DNA of 64,000 bases, from the NCBI RefSeq assembly GCF_033473495.1, contig NC_088943.1, positions 972,001 through 1,036,000 on the forward strand. The letters are read 5' to 3'. The notes under the pieces are model-generated. The model worked only from the letters and a program-made list of their open reading frames with translations, made no database searches and was not told the DNA's origin. Both the position numbers and the translations under genes were made by a program. This DNA comes from Cercospora beticola (lineage: Eukaryota > Ascomycota > Dothideomycetes > Mycosphaerellales > Mycosphaerellaceae). The first letter of the stretch is position 1; every line of letters begins with the position of its first letter. Below, one piece after another: positions 1-64,000 of this stretch.

Positions 1-271
1 CCACGCGTTCATTTGTCTGGCCGAAGCGGTCGGTGAGTTCCTCGAGACACAGATATGCTGCATCATCGTCGCCCGTGCGCAGCGCAGAAAGGAAGATGTT
101 CTCGTACGAGGCCCATTTCTCCTGCGATTCGGAGTTCGAGAAGAGTGAAAGCGGGTAGGGGAGCGACCAGGAAGATTGCGATCTGAAGAACGATTTAGCT
201 TGCGCGGAGACGGCTAGAGTCTTCGAAGGATCGTTCGCAGTCGGCGGTGTGAGCAGTATTGACGAAGACAT
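1..271 (-). CDS. EMC2: ER membrane protein complex subunit 2 (partial, 5' end)
   Basis: The first 90 codons of a minus-strand gene run from ATG at 271 down to the window edge without a stop. The translation has the EMC2 (TTC35) N-terminal pattern: a short leader, then WASYENIFLSALRTGDDDAA and CLEELTDRFGQTNERV, which matches the LRTGD...CLERLxxRFGxxNERV stretch opening its TPR array. EMC2 is the cytosolic TPR scaffold of the ER membrane insertase complex that places tail-anchored and polytopic proteins. The gene is divergent from ATG5; the two ATGs are 219 bp apart and probably share a promoter. The C-terminal part lies outside the window. The family call rests on motif recognition. Confidence 0.8.
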   Translation of the reverse strand, partial: MSSSILLTPPTANDPSKTLAVSAQAKSFFRSQSSWSLPYPLSLFSNSESQEKWASYENIFLSALRTGDDDAAYLCLEELTDRFGQTNERV

Positions 272-490
272 GATTGACAACTGGCTGAAGTTGTGTTCGT
301 GAATGCATGAAGCTCCAAGATGGTCGCATGTGAACAGTGCCAAGCCCCGATCGCCGACCATGTGGACATCAGCTGGCTTCTCTGACAACCACTATTTGTG
401 ATATATTCCGTCTCTTCGGCATTCGCTCAATATCACGATGCTGGTCGAAGTAACGAATCCGCATCTGTCACTGTCGAGAAGTCTGCGGTG

Positions 491-1506
491 ATGCCTGACA
501 CCGCCAACGCCGTAGCCGCCTTACAGACCAAGATATGGAGCGGATCCATCGCACTCGAGATCCGGTTGGCAGCATCCGATTGCAGGACGTATGATAAGTC
601 TGAGGCGTATCTGGTGCAATATCCTCGACTGTCTTACCTAGGCTTTCTCCTGCCTCGATTACACGCCTTCTTTGCGCCAAACTTGATCAACCCTGAAGTT
701 CCGGCCCATGACGCCTGGATCTCCTTCGAAAATGTGCCGATGAAATGGCACTATCCTTTAGGACTACTTTACGATCTCTTTTCTGGTGCTGAGCCGCTTG
801 ATCTGGATCCACCAGGCCTGCCCGATGCTGAAGAGTCCCAACTGTTCAGTAGCAAGCCTTCGGCATCTTCGACCATACCTTGGCAGCTAGTGATACACTA
901 CTCAGACTTCCCAGCCGATCAGCTCATCCAACTCGATGCAGAAGGTCGAACGATGCAGGATACCTACATCAACGCAGTGAAGGAAGCAGATTATGTCAGA
1001 AATGGGACAGCTAGGACGGTCATGTCAATGAGCAAAGAAGATTCGGACAATCTTTGGCTATCTGTGCAGAATCGTAAGTGTATTGTCATTCGCCGGTGAA
1101 CTCTCGCTAATTCTCAGCAGACGACAGACCACTTTTCAACACAGTCAATGCCAAGCTTTTAAATCCCCCGGGGCTTACAATACGACACGTGCCGATGAAA
1201 ATCTATCTGCCCACGTCCGGCAACAGAGAAGCCACCGAGACCATAGAGGAAGAAGTCGCACCTGGTCATCTGAGAGTGGTGCAAGCCCTTGTTCCCATAC
1301 AACAGGCCTCGAAGCAGCCACAGACGCTCGGCACTGCGCTGAACACTGTGCTACCTACAATCTTTCCAAGTAGAAGGAGTCCTATCTACGCTCGGCCCGT
1401 GTTGCATGGAGCCGCTGTACCTCTTGCTGCCAGGTTGGACGACCTTGGCAAGGCTGGAGCTTACACAGACGGATTTCTGCATGTTGCTATCGTGATGCAT
1501 GGATAA
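491..1506 (+). CDS. ATG5: Autophagy protein 5
   Basis: Two exons, 491-1073 and 1118-1506, encode 323 aa. The frame is open further upstream, but ATG 491 gives the family N-terminus, in which QTKIWSGSIALEIRLA begins the first ubiquitin-like fold. WISFENVPMKWHYPLGLLYDL and the C-terminal LPTIFPSRRSPIYARPVLHG and AYTDGFLHVAIVMHG are Atg5 hallmarks. Lys164, in AVKEAD, aligns with the lysine that receives Atg12. Atg5-Atg12 with Atg16 acts as the E3-like factor for Atg8 lipidation on the phagophore. The intron is 44 nt with donor GTAAGT. Its 3' end reads CAGCAG, so two acceptors 3 nt apart are possible; the upstream one is used here and keeps Q-N-P-D-D-R. Confidence 0.9.
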
Positions 1507-2168
1507 CAATGCTCAAGACAAACATACCGAGTAGGGAAACAATGCAGACGGGCAGAGATGCCTCTTTCCCTAGCCCACATGTAGCTGACCCGTGCGGCTT
1601 ATTGTCTCTGAATGACCGATGCAAGCGCACACCGCACATAAGCTAGTTCCATGAGCACAGGTAGCCATGCACAAGCTCGGAGGCACAATAGCTATCATCG
1701 AACATTGCATGTGCAAATCTCGGCCTCTGCTATCCGAGGGTGGAGACTACTGCAGCTGATCTACCCTCCCATTCACCATTCTGTGGGCCGCTGGCCAATC
1801 GAGTCCCTTCCGCTGCGGTGAGTGAATACAAACATTTGTGGGTTGCTGGACCCACAGAAAACTTACTCCCATTCACCCAGCAGCCTCGTTCGCACTATAA
1901 ATTCTCTCTTTCTGCTGCAAACTTTCTCTCCTGACATCCACTCGAACCATCGGCGACAAGTACTTGAACGCACCGTTAAATCGATTATTGCTTGTCAACA
2001 CAACAACACAAAGCAACATACACAAAGCTCCATCAACACACAACCAGGTAAGCAAACACTGTCGCCATTTATCTATTGCTTAGTCGACGAGCGTTTATTG
2101 ACATGTCATCGCGACTATATAGTTCAACACACACAGCACTATCCAACTCGAGTTCCACATACAACACA
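1507..2168. other. Intergenic and 5' leader
   Basis: No supported gene. The last 300 bases are rich in CAACA/ACACA and look like a 5' leader. A GTAAGC donor at 2048 with TATAG at 2118-2122 could be a 75-nt intron in the 5' UTR of the gene starting at 2169; this is inference from splice consensus only. Confidence 0.4.
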
Positions 2169-2897
2169 ATGGCCTCCACATTCGCCATCGCCCCTGCCGT
2201 GAACCCAAAGTTCAGCTTGAGCGGCCACATGCCGGCCAACGCTGCCGCCCTCGCTGCTTCAAAGACCCTCTCTGAAGCCATTGCAGAGAAAGCCGCCGCC
2301 GTCTACAAGCACTATCACGAGGACGCTCCCGTCGATAGCGCGAGCACCAAGAAGGCCAAGGTCAAGCGCTGCGAGACCTGCAAGCCTCTCCGCAAGTTCT
2401 GCCACCACAACGCGCCTATCGAGGTGGGTTCCAAGAACGATGTCGACGCTGCGGCTAAGAAGATCTTCCAATTCTTCGTCGGCCAGTACTACAGCCAGAC
2501 GCTCGACATTGTCAGCGCCGCTCAGGCCTTCTTGGAGCGGCGCGAGTCGAAGGGTGAAGCGACCGAGTTTGTGGTCGACTTGGTTTTGGGCATCGTCGGG
2601 GTCATCCAGGCCTATCAGACGGTGCCTCAGCCAAACGTCACCATTCCGCCGACGCCTTACACCTGGAACACGATTCCAAAGGGTACGACCAGTGTGATCT
2701 ACACCGGCACGGGGTACTTTGACGAGGTGAATGTGCTGGTCTTCGAGAATTTGGTCGAGGCTATGGATGGAGGTGGACCAGACGGCACGGAGGGGAACGC
2801 CGGGTGGGGTGTTGCTGCTGGGCCTGCTGCTGGTGGTGGTGGCGACGACGACGAAGAGAGTGACGAGGGTGAGGAGGGCGGTGACAGCTCTGATTGA
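2169..2897 (+). CDS. Hypothetical protein with Cys/His cluster and acidic tail
   Basis: A single-exon frame of 242 aa. ATG 2169 (ACACAATGG) was chosen over an in-frame ATG at 2103, which would fall in the possible 5' UTR intron. I do not recognise the family. An alanine-rich helical N-terminus leads to KRCETCKPLRKFCHH (roughly residues 65-80), a C-x2-C-x6-C-H-H cluster that could bind a metal. A mixed helical middle follows, with FQFFVGQYYSQTLDIVSAAQ and a hydrophobic VVDLVLGIVGVIQAY stretch. The last 35 residues are Gly-rich and then Asp/Glu/Gly/Ser-rich. There is no signal peptide. Codon use looks like that of a real, well-expressed gene. Confidence 0.7.
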   Translation: MASTFAIAPAVNPKFSLSGHMPANAAALAASKTLSEAIAEKAAAVYKHYHEDAPVDSASTKKAKVKRCETCKPLRKFCHHNAPIEVGSKNDVDAAAKKIFQFFVGQYYSQTLDIVSAAQAFLERRESKGEATEFVVDLVLGIVGVIQAYQTVPQPNVTIPPTPYTWNTIPKGTTSVIYTGTGYFDEVNVLVFENLVEAMDGGGPDGTEGNAGWGVAAGPAAGGGGDDDEESDEGEEGGDSSD

Positions 2898-4612
2898 AGG
2901 ATCGATAAGCAGATGCGGTCATAGGCAAGCGATAGACATTAATGCCTTGTGATACTAGCAGATACCATAAGATCAATCACAAATGCTTGATGAAATGCAC
3001 ATGAATTGTCTTGTTTGCACATGATCCTATCTCCTTTTCTGGATTCGCGGCAGCCTTCGCGCTGCTAAACCGATAAGCGACGGACGACAGGGCATGATGG
3101 TACGTTCAGAGAATATCAGTGGTATTTTGTTCACGCCTAAGACAGGTTCCACTAGGCACAGCTTTTTCCGGCATAATTGCCAAATTGATGCTACCTCCTT
3201 GGCAATCGCAGACCAAAACGTACAGTCTAGATAGATGAAACTTGTTCGATAACTTCTAACCGCTGTTCAGGAGAAGAATTGCTCCTTGTCGTTGTATCTC
3301 GCTCGGGCGTCGCTTCTGTATTGGTAAGTAACAATTAAGGGAACAATCATACAAAGTCTGTCGATGCTATACTTGATGGATAAGAGGAAACAAACAATGG
3401 ATGCGTTGCTTCTTCAGGCAGGCTATCAGCAACGCTGCCTTGTATAACCGATGTAGATGGCACTGGCGACTAGGTACGTGCTGGGAAGAACATACAAATC
3501 GACCGAATCCGGTGGCATTCTCTTTCTTTCCCAAATTCCAAATTGCTTGCGAGCCATCAGTTTGGAAGAAGCAGTCTGTTATAGTATGGTCGTGTGCCCA
3601 GAGACATGAATGCGTAGTGGAATGCTACGGAGGCACGACTCATTGTATCTGCTCCCCGGTACAGGCTGCTGCTCCTGAATTGGCACGCAAAGCTATGCTA
3701 CTAGTCAAGCAACAAATCAGACATAGCCAACTTGCTATCATCAGAGCTACCACCGCCCAAAGGTTGACTTGTCTTGTTTCGCAACTCCATAATCAGTCTT
3801 ACACAGCAGCTTTCCTTCCCTACCATGAGACTCATGACGCCCCAAGGGGCTCCAATCAGCGAAACCAGAGCTCCACCTGCTCGTCTAATGTGAACAAAGC
3901 GTCAATATGAACTCCAACTGGACAGGCGAGCTTATTAGTACTGATACAGGGCCTTAGTGAGCTCATGTATGCGACGCGAAGGCGTCGCCGCTGGAATTTT
4001 GTACTCTGGGTCCAGCAGTCGGTGTAGGACGTGAGGTTATCATGCATCATGCGTCTCCTACAAGTAAGGGAGAGCCGTCTTGGTCCATCAATTTGCACTG
4101 TCCCGACGGACTTGCAATTTAACAGTAGTCAGTCCTTCTCTGCTTGACGAGCTGGGTTGCTTCCCGCGCTCGTCTTTTTACATAGCAGCTGCGATGCATC
4201 GATCGATCCAGAGATATGGATACCCGATTCTCGTGTCTCTGAAATTGGACAGGAATAAATTCTTGAGTATTCTCTGGTTCAGCACCTGTGTAACGTCTTT
4301 GGACCCGGAGAGATTAGTCAATTTGATAGTATCTCAATTTCTGGGCGGAAGTACTTCTCGTAATTTCTCCATGCATAGCCCCTGGAAAGCCCGATTTGAT
4401 TTGGAGAGACAGCGGCGATTTCTGATATTGGCAGTCACAAGCGACTTCATCCCGAGTGAATGGCAGGATCGACTTCACATGCATTAGTCTTGCACATGCA
4501 TCCATGTGAAGAAGTGAGGAAGGAAGTCATGACTACCACAACTCCCTTCATCCGAAATTCTCTCTTCTGTTCCACTGCCACCAACACACCAACACCACCA
4601 AAGCAAAGACCC
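2898..4612. other. Gene-free stretch before the secreted-protein pair
   Basis: 1.7 kb. The longest open frame (3401-3910) has a Cys/Trp-scattered composition, no recognisable domain and no splice context, so I see no gene. The last 200 bases hold the duplicated promoter block described separately. Confidence 0.5.
4493..4508. promoter_or_regulatory. Imperfect palindrome upstream of secreted gene A
   Basis: The 16-mer CACATGCATCCATGTG lies 105 bp before the ATG of the first secreted-protein gene. An identical copy sits 117 bp before the paralogue at 6697. Its arms CACATG/CATGTG make it a candidate factor site or duplicated core element. It is preceded by a second block shared by both promoters, of the form GAATGGCA...TTCACATGCA. 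Confidence 0.5.
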
Positions 4613-5311
4613 ATGATGAAGGTCAACCTCCTCATCGCAGTACTCCTTACTGCTTCCACCGCCGCTGCCGCCGCAATCTCGAGTGTAAGTTCATGCAAAA
4701 CGCCCCAGGTACCCACCTCCATTTCAAGTTACTGATATTGTGCGACAGTTCTCTGCCAACACTTCCATCTTGGTCAACATCAATCTCCCTGCACCGCCGC
4801 ACCCACACCCTGATCCTGCGCTGCATTACGACATCACATGCATCGAGCCGAGCAAGGACACTATGTGGATGGGATATGAAGACTACTGGCACACACTGGA
4901 CATTTTCTGTCGCTACCTTTCCGATCCCGATGAGGGAATTGAATTCGATCAGGGCCAGGTACAATAACTTTTAGTTTGAACATTCACTTAAATGTGATCT
5001 TTCACTTTCACTAACACGATTGACGCCAGGTCTTCGGCGCCGCTGACAGCCTATGCAACCCGGTCCGCTGCATGTTCGCTTCAGCTCAGTACCTGTGCAA
5101 AAAGCCCAAGGCGACTGTGGAGTGGAAACAATGCATGCTCAGCATGCAGTATCCGTACCAGACTGGCAGTGAGTACCACGTGGGCAAATGCATTGAGAAA
5201 AGCGGTCTAGCAATGAGGGGCGCAAGCACGATTGAGCCAACGGGATGCTGGAAGTTCTCCGCCGAAGTTCACAAGCCAATGCCAGAGACGTTCAGTGATT
5301 CTGATTGGTGA
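4613..5311 (+). CDS. Small secreted 8-cysteine protein, copy A (candidate effector)
   Basis: Three exons, 4613-4684, 4749-4958 and 5030-5311, give 187 aa. The start MMKVNLLIAVLLTASTAAAAA is a clear signal peptide. The mature part has eight cysteines (ITC, IFC, LCN, RCM, LCK, QCM, KCI, GCW), all matched in position by copy B at 6697. Shared blocks are DYWHTLDIFCRYL, VFGAADSLCN and PTGCWKFSAEVHKP. The introns are 64 and 71 nt with GTAAGT and GTACAA donors. I do not recognise the family. Small size, secretion, paired cysteines and local duplication fit a fungal effector or apoplastic protein, which is inference. Exons 2 and 3 are exact multiples of three and both introns are phase 0. Confidence 0.8.
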
Positions 5312-6696
5312 GATTGTCGAAATGGCCATATGTGGCTGGAGCGGTGGTGACTCTGATTGTCGAGAGGTTTGCGAGGCCACAGATTGAGATATCTTCAATA
5401 TTTGAGCTTTGTGCATCGTTGAGAGTCAATGGTTTCTTGAGTCTTTCACACTGCCCGGTGAACTTCAATACCCTATCGATCCTCGCTGTCTCCGCCTCAT
5501 GCAGCGTTGCTCAGGCGCTCCGTGTCGACAAGCGCCGTGGTTGCGGACTCAAAGTTCGCCAGAGATATCGCAAAATGTGCATGTCTCCGAAAATCCGTCT
5601 TGCTGTTGCGTTCAATCGGGGTCGCCAGTGTTGGCCTTTACGAACAACTTCCTCCTGAGCGAACAGGAACCTGGTCTGATACTATATGCATTTTCGGTTC
5701 TGTCTCTGGATTTCCGGTTTGTAGTTGTAACTGGTCGGGTTTACCACTGTTGACTCGGTGGAGAGATTTGGCAGCTTGACACGCGCAAGAGTCTCGGTGG
5801 CCTTGTCCATAATGGCTGCACGCCATGGTATCCGCAGTTCCGACGCTTGTCCCTCTGTCGAGTCTGTCCGCGGCTCGCCCGTTGGCTCGTTCTCTCTGCA
5901 AGATGCTTCCATACTCGTACGCCTGCCCAGTTGCGATCTCAACAAAGAAACTTCCGACTTGCAGTTGCAATCAGTCGGAGTTACCAATATTGGCTCTCGC
6001 GAGCAACGTCTCTCTGAGTCAATGGCAACCTTGTGCGATTTCGCCTGCATTTTGGTCTTGTCTCCGCGTTTCGTAGCATAGCCCAGGCGCTTCGTCTCGA
6101 CATATCGAGAAAGCTGCGGATTCAAGTTCGCGAGTGAGATGGCAAAGTGGCATGTTTCTGAATTTTCCAGTTTGCTGATGCAACTCTTCGGGGTTCCTAG
6201 TAGTGGCGTTCATAAGCGGCTTCTTTCTGAGCGGATAGCAACTTTTCTGATCTCAGAGTGAATGTCAATCTAACTTAGACCGATCTCAGTTGCATTTTCA
6301 GTCTTGTCTCCGCCTTCTGTAGCGTAGCTCAGGCACTCCGTCTCGAGACACCGAAAAGACTGCGGATCCAAGTTCGCCAGAGAGATCGAAAACTGTGCAT
6401 ATTTCCGATTTTGGAATTCCCAGGTTGCTGTCGATCACGAGCGACTATGCACTCTTCTCCGCAGGACTCTTGCCATCTCCGCAGCCGGCTTCGCAGATCA
6501 GTCGTTATTTCAAGTTCTGATTTTCACGAGCGACTTCCCGTTGACTGAATGGCAAGTCCGAGTTCACATGCATCCATGTGAAAAAGGGGGGACTCATGAC
6601 TCCCAACTGCGATGGCATTGCCACCTTCGTTCACGTTTCTCTCTTCTATCCCACTACCACAAAACATTAGCACAACCAGACACAACACGACACATC
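5312..6696. repeat. Decayed direct repeat between the two secreted-protein genes
   Basis: About four imperfect units lie roughly at 5487-5698, 5699-6058, 6059-6304 and 6305-6560. Each begins near TGTCTCCGC and carries GCTCAGGCxCTxCGTxTCGA, then CTGCGGATxCAAGTTCGCxAG. Later in the unit come a CGGGGTT-like block, an ACGAGCGACTTC...CTGAGTGAATGGCA-like block and TGCATTTTCxGTCTTG. The last unit runs into the promoter of gene B, and the GAATGGCA block also occurs upstream of gene A (4423-4470). Open frames across it are repeat by-products. No transposase or terminal repeats are seen. Confidence 0.6.
6565..6580. promoter_or_regulatory. Imperfect palindrome upstream of secreted gene B
   Basis: Identical to the 16-mer at 4493-4508 and at a similar distance (117 bp) from the start codon. 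Both copies are followed by GTGAA and a TCATGACT block, so the promoters were duplicated with the genes. Confidence 0.5.
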
Positions 6697-7311
6697 ATGA
6701 AGTTGATCGACGTGCTTATTACGATTCTGCTCGGGGCGTCGACTGCCGCTGCTGCCGCAATTTCTTATTCCAACACCTCCACCTTGGTCAACGTTGCCAT
6801 TCCTGGTCCTAACGCTCCGATTCCCATTTTGCCGCAGCCCAATGCCAACGACAAATACAAGATCGAATGTGTCTCTCCGTCCCCACACACGTTATCGGGG
6901 CCTTACGACGACTACTGGCACAGCATGGACATCTTCTGCCACTACCTTGAAGACAGCAAAATCGAGTTCAAGCCAGGTGAGGTACGTTGGTTCACTTGAT
7001 GCTCACTTGACCCTCACTTCAGTAGCTCATGCTGAAGAATCTAGGTCTTCGGTGCCGCTGACAGCCTGTGTAACTCCAAGCGCTGCTTCTTCGTCTCAGC
7101 CAAGAAAGAGTGCGACGATCCAATAGAGAAGACGCCGACGTGGCATGAGTGTATCGCAGCTTTCGAGTATCCGTTCAATTCACGTTCGACGGACAAGCAT
7201 CAGGGACCGTGTAGTCAGAAAAAGGAACATCAAGCAGGTGCAACCATACTCACACCAACGGGCTGCTGGAACTTCTCCGTGGAGGTCCATCGGCCATTGC
7301 TTGAGTGGTGA
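6697..7311 (+). CDS. Small secreted 8-cysteine protein, copy B (candidate effector)
   Basis: Two exons, 6697-6981 and 7045-7311, give 183 aa. The start MKLIDVLITILLGASTAAAAA is a signal peptide. All eight cysteines of copy A are kept (ECV, FCH, LCN, RCF, ECD, ECI, PCS, GCW), as are DYWHSMDIFCHYL, VFGAADSLCN and PTGCWNFSVEVHRP. It lacks the first intron of copy A: the coding sequence runs straight through AAISYSNTSTLVNV. The remaining intron (63 nt, GTACGT...CTAG) is at the same position and phase as intron 2 of copy A. The two genes are tandem in the same orientation with about 1.4 kb between them. The function is unknown; an effector role is inference. Confidence 0.8.
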
Positions 7312-8087
7312 GGCTATTGGTTGCCACAGGTGCTTGAAGCAATTTGGAGACTGCTCTGTTATTGTCCGAGGAGGCAAGCATCTTCTCAACATTGGAGGCG
7401 TACGGCAGGCTGAAAATTGGTGCGTTTCGTGGCGACTGTAGATGGTTCTCCTGGTCTGTTTCATTCGTCTCCGCGTATCATCTCGGACACTATGCCAATC
7501 AGTGTCGGCAGGGGGAATAGCTCAGAGCCTTCAGAACGCAGAGACAGCCAGAAGCCAAAACTTTCACTCAACGTTTAGCGCATCGCTCTCAGTGCTGCGG
7601 TCTTTCCCTGCTCGCTTCGCTCCACTTGCTCAATCTTCCGTTCGGCGACTGCTGTGAGTCATGGAGTGAGTCGTACAGCTTCATCATGGAAGTGAAGGAT
7701 ATTGGATGCTCTACGAAGCGGTCTGACGAAGGGAATTGGCGTGCGGGAGAGAGGAAGACGAAGAGTGCCGGAAGCGGAAGGAAGCTCAATGCCAAGCTCA
7801 GGCCGCATGCGTGCTGGTGCCGGTCAGACATGGCCGCAGCTGCAGGACCTGCATCATGCACCAGGCGATCGTGGGGTCTGCGCGGTCGGCAAACGTAGGT
7901 TTTTGCTTCGATAGGTGGCCTCTTGGCCGCTCTGCCGTAGAAACATCTGGCATCCTCCGAGTACTCGTCCAGACCACCGCGTGCACGTGTGAGACTCCAG
8001 CGCCATCCTCCACCAAACGAGGCGCAACGTGTCCTGAATCGCATCCCCACCATCATCGTCACCACCGCAGACCCATCGGCGCTAGCC
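7312..8087. other. Intergenic region before the calcium pump
   Basis: No gene supported. The first ~100 bases resemble the 3' flank of copy A (GGAGACTGCTCTGTTATTGTCCGAG against GGTGACTCTGATTGTCGAG), so the duplication extends past the stop codons. The rest is the promoter and leader of the downstream P-type ATPase. The long minus-strand frame at 7589-8143 overlaps that gene and has no domain. Confidence 0.4.
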
Positions 8088-11000
8088 ATGGAGAACGCGT
8101 TCGTGCGCTCGCCGCAAGATGTGCTCAAGCACTTCAATGTCACTGAGCAATCGGGCTACTCATCGAGCGCTGTTGAAGGTGCGAGGAAGAAGTATGGAAA
8201 GAATGGTACGCATAACGACATCATGCACCAGCGACGACAGCAGCACTGACCATCCATCAACAGCCATACCAGAAGACCCTCCCACGCCGATATGGGAACT
8301 CATCCTCGAGCAGTTCAAGGACCAGCTAGTCATCATCCTGTTGGGCTCCGCCGCCGTATCGTTCGTTCTCGCACTTTTCGAGGAGGAAGAGGGATGGACT
8401 GCATTCGTAGATCCGGCAGTCATCCTCACCATCCTGATATTGAACGCAGTCGTCGGAGTTAGTCAAGAGAGCTCGGCAGAAAAGGCGATTGCAGCATTGC
8501 AGGAGTACACCGCGAACACGGCCAAGGTTATTCGTGATGGCAAGATTCAGACAGTCAAGGCAGAGGATTTGGTCCCAGGTGATATTGTGGATGTTGCTGT
8601 TGGAAACCAAGTCCCAGCGGATTGCAGGCTCCTCAGCATCAACAGCAATTCGTTCCGCGTGGATCAGAGTATCTTGACTGGAGAGAGCGAGAGTGTGGGC
8701 AAGGATGTTGCGGCGATCAAGGATACACAAGCTGTCAAGCAGGATCAGATCAACATGCTGTTCTCGGGAACTACGGTCGTGACAGGTCATGCTCATGCCA
8801 TTGTCGTCCTCACTGGAACGAGTACCGCGATGGGAAACATCCACGAGAGCATCACTTCGCAGATCTCCCAACCTACACCTCTCAAGGAGAAGCTCAACGA
8901 CTTCGGCGACACCCTGGCAAAGGTCATTTCTGGCATCTGTATCCTGGTTTGGTTGATCAACATTCGTCACTTCAACGACGATTCTTTCGGCGGATCCTGG
9001 ACCAAGGGAGCCATTTACTACCTCAAGATTGCCGTGTCGCTCGGTGTTGCTGCCATTCCGGAGGGCCTTGCCGTCGTCATCACCACCTGTCTTGCATTGG
9101 GAACACGGACAATGGCTAAGAAGAATGCGATCGTGCGCAGCCTGCCATCTGTGGAGACTCTCGGCAGCTGCAGTGTTATTTGCTCGGACAAGACCGGTAC
9201 TTTAACAACGAACCAAATGAGCGTAAACAGAATCGTGTACATCAATGAAGGACAATCTGGACTGGAAGAGCTCGACGTTGAAGGAAGTAGCTTTGCTCCA
9301 GAAGGCGTTGTCAAGCGAGGCGAGAAGGTCATTGAAGCACCAGCTGCCACATCGAAGACCATCGCACAGATCACCGAGTGTGCCTCCATTTGCAACGATG
9401 CAGAACTGGCCTATGACAGCAAGACTGGCAACTACGTAAATGTTGGCGAGCCCACCGAAGGCGCACTGAGAACTTTGGTCGAGAAGGTCGGAACTCCTGA
9501 AGCATCGCACAACTCCCAAAAGAGAAGCCTGCAGCCTGAGCAGAAGACCAACTTTGCGAGCAAGTATTACGCCACGCACTCGCAGAAGCTGAGGACATAC
9601 GAATTCTCTCGAGACCGCAAGAGCATGTCCGTTCTTGTCAATGGCGGCAGCGTGCGACGTCTGCTTGTGAAAGGCGCACCAGAATCCATCATCGAGCGCT
9701 GCACACAGACAATAGTCGGAGCCGATGGCAAGCAGGTTCAGCTCAGTGCTAAGCACGCGTCATTGCTACAGAAGGAAGTCCTGGATCTCGCCAACAAAGG
9801 TCTCCGTGTCATCGCCTTCGCCAGTGTCAACAACATCTCCAACCCACTCACTGAGACTGCCAAGACACCGAAGGACTACGCGCAGCTCGAACAAGGCATG
9901 ACCTTCCTTGGTCTTGTCGGTATGTTGGATCCACCACGACCGGAGGTGGCAGACAGCATTGCCAAGTGTCGATCCGCAGGCATTCGTGTCGTCGTCATTA
10001 CAGGTGACAACCAGAACACTGCCGAGACGATTTGCAGACAAATTGGCGTATTTGGCCCTACCGAGGATCTCACTGGCAAGAGCTTTACCGGGCGTCAATT
10101 CGATCAACTCAGCGATGCCGATCAACTCAAGGCTGCTCGAAACGCTTCTCTCTTCTCCCGTGTTGAGCCTGGACACAAGTCTAAGCTTGTCGATCTTCTG
10201 CAGTCTGACAACCAGGTCGTCGCCATGACTGGTGACGGTGTCAATGATGCGCCTGCCTTGAAGAAGAGTGACATTGGTGTCGCTATGGGATCTGGTACCG
10301 ACGTCGCCAAGCTCGCCGCCGACATGGTCCTTGCCGATGACAACTTTGCAACTATCGAGGTGGCTGTCGAGGAGGGCCGCAGCATCTACAACAACACCCA
10401 GCAATTCATCCGATACCTGATATCATCGAACATTGGTGAGGTCGTGTCGATTTTCCTGACAGCAGCACTTGGCATGCCCGAGGCACTTATCCCAGTACAA
10501 CTTCTTTGGGTCAACTTGGTCACTGATGGACTTCCCGCTACGGCACTCAGCTTCAACCCGAAGGACCATGATGTGATGAAGCGACCTCCACGAAAGCGAG
10601 ACGAGGCTCTTGTTGGCGGCTGGCTCTTCTTCCGGTACATGGTCATTGGAACTTACGTCGGTCTGGCCACTGTTGGAGGTTACGCGTGGTGGTTCATGTT
10701 CTTCGAGGGAGGGCCTCAAATCTCCTTCTACCAACTGGTGAGTTCATCCTTCAATCTTCACTACCACAAAGCATACTGACATGATTGTAGACCCACTTCC
10801 ACCGCTGCTCCAGCGCCTTCCCCCAGATCGGCTGCAGCATGTTCTCAGATTCCTCCGCCAAGACAGCTTCGACCATTTCCCTTTCGATCCTCGTCGTCAT
10901 CGAGATGCTCAACGCCATGAATGCTTTGTCTTCCTCGGAATCTCTCCTCACACTTCCTGTATGGAAGAACATGATCCTCATCTACGCCATCACGCTCTCC

Positions 11001-11210
11001 ATGGTCCTCCACTTTGCGCTCTTATACACTCCCATCCTACAAGGCATCTTCGGCATCGTGCCGCTTGGATGGCCCGAGTGGAAGATTGTATTGGCGTGGA
11101 GTGCGCCGATCATCATCATTGATGAGGTGTTGAAGGCGCTTGAGAGGGCCTTCTTCATGGAGAAGGCGGATGCGCCGAACCGGATTGCGCGGAGCAAGAA
11201 AGTGGATTAG
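8088..11210 (+). CDS. nca-1: SERCA-type P2A calcium-transporting ATPase
   Basis: Three exons, 8088-8205, 8264-10737 and 10791-11210, encode 1003 aa, the usual SERCA length. It pumps cytosolic Ca2+ into the ER lumen at the cost of ATP. Motifs in order: [13 protein letters not shown] (first membrane pair), actuator TGES, the M4 site [17 protein letters not shown], phosphorylation motif [11 protein letters not shown] with Asp348 (Asp351 in animal SERCA1), [16 protein letters not shown] hinge, and M6 [16 protein letters not shown] with Ca2+ ligands. It lacks the long cytosolic termini of plasma-membrane PMCA types, and its M4/M6 motifs fit SERCA better than Golgi PMR1. ATG 8088 gives the expected [18 protein letters not shown] start. 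The symbol follows the Neurospora SERCA gene, by inference. Confidence 0.92.
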
Positions 11211-11732
11211 AGCTTCGTGTGTGATATCGAAGAGAGATTTTCTGGATCATAGGAACCGATCCTTTTAGAAATTTTCATAGAATAGAGACTTGTAGAGAAA
11301 TTAGCAGAGCTCTCGCTTGGAAAGTCGTGCCTCTGAAGATACAATTCGTCTCTTGTTGCTGAGTGAACAACTCCCATAATTGTATTTCCGATGCCTCACA
11401 TTTCGCTGTGTCGTCCCATGAAGATGTGAACTGTGAGGAAATGTGCGAAAGAAACTGTAACTTTTGATTCTTGTCTGCTAAACCTCCGGACTTTTGATGC
11501 TCTTTCACGCCCGTGCTGTGTATGATTCTTTGCAGATAAGACAGACACATGCTCCCTCCCATGTAACTAAAACAGATCAGGTCCATTATTTCCCAAGGAT
11601 CGCCTCTCCAACAACAAACAAAAAAGAGTATAGGGTATATTGCGTTTCAAAGCCCACTTTCGCTCTCGACGCATTCGCATCGCGTCACATCTCATCGCCA
11701 CCTTGCTTCAAACAACGAGAGCCCGTCACAAA
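11211..11732. other. Convergent intergenic region
   Basis: The 3' flanks of the calcium pump (+) and the GRGG-repeat gene (-). A/T-rich in the middle. No gene or terminator-like structure could be supported. Confidence 0.4.
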
Positions 11733-12254
11733 TTACTCAATCGCACTCTCATTCTCCTTGGCCAACTGCGACCCATTCTTCCCATTAGCATTCTTCTCCT
11801 TATTCAACCCCAACAACTCCTTCCCCTTATTCACCATCCCCGAAAAACTCCCCGCTCGATTCCCTCCATTATTCGGCCTCTCACTCCCCTCCTCCCCACG
11901 ACTCAACCTCTTCTCCCTCTTCCGTTCCATACTCTTATCCCTCGCCTGCTGCGCCCCACTTTTTCCCAGCGTTGTCATATTTCCTTGACCGCCGCGTCCC
12001 CAGTGATATGTCCCTTCCATTTCTTTGTTGTGGTGGGCTGGGGTGTCAACGTCTTGGGCTTGGCGGGCTTCGGAGGCGTTGGAAGGGTCGTTTTTGGCCA
12101 TGTTGCCGCTTCCGCCGCGGCCGGTGGTGTAGGTTGTGGATTTTATTGTGGGGGTTTCGAGGTCGGAGTGTTGGAGTTTGGCTTGCGGGCGGGTGTTGAG
12201 GTTTCCGGCGCCGCCGCGGCCGGTGAGGGTGGGTTTTTGGTTTTCTGCGGCCAT
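11733..12254 (-). CDS. GRGGxGN-repeat protein (DUF3602-like)
   Basis: A single exon of 173 aa from ATG 12254. Three copies of GRGG(A/S/Q)GN occur in the N-terminal half (TGRGGAGNLN, TGRGGSGNM, WGRGGQGNM), separated by polar disordered sequence. The C-terminal half is charged and rich in Lys/Arg/Asn. This spaced GRGGxGN pattern is what I know from the fungal DUF3602 family, whose function is not established. There is no signal peptide or membrane segment. It is convergent with the calcium pump and divergent from the mitochondrial coiled-coil gene at 13071. The plus-strand frame at 11640-12854 is its shadow. Confidence 0.72.
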   Translation of the reverse strand: MAAENQKPTLTGRGGAGNLNTRPQAKLQHSDLETPTIKSTTYTTGRGGSGNMAKNDPSNASEARQAQDVDTPAHHNKEMEGTYHWGRGGQGNMTTLGKSGAQQARDKSMERKREKRLSRGEEGSERPNNGGNRAGSFSGMVNKGKELLGLNKEKNANGKNGSQLAKENESAIE

Positions 12255-13070
12255 TTTTTGCTGCTGCTTCTTGGGATGTATGTGTGTGGAAGATCTTGCG
12301 ATTTGCTTCTGCGCAGAGTTGGAATTTGTGAGAGCTTGGGATTCGGCGCCGAGAAATGTTCACGCAAAAGTGAGTTTCACGGGAGAGATGATTTGCGCGG
12401 GGCAAGCAGATACGGAGGATTGCAGACGTCGGGACTTCTTATAAGCAGAACAATGCCGCCGTTTTCGGAGGGGCTGGAGAGGAGAAGGCCAAAAGGTCAA
12501 GAAGTCAAGAAACGGCTACCGTTGCTTGGGACAAAGGCCGCGACCCAAGGATTTTTTTCCTCAGACCTCATGATCAAGAAAAATGCAAGCCTCTCCCTTC
12601 ACCCGCTCCTCCTCGGCAGCGATCGAAAGTGCGTGCTCGACGTGCTTTGCGGGCTGCGCGGCGTCATTGCCGAGACGACCGCTCGACTCGGCGCGGCGAA
12701 ACGTAATGCGACCAGACATGGCTTCTGCGGTGCTTGCGATCGGTTGAGCAAACGTTCTTCTTATGCTTTCGATGGTGCCTTCTCACGTGCAGAGAGAGCG
12801 GCTGTCACATGCAAGATGCGGATTATATGGGGCTCAGGACGTGAGGTGAAGTGAAGTGAAGAGAGCAGAGATAACGGTGGTGATAGACTCGTCGCGTTTT
12901 CATTGGCGGCGCGCGACGACCAGGGTGTGTGTTGCGGGTCAGCCTGTCCTGCTCCTGCTCGTGCGCGTGCTGCAGCTTCCGCGTGACGTTTCTCACAACT
13001 CTCCAACATCTGCATCTGGACTCTGCAAACGATACCGGAGTCACTGGCACAGTACAACAGCCTTCCAGTC
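12255..13070. other. Divergent promoter region
   Basis: 816 bp between two divergent ATGs (12254 minus, 13071 plus). Contains pyrimidine-rich leader sequence near 12900-13060 and no supported gene. Confidence 0.4.
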
Positions 13071-13859
13071 ATGAGCGTTCCCGCATTGGCCTCTCGCGCC
13101 GTCCAGCGAGCCTGGACTGCAAGCTCCATTCGCCCCACCGCATCTCTTCTCCAACAAACCTCCTCACAACCTCACACTCCTCCCTGCTCCGAAAGCAGAC
13201 GAACAACCGCCACAGCAGCCTTCGCACGCAACACCTGGGCTCAACGCCGAACCACACCCTCACCCACCATCCACCATGCCGCCCGCCGTGCCTTCTCCGC
13301 CACCACCCCCAACCGCAAAGACCACCACTTCGACACCCTAAAATTCGTCCAACGCCTCCAACAAGAAGGCTTCACCGAAGAACAATCCCGCGCAATGATG
13401 GTAGTCCTCAGCGACGTAATCGAAGAATCAATCCAAAACCTCACTCGCACAATGGTCCTTCGCGAAGACCAAGAAAAAGCCACTTATACCCAGAAAGTCG
13501 ATTTCGCAAAACTTCGCTCAGAGCTCTTATCAGCCGATAGCACGGAATCGAGTCTCACGCGGGCTAGTCATGAACGGTTATCGAACGAGTTGACGAAATT
13601 GAACAATCGACTCAGGGATGAGGTGCAGAGGACGCAAGCGAGCGTGAGGCTGGATTTGAATTTGGAGAAAGGGAGGATTAGGGAGGAGGCGAATAGTCAG
13701 GATTTGAAGATCAAGGAGACGGAGACGAGGATTGAGCAGGAGAGTGCGGCGTTGAGGGAGAGGTTGGAGGCGGTGAAGTTTTCCACGTTGCAGTGGTTGA
13801 TGGGTGTTTGTACGGGTACGGCGGCGATTATTCTGGGTGTGTGGAGGTTGTTGATGTGA
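13071..13859 (+). CDS. Mitochondrial coiled-coil membrane protein, CCDC90/MCUR1/FMP32 family
   Basis: A single exon of 262 aa. The first ~85 residues are Arg/Ser/Ala/Thr-rich with almost no acid, a typical mitochondrial presequence ending near RRAFSATTPNRKDHHF. The core FDTLKFVQRLQQEGFTEEQS is the signature of the DUF1640/CCDC90 family. A long coiled coil follows (about 140-230; many Glu/Lys/Arg heptads), with one C-terminal membrane helix, WLMGVCTGTAAIILGVW (~242-258). Relatives include yeast Fmp32 and animal MCUR1, linked to cytochrome oxidase assembly and calcium uniporter regulation. Which role applies here cannot be seen from sequence. Confidence 0.85.
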   Translation: MSVPALASRAVQRAWTASSIRPTASLLQQTSSQPHTPPCSESRRTTATAAFARNTWAQRRTTPSPTIHHAARRAFSATTPNRKDHHFDTLKFVQRLQQEGFTEEQSRAMMVVLSDVIEESIQNLTRTMVLREDQEKATYTQKVDFAKLRSELLSADSTESSLTRASHERLSNELTKLNNRLRDEVQRTQASVRLDLNLEKGRIREEANSQDLKIKETETRIEQESAALRERLEAVKFSTLQWLMGVCTGTAAIILGVWRLLM

Positions 13860-16800
13860 GGGGAGAGGCATATCTGTGTATTTGGCAGCAGAAGGCAGTG
13901 GACGTAAGGAAAGGCGGTGGGCAATCTCCAGAGTGGATTAGGGACTAGTCGCAGAGCATCGAGGTGTCAAGACAAGCTGAGCGGAGAGTTGACACTCCGT
14001 GACCATGGCATCGTTGTCATATTCTGCCAATACTTGCGCATTTATGCCGGTGTGAGGGATTGCCGCCACGCCACGAATGGAGACGTGTGCATCAGAAAAT
14101 CGGCTCCCTGCACTTAAGAAACTCCGGCCGAGACGAACATGCGCTCGCTACCGTCAATCGCGGCTCTCACAATCGAAATCATAGCCTCAATTTCCTCGAA
14201 AGATGGACGACTTTGTCCATCAAACTGAGCGAACATATCCTGCGCCAGTGACACACCGCTCTGCCAAGCCGAATTGATTTCATCGCTCTCTCGTGATGTG
14301 CGAGAGCCTTCAAGGCCCCTGGGTATGGCTCTTGCGGAGAACAAATTCTATCGGCATCCATAGAGCTGCAAATCACCGCATTCAAGTTACTTCAAATCAG
14401 CCTTCATTGGCCATTCACATCAATGAGGAAAGTCTTTTTTAAAACATATATATCATTTTCTCTCAGTATTGTCGCGGACAGACTTTGTCGGCAATTGCGA
14501 TGTCTTCCACCCACACCCTCATTGTCAACTGTCTTGCCTTGGATATACGCCACTATACTCGTCGAACGGCATCAATGATGGAAAAAATCTACGGATGGTT
14601 GAACATTGCCTATGCGGTCATTCAACGTTTCTTTAGCCCTCCGCCGCGCGTTTTGGCGGATGTGTAACATAAGGCTCCTATGTGGCGGATCCATTCGGCG
14701 ACGCCGCGGAAAGGCGGAGAGAGTAGTAGCTTGTTGTACGATTTCGTCAAACTCTGCCGTTGGATCGAAGTGGAATGTCACCAAAAAGGGGGGTTGTCTT
14801 CACCGTACTGCGGTTTCGCAACTTCGGACATTGGTGCGAACGCGTTGCTTCTTCAACTCAAGTAGTCGATGCTGGGGAGGTACATGAGCGTAGTAGCGTC
14901 ACGTATATCCCGTAAAATGACATCTACGGCGCGTCTTTGCAGTGCAGTGTGTGTTCCATGCGAGAGCATATTCGTTGCGTTTTATGGTGCTGCGTGGATT
15001 TTCGAGAGTGCTAGGGGTGCGATATCCCTGTACGTCTTTCGCAGATTGACGGTCAATCGCTACTTGGGGACAGAGACTTACCAGGAGCGCGCTTTGTTGA
15101 TGGGATGCCAGTGGGCGCCGCGACTGTGATGCTGTTTGAAGCTCCAGCTGCTGCTAGAGCCTCGCCCTCAAAGCCACGCTTCATGCGGTCCGGTCCTTGG
15201 ACTACTGCCTTTGAGGCTGATTCGATTCGTCGCTGGATCAGCATCACATGGTTCATTGAGATGTTTCACACCTCGGTGAGCGAGACTAAGGTCAGGCGGC
15301 GATGGGGGATACATGAGATGCCCGACGGTAAGTCCCAGTTGCACGCCGTGGCGCTCGACATTGCGCACGGTATGCACTTGTCCGGCGTGATCGCGCGCTT
15401 AGGAGTTTGGCCTTGTCAATTCGTCTTCACGATGACAGATCTCATAGTCGTGTTACTGTTGCTGCGCAGCAAGGTCTCTCGCACGACGTATCGTATCGTC
15501 GTGCCAGTGAGGCTCAGGATATCAAGGTCGGTTCAGCAGATGCGGCGGGAGGGAGATGTTGTGCTTCATTCGTGTTCTGGACAAGACGAAGATGACTTGT
15601 GTGTAATCCTTGGACGACTAGCCGTCGTCTTCTTGGATGGACTCATGATTCAGTCGCTGTCATCTTGTGTCAAGCGCCAGTGATGTTCTGCTGAGCATAC
15701 GCCGTCCCCGTTCCCATCCAAGATGGCCGACCCGATCGGAGGGAATCACCGGTCACACCTCTGTATCGCTTTTCCTTGACGTCGTCAGTCGTCAGTGCTG
15801 TAGCGAGCGAGGAATGCTCGGTCCCTCACCGATACCACGGTTGCTGACCGTCGTCATATCTCGTCAGGGCGATGTAGAGGGCGGATTGAACAGTTCTCGA
15901 TCGGTATCGTTGTTGCTGCTGGCCGTCATTCCTCGTCAGAGCTGTGTCGACCCAGGGTTCAGCAGGACCTGAGCCATACCACTGTCTCTCTGCTGACCGT
16001 CATGAAAGGGTCATCTCGCAGAAGAGCTGCACGGCGACTTCGTCAAGCCCGTTGTGCTTGCAATTTTGGTTGAGAGGTGGCGAAGATCGAGCTGATCTAC
16101 GGTCAGAAGGACGTGCCAAACGACAAAAAGCACTCGGCAGCACTGATGAACATGAGAACGACCGAGATTTGCAGACGATGCAGAGCCTAGCATCAGGATC
16201 TACGGCAGATGTTGTTCCAGCCCTGAAGATGCCAAGACACGTGCTATCGTTACTGCCTGTCACTTGTTCGGGCAGCGCCTGCTAGGCTGAACGGCTTACA
16301 GCCTTCCCATCGCCAAGGAAGTCCGCCACAACAAGCTCCATGTCCTGCATCCCCGGCTATGCAGCCCTTTCGCCTGTCACCAGGCCCATCTAGATCGATG
16401 CGTAGGTTTGCGAAGTCATGCTCGGCGTGGGAATAATTATGGGGCTTGCTCCGAATTGGCTTTGAATCTGATGCTGGTCTGAGGCACAGCGGGTTGACTT
16501 TCCACTAGGCTGAAGAGCACTGTGAGCACGAAGATTCGATGGGGGTGACCGGCCGACTGTCCTACCTCCCTATCACCACGTGCATTATATTGCGAGCCAG
16601 GACGATGCACATCTCAGGGAGAGATCTTCAAGAGCTGCCTCGATATCTTTGGAGCTATGCCAGGTGGTGAGCTCAGTCCTGCAGCGACATGTAGCGAGCG
16701 ACATCGAGGCAATGTTGCCGACCAGGGCTGTTGGCAACATGCTCGATGTCTGACGGTCTCCGATGCGTATCCCGTAGTGTTCGCCAGCACTCATGCACGA

Positions 16801-18111
16801 ATGCCGCGGGCCGGAGGTTGCCAGCAAAACTGGGCAGGCGCTGCCGTGGGTGTGCGTTGTGAACGCCATCAATAACGCCTCCAGCGAGACTAACTGAGCC
16901 TTGCTGCCATTCCTCCCACGTGCTGTATTGCAGTAGCTTGCAAGGGGAATATGTGGGTGGCGTGCGTGAGTATTCGGTCGTCGGTCGTCCGAAGAGGCGG
17001 CATCAGAGTGGCATCAATAGGGTCTCGAATCCAAGAGGCATGGATTGTAGACACTTCCGTACGGCAAGACCGTTTGATGGGCGATCCATGTCTAAGTCGG
17101 GGGAACCTCTAAAGAACGACAAGGCACCCACGTGGCCAAGAAATATCATACTCACAAAGCCATGCACGCGTCCAGACCTCATTAGACAGATGGTGAATCC
17201 GAGATTGCCCAAACTCTGATCTGCTCGCGTGGGCAATCGCAAGACAAGATGCTTGTAGAGGACAGCTAAGATTGGCCGAGGCGCATAAGCACACGAACCA
17301 AGAGCAGTGAATTGTCCGGAAGAGTTCAGCGACGGGGTGGAGCGGTGCCAAGAGGGTCAGCGTTGGCGGAGGTGATGTTCCATCTGGAGAGAAGTGAGGT
17401 CAGCCAGCAGATCAAACACGTTGGAGAATGCGGGGAGATGATTCGCTGGTGAAACTCTCCGCCCAGAGCGCCAAGTCGCCAAGCTTTCCACTCTCTGCGC
17501 CTTCTACGAGCTTCCTCGAGCTGAGGCCGGCTCCTCCAGCATTCGCGTGGGACACAAGATGTCTTGTGGGCGAGGATCAGACCTGGGCCATTTCTTCGCT
17601 GCGGCAGGAGGCAGGCAGGGGCCGGGACAAGCAGCAGGAGCGAAGTCCTGTCGATGGAAGGCGCGGTAGAACACCAGGAAACAGCGATATGGCATGGAAA
17701 TTCTGTTGCAAAAGCACCAGCCGAAGTAAACTCGACGCCACCGCGCTCGCAATCCTCTCGCGGACGCCCACAGCGCCAAGCGCGATGGCCACCGAGCCTG
17801 CGACGCGGGCGGCACTGCAGCGACCCTCATGCGCGCTCGCCGCTAGAACGCGCCTGGAACGACGACCGCGAAACGTCGAGGGTGGGTTGCTCCCAAGATC
17901 GCCTCGCACCTCGTACCGACTCAATGAGGCCCGGCGGACGCCGTGAGAAGTCTCTTCTCGTCTCGTTGAGCCAGAGGATTTTCTTGCTATATAGTCCTCC
18001 TAGCTGCACCGCCGTTCACCTTTTCGAGTCCACAGCATCTTGTCAATACTTCACCCCAACGACCACCTTTCTTGCACGGTATCACTCGTTAGCTGATACA
18101 CCACCGTCAAG
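13860..18111. other. 4.2-kb gene-poor region
   Basis: No intact gene. A 71-bp-period repeat at 15761-16030 is listed separately. On the minus strand, 15256-14872 holds protein-like pieces with a perfect GTAAGT donor, but the continuation meets stops, so it is at most a decayed gene. Minus 14344-14114 is open but unrecognised. Four CACGTG hexamers lie at 16238, 16577, 16917 and 17129. The last 150 bases are the leader of the phosphate permease (TATATAG near 17990). Confidence 0.45.
15761..16030. repeat. Degenerate ~71-bp tandem repeat, about 4 units
   Basis: Units start near 15761, 15831, 15903 and 15975. Each shows GxTAxCxxTTGCTGxCCGTC followed by ATxTCGTCAG and a GxGCTGT/GCGATGT block. Divergence between units is high, so the array is old. 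No coding or mobile signature. Confidence 0.45.
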
Positions 18112-19964
18112 ATGGTTCTCACCGATTACACCTACGTGTTCGTGATCGGCACGTTCTTTGCCTTGCTCGATGCATACAACAACGGTGCCAACGATGTCGC
18201 CAGTGAGTAGCCTTCTACCGAGACCGCACCTGAGCACCGCTGACTTCATGACTAGACGCCTGGGCTACGTCCGTCTCCTCCAGGTCCATCTCCTACCGAT
18301 GGGCCATGGTCCTCGCTACCGTCTTCGAGATGGTAGGCGCCATCACTGTCGGTGCTCGTACCGCGGATACCATCAAGAACGGCATTATTCCCACCGATTC
18401 CTTCCGTGACAACGCCGGAGTCCAGATGTTGGCTTTCACCTGCGCTCTCGCTGGTGCCTCCATCTGGGTTATGTGGTGCACACGCCACTCCGCCCACGTC
18501 TCTTCGACATACTCTTTGATCTCCTCCGTCGCTGGTGTTGGTGTTGCCACTGCTGGTGCACGCAACGTCCAATGGGGATGGAACGGAGGTAAGGGTCTTG
18601 GTGCCATCTTCGCTGGTTTGGGCATGGCCCCAGCCATTGCAGCTGGATTTGGTGCCACCATCTTCATGTTGATCAAGGTCGTGGTCCACATGCGCTCAAA
18701 CCCAATTCCATGGTCGGTCTGGACTGCTCCATTCTTCTTCCTCATCGCCGGAACTATTTGCACGCTCTCCATCGTGTACAAGGGATCGCCAAACCTCAAG
18801 CTCAACGACAAGCCACCGCCATTCATTGCTGGTGTGACCGTCGGCACTGGCGCTGCTCTTGCAGTCCTGTCCGCCCTCTTCTTTGTGCCATTCCTGTACA
18901 TGCGCGTCATCCGCCGCGATGCTTCGATCAAATGGTACAACGTTTTCGAAGGCCCACTTCTCTTCAGACGTGCTCCACCTACCGGTGACGCTGTCGCCAC
19001 TGTGCCCAATTACGCCGTTGAGCAACACGATGATGAGGATGACAAGCAGTCCACCGAGAGCACCGTCGTCGAGTCCGCCATTTTCGAGAAGGGAGCCGCC
19101 TCTCCAGCTGTCCAGTCCCTCAGCGAGGCTGAGGCTCAGCAAGCCCAGGCCCGCTACAAGCAAGCTCAAGTCGACGCCCGCGAGAAGCTCCACCGCAAGA
19201 TCCGCAACGGCCGTGGTCCTCTCGCCTGGGCCATGCGCTACCTCCACGAGAACAAGCAGGGATCTGGCGAAATTTACGAATTCAAGAACATGGCCATTGC
19301 CATCAAGCGCATCCCAGCCATGATCGTCGTCGGTGCTCTCTACGGTTCTCACTACGACATCCACGCTGCTCAGGCCGGTATTTCTGGTACTCCAGAGGGC
19401 AACCGCATGTCTCGCGTCTACTCTCACGCACCAAAGTACCCCAACGAGGTCGAACACGCCTACTCCTTCGTCCAAGTCTTGACCGCCTGTACCGCCTCTT
19501 TCGCCCACGGTGCCAACGATGTCGGTAACGCCGTCGCTCCATGGGCCGTCATCTACTCCGCCTGGAGAACCGGCGACGCCGCAGCTTCCAAGCTTCCCGT
19601 CCCAACCTGGCAAATCGCCGTCCTCGCCGCCACCATCTCCATCGGTTTCATCACCTACGGTTACAACATCATGAAGGTCATGGGTAACAAAATCACTTAC
19701 CACTCACCTTCTCGTGGCTGTTCCATGGAGATGGGTGCCGCCATCACTGTCTTGCTCTTCTCTCAATTTAAGCTTCCAGTTTCTACTTCGATGTGCATTA
19801 CTGGTGCTACCGTCGGTGTTGGTCTCTGCAACGGAACTTGGAGAGCAGTCAACTGGCAGCGAGTCGGTCTCCTCGTGATCTCTTGGATCGCTACCATCCC
19901 AATTGCTGGTCTCATTGGTGGTATTACCATGGGTATTCTCCTCAACACTCCTCACTTCTCTTAG
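18112..19964 (+). CDS. PHO89: High-affinity phosphate permease, PHO4/PHO89 (Pit/SLC20) family
   Basis: Two exons, 18112-18202 and 18256-19964, give 599 aa. It is a plasma-membrane sodium-coupled phosphate symporter. The two inverted family signatures are present: DAYNNGANDVANAWATSVSS near residue 20-40, split by the 53-nt intron after GANDVA, and FAHGANDVGNAVAPWAVIYS in the second half. About ten hydrophobic segments flank a charged cytosolic loop (roughly 235-330, HDDEDDKQSTEST and a Gln/Ala/Lys-rich helix). The intron removes GTGAGT...CTAG and restores N-A-W. A cluster of CACGTG hexamers upstream could be sites for a Pho4/NUC-1 type factor, which is inference. The strict codon bias suggests strong expression when induced. 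Confidence 0.92.
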
Positions 19965-22900
19965 ATTGAAGCTGGATTTGTTGTACTATGGTTTACGGCA
20001 CATACATGATGATACCCGGGATTTTATGAAAGCGAGCATTTCTGTTTGATAGACTTTTTTGACGTAGCGATTGTATAATTGTCTCTCGTTCAAAACTTGG
20101 TCTCACCTGTTCCTTCTCTCGTCGTCGTCGCTTGATGTCTTCGTCGATCTTTGATGATTACATTCGTTGTGCAATGTCCAGATGCTAACCCAACTCGCCT
20201 TCTATTCGAGCTAGTTGGCGTGGCGTCCACACCTCACGCTCTCCTCACTACCTATTCCCACAGCACCCATCATCATACTCATCCAATTGCTCTCCGCCGT
20301 AAATAATTTTACAACCGAACCATGATCTCCAACGAACCATACATGTACATGTCACATGTAACAACTAAGTAAGTGAAGTCAAAATTGACTCTGAACATGG
20401 GTACCCTTTAGCCTGGCAAGCATTATAGTAACCACAAGGAAATGCCGAAGTCTTTGCGGTATGCTTGGTCAGCTTGGCAGAGATCTCTCTCCCCTGCTCC
20501 TCCCAAGACCTCGTTAATCTCTAGGCATTCATGCAGCCGAGCAAAATGGAATGGTCCGCGGCGTTGGCATCGAGAGTGGCCAACTTGTGGTGTAAAAAGA
20601 GGCAATGTGCGTATGGTATGGTATGGGTGGGTTTCTTGGGTTCCTTTCTTGCTATCATTATTGAATATTAGAAGACAACTATATTGATTATTAGAGAGAG
20701 AGTGATTCTGTTTGTAGAGGAGAGATTTTGGTGAAAATCTAGTCTTCTCCTCCTCCGATTTCAGTAAAATTCTTCAAGTTTATCTCTCAAGTCCTCAGGC
20801 TTTCGATTCATTTGTCGGCAATGTATGGTCGTCTTACACCTTCGCTTGACGCTGCATTTTTGCTCACGCGTGTTTTTTTCGCAATGCGGGGGCGAGTATG
20901 CCTAGAAAGAAAGAAGCTGGAATGCAAAAAAAGTCAGATATTATTTCAAGGAGGTGTACGTGGCGGACACGCCTGATTCAATATTCAAGAGCTGACGATA
21001 TGATCGCGCGGTAGAATCTGAGATCTGATCGTATTGAGTGCCACCATGTTGACCGCTTCTCGGACAGCAAACGCGCTGACGGATCACAGCTGCATTTCGA
21101 CTCTGGGTCTAGAGTCCAGATGAGAGACCTGCATGCATGCTGTGCCAGGATTTTTGAGGATATGTTACGGGCCATACAATGTTGTAGCAGCAGAATCGAT
21201 AGCTCTTCACTCCTATCAGCCATCGTAACAGCTTAGCTGATGATCAACATCCGACGGTATGGAATTGGTTTCAGTGATTCTCCGCCTTCGTATGCACACC
21301 TGCTGACTGCAGGTGATCAACACGGCGTAGTGGAGGAGTCTGGGCATCGCCATGCTAGGCTTTGCATGTCATGTCTCAGGAGTGTTGATTGTGCTGCCGC
21401 GTTCCTCTCGTGCAGATACAAGCTTTGCGCCGTGGCGTTAGTACTGAATTCTCGCTTTCCAATGGCTACAAAGGCCAGAGGCGTGTTGTTGTTGTTGTTG
21501 TTTACACTTGTATACGATGTTCCTGGTCCTTCTCAGGGCTGAGCATTGGTGCCTGGCAGGACTTCCTTACTGCATGCCAAGGTCATGGATGCGGAGGAGA
21601 AAAATCCTGTGACTTCTTATGTTTCAAGTCAGTGGCGCTTACCGCGAGGTTCTTCGTGCAACGTGGCTCGCCTTGGAGCCCGTTGATAGCAACGACGTGA
21701 GAAACAACCGTCTGACCCACAACGCGTAAACATGCACGTGGTTAGTCAGACAAACGCGCTGAATCCAATGGGTTTCCAATGGAGTGAAGGAGGCGTCTTG
21801 CTGCCCTTCCGGTGTTGCAGGATACGCGATCCGTTTGTCTGACCGACCTTGGGAGCCACGCGTTCTCGCGACTGTCGTCATTCGTGACTACAGCACGATA
21901 ATCGATGGCCGATCAGTGCAGCTGGTGGGAGAGCGGCGTGGTCGTGTACTCAAGTTGACTACGCGTCAAGGGATTCCGTTGGCGTTTGCCGAGCGACGCA
22001 GCATTTGCTGGTATGCTTGGCTGTAAGTCGCAAACGTGGAGTGGCTGTTTTTCCGGACAGGCATGATACATGCTGTTGAGGACGTTTTGAAACTGTGAGC
22101 TTTCCCAGTAACGATGTCTCGTTGTTTCACGGCACGTGCAGCAACAGTAGCAACGCGTGCGCACGCTCGGTTTGAGCCGAATCATCGTGGTGTATCCTGG
22201 CCGGGCGTCTGTGTACCCGCGAATCTGGCAAGGAAGAGCTGCTGCGTCGAGACATTGGCTGGGAAGGAGCTGCGGGAAGTTGTCTCCAGCACGACATCCT
22301 GCTCAGATCTGTCGGAGAAAATTGAGTTTTGCTGTCGAGAGTTCCATCAACTCTACTTGATTATTGATGAAATCGCTTAGCAAAGCGAGGTGTATATGCC
22401 TCAACGGGACTTGCCAGGAGACACGTGGGAGGATGGAGAGAAGTGGCGCGCGGCGTGTCCGGGCTTGCATGAAAAGTCGTGCTCCAGCCGCCTGGGGACT
22501 CTGCAGACGCCCGCCCGTTGAGCTCTTGTCGTGCTGTACTCTCTGCTCATCTCGCACAAATGATGATGAATCATGCGCGCGCGGCCGGTTCGACCATGCG
22601 ACGGAGGGCAGCAGCAGGATGAGTGTATGATGAGAGGCAGGAAATAGCACGCCTCCAATGTAGATCCGCCTACATGACGTTTGCGCAACCGGACGCTGCG
22701 AGATCCGTGATCATTTAAACTCGGCGCGGCGAGTCGGCTATCGCTGTGCCCATGTCTGGAGCCGCATCGTGCCACACTTTGCTGCGACGTGGTTTGACGC
22801 GCTGACTTGTGCTATCAGACCGACTCCAACTTGCATTTCCCGACTGGTACGTGGACTTGCCCAACGCGGACGGTGGCTCCTTCTGCCTCGACTGCAAGAG

Positions 22901-23474
22901 GCGAATCAGACTGGCGCAGCGCATCATGCAGTGCAGTGCCGGAAAGCCCTCATCACCACTCGTCAAGCACGCCCGCCGCCACCAAAGGCTGGCCCAGCGC
23001 CTCGGCCTCGTAGGCGAAGGTGTGGCCTGACAGGCCTCTCATTCGAGACATGCACGGGCATATACCAGCGCATTCGCGCTCGGTGCCATGCCTGTCCCGG
23101 TGAGATCTGGATTCCCCAGTCGCTGTCTCGAATGACCTGTGAGACCGCCCTCTGCTCATCATCAAGACGCGTGTTGCGCGTTGTATGAGTGCATCGGAGC
23201 TCTTTGTATACGTCCGCGATCCCTGCAACAGCACCACGGCTACGTCTCCACTCTGCACGAATTGTTGGCTTTCCCAGGACTGCGATCGGCTTCGGGGAGG
23301 CCTTGCATGAACCACTCTGTTGTACCCAGCATGCATCCGGTGCAGCTCCGCCAGCTGCATATCTGATAAACAATTCTCTACCTACTCCAATTGGTACCAC
23401 TCCACTTACTCGGGACAAGGCTCGCTCGAAGGAGTCGACGCTGGTCGGTCGATTGATTAATTGTGCATTCTGAT
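19965..23474. other. 3.5-kb gene-poor region
   Basis: The 3' flank of PHO89 followed by sequence in which no frame shows a domain, splice pattern or convincing composition. A short GTTGTTGTTGTT run lies near 21487. Many short frames on both strands overlap one another. The final ~100 bases are the leader of the gene at 23475. Confidence 0.4.
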
Positions 23475-26036
23475 ATGGCGACGCAGCGGGAGCCTTATGT
23501 GCGGTCTTTCACTCTCGACAGCGTACCGACAATCAACTCTCGTGGCGAAGTTCAACACATTGGCCGTTTCGATGGCATCAACAACAAGACTGAGCATTGG
23601 GACCACTTACGCAAAGATGAAGAGCTGTGGTCACAAGATGCAGATTGCCTCATCCACTTCTACGCAGCCAACACTTCTCGCCGTGGACCGAGTCTCAAAA
23701 TACCTCTGAAGGTCGTCGAGCAAACCAAAAGTCGCTTCCTGCTCGAACAATGCCTACACAGGCCGGCTCCCGCTAGTCCAATCAACAGCGAGGACGATAA
23801 CTCCGATAGTGGTTACAGCGGGTCCGTCAATGGCAGTCAACATGGCAGCTTTGAACTGCACATTCCATCGCCGCCGTATCCAACCCGGCAACAAGCTCAT
23901 ACGTTTCATCTCACCACGAGGAACTTCTTCGCATTCCTGCTCGACGTGCCATTGGTGGGCCCGACTCTTGGTACCGCACTCACTCAGCTGTGGCATCGGC
24001 TTCAGCTTTGGCAGGTCGACGACACCTGCGAGTCAAAGTTCCACACGTACTGTGAAGATCAGGGCTATCTGAGCTATGTGGAGAACCCGGACTATGCAGC
24101 AGCATCGTTGTATTTTGCAGAGCAGACAAAAGCGAGGGAAATGTGGTCGGAAACCTTCACACACTGCGTGGGCATGTATGAGCGACTGGTCCATAGTGAG
24201 GACTATGCTCGACTGTGCGACGAAACAAAAGACATGCTGGCGCGATCCGCAATTGACATGAAGGCTCACATCGTCGGGGTGACTGAGAGCTTGGGCACTT
24301 TCCTCGAGGAAGATCTTGGACCAGAGAAACTCGGCTTGTCGAAGCAATTGAGAGACCATCTCGACAGGTTTCGAAGTACCCTGCACTTGTTCTATGTACA
24401 CGAGATCAACGGCTACTTCCCTCCGGACGCGAACGATCCTTGGGGTAAGCGACTGTGGCACGGCATGTACGATGACTTCCACAACCTTTACATTTACCTG
24501 GCAGACACAAAATCTACCGACGAACATGCTAGCATCTTGGGCTCTCAGGGCGGACTATGTGTGGCTCAGAACCTGAATGCGTTTGATCACCGCCACGGTT
24601 TTATCGCTTTGCCATACACAATGCCTCTTCTGCCGGAGCACCAAATAAGTACACAGAGCTGGACCGCGGGACCTCGCCGAACTTTCGGATCACTGCGCGT
24701 AAAGCGATCGAACACAAACAGCCCGCCAAAGTCATCTCCAAGGCAGGCGCTATCCAAAGCAAGTAATCAGAGCGACAGCAGTGTGACGAGCAATCGCCTG
24801 GTGCAAGAATACATTCGTTTCGAGAATCTAAAAGATGAAGAGAAGGTTCCGGCAACTGAAGCTCGCAAAGTTCGATGGATCCTGGTATACAGCGTACTGC
24901 AATTGCTAATCAGCATCACCAAAGCGCCAGCTGAGGTTCGTCATACGCAAGGCACAACTTATCCCCTCTGCGTTCTGGATTCAGCTTGTCCCACATGGCC
25001 TGAAGATCACTTGACTGTTCCGCGACCCGAACAACACGCGGCGCAGTATCTTGCTGCCGTGGAGGAAGTGCGAAAGTCTTTCGAGGAGGACAGGATCTCG
25101 ATCCATCCTGACTGTGAGGCAAGCTGCGCCGCCGACTACTTCTCCATGAACTCGCTTCCAAGAAACGATCCTAGTCCACCTCCAGCAACCGCCGCAATTC
25201 CTCCACTCAGAAGGTCTTTGACTCTGTCACGTACTGCTTCTATACGATCCAGTGTGAGTACTCTACACAGGTCTGTGGTTGGCAGTCTGGCGCGAAGGAA
25301 CAGTTCGCGCAGAAACAGTATCTTGGCGCCTTCTGCAAAATCACCAACCCAGGGCACCTTCTGCGAGACGCTTCATGAGTTGCAAGGCAGTGAAGTTGGC
25401 GAGTCTTCTCCTGTTGACAGTATCATGAATGTCGACTCAAAGTTCGACGAGGCGAAGGCTGTGCCGTTCGAGCAGCAACAGTCCAAGTGGACAGATGCTC
25501 CAGCTCTAGAGATGCAACAGCTTTCTCTCACCGAATCTGCAGTGCCCATGAGAAAGTTGCGCCACACGAATGGAATGCGACGACACAAACGAATCAAGTC
25601 CCGATCAGGACCTGTCAATTGCGGCACTTCGCTTTCGGAAGAAACATTGGATTCTAACGCGCCCATGGATCTGCCTCAGAAGCTCGCATCAGATCTTAGT
25701 ACCTTTGCGGGATTCCAATTTGACTTTGACATACCGCAGAAGACTGCAGACTCGGACAAGCAGAAGTCTACAGCGCCGCCAGCATTATATCATGAATCAA
25801 CCCCAGGCAAATGGGCAAACATCAATGTAGGATGTTATGAGCCCACTGGCCAATTCACGAGAAAGAATCGAGTGGCAAGTGACGCCTCGCTTGCCTCGAT
25901 AGCCTCAAACACGAGCTCCAACTATCCAGAAGACAGTTTACAAGCAGATGATATTGAAGAAGAAGATGTGCGCGGAAGAGGTCGCGTCAGAGGTCTCGGC
26001 AGACGACAGCATTTGGCTTTTGTTCATGTTAGATAA
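23475..26036 (+). CDS. Large uncharacterised fungal protein (possibly DUF8004 family)
   Basis: A single exon of 853 aa. ATG 23475 is the first ATG in the frame; the upstream opening is GTG. The N-terminus FTLDSVPTINSRGEVQHIGR then W-DHLRKDEELWSQDADCLIHF and SRRGPSLKIPL match a pattern I associate with the ascomycete DUF8004 family; I am not certain of the number. The middle is a folded helical region (RNFFAFLLDVPLVGPTLG; FYVHEINGYFPPD; RKVRWILVYSVLQLL). The C-terminal third is Ser/Arg-rich, likely disordered and phosphorylated, and ends in a short basic tail. No signal peptide or membrane helix. Function unknown. Confidence 0.8.
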   Translation: MATQREPYVRSFTLDSVPTINSRGEVQHIGRFDGINNKTEHWDHLRKDEELWSQDADCLIHFYAANTSRRGPSLKIPLKVVEQTKSRFLLEQCLHRPAPASPINSEDDNSDSGYSGSVNGSQHGSFELHIPSPPYPTRQQAHTFHLTTRNFFAFLLDVPLVGPTLGTALTQLWHRLQLWQVDDTCESKFHTYCEDQGYLSYVENPDYAAASLYFAEQTKAREMWSETFTHCVGMYERLVHSEDYARLCDETKDMLARSAIDMKAHIVGVTESLGTFLEEDLGPEKLGLSKQLRDHLDRFRSTLHLFYVHEINGYFPPDANDPWGKRLWHGMYDDFHNLYIYLADTKSTDEHASILGSQGGLCVAQNLNAFDHRHGFIALPYTMPLLPEHQISTQSWTAGPRRTFGSLRVKRSNTNSPPKSSPRQALSKASNQSDSSVTSNRLVQEYIRFENLKDEEKVPATEARKVRWILVYSVLQLLISITKAPAEVRHTQGTTYPLCVLDSACPTWPEDHLTVPRPEQHAAQYLAAVEEVRKSFEEDRISIHPDCEASCAADYFSMNSLPRNDPSPPPATAAIPPLRRSLTLSRTASIRSSVSTLHRSVVGSLARRNSSRRNSILAPSAKSPTQGTFCETLHELQGSEVGESSPVDSIMNVDSKFDEAKAVPFEQQQSKWTDAPALEMQQLSLTESAVPMRKLRHTNGMRRHKRIKSRSGPVNCGTSLSEETLDSNAPMDLPQKLASDLSTFAGFQFDFDIPQKTADSDKQKSTAPPALYHESTPGKWANINVGCYEPTGQFTRKNRVASDASLASIASNTSSNYPEDSLQADDIEEEDVRGRGRVRGLGRRQHLAFVHVR

Positions 26037-26290
26037 GATACCCACTCCTGCGATCGATGCATTTTTGTAGCTCTTAAAAAGACCATCATTCTTATGCTTT
26101 ACTATCGTGCCTCGTTGCAGTGAACTCTTCAATTGATCGCGTGAGGGCATTTTATCGGCGAAACGTGACCCACTTGCCGCCGCGGCGCCGGCCGCTGCAG
26201 GGATAGGCAATGGTTGAAGCCACACTTCAACTTGAGAACGAACTTCTCCCAGAACATCATCAAAACTTCAACAAAAACCCACCACAGGAC

Positions 26291-27456
26291 ATGGACAAGC
26301 CCAACCCGGCGGAAGGTCCAGATGCCTTCAGCCGGGTACTTCCTCTTCCCTTTCGATTACAATTCGAATTCATCCTCGGCTTCTGGTTCTGGGCTCTCAA
26401 TCTCCATGGCTTCCATCTCCTGAATATCGACATTTACACGCTGATACACTATCCCACGCGACCGACACAGGATGAGCCGTCGCTGCATGTTTCTACGTAC
26501 CGGCTTGCGACTCTATTGAGTGGACTCTGGGCAGGGTCAATTGTGTTATTCTGGTTCTTGACGATGGGCGATACCGATCTGGTGATTGCGTACGACTGGA
26601 TTCCGAACTTGTTGTTCTTCGTCATCTTGGCCGTTTTCTTCCTCCCTCGACTCCCATGGGCCCGAAGAGTCTTTGGCACGAACAACGCGCACGGCGTTGC
26701 GCGATTGTTCACCGGTCTGATCCGATGCGCCCCAGGAGGAATCGCGAAACCCAAGGGGGAGAAATTTGGAGATGTTCTGCTGGCAGATGCTCTCACTTCG
26801 TATTCAAAGCCCATTTCGGAGATTTTGGTTGTGATTTGTATGTCTTTGAAGGGGATGCATACGACGAATAAACCGGATCGCGCTTGTGGGCATGAGATTA
26901 TTGTGCCGTTGGCGATTGCGTGGCCGTTTGTGATTCGGTTGCGGCAGTGTATTATTGAGGGGCAGAGGGCGAACGCGTTGAAGTATGCGACGGCTTTTCC
27001 GGTCATTATTTTGAGCTCGATTAGTGGCAAAGATCCGACGTGGAAGGTGTTTTGGTATGTTACGGGACTTGGTGCGATGTGAGAAATTGTACTGACATAG
27101 TATCCCACAGGCGTCTGGCAGCTCTCGTCAACTCGCTCTACTCCTTCTGGTGGGATGTCAGCATGGATTGGGATTTGACACTCCTCTCGAGACATCGCCA
27201 TAAGTCTCCTTATGGCCTTCGTCAGTACCGGATTTTCAGGCAGCCAGTCATCTACTACTTGCTCGTGGGATTCGATCTCGGTCTACGTTTCGCGTGGTCA
27301 TGGAAACTGTCGCTTGCGCTGGTGAAATTGGATGGCATAGAAGGCGGCATCTTCCTGCTCGAGATTCTGGAACTTACACGACGCTGGGTTTGGGTCTACT
27401 TCCGAGTCGAAACAGAGTGGGTCAGGTCTAGTGGACCATCAGGTATTGCATTATAG
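26291..27456 (+). CDS. ERD1: EXS-domain protein, ERD1-like
   Basis: Two exons, 26291-27054 and 27111-27456, encode 369 aa; an alternative in-frame ATG at 26210 would add 27 residues. It is a Golgi/ER multi-spanning protein. Erd1 in yeast is needed for retention of ER lumenal proteins and for phosphate recycling from the Golgi after glycosylation. The EXS signature is visible: PGGIAKPKGEKFGDVLLADA then LTSYSKPISEI, later FVIRLRQCIIEGQRANALKY, and after the intron LYSFWWDVSMDWDL and RRWVWVYFRVETEW. There are about seven hydrophobic segments. It lacks the N-terminal SPX domain of XPR1/SYG1, as expected for Erd1. The intron is 56 nt (GTATGT...CACAG) and splits the Trp codon of KVFW. Confidence 0.82.
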
Positions 27457-28246
27457 AGAATTAGCTTGGACAGAAACATGGTAACCGCACTGGACAAATC
27501 AGCAGCGACTGAAAGCGACTATGTTTAGCAGAGAGGCCTCAAATTTTGCCAAGATATGGTAGTATGGCCGGCACTAAACAAAATATCTCAAAGGAGACTC
27601 GTGAGTCACCCAATCGATCAAGTTCATGAATGCTGGCCAGCTGGGTGCCTAGGATTGATCAACCTTACCGCTGCCTGCCAAGAAATCGCCTACGTTGATA
27701 TGGACTCGAACCCTCTTAGGTATAAAGTTCTCCGTTTCCCCTCCGCAATCAATGACATGTGCTCACCCTCGAGTCGGCTTGTGATACAAACGAGCACATC
27801 ACCTGCGCCCTACCACCCATCGTCAACGCATACTGCATGGCATCCAACCACGATGGCTCGCAAAACCATTTCTCCACTGAACTCTGGTAGCATTCTGTCC
27901 TTGAAAGTATAAACACTACCCAGAAGTGCTCCTAAGGGACGAAAACTCTTCATCTCACCCAGACTTCTGAACAAGGCCCTGCCGTCCTCGTCCTTAAGAG
28001 ACAGACCTTCTCTCCGAACACATTCGCACTCTCCCAGCTTCCTCTCATCAACATCTCACCCAGACTTCTGAACAAGGCCCTACCGTCCTCGTCCTAAAGA
28101 GACAAACCTTCTCTCCGAAAACATTCGCTCCCTTCCTAGCTTCCTCTTAGCAACATCGCACACAACGGTACAGAACTCCTCTGTCAGAGCCACTGTTGCA
28201 AGCTACACTCACACACATACGCATACAAATTCAAGCAAGAGCCAAG
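27457..28246. other. Intergenic region with a 101-bp duplication
   Basis: No gene supported. The second half holds the direct repeat at 27951-28152. A pyrimidine-rich leader precedes the F-box-like frame at 28247. Confidence 0.4.
27951..28152. repeat. Tandem duplication, 101-bp unit, two copies
   Basis: Copy 1 at 27951-28051 and copy 2 at 28052-28152 start CATCTCACCCAGACTTCTGA and differ at only about ten positions, with no length change. A third copy appears to begin (CATCGCAC) and stop. The unit is pyrimidine-rich and sits 95 bp upstream of the F-box-like start, so it may be a duplicated promoter or leader segment. Confidence 0.75.
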
Positions 28247-29156
28247 ATGTCTCCGCTCTCATCAGACAAGATGTCTCAAGCCTCCCCCCTCTCCTCCCTC
28301 CTAGCCGAACTCCGCCTCGACATCTTCCGCCACGTCCACTCTAGCAGAAACATAGTCCACATCCCCTCAAGCGGGAAGATCCCACCTGAAGTAGCATCCA
28401 ATCTCGCAAATACGAGGATCTCGTACGCTCTGCAGCACTGGGCAAGAGAAGCTTACCTGTAATCTCTCACGTGGAGTTTCGAGTCTGTGGAGGTTGCGAT
28501 GGGGGTTTGTGGGTGCTGGGGAGAATGCGGGGATTTTGAGACGGGTTAGGCATGTCTCTATCTCTGTTGATGGGGAGGGGTTGGAGGGAATGGAGGTTAT
28601 GAGGGTGTTGCAGCGAGCTGGGGTGAAAGTGAGGAGTGTGGAGGTTAGAGGGGATGTGGGGAGGGTTCTCGCATTGGGCTCTTCTGCTTCCTCTGCTTCT
28701 GTTTCTGGGAGTCAAAGGGGTTTCTCAGGCATGCAGAGTGACAAAGCTGAGGTTCTGGAAGATTGCTTTGAGAGGAGTTGTAAGGTAATGGATGTTCTCG
28801 ATGAGGAGACATTTGATCTCGCGAGTGTTCCTCTCTTGCGAGTTCTGGCGAGTTTCTCTGCGCTCGAGTGTGTGGCCATGGAAGCAAGGTGCCAGCTATG
28901 CGCCGAGCACGATCTGGAGTGCGATTGGAGATTGGTGGTCTGTAGGGCGGAGTTGTACGCTCTCATAGGGAATAGAGGGCGTGTTTCGAAGAGAAGGCGA
29001 CAGAGGGTCAGGGAGTTGGAGGGAGAGGTGGCGCGTTTGACGGAGGAGTTGCAGGGGAGTCAGAGGAAGGATAGTGTGATTGGATCTGACTGCGGGACGG
29101 ACTTGGAGGATGATTTGGAAAGTAATGAGGAGCTTGCTTTACCTATGCCACAGTGA
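28247..29156 (+). pseudogene. F-box-like protein gene, disrupted
   Basis: The first frame (28247-28462) begins with PLSSLLAELRLDIFRHVHS, the form of an F-box in fungal F-box-like proteins, and ends at TAA 28460-28462. Reading past the stop gives SLTWSFESVEVAM. One extra base in the G5 run at 28501-28505 then leads into the second frame, FVGAGENAGILRRVRHVSIS, a block common in this type of protein, which stays open to 29156. The C-terminal part has a basic coiled coil (RRRQRVRELEGEVARLTEEL) and an acidic tail. So either a stop plus a +1 shift inactivate the gene, two assembly errors are present, or a 34-nt intron (28459-28492, GTAATC...GGAG) is removed, which would restore the frame. There is no support for a distinct function. 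Confidence 0.5.
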
Positions 29157-29485
29157 ATATCTTAACGCAAAATATGTCCATCGCTGCTGTTTCTGAGCAT
29201 TTATGGATTGCCAGCGGAGTTCGGAAACATCGGTGAGACTTTAAGGAGACTGACATCGTGCAGATCACCCTTTTCAGCCTCGAAAGAGGCTGAATGGAGG
29301 CTGAGGAAAACCCACAGTCTTCTTCAACATGAGCTAAAACCACGGCCGAGATCAGCTTGTTCCTCCGTTGCGTCATGGCCTTGAAGACATCGAATGGGCT
29401 GCACAAGAGTATGAACCACAGTCTTCCTGCAAAATCGTGGCAAGCTTGAGATTGCGTCCACATTTCGACCTCATACAAATCAGCC
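29157..29485. other. Convergent intergenic region
   Basis: 329 bp between the end of the F-box-like frame and the stop of the minus-strand secreted protein. Nothing recognised. Confidence 0.35.
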
Positions 29486-30628
29486 TCAAGACGAAACGGC
29501 TTTACCGCATCCATTATTCACGATCCAGTCGTAAGAAATGTCTTGCACGGTAGGAAATGTCAAACCACAATTCGTGAGTAAATAGCAGCCGCCTTCTTGG
29601 ACCGTATAGATGCTCACAGAGCAGTCGGTGGTAGTGGCGCATGCAACGCAGCAATCGAGCGCATTTGTGACTCCCGCAATATTTTTGACGCCGTAGTTGC
29701 CGCTGCTGGCCGCTTGAAGGTAGATGTTGTTTCCGTTTAGTTTATCGGCGAAGTTGTTTGCGGCGCACTGCGCGTAGCCCGTCGCGGTGGCCATTTGTGT
29801 GACTGTTGTGGTGCTTGTGGTAGTTGTTGTCGTTGATGGGCTAGCTGTGGCTGTAGCTGTTTCAGTGGTCGTTGTGGTGATTGTGGTGGATGCATCGTTG
29901 ACTGAAGTCGCAGTGACGGTGGTTGTCGCGAAGCTGGTGGTGGTGATGGTGGACGTGCTGGCCGTCATTGTCCTAATCTTTCCCGTTCGAGTCGAAGTTA
30001 CTGCCGGGGCTCGTTTGGTGACGGTCGTGGTACATTCTACACACTGCGGGTACTTCTGCGGACGTAGGCAGTCTGACTTGGGCTTCGAGGAAAGCTTTGA
30101 ACTTGTCGACGTTGACGCACGCTCCTCGATCTCGTGAGCTCGTTCTGCGTTGGAATCAATGGATCGCTTCGAAACTGGCCCGCTTTGGGCCCCGTGGTAC
30201 GTAGCACCTGGCAAAGAAGATTGGATTGGCGTGTAACCAGCAGCAGTACCGATCGTGCTGGTAGAAGTGCTGGTCGTTGTAGTTGAAGTAGTCTCTGTGG
30301 CTGTCACCGTCGCAGTGGGCAGAGTAGTCGTGGTAGTCGTGGATTGGGTTATGGTCGAAGTGAAAGTGTCGGTCGTTTCAATGGTGGAAGTGGTGGTGTC
30401 TGTCTCTGTGGAAACAATCGTCAAGGTAACTGGCGATGGGGTTACAGTCGTTTTGCGGGCGGACGTTACAAAAAAGGTTGGAGTTATAGTCGAGGTTGTT
30501 TTGTGATATTTAGTCTGGACATTTCTGACGCGATGATTGCCATATTGCGTGGTACAAGACACGTGCGCATTGGCCAAAGCGGTTCCCGCAAGAATTAAGA
30601 TCACGGAGAATGTAGGTATAGATGGCAT
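29486..30628 (-). CDS. Secreted Ser/Thr-rich protein with PAN/Apple-like C-terminus
   Basis: A single exon of 380 aa from ATG 30628. MPSIPTFSVILILAGTALA is a signal peptide. Residues ~45-125 and ~205-285 are long Thr/Ser/Val tracts (TTTTTTLPTATVTATETTS type), expected to be heavily O-mannosylated stalks. Between them are a KR site (SKRSIDSN) and a CLRPQKYPQCVEC cluster. The last ~90 residues contain CAANNFADKLNGNN, then DCCVACATTTDCSVS and GGCYLLTNCG, the cysteine and aromatic spacing of fungal PAN/Apple-like domains used in carbohydrate or protein binding. No GPI-like tail is seen. A cell-wall adhesin-like role is inference. Confidence 0.78.
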   Translation of the reverse strand: MPSIPTFSVILILAGTALANAHVSCTTQYGNHRVRNVQTKYHKTTSTITPTFFVTSARKTTVTPSPVTLTIVSTETDTTTSTIETTDTFTSTITQSTTTTTTLPTATVTATETTSTTTTSTSTSTIGTAAGYTPIQSSLPGATYHGAQSGPVSKRSIDSNAERAHEIEERASTSTSSKLSSKPKSDCLRPQKYPQCVECTTTVTKRAPAVTSTRTGKIRTMTASTSTITTTSFATTTVTATSVNDASTTITTTTTETATATASPSTTTTTTSTTTVTQMATATGYAQCAANNFADKLNGNNIYLQAASSGNYGVKNIAGVTNALDCCVACATTTDCSVSIYTVQEGGCYLLTNCGLTFPTVQDISYDWIVNNGCGKAVSS

Positions 30629-31694
30629 TTTTGTCTTGTTCGACGAATTGCGATGCAGATTGCGAGTGAGAGATGTGGTTGAAAAGGCTCTTCGACTAGT
30701 AGAAATGAAGGACGATGAGTATCCTCAAGTTATAACCCTTGCTACACGGTTGCTCCGCATCCTACGCCTTACTATTTCTAGCCGAGAGTATGCATACCAG
30801 CTCAGCCAGCCACCAGCCCGCTAGATGAAATGATGAACCCTTAGTACGCGCGGTCGAACCGTAGCTAGATACCGTTTCTGTTATGTTTAGGAATAGGTGT
30901 GCCGCACGTGGAATCAAGCTACTAAACTTTGCGATCACAGCTCCGCTGTATAGTGTCAAAACCAACGTTGGAATACGTATTCAGCATACGTCAGCTTGGA
31001 CTTGTGGCCGATGATCTAGGCAATGGGAATACGATGCTCTTGGAGAGTCTGTTTGTGAGCTTGCGTGACCAAAAGTATGTGTGCGGTAAATGAAAAGCTC
31101 ATCAAGCTTTCTTTGAGGCGTGCACCAAGAGAGCGCTGACGAGCACGAACAGAGCTTGGTAAGAAGAACCACGATAACTGCTGCATCAAAGCAAGCCACT
31201 CGGGTGAGGACGAGCAGGATTGGTCAACAGTTGTTGTGGCGCAAAGGCTGTGTTGTTCCAGTTGAAGCGAGACAGTCGAAGAACTGACTAGTATCCCGTC
31301 CTGCAGATGAGGCACCAGATGATGTTCACTGTGCACGTGCTGGTGTTCTTTGATAGACGGATCAGGTCTTGCAATATATCGACAGGTGGATTGTCGAAGG
31401 ATATCGAGCGCTCATCGACTTTCGTGGGCGCCGCGATGAATCGAGACGCTGCTCATGCATTCCGCAGCTGAGAGGACGTTCCGTGGGGAAGCTTAAGTTC
31501 ACATCTGGAGCTGGAAGGGATGAGGCTTTGGTCGCTAGTGAGATGGGAGCCAAGCACTTCGAAACTTAGTGACCCAAATGAGCAAGGTTTGGATCCCTGT
31601 TGGAAGGGGAGCAGCTTAGCCAGCACGTGGCGCTACTAGAGCGAACAGAAGTAGTAGGCTTCGCCGGGGCTACCGTACAGGCATAGAATAATCC
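30629..31694. other. Gene-free stretch before the HET-type remnant
   Basis: About 1.1 kb with no supported gene. Its first part is the promoter of the minus-strand secreted protein. The missing N-terminal half of the HET-type gene would be expected at its end, but I could not find it in any frame. Confidence 0.4.
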
Positions 31695-32564
31695 GTGTGT
31701 TACCTTGATACCCAAGGCTGTAAAAGAAAGACTTTCGAGCTTACTCTGTTCAGGCCTATTGAGACGTTTAGCAGCATATTTAGGAACTATGATGGCGAGT
31801 CCATACTTGCTTGGACCAGTCTCATTTATGGCCCCATTCCGGTGCTGGCAAGCAGTCCACATGCATTCAGAAATATCTGCATGATATCACCCGTGTCTCT
31901 CCAGCCTCGGCTTCCCTACAGAATCAGCAACAGAGGGCTGGAATTCTAGACAGATGCGGTGCAGCTTACCGTGCAGGGTCTGGCTGTCGATGTGGTGCAA
32001 CTCAACTGCTGCCAGGACCGATCTGGAGACAGATATGTCTGGCTCATCGCTTTACAGCAAGCTACAGACTTGCCCAATGATGTCGTCCCTCGCTGGCATC
32101 GTGTCTATTCGAAGTTCGAGCCAGCAGATGACCTGTGGGGCGCCCTGCTTTCTCTAGGCGCGAAGGTAGTCGGGAAGGTCGAGTCGAAAATCTACCATAT
32201 TGCAACCTCTCCCGAGAATCTGGCATGCATGGTCCCTCTGATTATCAAAAGACGTTACATTCTTACTCTGGATGAGATGTACGGAAGCCATTGCCAACAG
32301 CAAAGTGCTGAAGTTCCATTCGATTCCGTGAAGCCGTCCCTGATGAGAGTATCGCCCAGCAGGGCGCCAGCAGGATCCAGTGGCGTAGCAACTACGCATA
32401 TGGATCTTGCAAGATCGCAAGGCGATGGAAATGTCGCTTTGTCTCAGCCGCAAGGCACAATGCCGACAAGCATCGGGCCAACTACGAAGTCAACGAAGAT
32501 CGGACGCTATCATGGACAGCTCAATGTTCACTCCCATCACGGTTATGATGTTGATGCTGACTGA
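31695..32564 (+). pseudogene. Decayed HET-type (heterokaryon incompatibility-like) gene, C-terminal part
   Basis: One reading frame runs from 31695 to 32564, broken by TAG at 31947-31949. The first part contains DGESILAWTS, then VLASSPHAFRN and YRISNRGLEF. This is the order (SIFAW, LAxSPxxF, xxTNRGLxI) found just after the HET domain in many Pezizomycotina HET-domain proteins. After the stop, VDVVQLNC, DRYVWLIALQ and the rest continue the same pattern. I could not find the HET domain itself or a start codon upstream, so it is a 5'-truncated relic. HET proteins trigger cell death on fusion of incompatible hyphae; this copy is not expected to work. Confidence 0.5.
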
Positions 32565-32752
32565 TTCTGGGCCGAGGCTTTTCCAATGCAGCGAGTATTG
32601 CAGAGGAACCGCTATTGAGGCCTTTCGATCGATCAATCCGAGCGTCTGAAAGAATTCGACTAATCGGTCAAAACCTGGGGCATAAAACTGGACATATGGT
32701 TGCCGGCCCAGTGTGTAGATCTGCAAAGATACTTCTGCTTCCACGCTGCTCA

Positions 32753-34030
32753 TCAACCTCTGTACACACGTCGTACAAGCTGATTCTCGTTTCCAGTCCC
32801 GTATCTATACTGCCAAATATGTGGCTTCCACTCTTGCATCAAACGGGCATGAAGGGCCTCAATCTCATCCCGCTCAGCTAACATACCCATTCTGGCTGCC
32901 AACACCTTGGTATTGCACAAGAGGGCCTCTAGATGATTATGAAAAGTGAGGTCACTACGCGTTGGAGAATTGGCAGTAATTTGTTCTGGGAAACCTCTGA
33001 CAATGCGCATAGCGGACGCTAAATCCGGCGATTTCGGATGATACATATCCAATCGTGCGCATGCCAATTTGGTCAACCGCTGGGTCTTGTAGCGGTCGTA
33101 GTATTCGACAAACATTCGAAACCGGTCCCATTGGACTGGGTCAGTGTTTCTGAATTCGGGAACCGTTATGTTGTTGCACAGTTCCACCACGGCTGGTGTC
33201 AGCGACATTTTACGTTGGACGGAGCCGCTAGGGAAGCGAGCTCTCAAATCGTGAGCAGTCCAGAAATCCCGAAGCGCATTGTCGGCGGACAAGAGTCGAT
33301 ATTCACGTGCCTGATGAAGTCTCGCTCGAATGATACTTCTCAAGAGTGTTCCGCGCCAATTGAAGTGCCCCCCGGCACGGCTCTTACTCTCCTGTGCAGA
33401 GAAATGAGCAGTATACGTGATAGGGTCGTCGTATTCTTTCGCATCGGTCTGCATCCAGTCCCACAAGTACTTTTCGTTGCCTTCCTCGATCAACAGATAT
33501 GCAAGTTCGAACAGAAATGCAGGATGGTTCATGGCGTCGTGGATGTGACGTCTATATTTTGTTTCGTCCGATCGATCAATGTCCAGCCAAAGCCATCGCA
33601 GCAATCTTCTGCCGGTCTCGTCCGCTTGTACTTTTTGTTGCACATCACCCTGTCCCATGCCTTCCAAGGTATGGAGATATGCGGCTAAACATTGGACAGC
33701 AGTGGTAACAGTGGCCGAGCCGCGCGCAACAGATGCCTGCCACACAGAGAGGGGATTCGCATTGTTGTTCTTCAAAGCTTCCAAGGCGATCGGATCAGGG
33801 ACCAAGTATGAGACTTTGACCGCCAGTGGCCTCCTCAAAGCCTCTTTGCGCATACAAAATTGGTCCACGCGTTGAGTGGTACCTATCGTGCTAAGATGCC
33901 GGATGATGTTTTGAGCACGCGTGAAATTCTGGTCGTGGTAACGCAATGTTATGAATGACAGGGTGTGTCCATGGCTGAGGACCGGGCAATGAGCGCGCCG
34001 CAGAGATGGCAGACGCCACAAGCTTGCCAT
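32753..34030 (-). CDS. Hypothetical protein, probably mitochondrial
   Basis: A single exon of 425 aa. ATG 34030 is the first ATG; the frame extends to a TTG at 34117. The N-terminus MASLWRLPSLRRAHCPVLSH, continuing to FITLRYHDQ, is basic and hydroxylated with no acids, as in a mitochondrial presequence. The remainder is largely helical, with paired-helix stretches (WDWMQTDAKEYDDPITYTAH; GTLLRSIIRARLHQAREYRL; LACARLDMYHPKSPDLASAM) that recall TPR/PPR-like repeats, but I cannot assign a family. The ATG is 293 bp from the divergent Zn2Cys6 factor at 34324. The stop TGA is at 32753-32755. Confidence 0.7.
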   Translation of the reverse strand: MASLWRLPSLRRAHCPVLSHGHTLSFITLRYHDQNFTRAQNIIRHLSTIGTTQRVDQFCMRKEALRRPLAVKVSYLVPDPIALEALKNNNANPLSVWQASVARGSATVTTAVQCLAAYLHTLEGMGQGDVQQKVQADETGRRLLRWLWLDIDRSDETKYRRHIHDAMNHPAFLFELAYLLIEEGNEKYLWDWMQTDAKEYDDPITYTAHFSAQESKSRAGGHFNWRGTLLRSIIRARLHQAREYRLLSADNALRDFWTAHDLRARFPSGSVQRKMSLTPAVVELCNNITVPEFRNTDPVQWDRFRMFVEYYDRYKTQRLTKLACARLDMYHPKSPDLASAMRIVRGFPEQITANSPTRSDLTFHNHLEALLCNTKVLAARMGMLAERDEIEALHARLMQEWKPHIWQYRYGTGNENQLVRRVYRG

Positions 34031-34323
34031 GCGATTTTTGGCGGTGCTCGGTTTCGACTCCGTGTTCACTCCGGAATGGGAGCCAGCATATGTAGAGAAG
34101 AATGCCGGATTCTCCAATCGAAATTGGCTGAGATGGCTTCGTCAGTGTTGTTGATGAAGAGAATCCGCACGAACAGAAGGCACTCGCTAAAGGACGGCAA
34201 TCGGACATGAGATCCCTGTCAAGCCATGTGGCACAGACTTTCTGCTTCTCCGCAGTCTGATGATCACTCTTCTCCGCTCCCCACCCAGCCCATGCCTCTT
34301 GCTCCAAACATGCATGCGCTATC

Positions 34324-36276
34324 ATGTTCACCATCCTCGACGCCGCCGATGGCAATCTCAACAGCAACCGGCCGAAGACGTCGGCAGATCGCGCCTGCGA
34401 TCAGTGCAAAAGCAGAAAGGTCCGCTGCGACATGACCAAGCCGTGCCTGACTTGTGCTGCCAAAGGCTTCACATGCACCTACGATAGAGCGAGGAAGAAG
34501 CGCGGCCCAGCAGGAAAGCGAATTTCGGAGATCCAGTTGCACCAGAGGAGCATGTCTACCGGCGATCACGAAGTTGTGCGACCGCTGCAAAGTCCTCCAA
34601 TGAGTGACCTCTTCCGCGTCTCCACAGCACAGTTCGATAGCAAAGGCCATCCCGTCGAGAATGGCTACACTAACGATTCGATGCCCTGGTCTGCAACGAC
34701 TCTTTCTCAGGGCTCTGTCGGCTACAGTCCCAAAGGCTTTGCAGATGTCGATTATCAGCAACAACAAGCAGCAGCTCCACGCTTGGCGCCATCCGAGCAC
34801 TCCGGACGTGCTTCTACTGGAGATGGCATGATGACTAGTCCGAACGGTTTTATATTCCCAAGTCTTCCCGCAGAGTCGCCTTCGGGTACCGCAGACCCAT
34901 TCGTCGCTATTCTGGAACAGGAACTGCCACCTCTCGCTGAAGCAGCCGATGTGTGGCCTGCTGAAGTGAACGAGACAACCTTACTACCTTGGATCGATGT
35001 CTACTTTAAACGCTTACATCCGACTATACCGATCTTGAACAGGACGAATATCCACTCCGACATGCTACTACGCAAGCATCGCATCGAACCACAATATGGC
35101 GCCATGTTGCTCAGCATGTGTGCCTTTGCCATGACTCAACCTGTACAAATTCATGAACGAGCTTCGATGCCTTCGCGATCTGTTCAGGCTCGCATGCTAA
35201 TGGAAGAATGTGTCAAGATGCGAGTTGCGGCAGATTTTGGCGAAAATCCAACAATGGAGATGATACTGACCAGCTTCTTCCTCTTCGCTTGCCTGTTTGG
35301 CAACAATCAGCACAAGGCAGCTCGTCACCGGTTGAGAGAGGCAGTGGATCTAGCATACTCTCTGCGTCTCCACTTACCCGAATCATATAATGGTCTCACA
35401 CCCGAAGCCAAAGAACAGTGGCTGCGAACGTATCTGGTGCTCTCTGTCACAGAACGCGCGTATGCGCTACAGCAGAACCACGCAATTAGCTTCCGCGGTC
35501 GGCCTGGTATTACAGCTCGCTTCATGCAGGCTTTTGATCCCAATGTGACAAGCGAGTACATAGCTTCGCTCATCTTCCAGGACCAGTCAGACTCGGTGGG
35601 CATGACAGGCTTGTTGTACCTCATGGACACCTTCGATGCCATCGATGAGAGCGTCATGGATTGCTGGAACGGATTTTGTCGATTCAGTGACGGATCATGC
35701 GAGACATTCGATCGCCGCAGAGCGCTGCAAATGTTCCGAGCTCAAAGAAGAGCGCGTGAAGCGTGTATATCTGGCAACATCTTGTTTGCGCCGACAGTCA
35801 ACCCGTTGCCACTTTCACAGTTACTCGAGAGTCAGCAGGCAGACATCTCCGTCACTCAATTCTGGACGCTGAATCGACTGTGGAATCTATGCCTGTCTCA
35901 TCAACTCCTACGAGAACAGTCGGACCACTGGGAACTACGACTTGAATTTGCTTGTCATATCGCTCATGCCTTATTGAGCTACTGCCAGAAGCTGGCTCTG
36001 GCTTCTATGGAGGTTCATGGAGTGGGGATTATGGAGAAGGTGTTCGATATGGCAATGGGTGTCATCGTCGCGATGAACACTTCAGCGAGCTTACATTTGG
36101 ACCTGGCCATCACACCTATCGAGAATGATGTGATACCTGGGAGCTTCGTCCCGGCTGGCAGTGAGATCACAATCAGACAGCTGCTCGACGGCTTGAGTAG
36201 ACTCATGGGAGATTTCAGAGGTGGCGATCACCCATACAATGCGCGATTTACAGCAGCGCTGCAAGCACTACAATGA
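34324..36276 (+). CDS. Zn(II)2Cys6 fungal transcription factor
   Basis: A single exon of 650 aa. The binuclear zinc cluster is C25-x2-C28-x6-C35-x5-C41-x2-C44-x6-C51 (CDQCKSRKVRCDMTKPC). It is followed by the basic linker KKRGPAGKRISEIQ, similar to linkers of fungal sugar-pathway activators of the MAL/SUC type, although the target cannot be named. Residues ~65-200 are polar and disordered. From ~210, LLPWIDVYFKRLHPTIPILNR begins the fungal-specific regulatory domain, with HRLREAVDLAYSLRLHLPES and WLRTYLVLSVTERAYALQQN as its core helices. It is nuclear and binds DNA, probably CGG-containing sites. No intron was seen. It is divergent from the gene at 34030. Confidence 0.9.
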   Translation: MFTILDAADGNLNSNRPKTSADRACDQCKSRKVRCDMTKPCLTCAAKGFTCTYDRARKKRGPAGKRISEIQLHQRSMSTGDHEVVRPLQSPPMSDLFRVSTAQFDSKGHPVENGYTNDSMPWSATTLSQGSVGYSPKGFADVDYQQQQAAAPRLAPSEHSGRASTGDGMMTSPNGFIFPSLPAESPSGTADPFVAILEQELPPLAEAADVWPAEVNETTLLPWIDVYFKRLHPTIPILNRTNIHSDMLLRKHRIEPQYGAMLLSMCAFAMTQPVQIHERASMPSRSVQARMLMEECVKMRVAADFGENPTMEMILTSFFLFACLFGNNQHKAARHRLREAVDLAYSLRLHLPESYNGLTPEAKEQWLRTYLVLSVTERAYALQQNHAISFRGRPGITARFMQAFDPNVTSEYIASLIFQDQSDSVGMTGLLYLMDTFDAIDESVMDCWNGFCRFSDGSCETFDRRRALQMFRAQRRAREACISGNILFAPTVNPLPLSQLLESQQADISVTQFWTLNRLWNLCLSHQLLREQSDHWELRLEFACHIAHALLSYCQKLALASMEVHGVGIMEKVFDMAMGVIVAMNTSASLHLDLAITPIENDVIPGSFVPAGSEITIRQLLDGLSRLMGDFRGGDHPYNARFTAALQALQ

Positions 36277-36549
36277 GTCTGAATGACGACAGTGAGATTG
36301 TGAAAAGCATGAGCCAAAGTCGTCGAGGAAGGTGGTGGCATCTCGAACAGTTCTTTGCGACACGACCTCACCTAGGGCCCAGCTGCCAGCTCGGAGCCTT
36401 CGCGGAAGTCGGAGAAAACAGATGCCTTTTCGGGCTGCTTCGAGGAACGGCGGTCTCATGCAAATTGGCAAGCATTCGGCTGGAAAGAGTACGAGCAAGG
36501 ACAACAGCACGCCTTCATTTTCGCATCTCATGCGACGGCAAAGCGAGAA

Positions 36550-37080
36550 TTATGGTAAAGTGTAAAACAGCGAAGCGCCCTGCAACACAAGATCGATCTT
36601 CCCAGCGGCCGCACCCCCAGGCAAAACCTGGTCAAGGCTCAACTTCGCACCAACGGCCAAACTGAACGTCTCATGGTCAAACTTCAACAAATCAATCGTC
36701 GCCTTCACCATACTAGAAAGCTGCGCCTCATCGAACAATGGCTTCTTCGCCTTGATAACTTCCACACCAGCAGGAATGCTCACGCCCACGCTATTGCTGA
36801 CATTGTCGACGATGACTTTGGACTCTGCGGAGGTGAATCGCGGAGCAACGTTTGCGTCCGCGAAACCTTTGCGGTTGATTGCGTGGACTGCAAGTGCAGC
36901 GTCAAAGATTGGAGAAGATTCTTCGATTCCGCCTTGGTAAGCTTGGACAGCTGCTGTGAGTTGGCGGACTGCGGTATCGATGCCTGTGATGTCGTTGTTG
37001 ACGTCTTGTGCTGTTGCTCGTTTCTGGAGTGGGGCGGCGATCGCCAGTGGTGCCAGGAGAAAAAGGTTGAGGAGACGCAT
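36550..37080 (-). CDS. HsbA-domain secreted cell-surface protein
   Basis: A single exon of 176 aa. The signal peptide is MRLLNLFLLAPLAIAAP, followed by a Kex2-like LQKR site. The mature protein has the HsbA/galactomannoprotein Mp1-like pattern: DVNNDITGIDTAVRQLTAAV, a helical bundle, then SVGVSIPAGVEVIKAKKPLF and DLLKFDHETFSLAVGAKLSL. HsbA binds hydrophobic surfaces and, in Aspergillus, helps recruit cutinase-type enzymes. Members are exported to wall or medium. It is convergent with the Zn2Cys6 gene, with 273 bp between stops. Confidence 0.85.
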   Translation of the reverse strand: MRLLNLFLLAPLAIAAPLQKRATAQDVNNDITGIDTAVRQLTAAVQAYQGGIEESSPIFDAALAVHAINRKGFADANVAPRFTSAESKVIVDNVSNSVGVSIPAGVEVIKAKKPLFDEAQLSSMVKATIDLLKFDHETFSLAVGAKLSLDQVLPGGAAAGKIDLVLQGASLFYTLP

Positions 37081-37505
37081 GTTGGCTGTGTTGTTACGGC
37101 GAGAGTACTGTTCCCGAATGTGTTGAAGTGGTACGCTTTTGCTGTTTTGTCGCTTGATATTATTTCAAGGCAAGCAGGACAGAGATGTCATTTTGTACAT
37201 CAGTGCCCGCAACGCACATGCTGTGCATGCCGAGGCGATCGACAGTTTTTACATGAACCATTGGTTCTGTCGTTTTGTCCAAGAGAAGGCGATCCGAACT
37301 CTATTTACGAACCACTTTTGCGAGCTCTGTACGCACAAGTACGTCAGTGGCCTCAATCAAAAGCACGTGTGAGAACGTGGAGGTGATCGAGATCTTGTGC
37401 TTGAAGAATTGTGCCGTCTCTATATCAATACACATTTGAACGTTAAGTAGTCATGGGGAGCGGCTCCTAAAGCCTAGATTACACATATGTTTGTGTCCAC
37501 CGTGA
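37081..37505. other. Promoter of the HsbA-type gene and downstream flank
   Basis: 425 bp. No gene. Plus-strand frames here overlap the minus-strand HsbA gene or are short. Confidence 0.4.
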
Positions 37506-38486
37506 TCACATCACAGCTCTCCCACCCGGCCCTCGGAACGCACCCTCCGCAGCAGTACCATCAACGATACCGTGCACAACGTTCCTCGAGATCGGGTGCA
37601 AGATTTTTCTCGCCTTGTTCGAATCCTGACTCTCTTTGGGCACATGTTTCGATACGACACAGCCATCTGCAGAGCCACTTTCGTCACAACAATCCCAGAT
37701 AAAACCCTCTTCGTATGTGGAATCACTCATTAAATCTTCGGGGAGCCCGTGGACATTCTCATCGTGGTCGGCCCAGGTATCAGCATCGTGGTTGACCTCT
37801 TTGTTGCCTAGAGATTTGACATTAGTGCTGGCTGAGCAAAGACGAGGAAGGAGCGGAATTCATTTTCGTACCGTCATGATATACACAATCGCCCTTGCGA
37901 TTGTCGTTCACTTGGTACTCTGCATTGCAATTTTTGCATATCTCATACGCTTTGCGTTTCAGAGATGTAGTTGGTTGCTTTTCTTGTGTTGACGCTTCTG
38001 CTTCTGCTTCGGACCTGTCATTTGCTTCGATGGGAAGGAGAAGCCGCTCTTCTGCTAGGGCTTGGGCAGCTGGGATTGTGGTGACGATCTCCAAGAGCAG
38101 AGTGTAGATTCGGTCCTGGGTGGAGCTGTGGATAGCTTGAAGGACTGATGTTGGCTCCGGGATTGGACTTGCTACGTCGCGATAGTTTTGATGTTCTTCC
38201 AAGTTATCCAACGAAGTGCTGGAAGCAATAGAGGGTTCGCGTTCTTCCGAGCCATCGCGTCCATTGCTTGCATGAGACATTTCGGACGAGTAAGAGCCTG
38301 CTAGCCATTAGACAAAGATATGCAAGAGATTGAGGTGGCATCGATGTACGCACCGAATGAGAGCCTTCTAGCAACAGACGCTTTTAGTTCAGCTTCGTCA
38401 AGCTGTTCGTATAGTTGTTCAATACGCTCAAGACTGTCGTGGTACGCCCACATCAAAACGAGGCAGAGCTTTTCGGTGTCAGACAT
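37506..38486 (-). CDS. Uncharacterised fungal protein with C-terminal Cys/His motif
   Basis: Three exons on the minus strand, 38354-38486, 37872-38297 and 37506-37807, give 286 aa. Splicing at GTGCGT...GCAG and GTACGA...CTAG keeps the frame and joins the motif. The N-terminal half is acidic and helical. The C-terminal half contains YEICKNCNAEYQVNDNRKGD then CVYHDG (Cys165, Cys168, Cys182, His185), WADHDENVHG, and EGFIWDCCDESGSADGCVVS with KH. I recognise this as a recurring ascomycete arrangement (CxxC, CxxH, WxxHDE, EGFxWxCC, DGCxxxxH) that looks like a zinc-binding fold, but the family has no function I can name. The second intron separates the first Cys/His half from the rest. Confidence 0.75.
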
Positions 38487-39058
38487 CTAGATGAAGTGTA
38501 GGCAAGGTAAGACACGACTGTTATTATCGTGGCATCAAGAGTTCGCGACGCGTCGGAAACGCCCTTGTCAGCGGAGAAACGCTAAGATTGGCTCAACCCT
38601 GTACACGAGCGCACGTGAAATGGCGATCGAGATTAGGCCGGAAGCTGTCGAGCGTGTCCGCTGTGTGCACCGTCTTCATGCAGTGGTGCGTCTCAAGGTC
38701 TGGTATTGAGAGTATTCAGAGCGATCATGGCTTGATCGAACTAGATGCTGTTGAGTACGTTCATCTTCAAGCACCCTTGATCGTTCGACGATTCTTCCCA
38801 CAAAGCTTCGGAGCATGGAGCCGGATGGATCATTATGCTGTATCGTTGTCATTCATGCGAGCTATCGCGCAGCGCAGGGCAGAGCTATTGCAACGCTTCT
38901 ATGTCGCATGCCGCTTCTCCATATGCAAGATTCTTGCTATCATACATGGGCGTGATTTAGGCTCCGAGCTGCTTGTTCTGCAATGGAGCCATATCATATC
39001 AAGCTTTGCTGCTCTTCTGGATGCGCTTGCTCTTGCCGGGCAGATCCATAATGCTCAT
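38487..39058. other. Intergenic region between the Cys/His-motif gene and PUP3
   Basis: 572 bp, promoter side of the Cys/His gene and 3' flank of PUP3. The plus-strand frame at 38588-39250 is open partly because it is antisense to PUP3 exon 3; it has no domain and is not called. Confidence 0.4.
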
Positions 39059-39796
39059 TTAATCTTGTCGTCCCTTCAACAATCGCTTCGTGACCTTGTC
39101 CTTCTCGATAATGTACACATGCGCACCCCAGCCGGAGAGCGCATCACGGTCGACAGCACTCAGCAACGCCTGCGACATAGTCTCGAAGAGGTCCTCAGGC
39201 TCGAGATCGGGCTCCCAGAGACCTTCGCATGTACCGAAGAGCTGGTCTGATGCAGTGCCGGAGACGATGAAGTCCTTTGCGAAGTCGATACAGCCGATCG
39301 AATCGAATCTGGTAGGAAACGTCAGTATATCTAACCACTCTCATCGTGTACTCTTGCAGCATCTCACTCACCCGCAGATGAACGGCTTCCCTGTCTTCTG
39401 ATCAATACCTGCCACAACAGGTGACACGAACCACGGCCCAAACCGCCTCTCATACAACGAACTCGACACCAAGTTGGCAAACGTCCTCGGGCTGATGTCT
39501 CTCTCTTCCCGTAATCTGTACATATTCACTTTGTAGCGGAACAGCTCCGACACTGTGCTGACATCTGTGGCGAGGCCTGTGAGACCGAGGTAGGTTGATG
39601 ATCCGAAGGGGAAGATCTTGGGGAAGTTGTTGGAGACTGTGAGCGCTTGGAGACCGAGACGTAGATCGCATGCGATGGCTACACAGTCTTTGCCGACCAT
39701 GGCAACGCAGGCACCGCCATCTGTATTTTCTCGTCAGCGGAAGCACGAGGGGCAGCATTGTTGATGCGACTGACTGATGCTGAACGGCGAAGACAT
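39059..39796 (-). CDS. PUP3: 20S proteasome subunit beta type-3
   Basis: Three exons on the minus strand, 39775-39796 (22 nt), 39372-39720 and 39059-39308, give 206 aa, the family length. The tiny first exon encodes MSSPFSI and joins to NGGACVAMVGKDCVAIACDL, the typical start of beta-3. Further hallmarks are GLATDVSTVSELFRYKVNMY, SSSLYERRFGPWFVSPVVAG, GCIDFAKDFIVSGTASDQLF and DRDALSGWGAHVYII. The N-terminal active threonine is absent, as normal for this non-catalytic subunit. It forms part of the beta rings of the core particle in nucleus and cytosol. Introns are 54 nt (GTCAGT...ACAG) and 63 nt (GTGAGT...CCAG). It is divergent from mL59. Confidence 0.92.
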
Positions 39797-40156
39797 GACG
39801 CCGTTTGGTAGATGTGGAGCTCCAGGCGATGCAGTTGGCGGTAACTAAGTCGTCCTGTTCTTTGGAGTTCTGCGAATCGAGGATGTCGAAGAGAAGTGTT
39901 CGGTGTCGGCGGCGGAGATGTGGTGGATGTGCGGCGGCGTTGGATGGTCAACCGCTTGATGGCAGTTCAAGGCAACTCAAGCTGGCGTAGACGCGATGGA
40001 GCTTCGTGCACAAGCTCGCATGCACAAAGCGGATGTTCCCGCAGGCACAACTCCCGCTGGTCTGTCTTCACTTTCATGTTCGCATCTCCCTCACGCACTA
40101 TCCCATCGCTCTCCGCAGCGTCTGGCAAGATGAGCGCTTCAAGGGAGATGGCCACC
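39797..40156. promoter_or_regulatory. Divergent promoter of PUP3 and mL59
   Basis: 360 bp between the two ATGs. The plus-strand frame of mL59 is open through most of it, but family comparison places the start at 40157. A GGTGTCGGCGGCGG block near 39901 is of a type often found near proteasome promoters in fungi (PACE-like GGTGGCAAA was looked for and not found). Confidence 0.35.
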
Positions 40157-40711
40157 ATGTCTGCGGCACAACTGCCTTCCCGGTTACTGAACTTTTTCGC
40201 GAAATACCCTCCACCACAACTCCGCGCAGTAACAGCGACCTCCGCGGCAGTACAAACGACCTCGAACACTTCATCAACAGATCCGAATGTCGCCGCAGTC
40301 ACGGAATCATTATCACAGACCTCCATGACTGACTCCGCAACGGGTGTCACGGATAAATCGTCCCACAACCCTTTCCTACCATTCAAGAACCCACGAACCG
40401 GAATCTGGCACGGCCCAGCCTACAGTCTACGACGGCAAGCAGAACTTTACAAACTGGCCGATAAATACCATGTTTTGCCACTGATGCCCATTGCGCCCAA
40501 ACACCCGGAAGTTAAAGCGCAGAAACGGATTGAGCGAGGCCTGGCAGTGCAAGGGACAGGTGAAGGCAAGAGGGTGAAGGGTAAGCTGTGGGAGAGACAA
40601 TTGAGGAGCAAGCTGGAGGAGAGGAGAAAGGCGATGGAGGGTATGAATGCTATGATTGTGCATTGGAAGGAGAGAGGGCATGGAAGGGGATGGAAGAAGT
40701 GGCCGAAATAG
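40157..40711 (+). CDS. MRPL25: Mitochondrial large ribosomal subunit protein mL59
   Basis: A single exon of 184 aa. GCCACCATG at 40157 is an ideal start context and gives MSAAQLPSRLLNFFAKYPPP, matching the family opening LPxxLxxFFxxYPP. The diagnostic NPFLPFKNPRTGIWHGPAYS and LRRQAELYKLADKYHV follow, then HPEVKAQKRIERGL, GKRVKGKLWERQLRSKLEER and a basic tail. mL59 is a fungal-type component of the mitoribosome large subunit. The open frame extends upstream to 39896, but those residues do not resemble the family. It is divergent from PUP3. Confidence 0.88.
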   Translation: MSAAQLPSRLLNFFAKYPPPQLRAVTATSAAVQTTSNTSSTDPNVAAVTESLSQTSMTDSATGVTDKSSHNPFLPFKNPRTGIWHGPAYSLRRQAELYKLADKYHVLPLMPIAPKHPEVKAQKRIERGLAVQGTGEGKRVKGKLWERQLRSKLEERRKAMEGMNAMIVHWKERGHGRGWKKWPK

Positions 40712-41227
40712 ATGGCCGATGGCTTGATATGATTTGGAAAGCTATGAGATATGCATTGCACAAAGCAGCGTGAGCATATGTTGCCGAAGTTCAAGTTGCC
40801 CTACTGGAAGCGCGGGAGGATGTGGCATACATTACGCTCGGCACAAGCCCGCTCTTTCTGGCGATGAGTGACCAATGGCCAGAATGGTCGACATGAGGGA
40901 GCAGAACGCGTGAAGCGCGAGAGGAAATGCTATCGGAAGGAAGACGCTGCACGTCATGTACAATAACACGGAGCTCAGCTTCATCACATACACCTTGTAC
41001 ATTGAACCCATGTGTGCTGCCAGCCTACCTGACAGAGCAACCTTTCCACGTGAAGGTACGCAGGCCACTGAACGCTCGGTGCACATCTTCCCATCTACTC
41101 TGCCTTCGAGTTGAAGAGAATACGGATCTCAATTTTTGACGATCGCTGCAGCCAAGGCAACGGCAGTCGATGGAACGCTATGGGCAACAGAGGCATGTGC
41201 TGGCTCAAATTTCGTTGCTCTACCCCA
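40712..41227. other. Convergent intergenic region
   Basis: 516 bp between the stops of mL59 and the sterol-dehydrogenase-like gene. No gene seen on either strand. Confidence 0.4.
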
Positions 41228-42322
41228 TCAAGTCTTTGCCAACTTATGCTTCGCAGATGATTGCCTCGCGAGATACTTCTTGTAGTCGTCGCACCAAAGT
41301 CGCACGCCTTCCGATATCCCAACATCTGGCTTATAGCCCAGAATCTCGATCGCCTTCGAATTATCGGAGTATTGCGTCCTCACTCCATCCTTGACGCTGC
41401 CAGTATCAAGCGTGACTGCTCCACCCGTGAAGAACGTGATGATTTCCAGAAACAATGCCACAGTCCACGCCAGCCACAAGGGTATGAAAATCCGAAAACG
41501 CGGCACATGGCCGAATTGTGCCCAGATAGCTAAGAAGAAATCCCAGAAATATACTGGTTCCTGGTTCGAGATGAAGAATGCATGTCCCGCAGCTGTCTCT
41601 GTCGTGAGTAGGTTTTCAATCGCGAGGATGTGCGCTTTTACTGCGTTGTCGATGTACACGAAGTCATAAAGATTGTGCCCGTCACCAACGACGAAGTAGG
41701 TCTCCCCTTTTGCGATGAGATCGTGCATGATACTGATCACAGCAAGGTCTTCGGGCCCGATAATGGTGCAGGGTCGCAACGCGCAAGCTTTCAAACCCTT
41801 GGCTGCTTGTTCTGAGGAGAGCACATACTGCTCAGCCAATGCTTTGGATTTGCCATAGTGCAGAGTTGCCAGACCGAGTGGTATGCTCTCGTTCATGTTG
41901 TGATAATCGTGGTCGAGGTCATCGATAACCGTAGTACAACTGCTGGTGTAGACAAATTTGCGACAACCGCTTTCCAACGTCGCATTGAGCACGTTTATTG
42001 TACCCTGATAATTAATGGCCCTAACTTTCTCCCATTGCTTGCTGTTCGTGCTATATCGGAGATCTCGGGCTGGAACTATGCCGGCGGAATGCATGACAAT
42101 GTCCGGATGGTAGTCTTGAAAAGCGTCTCGGACACTGTCCGTGGATGTGATGTCGACATACTTCCACTCAGCGATACGTTTTAGAATGTCGTCCTCCGGA
42201 GGGTGTAGATCCATAACGGTGATTCGCCATTGCGGATGTTTCTTAAGTAGAGTCCGCACGACATTTCGACCTAGAAAGCCAGTACCGCCGGTAACCAGAC
42301 ACTTTACGACGCCGTTGGTCAT
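41228..42322 (-). CDS. 3-beta-hydroxysteroid dehydrogenase / sterol-4-carboxylate 3-dehydrogenase family protein
   Basis: A single exon of 364 aa. An extended short-chain dehydrogenase fold is clear: cofactor loop TGGTGFLG (residues 11-18), acidic end of beta-2 MDLHPPED, substrate/catalytic HSAGIVPA, YTSS-C, and Y156-G-K-S-K160. Then RPCTIIGPED and FVYIDNAVKAH, typical of the ERG26/3-beta-HSD group, which oxidises the 3-hydroxyl during C4-demethylation of sterols. Residues ~275-300 form one or two hydrophobic helices (IFIPLWLAWTVALFLEIITF) for ER membrane attachment. It may be the ERG26 orthologue or a paralogue for another sterol or secondary metabolite. An out-of-frame upstream ATG overlaps the start. 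Confidence 0.8.
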   Translation of the reverse strand: MTNGVVKCLVTGGTGFLGRNVVRTLLKKHPQWRITVMDLHPPEDDILKRIAEWKYVDITSTDSVRDAFQDYHPDIVMHSAGIVPARDLRYSTNSKQWEKVRAINYQGTINVLNATLESGCRKFVYTSSCTTVIDDLDHDYHNMNESIPLGLATLHYGKSKALAEQYVLSSEQAAKGLKACALRPCTIIGPEDLAVISIMHDLIAKGETYFVVGDGHNLYDFVYIDNAVKAHILAIENLLTTETAAGHAFFISNQEPVYFWDFFLAIWAQFGHVPRFRIFIPLWLAWTVALFLEIITFFTGGAVTLDTGSVKDGVRTQYSDNSKAIEILGYKPDVGISEGVRLWCDDYKKYLARQSSAKHKLAKT

Positions 42323-43157
42323 CTTCTTGAGTCTCTGCAGGCATGATGTGAGGTGATGTCGCAGAAGTCAATGATGACAGGAGGAGCAGGGCCCATGGCT
42401 TGGCGTTTGGATGGACTCGTTTCACTGAGTCGCACTTTCTCCATCATCATCAACGTGTTCGGATCAAGTCAAGGTCAAGATGCTCCCAGGCACATCGTCT
42501 GTTCATCAGTCCTTGCTCAAGCCAGATCTTCGCCAAAGCTGCCAGCACCAGCAGTACACGGTACCGGTCGGGGCAGCCTCCGTGAGCCCCTAGTCCCTGC
42601 GCAGCCATGGTGCTACGTTACGATGCGGGTGTTCGAGCTCATTCTCACGAACAACCTTCTTTCTGAAGCTCACGCAGCATGATGCTCACTGAACTTCCAT
42701 TGCAAGCTTGAATGACCCTATGGTACAATTTGAGAATCGGCACAAATCAGGAGCACAACGTTATGGCACTTTATGCCCGATGTCGGACCGTTTGACACCG
42801 ACCAGCACACATCTTTTGCTCCCTGTTACGCCTTTCCTAACTCGTTGCCTCGAGCAGCAGGTTGACGCATACTGGCGAACGAAGACCTCAAAACGTGGCA
42901 GCGAGAGCTTAGGTCTGCGATCGCCATCTTCGACTGATCCTGATGTCGAAAGATAACGTCAAGCTTGCGTAATTGGGATTTATTTAGTCTGCTAGTTTGC
43001 ATGTGTCCATATCGCTGATCACAGTGACCAGCTGGACAAGCTCGCAGGACGTGAGCCGAAAGTGCCTTGGGCAAATGCAGATTTGTTGTCTCACCAGACG
43101 CCAGCTTCGTGTTTCAAAGCGCGCATACTATTCTCAGACATCTGACGTGAGGGCAAG
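42323..43157. other. Divergent promoter region
   Basis: 835 bp between the sterol-dehydrogenase-like gene (-) and NAT9 (+). Small frames only; no gene supported. Confidence 0.4.
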
Positions 43158-44057
43158 ATGATAGTTAACGAGCACACAGGTAAGCTTTGATGACCATTGC
43201 TTGACCGATAACTGCAACTGAAAACATGTGCAGCCCTCGCTACAGGCTCAATACTTCTGGTACCTTACAGTGAGAACCATGTCCCGACTTACCACGAATG
43301 GATGCAAGACCCAGAGCTCCAAGAGGCCACGGCTTCGGAACCCCTGAGCATGGAAGAGGAGTATGCTATGCAGCGCTCATGGCGCAACGATCGCGACAAG
43401 TTAACGTTCATCGTCTGTAAACCTCTGGAATCAAGCTCATCGCCCACTGAGGCAGCGCGTATCACAGTTGCCAGGGCAAAGGTTGACGATGCAGAAGATC
43501 GCATGATTGGCGACATTAACCTGTTTCTCTTTCCACCTGACTCCGAAGAAATGGAGGAAGACGTCGCAGCCTTGGGCGGGAGCATAGTTGGCGAGGTGGA
43601 ACTTATGGTTGCTCGCAAAGAGTTTCAGCAAAAAGGCTATGGGAGAGCGGCATTGCTCACGTTCTTGGATTACATTTTGACGAACTGGAGTCTGATCGCT
43701 CGAGAATACGCTCAAAGCCCTGCCAGCTCTTCGACACAGGACACGAGACTTGACAAAGCCGAGACGGAAGCAGCAAGTGTCCCAAGCGATGCAGGCCGCC
43801 TCGCAGTGACCCCACAATTGGCTTTTCTGAGGGTCAAGATCAATCAGACAAATGTAGGCAGCATTAGGTTGTTTGAGAGCGTCGGGTTTGTCCGCACTGT
43901 CGACGAGCCCAACTATTTTGGCGAGTTGGAGCTACGTTGGCTACCAGATGTCATGATACTGAGGAGACAGAAGGGCTGGGAAAAGGCCAATGAGTTGATC
44001 TATCGCGAGCTGGACGATGAGGGATTCCGAAAGGAGCTGAGTAAGAGAGATTGTTGA
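43158..44057 (+). CDS. NAT9: N-acetyltransferase 9-like GNAT protein
   Basis: Two exons, 43158-43179 (22 nt) and 43234-44057, give 281 aa. The small first exon encodes MIVNEHT and joins to ALATGSILLVPYSENHVPTY, continuing as HEWMQDPELQEATASEPLS, the highly conserved NAT9 opening (M..N....L.G....LVPY...HV..YH.WM.....). The acetyl-CoA loop is RKEFQQKGYGRAALLTFLDY, and the C-terminal FLRVKINQTNVGSIRLFESV plus GFVRT is the GNAT motif B region. An acidic and Ser-rich insert (~155-185) lies between them. It is a cytosolic acetyltransferase; animal NAT9 has been linked to microtubule stability. The intron is 54 nt, GTAAGC...GCAG. Confidence 0.88.
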
Positions 44058-44302
44058 AGCATGTGAGACATTATTACGATCGATCTCGATGGAACAGGAT
44101 CGTGAAGATGGCTTGAGGGGAATAGCCTTGGCAGACGCGAAAAACGCGTCGTCGGCTGAATGTCGGAAGTGGATTCACGCGTCGCGCGGCAAGTAACTGC
44201 GACCCACCATTCCATTGCTGTTTCTCCAGTACCACACCTTCCATACATCTCTGCACTCGCGACTTCCCAGCTTCAAAATCTTGATACAGAGAAGCTGCAA
44301 GC

Positions 44303-46246
44303 ATGCCGTCCACCATCCTCGGCAAGCGCACTCGAAGTGCTGCAACAATAGCAGCAGCAGGTGCGACGACATCAGCAAAACCGCGGGAAGGCACATTGGC
44401 TAATGGCGCGGATGCAGACAGCACAACCGCAGCGACACGAACACAGCGACGGCTAGCCGTCAATGGACCAAACGAGGAGGATGCGAATATCTTCGCGCCT
44501 AAGCGACAGCATGTCAGCGATAGCGAAGACGAGATGGACCTGGACGCGTTGGAGCCGCCCACGAAGAGGACGCGTCGGGCTGCGAGAGTCGTACCTGCGA
44601 AGGATACAGATCGTGTAATGCGCTCTCCTGCCACGGTCAGCGCGCACTTCCGGGTTGGCAAGAGTGTGTATCAAGATGGCAAGGCCGATCAAGACAAGGA
44701 AAACACACCGCAGACACCGAGACATCGCGACGCGCTCTCGAAGAAGGTGCCTATCACACCGCGACACAGGGTGCTTGCAAGCAAAGCGACTCCACAATCA
44801 GCAAGAACACCAGTCACGCCTTCGCGCGCATCCATCTACAACCAGGCGCGCCAGCTCTTTGCACGATGCTCTAATCCTGGCAAGCTTGTGGGACGCGACA
44901 ATGAGCGCCAAGAGCTGTCGAACTTCGTGTCGACCGCGCTCACGTCCAAATCCACAGGATGTCTATATGTATCTGGTCCTCCGGGAACGGGCAAGAGCGC
45001 GCTTCTGAACGAGATTATCGAGGAACAGACCAAAGACAGCGGCGTGCCGGTTTCAGTGATAAACTGCATGAGCGTACGAAGCACCAGAGATCTCAGCCAG
45101 AAACTGTCCGAAGATCTCAGCCTGCGGGAGGATGGAGGCTTCGAATACCTCAAATCGGTTTTCGTGCGCGGAAAGGCAAAGGACAAGAAGAAGTATTTGG
45201 TGGTGCTGGACGAGGTGGACATCTTGGTGGATCTGGATCTCGAGCTGCTCTACAGCCTTTTCGAATGGTCGATGCAACCAACATCACGCCTCATTCTGAT
45301 CGGAATTGCGAATGCGCTGGATTTGACTGACCGCTTCCTTCCTCGACTGAAGGCACGAAACCTCAAGCCGGAGCTTCTGCCATTCATGCCTTACACCGCA
45401 GTGCAGATCGCTGAAGTCATCACCTCGAAACTCAAGAGTCTGGCCTCGTTAGAGTCTACGGTCGTACCGTTCCTGCATCCAGCTGCAATCCAATTCTGCG
45501 CGAAAAAGGTCGCGGCTCAGACTGGCGATCTACGAAAGGCCTTCGATATTTGCAAACGTGCAATCGATTTGATCGATATTGAAACCCGCGACAAAGCTGC
45601 GGCACTCGAGCTCAGCCCATCGAAAACACCGCTCATGGACAACATCAATCTCTCTTCTCCGGTTGTGTCGCCGTCCAAGAAAGCTACAATGGGGTACACA
45701 GTCGAAACAGCACCAAAGGCCACGATTGCACACATGGCGAAAGTCACAGCGCAGGCGTTCTCGAATGGCGCTACTCAGCGTCTCAGCACGCTGAACCTAC
45801 AGCAAAAGGCTGTCCTCTGCGCCCTTGCGGCACTGGAGAGAAAGAAGAGGGAGACACAAGTCGATCGCACCATGTTCGCGACCCCATCGAAATCGAACAC
45901 TTCTGCACCAAGCATCAAGCAATTGTACGATGCATACTCGACTCTTTGCAAGCGCGAGAATCTGTTCCATGCACTCTCTTCTGTCGAGTTCCGCGACGTC
46001 GTTGCTGGGCTGGAGACTTTGTCATTGGTGAGCGCGGTGGATGGAGGAAAGAGCGGGAGCTTCGCGGTCCCAATCACTCCTTCCAGGACTCCCGGCCGAC
46101 CAAAGAAGAATGGATTCTCTGGTCCTGCATTGACAGAAGAGAGACGAGTTGCGAGTACTGTTGGCCTCAAAGAGCTCAACGCGGCTCTTGATGGCCCTGC
46201 AGCAGATCTGTTGAAGGAGATGCTTGTTGGCGATGCATTGGCATGA
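44303..46246 (+). CDS. CDC6: Replication licensing factor Cdc6/Cdc18 (AAA+ ATPase)
   Basis: A single exon of 647 aa. With ORC and Cdt1 it loads MCM helicases at origins in G1. The N-terminal ~160 residues are disordered, with basic patches and many S/T-P sites (TPRH, TPSRAS, TPQTPRHRD) fitting CDK control and destruction. QLFARCSNPGKLVGRDNERQ opens the AAA+ module. Walker A is GPPGTGKSA near residue 225, and Walker B is LVVLDEVDILVD with Asp303. Sensor 1 is LILIGIANALDLTDRFLPRL, and sensor 2 is near GDLRKAFDICKRAI. The C-terminal winged helix follows (KQLYDAYSTLCKRENL; FRDVVAGLETLSLVSAV). An S/T-P cluster (LSPSKTPLMD, VVSPSK) lies between AAA+ and winged helix. Cdc6 is favoured over Orc1 because no BAH domain is present. 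Confidence 0.9.
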   Translation: MPSTILGKRTRSAATIAAAGATTSAKPREGTLANGADADSTTAATRTQRRLAVNGPNEEDANIFAPKRQHVSDSEDEMDLDALEPPTKRTRRAARVVPAKDTDRVMRSPATVSAHFRVGKSVYQDGKADQDKENTPQTPRHRDALSKKVPITPRHRVLASKATPQSARTPVTPSRASIYNQARQLFARCSNPGKLVGRDNERQELSNFVSTALTSKSTGCLYVSGPPGTGKSALLNEIIEEQTKDSGVPVSVINCMSVRSTRDLSQKLSEDLSLREDGGFEYLKSVFVRGKAKDKKKYLVVLDEVDILVDLDLELLYSLFEWSMQPTSRLILIGIANALDLTDRFLPRLKARNLKPELLPFMPYTAVQIAEVITSKLKSLASLESTVVPFLHPAAIQFCAKKVAAQTGDLRKAFDICKRAIDLIDIETRDKAAALELSPSKTPLMDNINLSSPVVSPSKKATMGYTVETAPKATIAHMAKVTAQAFSNGATQRLSTLNLQQKAVLCALAALERKKRETQVDRTMFATPSKSNTSAPSIKQLYDAYSTLCKRENLFHALSSVEFRDVVAGLETLSLVSAVDGGKSGSFAVPITPSRTPGRPKKNGFSGPALTEERRVASTVGLKELNAALDGPAADLLKEMLVGDALA

Positions 46247-48570
46247 ATGCTTTTGGCGAGCTCCCAGACATGAGGAGACATGTGAAGGCGTGATTTGAGA
46301 GCGTGTTCTGTCGTTTTGGAAATGTTTGAGAGACTGCGTGGCAATTTAGGAGGACATGCATGTGTTTAGCGTGGCGTTGTGGGACTTTTACTGCATAGCG
46401 GGCAAAGGGCATGGCACAGGGCATATCATGACTTGAGCGACTTTCAGCTAACTGTACAGATGCATGCATGAATGAAATGAAGATGTCGAGCACCACTGTT
46501 TCTCAATACTCATTTCTGCAAGATTATACACAGTCATCAAAGCCTGCATCATGTGCGACTCTTCGACAATTCGGAAACCCGTGTCGTCCACAGCGTATCG
46601 ATGCTCATCGACAGTTTACCTACGAGCAGCTGGAAGCTCGATTCGATATCAGCGTCATTCTGGTTTTCTCACCAACGAGCTTCTGGTGTCCGAATCACAA
46701 GCATCTTCGCGATCTTTGAAGTGCTGGTCCTCGCATGGAGCACGACTTCACACTGGGAGAAAGATGATGTAACGATTCCCCCACGTTTGGTTGGCCAGCG
46801 CACGATCGTAAGTGTGGCGTGGACAACTGGTTGTTCTTATCTTTGGCCAGTAAAGTTGAGTTGTCTGCCTGCTTCTGAAAAGTGGTGAAGGGGTTTATGC
46901 TGACTCGTGTTGTAGTGTGAACTCGCTATCTGCGAAATTTCGATATCGTCTGCTGTCGATTGGTATGGATCGGCCACGTTCAAGCTGCTTGTGACGATGT
47001 GTGACTTGCTGACCCAGCGCAGTGTGGTCAACTGCCCGATCTTGTCTTCGAACAAGAAAATGCCAAAGGGAAGAGTCTCGAGGTAAGGCTGGTCTAAAGT
47101 GGGTGGCGGAACATTAGTATTCGTACCTGTCTTTGCATTATCGACATGTTGGCACATCAAGGCAATAATTGGGACCGGTGCAGTAAGTAATGCAATGTAT
47201 GGGCGAGATTAGGATTCACCAGATCACTTCCTCCCGTTGGGATCCTCACTTTTCTTTTCTTTCATTTCCTTATCTGTCCATGCTGCTGCAAGTCTGGGCC
47301 ATGATAGGGCCGACTGAGGTCGAGACAAGGTTATACACATCCGACTCGTGCTGGAAGGAGACGATGCTTGCATGCTCAACAGCGAATAACGTCTGCCTCG
47401 CGACATTTCGACAGCACTTGGCTGCGGATATGCGTCAACGCCAATGCTCGTCCGGACTCAATTTCATGATGTTCCTGCTTGGCGGCCACGTCGAACCCAC
47501 GGAACGTTTCATCTATGCTTGTGATGGTCACAGAATCGGGAGATGTGGCTGGCTTGACTCCAGTGGCGCAGCTATGCTGGAAAGACGCCCCCAAACCTGC
47601 TCGTCGATGAGACGAGATCTGCCCCAATCTGATACACCCGGCTCTCGGCGGTCGTCGAACCTCATAGCGAGAGTGGTGGCATGCCCCCATGTAACGCGAC
47701 CAGGCGCGGACTGAGTGCGTGGGAGCTGAGGAGGAGCTCCTGACCGGCCGTGACACGATGATCGAGCACCAAGGCGTCTCGAGGAACGCGTCGCCCTTGG
47801 CCCCCTCACGCACGCTGTTTGGAGCACAGCATAGCGGGAGCAGTTGATGAGCAGCGTGCGTGGGTGCACCGCCTGCGTACCTGCATGCGTGCTGCGGCGG
47901 TCAAGCGGAAGAGGCTTCCGCAGTGTGCTCGCATGACTGCTCCTGCTGCGAAAAGCACCGGCTTGCTCGACCACTTCCGGGCACGACTTGGCGGCGAGGG
48001 CGGTCGAGTGCGGTCAGGCTCGGGCCAAGGTGCGCACGATCAAAAGCAAGTCGTGCGCGAGTGAGGAGGTGTCTCCAAGGTAACCACGCCTGGAAAATGC
48101 CCCCTCGTCCCTGTTGTCGGCGTTGACGTGGCCTCTGCTCCAGGCCGTCTGCTGCCAGAGCTCTCCAGCGTGGGCACAATACAAATTTCGCCGTCCCACT
48201 CTGAGCGTGCCGCCGACTCCAGCCACCGTCCGCCCTTAGACAATCGATTCGCGTTCGCAGATCTGGTCTGGCGTCTGAGGAAAACAGCCGCCGGGATTAA
48301 CAGCCAGCCTTATCGTGAGACCCGAGGACCTGTCACCGTATTCGGTCATCCGTGCGCGCATTCCCCACCGTCAGAGCTCGCCGAGCTCCCAGAGCGTCGA
48401 GAGCCATTCTTTTGACCAGCGGGCCAACTTTTCTTCTGCACTCCTCTCGCAAGAGTCACGAGCTGAAGAAGCTCGTCTCCCGCCTTACTCAACTCATTTT
48501 GCACTCAGGGTAGCAACGACAGCAGCAAGAACGGTCTCAATCGCGAGATCGAGCTAGCTACTCGCCCACC
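46247..48570. other. 2.3-kb gene-free region upstream of pyruvate carboxylase
   Basis: The 3' flank of CDC6, then about 2 kb in which the longest frames (47190-47714 plus; 47376-47813 and 47528-47974 minus) overlap one another and show no domain. The last few hundred bases are pyrimidine-rich and probably contain the promoter and leader of pyruvate carboxylase, whose start is in good context (CCCACCATG). Confidence 0.45.
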
Positions 48571-51500
48571 ATGTCTGACTCTAACGCCCGCGATGAGTCT
48601 GCCATTGAGGACGGAGACTACGGCACTCAGGATCCTCATGGCGAGACACACCACCAAAAGAACACCGTTCACCAACGGCTGCGGGCGAACTCTTCTATTA
48701 TGCAACTGAACAAAATTCTGGTCGCCAACAGAGGAGAAATCCCCATTCGTATCTTCCGTACCGCACACGAGCTGTCTCTGCAGACAGTCGCAGTCTACAG
48801 TCATGAGGACCGCCTCTCGATGCACAGACAGAAGGCCGACGAGGCATATGTCATTGGAAAGCGTGGAGAATACACACCCGTGGGAGCCTATCTGGCTGGC
48901 GACGCAATCATCAAGATTGCGAAGGAACATGGCGTCAACATGGTAAGTTTCATGCGAACTGGACACGGCTGTGGATATCGATATGATCTTAGTGGTGTGC
49001 GGACAAAGCATTGTTCTGTGTCTAGTGTCTCATTTGGCAGTGTCTGACTTGCTACCTAGATTCATCCCGGTTACGGTTTCCTCAGTGAGAACTACGAATT
49101 CGCAAAGGCCGTTGAAGCTGCAGGCATTATTTGGGTTGGTCCTGAACCAAAGACCATCAACGACCTCGGAGACAAGGTCTCTGCACGAACCCTCGCGGCG
49201 AAAGCTGATGTCCCGACTGTACCCGGTACCGAGGGACCTGTGGCCAAGTTCGAGGCCGCGAAGGAGTTCACCGACGAGTATGGCTTCCCAATCATCATCA
49301 AGGCGGCTTTCGGTGGTGGTGGCCGTGGTATGCGTGTTGTTTGGAAGCAAGAAGATCTGAAGGACTCTTTTGAACGTGCTACCTCGGAAGCTAAATCCGC
49401 CTTCGGCAACGGCACAGTCTTCATCGAGAGGTTCCTGTACCGACCAAAGCACATTGAGGTACAGCTCCTGGGCGACAACTACGGAAATGTCGTACACCTT
49501 TACGAGCGTGACTGCTCTGTCCAGCGACGTCACCAAAAGGTCGTCGAATTGGCACCTGCTAAGGATCTGCCACAAGAGACCCGCGATGCCATCCTGAATG
49601 ATGCAGTCAGACTCGCCAAATCGGCAAACTACCGCAACGCAGGTACTGCTGAGTTCTTGGTTGATCAAGAGAACCGTCACTACTTCATTGAAATCAACCC
49701 GCGTATCCAAGTCGAGCACACCATTACCGAGGAAATCACGGGCATCGATATCGTTGCTGCACAAATCCAAATCGCCGCAGGAGCATCACTCGCACAGCTT
49801 GGCCTTACTCAGGACAGAATCTCAACACGAGGCTTTGCTATTCAGTGTCGTATCACCACTGAGGATCCATCTGAGGGCTTCAAGCCGGACACTGGAAAGA
49901 TCGAAGTCTAGTAAGTTTCATACCACCAAACACGTTTTAGAAAGAGTACTGACAGCCTTAAATCCGTTCGGCTGGTGGCAACGGCGTACGGTAAGTGCCT
50001 CAATTACTGCTCCTGAGTGCCATGAGCTGATTTGGGTGTCTAGACTTGATGGTGGAAACGGGTTTTCGGGAGCTGTCATCACTCCATACTATGACTCTAT
50101 GTTGGTCAAGTGCTCTTGCCACGGCTCAACGTAAGTTCAGCACGCTACTTCTCATCTTTTCTCTGCGGAGTCGAGTGGCTCAGAGGCCACCTGCTCGGAT
50201 AAGCCTAAGATTGTGGCCCCGGAGACTGGCTGAGGCATCCACTGACCAGGATCGCAGGTACGAGATCGCTCGCAGAAAGGTGCTTCGTGCATTGGTCGAA
50301 TTCCGTATTCGCGGTCTGAAGACGAACATTCCTTTCCTTGCCTCGCTCCTCACGCACCCGACCTTCATCGACGGTACCTGCTGGACGACTTTCATTGACG
50401 ATACCCCAGAGCTGTTCAACCTCATTGGCAGCCAAAACCGTGCACAAAAGCTCCTGGGCTACCTTGGAGAGGTCATTGTCAACGGCCCTCAAGTCATTGG
50501 CCAAATTGGCGAATCAAAATTCAAGGGCGATGCTATCATCCCAACACTGGCAGGCGACGATGGCAAGCCACTAGAGCTCGATGGGCCATGCCAGAAGGGT
50601 TGGAGAAACATCATCACAGAACAAGGTCCAGAAGCCTTCGCAAAGGCTGTAAGGCAGAACAAGGGCTGCTTGATCATGGATACCACATGGCGTGACGCCC
50701 ATCAGTCTCTCCTTGCGACGAGAATGCGAACGGTCGACCTTCTCAACATCGCAAAGGAAACCAGCTATGCTCTGAGCAATGCTTGGGCATTGGAGTGCTG
50801 GGGTGGTGCCACTTTCGACGTGGCCATGCGTTTCCTTTACGAGGATCCATGGGACCGCCTGAGGAAGATGCGAAAGGCTGTGCCAAACATTCCTTTCCAG
50901 ATGCTGCTCCGTGGTGCCAACGGTGTGGCTTACTCTTCCCTGCCAGACAATGCCATCTACCACTTCTGTGAGCAGGCAAAGAAGAACGGCATGGACATTT
51001 TCCGTGTCTTCGACGCGCTCAACGACATGAACCAGCTCGAGGTTGGAGTCAAGGCAGTTCTCAAGGCTGGAGGTGTTGCAGAGGGAACCGTGTGCTATAG
51101 CGGTGATTTTCTGGTGAGTCCAATCTTTTCATTAACATCGCTTCTGAGTCTTGTGAGTGTGTGCGCTTTAATCTATTCGCTCCCCAAGTGAGCGTGGCCG
51201 AGGTGTTACTGCCTTTGCGCGGAGCACCTTCCCCAAGTGAGGTCGACTTGGTGGGCGGGATTGCCTTCGCACGAAGCACCTTCCTGCCCATGTACGCTCC
51301 TCCCTCCGGACTTTGGACACGCAACTTCCTACTCTGCGCGCCAGAAGGCAGCAACTGGTTTCCAAGATGCAGTCGACAATCTCGTCGCCAGGCACCTCTG
51401 GACAACACTCAAACGCACTGAACATCCCGCCGCCCTCGCCAATACCACTGCCGTCTTTGCCCACATTATCGCCTCTGCAGCCATGGCACCAGCACTCTCA

Positions 51501-54187
51501 CTTCCAGCACTCTCAGACGACCTGGAGACCTCACTCTGGCGATGCTTCTCACTTTCTTCTGACAAAATGATCAATCCTACATTAAAGAGAGTCTTCACTA
51601 CTCAAGAAGAACTCCTGGGTGCATTCAATGCGGCAAACGTGTCACTCGTTCCTGGTCTAATGGACCAGCTTCAATCCAGCGCTCCACCCACCGTTGCCAG
51701 TCTCAAGAAAGGCCCCACGTCGGCCACCAAGTCCTTCGGCTGCTACATTGTTGTGCTTGAAAAACCTGGACAGCGTCCAAAGATCTACGTCGGCACTGGT
51801 TTCGAGAGACGATCCGGCGTTACGACCGGATTCGGCCAGTACAGGAGGCTCGAGAACCTGCCCAAGTGGGTGCAGAAAGCTGTCAATGATGGCTACACTA
51901 TCACATTCAAAGGCCTGCTAGCCTGGTGCAAGATCCCAGCCGCTTCGAAGATCCCAAAGACTCAAGCTGTGTTCTTAGTGATCGAGGCAGTACTCAGTGT
52001 TCGCCTCTCAGCTATGCACAACCGCCCCAAACAATACGGCATGCCAAAGCTCTGCGACTGGTCTCATGATGCCTTTGAGTATGACGGCTGCTGCGGACAC
52101 TCTCCGCTTCGAGAAGGTGTCGCCGGTCTCGTCAACGACTTGCCAGATGAAGAAGTCGATGCCATCGACAAGGAGCGGAAGCTCAAGAACTCTCGGCGAG
52201 ACAATGAGAAAGCGGGTCCAATGAAGCTGGCCCAATGGGCAAAGACGAGGAGAGAGAAGGCCTTGAAGGCGCGCAAGTTCTACTGTGGCGTCTGTGATCT
52301 CAACTTCGGCGCCAGAAACCAGTTACGCAACCACGAAAAGAAGCAAAGTCACATCAACAAGGCAGCTGGTATCGTCAAAGAAGTCAAGGAACCCGCCAAA
52401 CAACTACTTCATCAGGCAAACAAGGACTCCAAGAGATACTATTGCGTCACCTGCGACTACGCCGCCAAAACCTCAACAAAACTGAAGCTGCACAACTCGA
52501 CTCAGACGCACCGTGATGCAGTTGGACAGTCGAGCTCTTAACTGACACTTTCTACTCTCAGAACCCGAAGAAGAAGTACAACCTCGAGTACTACATGAAC
52601 TGTGTCGACAAGATCGTTGAAATGGGTGCTCACATTCTTGGTAAGTCCTTCTCACGCTTGTCATTGCCCCAAAATCGTCTCTCGAACGGATATCTGCGGC
52701 GGAATTGTGCCTGGGGCCAGGCTGAGGAGCAGCGGCCTCTCTTTGTCCGTGGAGGGATTGTCATCTTCCAGCAATTGCGTCTCGATCAACACCTGCTGAC
52801 TGCAAATTACAGGTATCAAAGACATGGCTGGTGTGTTGAAGCCAAAGGCCGCCACTCTGCTCGTTGGCACCATCCGCAAGAAGTATCCAGATCTTCCGAT
52901 CCACGTCCACACCCACGACTCTGCTGGTACTGGTGTAGCGTCCATGGTTGCCTGCGCCCAGGCTGGCGCCGATGCCGTTGATGCTGCAACTGACAGCATG
53001 TCTGGAACCACCTCTCAGCCAAGCATTGGTGCCATCGTTGCTTCTCTCGAAGGCAGCGAATTCGAATCTGGACTGAACCCAGTCCACTTGCGAGCAATCG
53101 ATTCGTATTGGGCGCAGGTTCGCATGCTGTATTCGCCATTCGAAGCTTGGTTGACTGGGCCGGATCCGGAAGTCTACGAGCACGAAATTCCTGGAGGTCA
53201 GCTCACCAACTTGATCTTCCAAGCTGCACAACAAGGTCTTGGCGAGCAGTGGGCACAGACCAAGAAGGCCTACGAGCAAGCCAACGACATCCTCGGCGAC
53301 ATCGTCAAAGTCACACCCACTTCCAAGGTAGTTGGTGATCTTGCACAGTTCATGGTCGCGAACAGCTTGACCTACGATGATGTGCACGAGAAGGCAGAAG
53401 AGCTTGACTTCCCATCTTCGGTCCTTGAGTTCTTCGAAGGATTGATGGGTCAGCCTTACGGAGGCTTCCCAGAACCGCTCCGATCCAAGGCTCTCCGTGA
53501 TCGCAGAAAGATGGACAAGCGACCAGGCCTCTATCTTGATCCGGTCAACTTCGACAAGGTCCGTGAGACACTGAAGGAGAAGTATGGTGGCTGCTCCGAG
53601 ACCGATGTAGCCAGCTACGTCATGTACCCGAAGGTCTTCGAGGACTACAAGAAGTGGACATCGCAGTTCGGTGACCTCTCAGTCTTGCCAACGAGATACT
53701 TCCTCAACAAGCCAGAGATTGGCGAGGAATTCCACGTTGAGCTCGAGAAGGGCAAGGTGCTCATTCTGAAGCTCTTGGCGATTGGACCACTCAGCGACCA
53801 GACTGGCCAACGTGAGGTCTTCTTCGAGGTCAACGGCGAGATGAGACAGGTCACTGTTCAAGACAAGCACGCTGCAGTGGAGAACACTAGCCGACCAAAG
53901 GCCGACTCTGGCGACAGCAGCCAAGTCGGAGCACCAATGAGCGGTATGGTTGTCGAAATCCGTGTCAAGGATGGCGGAGAGATCAAGAAGGGTGATCCAA
54001 TTGCCATTTTGTCGGCAATGAAGATGGTAAGCTATCACATGCATTTCTGGACGTGTGGCAATGCTAACAATAATCACAGGAAATGGTCATCTCTTCGCCA
54101 CACTCTGGCAAGATTGAAGAGCTCAGCGTCAAGGAGGGTGACTCCGTTGATAGCTCTGACCTGATATGCAAGATTGCAAAAGCATAG
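48571..54187 (+). CDS. PYC: Pyruvate carboxylase
   Basis: Eight exons give 1197 aa: 48571-48942, 49060-49910, 49964-49990, 50044-50130, 50258-51113, 52562-52640, 52813-54026, 54080-54187. It makes oxaloacetate from pyruvate and bicarbonate with ATP and biotin; the fungal enzyme is cytosolic. Biotin carboxylase: [48 protein letters not shown]. Carboxyltransferase: [38 protein letters not shown]. Biotin carrier: AILSAMKM joined to EMVIS, with Lys1161 as biotin site; intron 7 lies directly after AMKM. Intron 5 is 1448 nt and carries another gene. Intron 2 (49911-49963) has donor GTAAGT and branch ACTGAC, but its only frame-preserving end is AAT at 49961-49963, so the acceptor is AT. Confidence 0.93.
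49911..49963 (+). other. Apparent GT-AT intron in pyruvate carboxylase
   Basis: The upstream exon ends KIEV-TA and the next must start C-CGT-TCG to give the invariant [15 protein letters not shown]. The base pair before that point is AT. A good branch site (ACTGAC, 49948-49953) lies 11 nt upstream, the same spacing as in the other introns of this gene. The nearest AG (CAG at 49952-49954... directly on the branch) shifts the frame. Either an AG was changed to AT, the assembly has an error, or splicing is non-canonical. Confidence 0.6.
51182..51282 (+). repeat. Two-unit imperfect tandem repeat inside the long intron
   Basis: Units 51182-51230 and 51231-51282 both begin CCCCAAGTGAG and end with TTGCxTTCGCxCGxAGCACCTT. 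It lies between the donor and the nuclease frame, where a promoter for an intron-internal gene would be. Confidence 0.55.
51483..52541 (+). CDS. Putative GIY-YIG nuclease with two C2H2 zinc fingers, nested in PYC intron 5
   Basis: 352 aa from ATG 51483 (GCAGCCATGG, the first ATG in frame; the frame itself is open from about 51237). A GIY-YIG-like core is visible: G86-C-Y88, then Y102-V-G104, followed by [17 protein letters not shown] with candidate catalytic Arg109/110. [13 protein letters not shown] has candidate Glu168, and MHNRPKQYG has Asn180. Zinc finger 1 is C268-x2-C271-x12-H284-x5-H290 and finger 2 is C321-x2-C324-x12-H337-x5-H343, both of the H-x5-H type used for DNA or RNA binding. 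A lysine/arginine-rich linker joins nuclease and fingers. The order fits a site-specific nuclease. It is on the same strand as the host gene and lies wholly within the intron; its TAA overlaps the branch region. Homing activity is inference. Confidence 0.75.
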   Translation: MAPALSLPALSDDLETSLWRCFSLSSDKMINPTLKRVFTTQEELLGAFNAANVSLVPGLMDQLQSSAPPTVASLKKGPTSATKSFGCYIVVLEKPGQRPKIYVGTGFERRSGVTTGFGQYRRLENLPKWVQKAVNDGYTITFKGLLAWCKIPAASKIPKTQAVFLVIEAVLSVRLSAMHNRPKQYGMPKLCDWSHDAFEYDGCCGHSPLREGVAGLVNDLPDEEVDAIDKERKLKNSRRDNEKAGPMKLAQWAKTRREKALKARKFYCGVCDLNFGARNQLRNHEKKQSHINKAAGIVKEVKEPAKQLLHQANKDSKRYYCVTCDYAAKTSTKLKLHNSTQTHRDAVGQSSS

Positions 54188-54918
54188 TCTTGCCTATGTG
54201 ATTCTAAATGAAGCAACGCATTTGATGATGATACCTTTACTACCATGCGCGCTATGGTCGGCGTTTGGTTCACGATGTATGCACGCAGTCTTTTTCCACA
54301 ACAATGATCCCAGTCTCAGCCATCACAGTACAATTTCATGATTCATACCATCATGGTCATTTCCCGAGACTGCTGTCGTCGTGATCCCGGTCCTGGCTAT
54401 AGCAACGGCTACGGCTACTGTACGGCTATTGCGGTTGTTCGTTTAGTGAAGCTTTAAGAGCTTGCCTACCATTTACGTAACCACGACATGGAAATAAGAA
54501 ACGAATGAAGGTTGTCGCTTTGCGTTCTTCTTTCTGCGGAAATTCCTATAGTCCCGTTTGTCCGATGCCATGCTAACGAGGTACGAAGAGCAAGCATACG
54601 CGCTTTGGTGGAGCATGGGTTAGTCGTTGGATTCGGGATGTACTGGCCCGAAAAGGTAATTTACGAAGAGAATGCGGAGTGAGCACGAGATGGGGACGGG
54701 TCAGCATGTGTGAGTTGGTTTCTTATTGGAGGAGAGAGGGGTTTGCGCAAGTGTCTCCGAAGGTGGTTGGTGGTCTGGGGTGAGGTGGTTGGAGAGGCTT
54801 GTTGGGGTTTGTGGGGTTTCGATTGGGGAAGAGGTGAGACAAGAAGATGAGGTGGAGACAATGTAGGCTTTCCTAGGAAGCTATGAAACCTCGTCCTACT
54901 CGACCTATTTCCTTTACT
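54188..54918. other. Convergent intergenic region
   Basis: 731 bp between the stops of pyruvate carboxylase (+) and the GST (-). A purine-rich plus strand near 54660-54850 gives a proline-rich antisense frame that is not believable. Confidence 0.4.
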
Positions 54919-55663
54919 CTAAACCTCCTTTCCCTTTGGAATCTTCTCATAAGCTGCCTTAATTTCTGGCAAAGCAGAGACTTGCTCTATCCATTTCTTC
55001 ACATTCGGATAAGAGTCCATGCTCAATCCTGCGAAGTTGTGCTGATAGACCCATGGGTAGAAATGGAAATCTACGGCGGAGACTGAGTTACCTGGGAGGA
55101 TGAAAGGTCCGCCGTGTTTCTTGAGTTGACCATCGAGAACGCCGAAGCAGCGGTATGCTTGTTCTTCGTAACGCTTGAGTGCGTCGTCGTTTTTGGAGGA
55201 GTGGTAGTGGCGGAACCAGTTGACTTGGCCTGTACATACCGATGTCAGCATTGGATGCACTTATGGCTTTTCATGGAGATGATGAGAGATAATACGTACC
55301 CATCATAGGTCCCAAGGTTGATAGCAAGAAGTATTCCCACTTCTCGAAATCTACGATGTCTTGTTCCGAGGAGGATCTTGGTCCAAGTTTGTTCTGCTTG
55401 TCGTACACTCGTCGGATATAGTTCATCACTGCACCGGATTCCCAGCTTGTAACACCAGTGTTGGGATCTTCGAGTGCAGGAACACGGCCATTCTCATTGA
55501 TCTTGGTGAATTGGGCGCCTTTCACGCCATTCGCAGCATCCCCGAATTGCCAAAGCTTGACTTCGTATGGGATGTTCAATGACTCCAGGACTGCTGCGAC
55601 CTTGAAAGGATTTGGGCCGGTGCCATGGGCGTGCAGGATGAGGGGTTTGATGCTTGAAGACAT
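54919..55663 (-). CDS. Glutathione S-transferase (Ure2/GST-like)
   Basis: Two exons on the minus strand, 55300-55663 and 54919-55229, give 224 aa. The N-terminal thioredoxin-like domain starts with PLILHAHGTGPNPFKVAAVL and contains ESLNIPYEVKLWQF, KINENGRVPALEDPNTG and the glutathione-contacting WESGAVMNYIRRVYD. The C-terminal helical domain includes QVNWFRHYHSSKNDDALKRY and FILPGNSVSAVDFHFYPWVY, the conserved N-capping region. It conjugates or otherwise uses glutathione in the cytosol for detoxification. The intron is 70 nt, GTACGT...TACAG. No signal peptide. The substrate is not predictable. Confidence 0.88.
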
Positions 55664-58020
55664 TGTGGCTGATGTTTGTTTTGAGATTGTTATTGGTTCT
55701 GGAAAGATTCAATGCTGTTTTGTGAGGTGAAGTCTGAATTGAAGCTGAATTGCGTCAGAGGGTCTTTGAATAACGTGGTCTAGAGCTTTCCGTCATCATG
55801 GCTACGCGTTTCAGTGTGGCAGGAGAGCTCTTATTAGCCCATGGGAAATGCCCCTCGGCGAGCGTCATTCAGTTTGGCAAACCACGTTGAATTACAAATA
55901 CGGGGATTCTTCGTAAGTTCTCTGGGCCTCGATCAATGCAGATGCAGATGTGACTGGGCTTTGAGGGCTTGCTGCCCCAACTTTTGGAGTTCTCGATTGT
56001 GTTCAGAGTAAGAGCGTGATGGTGACGCCGTGACGACTCTGTGGACGCCAAGAACGATCCGTGTCACATTGAGTTTCAAGAATCCCGGTCATTTGCAAAG
56101 CAACAATAACTTCACCTCCCACACACATCTTCATCTACCCTCTCTCCGTGCAGGATTTCGCCTTCCCATGGTATGGGCTCGATAAATTGAGCGTTGAGAC
56201 AGAATCGCCCGAATCGCGGCGCAGTCCAGCCAGGAAATGGTTCTTTGGTCTCAAAAAACTTCCAAGCCGGATCAGCCCAATTCACAGCTGCATGCAGCTC
56301 CGGGCTATGTTGTGTGTCTTCGAAGACGACGCCTTTGCCATGCCGATACTTATCGATCATTGATGGCTGAGACGCGTTTGCTCGTCGTCTCGTTCCCGTC
56401 GACACGCGTTGCATGCGCGTGTGTGCAGGCAACGGCGCGTCGAGCCGGTATTGATACCTACGAGGGTGTTCAAGCTGCACGAATAACGCACAACTTGTTC
56501 GCGTTCCTACGCATCTCAGAGAAGGCATCGGGCAAGTATCTGTCGTCAGAGCCAGCATCCTTCGAGCAACCTGCATGTCTTCTCACAACGATTGGTTCGG
56601 CCTTGTGTAAGGTCACCTCGACGGACCAGAAAGGTATTCTGCAACTGTTGCGCCATCCACTCATCGATACGTATTCCCGTGACTGCGGCTCTTCTCAGCC
56701 CAATCGGAGACACAGCAGCATGACAGACCTCACCTCAGGCGGTCCTCAGTGTGGACTAGAATATTGGCGTTTTTCTGACACTGCAACTCTAATGATGTGT
56801 CCAACGCGTAATGGATCTGGACAGGCTGACAATTTTTGTAGAATCAGCAGCCACGCAAGGCTGAAGAAGAACAGCTGCCCTATCGTTGAGTTAAGCGCAC
56901 ATACATATGTGCGAGCATGTGTTCCTGGTTGTACGGAAGCAGGTGAAGAGGTGTGGAGCCGTCCACACCCTCCTCGGCTGCAAGGCTGAAGCGAACGACG
57001 AAAACCCCGCGTCCCTCCCGCGTGCCGTGGCATGAATGCATGCCCTTCGTGCGCCGTTGATGCAAGAGCAGAATCTAATGGTGTGGTTGAACCCAGCGGA
57101 ATGAGGATGTGCAGGCGGCCAGATAATAAGCTCAAGTCGCCCTCCGGCACGCTGACTCCTCCGCTCCTCTTCGCTCTATTGGAACCACGACACACCTGTA
57201 CATTGTCTGAACAGCCCAACTAGACCTACCCAACGACATGACCGAGCCGAACCTTCGCACCATCCGGAGGCCACGTGATCTGGTTGCTGCATCCTCTTTG
57301 CAAGCTTGACACCTCTCGCCTCACCATTGACTCAGAGCGACAGCAGCGGCCTCCTGACGCCCCGTCCCGTCCTGGGTAGTACAATCCAAGACTTAGTTGT
57401 CCCCGACAACTGCCATCATTCCGCAACAGCTGAGAGATCGGCACAGTGAAGAGCATCAAGCGGTGTAGCAAGCGACGAACGAGGTGTCGTCGGCCGCGCC
57501 ACTACTGGCCAACTGGCCGAGAAGTTGTTTCATAAGCAGGCTAGGCCACATGTGATTCGAGGGGCTCACGGCAATATGACCTGCCCTTCGTCACTGCAGG
57601 CCTCAGGCCGTCACAATGTCTCGCCACCAGAACCTTAGAGCACGGCAATACCGTGATGAGCGCGCACCTGCGGCCCAGAAGACACCCGTGAGTTGCTTCG
57701 AGACTATGTGTTCAGAAAGAGCGATGTGATCTCACCTGCCTTGGTCGCCCTCCGCATGAGACACGAGACATGGAACAGGGCAGTGCAAACCCTCTCAGCG
57801 GCGGACGAGTGTGAACCGTAAATTGGTCGTACGAACTTCACCTAGGCGTTGTCCCGGTGCCTGTCGACTGGGGGTGGACAACTTGTTTGACAGGGATCCG
57901 CTTGAACATAGGGCGGTCTTTATAAGACCAACCTGCTCGTCGAATCTGCACCCACACAGCACCCGCGCAGCTCGTATCGACACCGCCTGTGACGACACGT
58001 CGATCGAGGCAGCCAGCACC
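55664..58020. other. 2.4-kb region with one weak small frame
   Basis: Promoter of the GST, then mostly sequence without recognisable coding content. A minus-strand frame at 56112-56360 is listed separately. The plus frame 56237-56989 has a composition typical of chance frames. The leader of the gene at 58021 occupies the last ~100 bases. Confidence 0.4.
56112..56360 (-). CDS. Possible small hypothetical protein or exon
   Basis: 82 aa from ATG 56360. The sequence is unusually protein-like for this region: VVFEDTQHSPELHAAVNWAD, then PAWKFFETKEPFPGWTAPRF and FIEPIPWEGEILHGERVDED, rich in Trp, Pro and acids and with no homopolymer bias. I recognise no family, no signal peptide and no splice partner. 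It may be a real small gene, one exon of a larger one, or chance. Confidence 0.3.
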   Translation of the reverse strand: MIDKYRHGKGVVFEDTQHSPELHAAVNWADPAWKFFETKEPFPGWTAPRFGRFCLNAQFIEPIPWEGEILHGERVDEDVCGR

Positions 58021-58696
58021 ATGTCGACGACTCCGTCGTACCCAGTGTGTAGACACTATGCTCCCGGAGCACCGAGGGTCTGCCACCTCTGCCGTCCTAC
58101 CCCTCCACCAGCCTACGACACCTCGCCGTACGCTGCCAGGAAGCAAGCTACCACCGAACGCTACCTTCAGGAAGCTCAGATACAGCGTACGTACGTCTCG
58201 CAAAAGCGAAATGATCTTTTTCTAACGCGACTCAGGAGCCCGAGATGTAGAGGCTCTCAACAGGCAGCGCCCTTCTCTTTATGAGACTTGGGGCAACAGC
58301 CGATCCGTGGCCGCCAACATCATCGGAGGCGCCGATCCAAGCACATTGCCGTCGAGCTACCCGTATGCGACGACTATAGACGAACAAGACTTCTACACAC
58401 CGACCGGTGCTGGCTACGTTCCGCAACGTCCTCCGCATAGACCACACCCAGGCGCGCCATACGATTCGCAACGCACCCTACTGTCTGAGCCACAGCAGGG
58501 TCAAGTTCAGAGACCCGCAGGCTACGTAAACGGCTTCAGCGAAGCGCACGGCGCAGTAATCCGTCCACCCCAGGCCACACAAGTCGCGCCTCAGCGAACA
58601 GAAGGCGTTGGCCGTACAGACAGCGCCGGAACTCCTAATCCCATACCGTCGGCACGTCAGACTCAAGCGAATCGTCGCCGCCCATATCGACAGTAG
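58021..58696 (+). CDS. Hypothetical proline-rich, disordered protein
   Basis: Two exons, 58021-58186 and 58236-58696, encode 208 aa. The 49-nt intron (GTACGT, branch CTAAC, CTCAG) joins EAQIQ to RARDVEALNRQRPSLYETWG in frame. The N-terminus has HYAPGAPRVCHLCRPTPPPAY with a C-x2-C pair. The rest is rich in Pro, Gln, Arg and Tyr (YVPQRPPHRPHPGAPYDSQR) and probably unfolded. No signal peptide or membrane segment. I do not recognise the family. The clean intron and sustained frame argue that it is a real gene. Confidence 0.6.
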
Positions 58697-59412
58697 TGCC
58701 GAATACCCAGGCCACCGCATTTCGTAACCAACATCGACAACCCATCCCTCCACACACCACCACACCACTACTACCACGCAACAACTCTCGCTCGAGATCT
58801 CTTATGTTCGCGTTATGTTTTCATGAGCGATCCCGCTTTGGCGGAATGACAGGCAAGCGCTTCGGCGGAGACTACCCAATGATGGCGGCGCACAAGCGGA
58901 CGATCGCAAATGCAACGACATGGCCACGGAAACACAACGTCGCTCTCCCGCCATCGGACATACAGCGACTCAGGCCGAGTCTTCTCCTGTAGTACCGAGC
59001 CACATCATGCGGCAGCCAGAGCCAACAGAATTGCCATCACCATATCAACTATCGTTGGAGGGCATTTGTGGGAAGAGCGTTATCTCCTGGCGTGCGAGCG
59101 CGTGTGCCGCATACTTGCTCGCTTTCGTCACAGCGTGCTCTGCGTCGGCGCGGCCAGCCATGCAGTGCTGCAACTCACCAGACGGACTACCGGCTACGGA
59201 GCTGCGCAGCCCGGACACCCAAGCGACATCAGCATGCTGGATAGCGATGTGAATAGGGAATGGAGGAAAGCTCGTTACACGGACTTGTGTTGACAAGTAA
59301 GTGATCGGAACGGAGGAGTTTCATGGCGTTATTGAGGATATACCCGCTCGAACAGGCCGAGCAAAAGTCAGACATTGTCGTCTTTCATTACAACACTCTT
59401 TGTAGTACGGAT
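58697..59412. other. Intergenic region with unresolved coding potential
   Basis: 716 bp. Two overlapping plus frames (58920-59252 from ATG, and 58910-59293) each have one protein-like half: MATETQRRSPAIGHTATQAE at the start of one, and HPSDISMLDSDVNREWRKAR at the end of the other. No intron joins them, so a frameshifted or chance frame cannot be decided. Confidence 0.3.
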
Positions 59413-60482
59413 CTATGTAGTCCTAGAATTCTCAAGCTTTGTCACCAAGATGTCAGTGCCGCCAACATTCTGCAAAGCATCCATCACGTTGGCGATGTCC
59501 TTCCTCAACACCATCGCCTGCACGGCAACCCAGCCGTCCTCTTCCAAGGTGTTGACAGTAGGCGCTCTCCTGCCAGGTGTGATCTTCCTTGCCTGGTCCA
59601 AGTTTTTGCGCTCCACGTTGTACGTGCAAAGCACGTATTTCTGTGCTGTGATGACACCGCGAATTCTGTTGGCGATGATCTCGACGAGCTTCGGGTCTGA
59701 AGGCTGTCTTGATCGGATGAGGACTGCGGTAGACTCCACGACTGTTGCAATTGCTTTAAGTCCAGCGGCTCTCATGGTTTCGCCAGACTCTACCAGATCA
59801 ACGATTCCGTCTGCCACACCCAGAGCGCAAGCGGCTTCCACACTGCCGCCGACGAACTTCACATTCGTCTTCAGCTTGGTCTTCTCGCCATCGCCGTTGG
59901 TCTGCGTGCCTTTGTTTTCGAGTTGTCGGAAATATTCCTCAGTAAGACCAGTAAAGCTAGTGACAACATTTCTGCCGACGAGCTGCTCCGGTGTCTCAAT
60001 ATCGCCTTTCTCAGGCACTTGAACTTGAAGTTTGCAACGTCCGAATTCGAGGTCCATAATTTCCTCAATTCCGTGGCTTTCCGTTCCAGGCACGACAGCT
60101 TCATGTTCGGCAACAGTGTCTCGTCCAGTGATTCCCAGATCCACTCGGCCTTCTCCGACGAAAGTTGGGATGTCCGCAGCTGGAAGGAAAACCAGAGCCA
60201 CAGGGTGGTTCTTGACAAGAGCAATATCCAGCCTGTTGTGTCTGTGGAATTGGATATCTGAGCCAGCTAGTAAGTCCAGACATTGTTGATTCAGCCGGCC
60301 TTTCTTTGGCACGGCAAATAGCAGTCGATCATTGAGGCTGGCGATTGTATTAGTCAATGTTGGCAGAGAGCGGCTGAACCGCCTCTCCATGTTTTCCCGC
60401 GGATTCTCTTGTTGGACGCCCATGATTTTGGAGTATGTGTGTATGTGAGGTGGAAAGAGACGTACTGGTTGACGAGATCCAT
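59413..60482 (-). CDS. HIS1: ATP phosphoribosyltransferase
   Basis: Two exons on the minus strand, 60466-60482 (17 nt) and 59413-60337, give 313 aa. The first exon encodes only MDLVN plus two bases. Splicing out the 128-nt intron (GTACGT...CGCCAG) yields MDLVNHLNDRLLFAVPKKGR, the fungal HIS1 start. It catalyses the first step of histidine synthesis, ATP + PRPP to phosphoribosyl-ATP. Visible family blocks are LAGSDIQFHRHNRLDIALVK, VGEGRVDLGITGRDTVAEHE, CALGVADGIVDLVESGETMR (PRPP site) and the C-terminal regulatory ACT-like domain TPGRRAPTVNTLEEDGWVAV, where histidine inhibits. The open frame that continues upstream from a TTG is intron. A TGAGTCA site is upstream. Confidence 0.93.
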
Positions 60483-61064
60483 AGTAAAAGAAAGTTGTAA
60501 AAAGTGGGTACAAAGTCGCACACAGATAAGCGCAGTGCTAGCACAACAGGACGAGAGGCGGTCTCGTTGGCGGTCTGGCTGAGGCTATTTGCTGCAAGCT
60601 GTCGCGCTGCGTTGTTTCTGCAGGACACCGTTCAATGGGAAGCGGGAGTGAGTCAACGGATCTCGACTTCCACGTGCGCCGATTGTTGGCTGTTCAACTC
60701 AGCACACAACGGCTTGACCGTTTGCTGACAGCTGCGACGACGACCGGCAGCGAATAGGATATTCGAAGTGAATTTCGGCGGCACGAAACGTGCATGCAAT
60801 TGGAGATCGTCAAATAGCCTTTCAAGCTCCAATGGCCATTCAACAAAAATGTTGCAACAGCAACAGCTTCAGTGTCAGCAGGCGGGGTGCCTGAGGCCAG
60901 AAAAGCTTACCCGATGAATTTTAGTGCCTCTGCCAAGTCTTCAAATTTACGTCTGGCAAAGCCCACACTAGCACAGTGATACTCCCAGCAGACCGACCAT
61001 CTCGCAGCACGATCACGCCAAATCACCACCGAATACTTCTCCACCCGATCACACAACTGCAAAG
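60483..61064. promoter_or_regulatory. Divergent promoter of HIS1 and RPS28
   Basis: 582 bp between the two divergent start codons. The HIS1-proximal half holds the TGAGTCA site at 60649. No gene is seen in between; the small frames are not supported. Confidence 0.5.
60649..60655. promoter_or_regulatory. TGAGTCA, candidate Gcn4/CPC-1 site of HIS1
   Basis: A perfect TGA(C/G)TCA palindrome 167 bp upstream of the HIS1 start codon. General amino acid control in fungi acts through this sequence, and HIS genes are standard targets. The site and spacing are seen; the regulation is inferred. Confidence 0.6.
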
Positions 61065-61463
61065 ATGGATTCCGCAAAGTCAGTCGCTCTGAGGAGGCGC
61101 AAGATGAGGGCATAAGGACACATACTGACGGGTTGCGCGCAGGGTCCCAGTCAAGCTCGTCAAGGTCACCCGTGTCCTCGGCCGTACCGGTATGCGATAC
61201 TCAAGAGATGGAGCATGAAAGAAAGGAAGAAAGAACGGAAATCTGACAAGAGTGCAGGCTCTCGTGGTGGTGTGACCCAGGTCCGCGTCGAGTTCATGGA
61301 CGATACCACCCGTAGCATCATCCGCAACGTCAAGGGCCCAGGTAAGGACAACATGTGCAGAATTGCAGAAAGTAGGGACAAAATACTGACTGTCGCGGCA
61401 GTCCGTGAGGACGACATCCTCTGCCTCCTCGAATCTGAGCGTGAGGCCCGCAGACTGAGATAA
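61065..61463 (+). CDS. RPS28: 40S ribosomal protein S28 (eS28)
   Basis: Four small exons, 61065-61078 (14 nt), 61143-61189, 61258-61341 and 61402-61463, give 68 aa, the exact family length. The joined protein begins [20 protein letters not shown] and continues [40 protein letters not shown] and EREARRLR, the nearly invariant eS28 sequence. It binds 18S rRNA near the mRNA exit channel of the small subunit. The three introns are 64, 68 and 60 nt. Heavy interruption of a 207-nt coding region is common for ribosomal genes. No single long frame covers it, so automated ORF finding would miss it. Confidence 0.95.
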
Positions 61464-63745
61464 GCGCGGAAAAATGGACGAAAGGGTTGCGAAGTTGGAA
61501 CGAAGCCTGGAGATGGGGACGATGGCTGTCATGAATTGAGGACACTTTCAGCGGGTAGCGGCAGCACCTGGCGTTATGGCTTTGGCATCGGCATGTATGC
61601 AGTGACTGAGTTCACTGAAAGCGAAAGTCTTCAGAAATGCGACGCGAATCGCGCAATTTACACCAGCTTCGGACTCTGAGTCCAAATCAAAAGGAACGAT
61701 TCCCACGTATCCATGTGCTATTTGGGGTTGGATGGGATCTATGAGACAAGATGCGTGGCAAGTGCAGCAGGACGAAGTGCAGTTGTCTGGGCAGTACTGA
61801 GTGACCACCCCACGTCATGGACGCTGAGCATTCTGTGCTCTTGAATCCGCCGGCAGCGCTAGTCCGTATACTTCGCGACTCGTGCTATGCCCTCGTCGTA
61901 GCCACGTTCTCGTGCCGAAGGTTCTACAGTGATCCCAGTGTCGGAGTCGTAATATCGCCAGATGCACAGGATCTTCACCGCAATTGAATTGTGCCTTCAC
62001 GGATCTCAAAGCCCGTACAGTCCGTGCGGCTCAAGCCCGTCTGTGATAAGAGTATAGAAATGTGAAGCAAAAACGCAGGTGACCTTCCAACCACGACGCA
62101 AAGAGTTACCAATGAGCTCGGCGGGAAGGCCTAAAGACGCTTCGAAATTTGATCAAGTACGCCAATATGACCAGCCAGTCCACGGAGAATCAGATCTGAT
62201 GGTTGATTATGCGTTCTAGGTATGAATGTGTGTAAAGAAGAAAGGAAAGCAGAGCTCGAGAATTGAAGCCGACTTTGACGAGGCTGCCGACTGTGCCAAG
62301 AAACAGCGGGACGGTGCGTTCCTGCCCTGCAAGCGGCTCTGGCTGCAGCAAGTTCAAATTTCCGAAGTCTCACTGCTGCTCTTCTTCTTTTCTGCAACTC
62401 GTCTGCTCTGCCGCTTCGTCTTCTTCACGCAACATTCTCCTCGCTCATGTATATTTTATCAATGCCTCGGCGCCCTTGTATGCGCCTTTCCTGCGATCCA
62501 CCCTCCGCGCCAGCACGATGATCCGAGTCGACGGACTTCTCAAGCATACCTCGCCCATTCCCCTCACTCCCGGTGACCGATGAAGTCGCTCACAGCAAAC
62601 GCTCTCCACGAAGCCTCTGTCAATACCTTCAAGATTTTCGGGCTTCACTTCAACACCAGTGCTACCTGCCATTGTGCAGGATTTTAAGGACACCTGTGTG
62701 CACAGTTTACTCCGTTGCTCTCAAGCTTCTTCGAGGTCCTCGAAGGCTGCCTCGTGCAGTTTCTAGTGTTTCATGAAGGCTGCCTCGTGCAACGCCAAGT
62801 GTCCAGAGACCAGAGATCAATATCCAGAGATCAGAGACCAGGGACCAAATATACATGTCCAGAGTCCAGTATCCAGTGATCACGTTCAGAGTCCAGCGTC
62901 CAGGGTTGCAGATGCTTCGCCCACAAGTTTTGTTGAGGAATTTCAAGGCTGCCTCGCGCAGCATCTTCGAGTTCTTTCAAGGCTGCCTCGCGCAGCATCT
63001 TGTTCTTCAAGGCTGCCTCGTGCAGCATCTTGTTCTTCAGGGCTGCCTCGCGCAGCGCCTTGTTCTTCAAAGCTGTTATCGGAGTGAAGACTACACCTTC
63101 GGGTGTGAGTTTCTTTCCGGTGCGCAGAGAACGACTGACTATCATCCTCCAGCTAGCTGGTGCTTTCATGATGAGATCTTAACATCGCGCAGTCACCTCC
63201 GCGTGTCAAAAGACTTTCATGACTCTGCCTTCGAGCAGACACTTCCAAGTTCATGTCCGCGAGCTGCTGAGATTTCGTTGATGTTGCAGCGCTACCGCAA
63301 GGCATGCCACTCTATCGACGATATTCTTCGTGACTCTTTCGCTACTGGGGGACATTACTACACACCACGATTTGCCTGCTTTCCGGCTCATACACATAGC
63401 CTCCAAGCTACTTCATCTCAATCAGTGGAAGAAGAACTCCATTTACTTGGAGGGGATCTTAGCAGGCCCTCGTCTACTCCACCCTTCTCTGCCTTGTTTT
63501 CAAGTGGCGGTTGGAGGACTAATCACTGACGGACATTCACTTTTTCTATTCTTTCATATCTGTCTGGGATGACTTCAAAGTTGTCTTGGGCGATGAGAAG
63601 GATCTTGTCAACTTGGTGCATATTGTATGTCTTGAAGCTTGTTTTCTCTCGAAACTTACTTCCCCCTACCCACCAATCTCCCTAACTCCTCCCTGACCTG
63701 ACGCCATCAAAGATCCGCTGACTTCCGCACACTTCCCACTGAACG
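61464..63745. other. 2.3-kb region with minisatellite
   Basis: The 3' flank of RPS28, then no supported gene. The frames at 62226-62583 lack domains. The minisatellite at 62743-63075 is listed separately; frames running across it (62855-63529 plus; 62831-63169 minus) are explained by its 30-bp period. Confidence 0.45.
62743..63075. repeat. Minisatellite: 30-bp unit plus short CCAGAG repeats
   Basis: The unit CAAGGCTGCCTCGCGCAGCA plus TCTTGTTCTT occurs at 62944, 62978, 63008 and 63038, with a broken copy at 63068. Two earlier related copies are at 62743 and 62775. Spacing is 34 then 30, 30 and 30 bp. Between the groups, 62793-62905 is built of CCAGAGA(C/T)/GTCCAG(A/T) words. Because 30 is a multiple of three, both strands stay open: the minus strand reads ALKNKMLREA-type decamers. 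Confidence 0.75.
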
Positions 63746-63969
63746 TCACTCGCTCGTCCGGAACCTCCGTTCGTGCTCAGCTGAAGCATACTCTACTCGA
63801 AGCCTTCCGTTCTGATCCTCAAAGCTCCAACCAATGATCTGTGGTCGCTCTGAAGGCTGATCGACAGCTTTCGCTTCGCCATTGAGTTGCTTGACAGGTA
63901 CCGCTACGTGGTGACTGTTTGTAGTGATGCGTTCTGGCTTCTTCGTCTTGCCATCGTTGCTCGCAGTGG
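63746..63969 (-). CDS. C-terminal exon of a gene entering from the right edge (partial)
   Basis: The minus-strand frame from 63969 to TGA at 63746-63748 encodes about 74 residues, including KKPERITTNSHHVAVPVKQL and RPQIIGWSFEDQNGRLRVEY, then ASAEHERRFRTSE. A consistent 3' splice site (branch ACTGAC, then AAAGCAG) lies just upstream at 63970-63990, so this is probably a last exon. Composition is strongly protein-like, but I do not recognise the family and the rest is outside the window. An acceptor 3 nt earlier is also possible. Confidence 0.5.
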
Positions 63970-64000
63970 CTGCTTTACTTCAGTCAGTCATACTGCAACG

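Follow-up and report, generated by a model that had tools for sequence, protein, structure and literature searches.

A zinc-finger gene with a predicted GIY-YIG-like fold nested in a spliceosomal intron of pyruvate carboxylase in Cercospora beticola

Nuclease genes and introns in described systems

The closest described counterparts of the locus reported here are the spliceosomal introns of mirusviruses, which contain 334 endonuclease genes, 132 of them of the GIY-YIG type, and which were named shintrons in November 2025 (PMC12768974). According to their authors, an association of nucleases with spliceosomal introns had not been observed before (PMC12768974), and our own search of titles and abstract openings, mostly of open papers, yielded no cellular nuclease gene in a spliceosomal intron among the entries listed. 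The first-pass annotation of this DNA knew of no named system of the kind, a statement that the mirusvirus report has made outdated. Two further systems place comparable genes in eukaryotic nuclei. In rDNA group I introns that carry His-Cys homing endonuclease genes, a spliceosomal intron lies within the nuclease gene, the reverse of the present arrangement (PMC9548176). UMAG_11064 of Ustilago maydis is, like the copy described here, a decayed GIY-YIG gene in a fungal nucleus, and it is missing from other isolates; unlike our case it is a single telomeric gene of mitochondrial origin that truncated a helicase gene and lies outside spliceosomal introns (PMC7593156).

Endonuclease genes, GIY-YIG genes included, lie in GT-AG spliceosomal introns without group I or II signatures in mirusviruses, as in the pyruvate carboxylase (PYC) gene of Cercospora beticola, and in both settings several host genes are affected and homing is a proposal only (PMC12768974). 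The shintron hosts are viral virion genes, whereas in C. beticola the hosts are metabolic genes in the nucleus of a cellular organism; the fungal case adds C2H2 fingers, a DNA motif common to its introns and visible signs of decay, and the likeness drawn here is one of architecture. On present evidence the PYC-intron open reading frame (ORF) would work like a shintron, with membership by architecture and homing as a proposal. The fungal family resembles the GIY-YIG endonucleases of group I introns, typified by I-TevI, in its catalytic fold as predicted and in columns of conserved Tyr, Tyr, Arg and Glu; it differs in residing in nuclear pre-mRNA introns, in its C2H2 fingers, in a PYC copy that lacks the Arg, and in introns without an Rfam match. 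A zinc-binding part of the protein is a further shared feature, the I-TevI protein having one as well.

The frame nested in PYC intron 5

Cercospora beticola is the leaf-spot fungus of sugar beet, and its genome assembly comprises 36.07 Mb in 10 contigs. The window, a stretch of 64,000 nucleotides, contains the complete PYC gene (Table 1). The five other PYC introns measured are 53, 53, 117, 127 and 172 nt long, against 1,448 nt for intron 5 (one further intron, between 49911 and 49991, is not part of this set). When the flanking exons are joined across intron 5, at GDFL|NPKK, the frame is open and aligns to solved human and bacterial pyruvate carboxylases (E = 3.7e-45), with one gap of one residue near the junction; excision at the predicted sites should restore the PYC reading frame and protein. 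Neither this intron nor the one in CPA2 described below has an Rfam match at E ≤1, and a group I or II, self-splicing intron as the home of the ORF was rejected on this basis. The self-splicing intron in which group I homing endonucleases reside is thus missing here, and the absence of group I and II signatures that marks shintrons applies to both introns. The other mark of shintrons, an endonuclease gene in a GT-AG intron, is found in PYC; in CPA2 the donor is clear but the acceptor is not.

Table 1. Features of the PYC locus, and copies of the shared motif. Positions are those of the window unless a contig is given.
Feature	Position	Strand	Details
PYC (pyruvate carboxylase) host gene	48571..54187	+	from start codon through stop, interrupted by several introns; match to solved pyruvate carboxylases after exon joining
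PYC exon upstream of intron 5	50258..51113	+	
PYC intron 5	51114..52561	+	GTGAGT donor and CTCAG acceptor, phase 0, 1,448 nt; Rfam search without match
Motif copy 1	51214..51232	+	TTTGCNCGGAGCACCTKCC, exact; PYC intron 5
Motif copy 2	51266..51284	+	2 mismatches; PYC intron 5
Nested ORF	51483..52541	+	352 aa, predicted GIY-YIG-like fold and two C2H2 fingers
I-TevI catalytic domain match	51729..52118	+	aa 83-212, predicted fold
Codon 116	51828..51830	+	Gly (GGA); Arg in 98/101 family rows
C2H2 finger 1	52278..52352	+	aa 266-290; C268/C271/H284/H290
C2H2 finger 2	52437..52511	+	aa 319-343; C321/C324/H337/H343
Branch-point-like word CTGAC	52542..52546	+	abuts ORF stop codon, 15 nt before intron end; putative role
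PYC exon downstream of intron 5	52562..52640	+	
Motif copies in CPA2 intron	G000:C4:61324-61342 and 61226-61244		

The complete 352-codon frame that the first-pass annotation had reported in a GT-AG intron of this nuclear housekeeping gene is present on the PYC sense strand, with no internal stop and with its start codon inside GCAGCCATGG. It can be placed beyond chance on the basis of 14 homologues with 30-50% identity (E limit 1) and of codon use that fits the PYC exons in the ORF frame only. The score is 0.08 per codon in that frame, -0.21 and -0.30 in the others and 0.34 in a PYC exon, and the upstream part of the intron scores -0.18 to -0.28, unlike PYC exons. Open length is weaker evidence and alone not decisive: the stop-free run in intron 5 is 449 codons, and 2000 introns simulated by a second-order Markov model trained on the very same intron reach 352 at the 99th percentile and 478 at most. 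A mitochondrial origin of the ORF, weighed through codon use, appears less likely, as that codon use fits PYC exons.

The two fingers with C-x2-C-x12-H-x5-H spacing, also part of the original description, are borne out by a Pfam match to zf-C2H2_jaz (PF12171; 27.4 bits, cut-off 22.6). The same profile search gave less for the nuclease half of the proposal: Pfam GIY-YIG (PF01541) is absent from the 15 families listed for the protein at E ≤10, and from the matches listed for the 102 aligned family members (25 of 86 matching families). The GIY-YIG assignment therefore rests on the predicted fold and on conserved positions. The predicted structure matches the I-TevI catalytic domain, the fold that characterizes the GIY-YIG superfamily. 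Among viral models, Foldseek returned no match to the protein at E ≤0.001, and weaker ones to GIY-YIG and homing proteins (E 0.15-0.18) and also to C2H2 proteins; no family relative was confirmed in viral and prokaryotic contig collections. When the genome was searched, Pfam GIY-YIG matched a single place, a separate gene (L001, G000:C7:854487-854708), which we infer is probably SLX1.

Conservation within the family and the second intron

With the E limit set to 1, 0.1 and 0.001, searches for the family returned 14, 89 and 19 proteins in overlapping sets. The 14 are 212-432 aa long, and none is identical to the PYC-intron ORF, the best identity being 50%. The alignment holds 102 sequences including this ORF, with four later-found sequences left out. 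Many rows derive from metagenomes, and the named sources are all fungi: Cercospora, Elasticomyces, Hortaea, Colletotrichum and Cephalotrichum, and further Fusarium, Cadophora, Flavoplaca, Pleopsidium and Lipomyces. Host exons were sought in two long members, with three chance-level matches in P0104 and mostly finger matches in P0101. An S-rich C-terminal tail recurs in the family, and 17 of the 102 proteins end in LD; this tail might mark a signal at the 3' end of the ORF, perhaps the vestige of a branch point overlapping the stop codon.

The columns of the catalytic motif are nearly invariant: Tyr88 is shared by 100 of 101 rows, Tyr102 by all 101, Gly104 by all 100 and Glu168 by 101 of 102. 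The PYC-intron copy keeps both tyrosines and the glutamate, so that family and copy alike appear to carry the Tyr/Tyr motif and catalytic Glu of the superfamily. Glu168 had been proposed as catalytic from the start; two other proposals, Arg109/110 and Asn180, fared worse, since column 109 is mostly Ala or Ser, column 110 is Arg in 27 of 102 rows, and Asn180 is Asn in only 3 of 102. The conserved arginine lies instead at column 116, which from the motif order we take to correspond to the catalytic arginine of enzymes like I-TevI. Arg occupies this column in 98 of 101 rows, among them the CPA2 copy, the exceptions being the PYC-intron copy (Gly), P0013 (Gln) and P0075 (Asp). The proposed GIY-YIG nuclease thus survives as a predicted fold; lacking the putative catalytic Arg, the PYC-intron protein is probably not an active nuclease, and the simplest reading is that nuclease function has been lost while the frame is still open.

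Searches with the PYC-intron protein, P0015 and P0094 located five family loci in the genome, among them the paralogue in another intron that the first-pass annotation had proposed to look for. This copy is a 384-aa ORF on the minus strand of C4 (L007:4286-5437), with its stop codon immediately past that interval; over 384 aa it equals C. beticola CB0940_03846, and it looks intact. It is flanked by exons of CPA2, the gene for the large subunit of carbamoyl-phosphate synthase (CPSase), which read ...KRTIMIN before and NPETYSTDFD after it; one further genome match of the second exon, on C5, reaches 50%. The donor of this 2.26-kb intron, GTGAGT directly after AAC, is clear. At the expected start of the next exon (L007:about 3838-3860, minus), the DNA reads CTAACAACCGTGCCG before and TTTAATCCCGAG after the boundary, with a branch-point-like CTAAC and no AG at the boundary itself; GTGCCG precedes TTTAATCCC, and the next in-phase AG, in CCCGAG followed by ACG, would drop YNPE. 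Candidate explanations are an assembly error, a changed site and a tolerated deletion. Just ahead of the ATG of the CPA2 copy lies a splice-site-like pair, CAAG followed by GTGAGTAAGG ... TTGCACAG (L007:5520-5462, minus), which might delimit an intron in the leader of the nested gene itself.

Outside their ORFs the PYC and CPA2 introns have no long similarity, just short words and one motif. Both introns hold two copies of the pattern G[GA]AGCACCT[TG]CC ahead of their ORF, an arrangement matched by 0 of 300 paired shuffles, and the sense strand at the other three loci, which are relics, lacks the pattern. The 19-mer TTTGCNCGGAGCACCTKCC, drawn from these two introns themselves, has two exact matches in the 36 Mb searched, one per nuclease-bearing intron. 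At most 2 mismatches give 7 genome sites, 4 of them within the two introns, and at most 3 give 55, against 40 for a reversed control. A binding site, a promoter and a splicing signal are candidate roles.

In a family tree covering 99 of the 102 aligned rows, the PYC-intron copy falls within an 11-row clade (100/99), on a branch of 0.90. The CPA2 copy of C. beticola and P0023 lie within a 22-row clade (96/90) and P0085 within a 9-row clade (100/95), with P0094 placed elsewhere. P0023 and P0085, both from Elasticomyces elasticus, carry the record name cpa2, which suggests that they sit at the CPA2 locus; Pfam shows finger matches only. A single clade of the PYC and CPA2 copies, tested as a sign of recent copying between the two genes, was rejected (p-AU 0.014), as was a single clade of the three CPA2 rows (p-AU 0.002), in tests whose groups were chosen after inspection of the tree and with a bootstrap that had incompletely settled.

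Proposed mobile introns and the alternatives

A nuclease-like gene inside the PYC intron, together with its family member flanked by CPA2 exons, makes it likely that ordinary nuclear introns of fungi can be mobile. We put at roughly 60% the probability that the PYC ORF belongs to a fungal family with C2H2 fingers and a predicted GIY-YIG fold, being the most eroded of those aligned, and that this family spread as spliceosomal homing introns of nuclear housekeeping genes. Slightly less firmly, we favour the wider statement that ascomycete nuclei harbour spliceosomal homing introns of their own, which sit in housekeeping genes (PYC, CPA2, aconitase), code for a GIY-YIG/C2H2 nuclease, have a private motif in common, repeatedly invade conserved exon sites and decay. 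An active copy would cut an intronless host allele, guided by its fingers, and repair of the break would copy intron and nuclease gene into the cut site. The spliceosome would then remove the intron from the mRNA, and the host enzyme would thereby be spared. Once the intron is fixed the target is gone, and the nuclease would decay as a consequence. The C. beticola genome may hold three stages of this decay, namely the intact-looking CPA2 copy, the full-length PYC copy without the Arg, probably an inactive stage of the cycle, and three broken relics.

These relics lie outside recognised genes. The one on C7 has one or two stops, depending on the query, and the one on C3 at 3.817 Mb is short, with no host gene recognised for either; the other on C3, at 3.099 Mb (L010:4703-5053, minus), is short, has one stop and precedes an ATP synthase gene, to which it runs antisense. 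Such positions would be expected if a mobile nuclease gene inserted widely and survived where it does little harm, for example in pre-existing introns, with the intron a refuge outside the mobile unit. The dissimilarity of the PYC and CPA2 introns beyond ORFs and motif also suits this explanation, which we regard as unlikely, if the strongest of the rivals: both copies with full-length frames sit between exons on the sense strand, the PYC-intron ORF reaches to within 20 nt of the acceptor, and the motif is common to both introns. Aconitase bears on the question in both directions. P0094, a Pleopsidium flavum protein with the record name aconitate hydratase, follows mitochondrial aconitase as far as TICNMGA and from there on the nuclease-like family; C. 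beticola aconitase is unbroken at exactly this junction, which speaks against a refuge, yet has an intron close by, splitting the codon for that motif's Cys, which speaks for one.

It is still less probable that the nested gene has been domesticated, its nuclease abandoned and its fingers kept for a host function such as the regulation of PYC or of other genes. At the 42 columns conserved in at least 90% of sequences, the PYC-intron copy departs 9 times, the most among the 102 rows, and the CPA2 copy once. All 9 departures are confined to residues 55-176 and spare the fingers, which together with the intact 352-codon frame and its coding-like codon use would suit a host role; however, so many departures on so long a branch look like relaxed constraint, and the Arg is kept in 97 other rows besides the CPA2 copy. 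An alternative PYC exon yielding a fusion protein is very improbable, for although the ORF lies on the PYC strand, PYC's own frame read into intron 5 meets a stop at 51189-51191, ahead of the ORF, and the family is found with other host genes too.

The nuclease-like ORF in the PYC intron is real, conserved and surprising. It also carries a warning for annotation, since such ORFs are labelled as hypothetical genes (CB0940_03846) or merged with host exons (P0094). Spliceosomal intron gain and mobility is a long-standing question, for which mirusviruses furnished a candidate in 2025 and culturable fungi now furnish another, with intact-looking members, such as the Cadophora and Lipomyces proteins, and target genes named for comparison across strains. 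If spread by homing is true, this would be the first cellular intron to arrive by DNA cutting and leave by the spliceosome; it would represent a route by which spliceosomal introns are still being gained today, and would connect the biology of homing endonucleases with the gain of nuclear introns.
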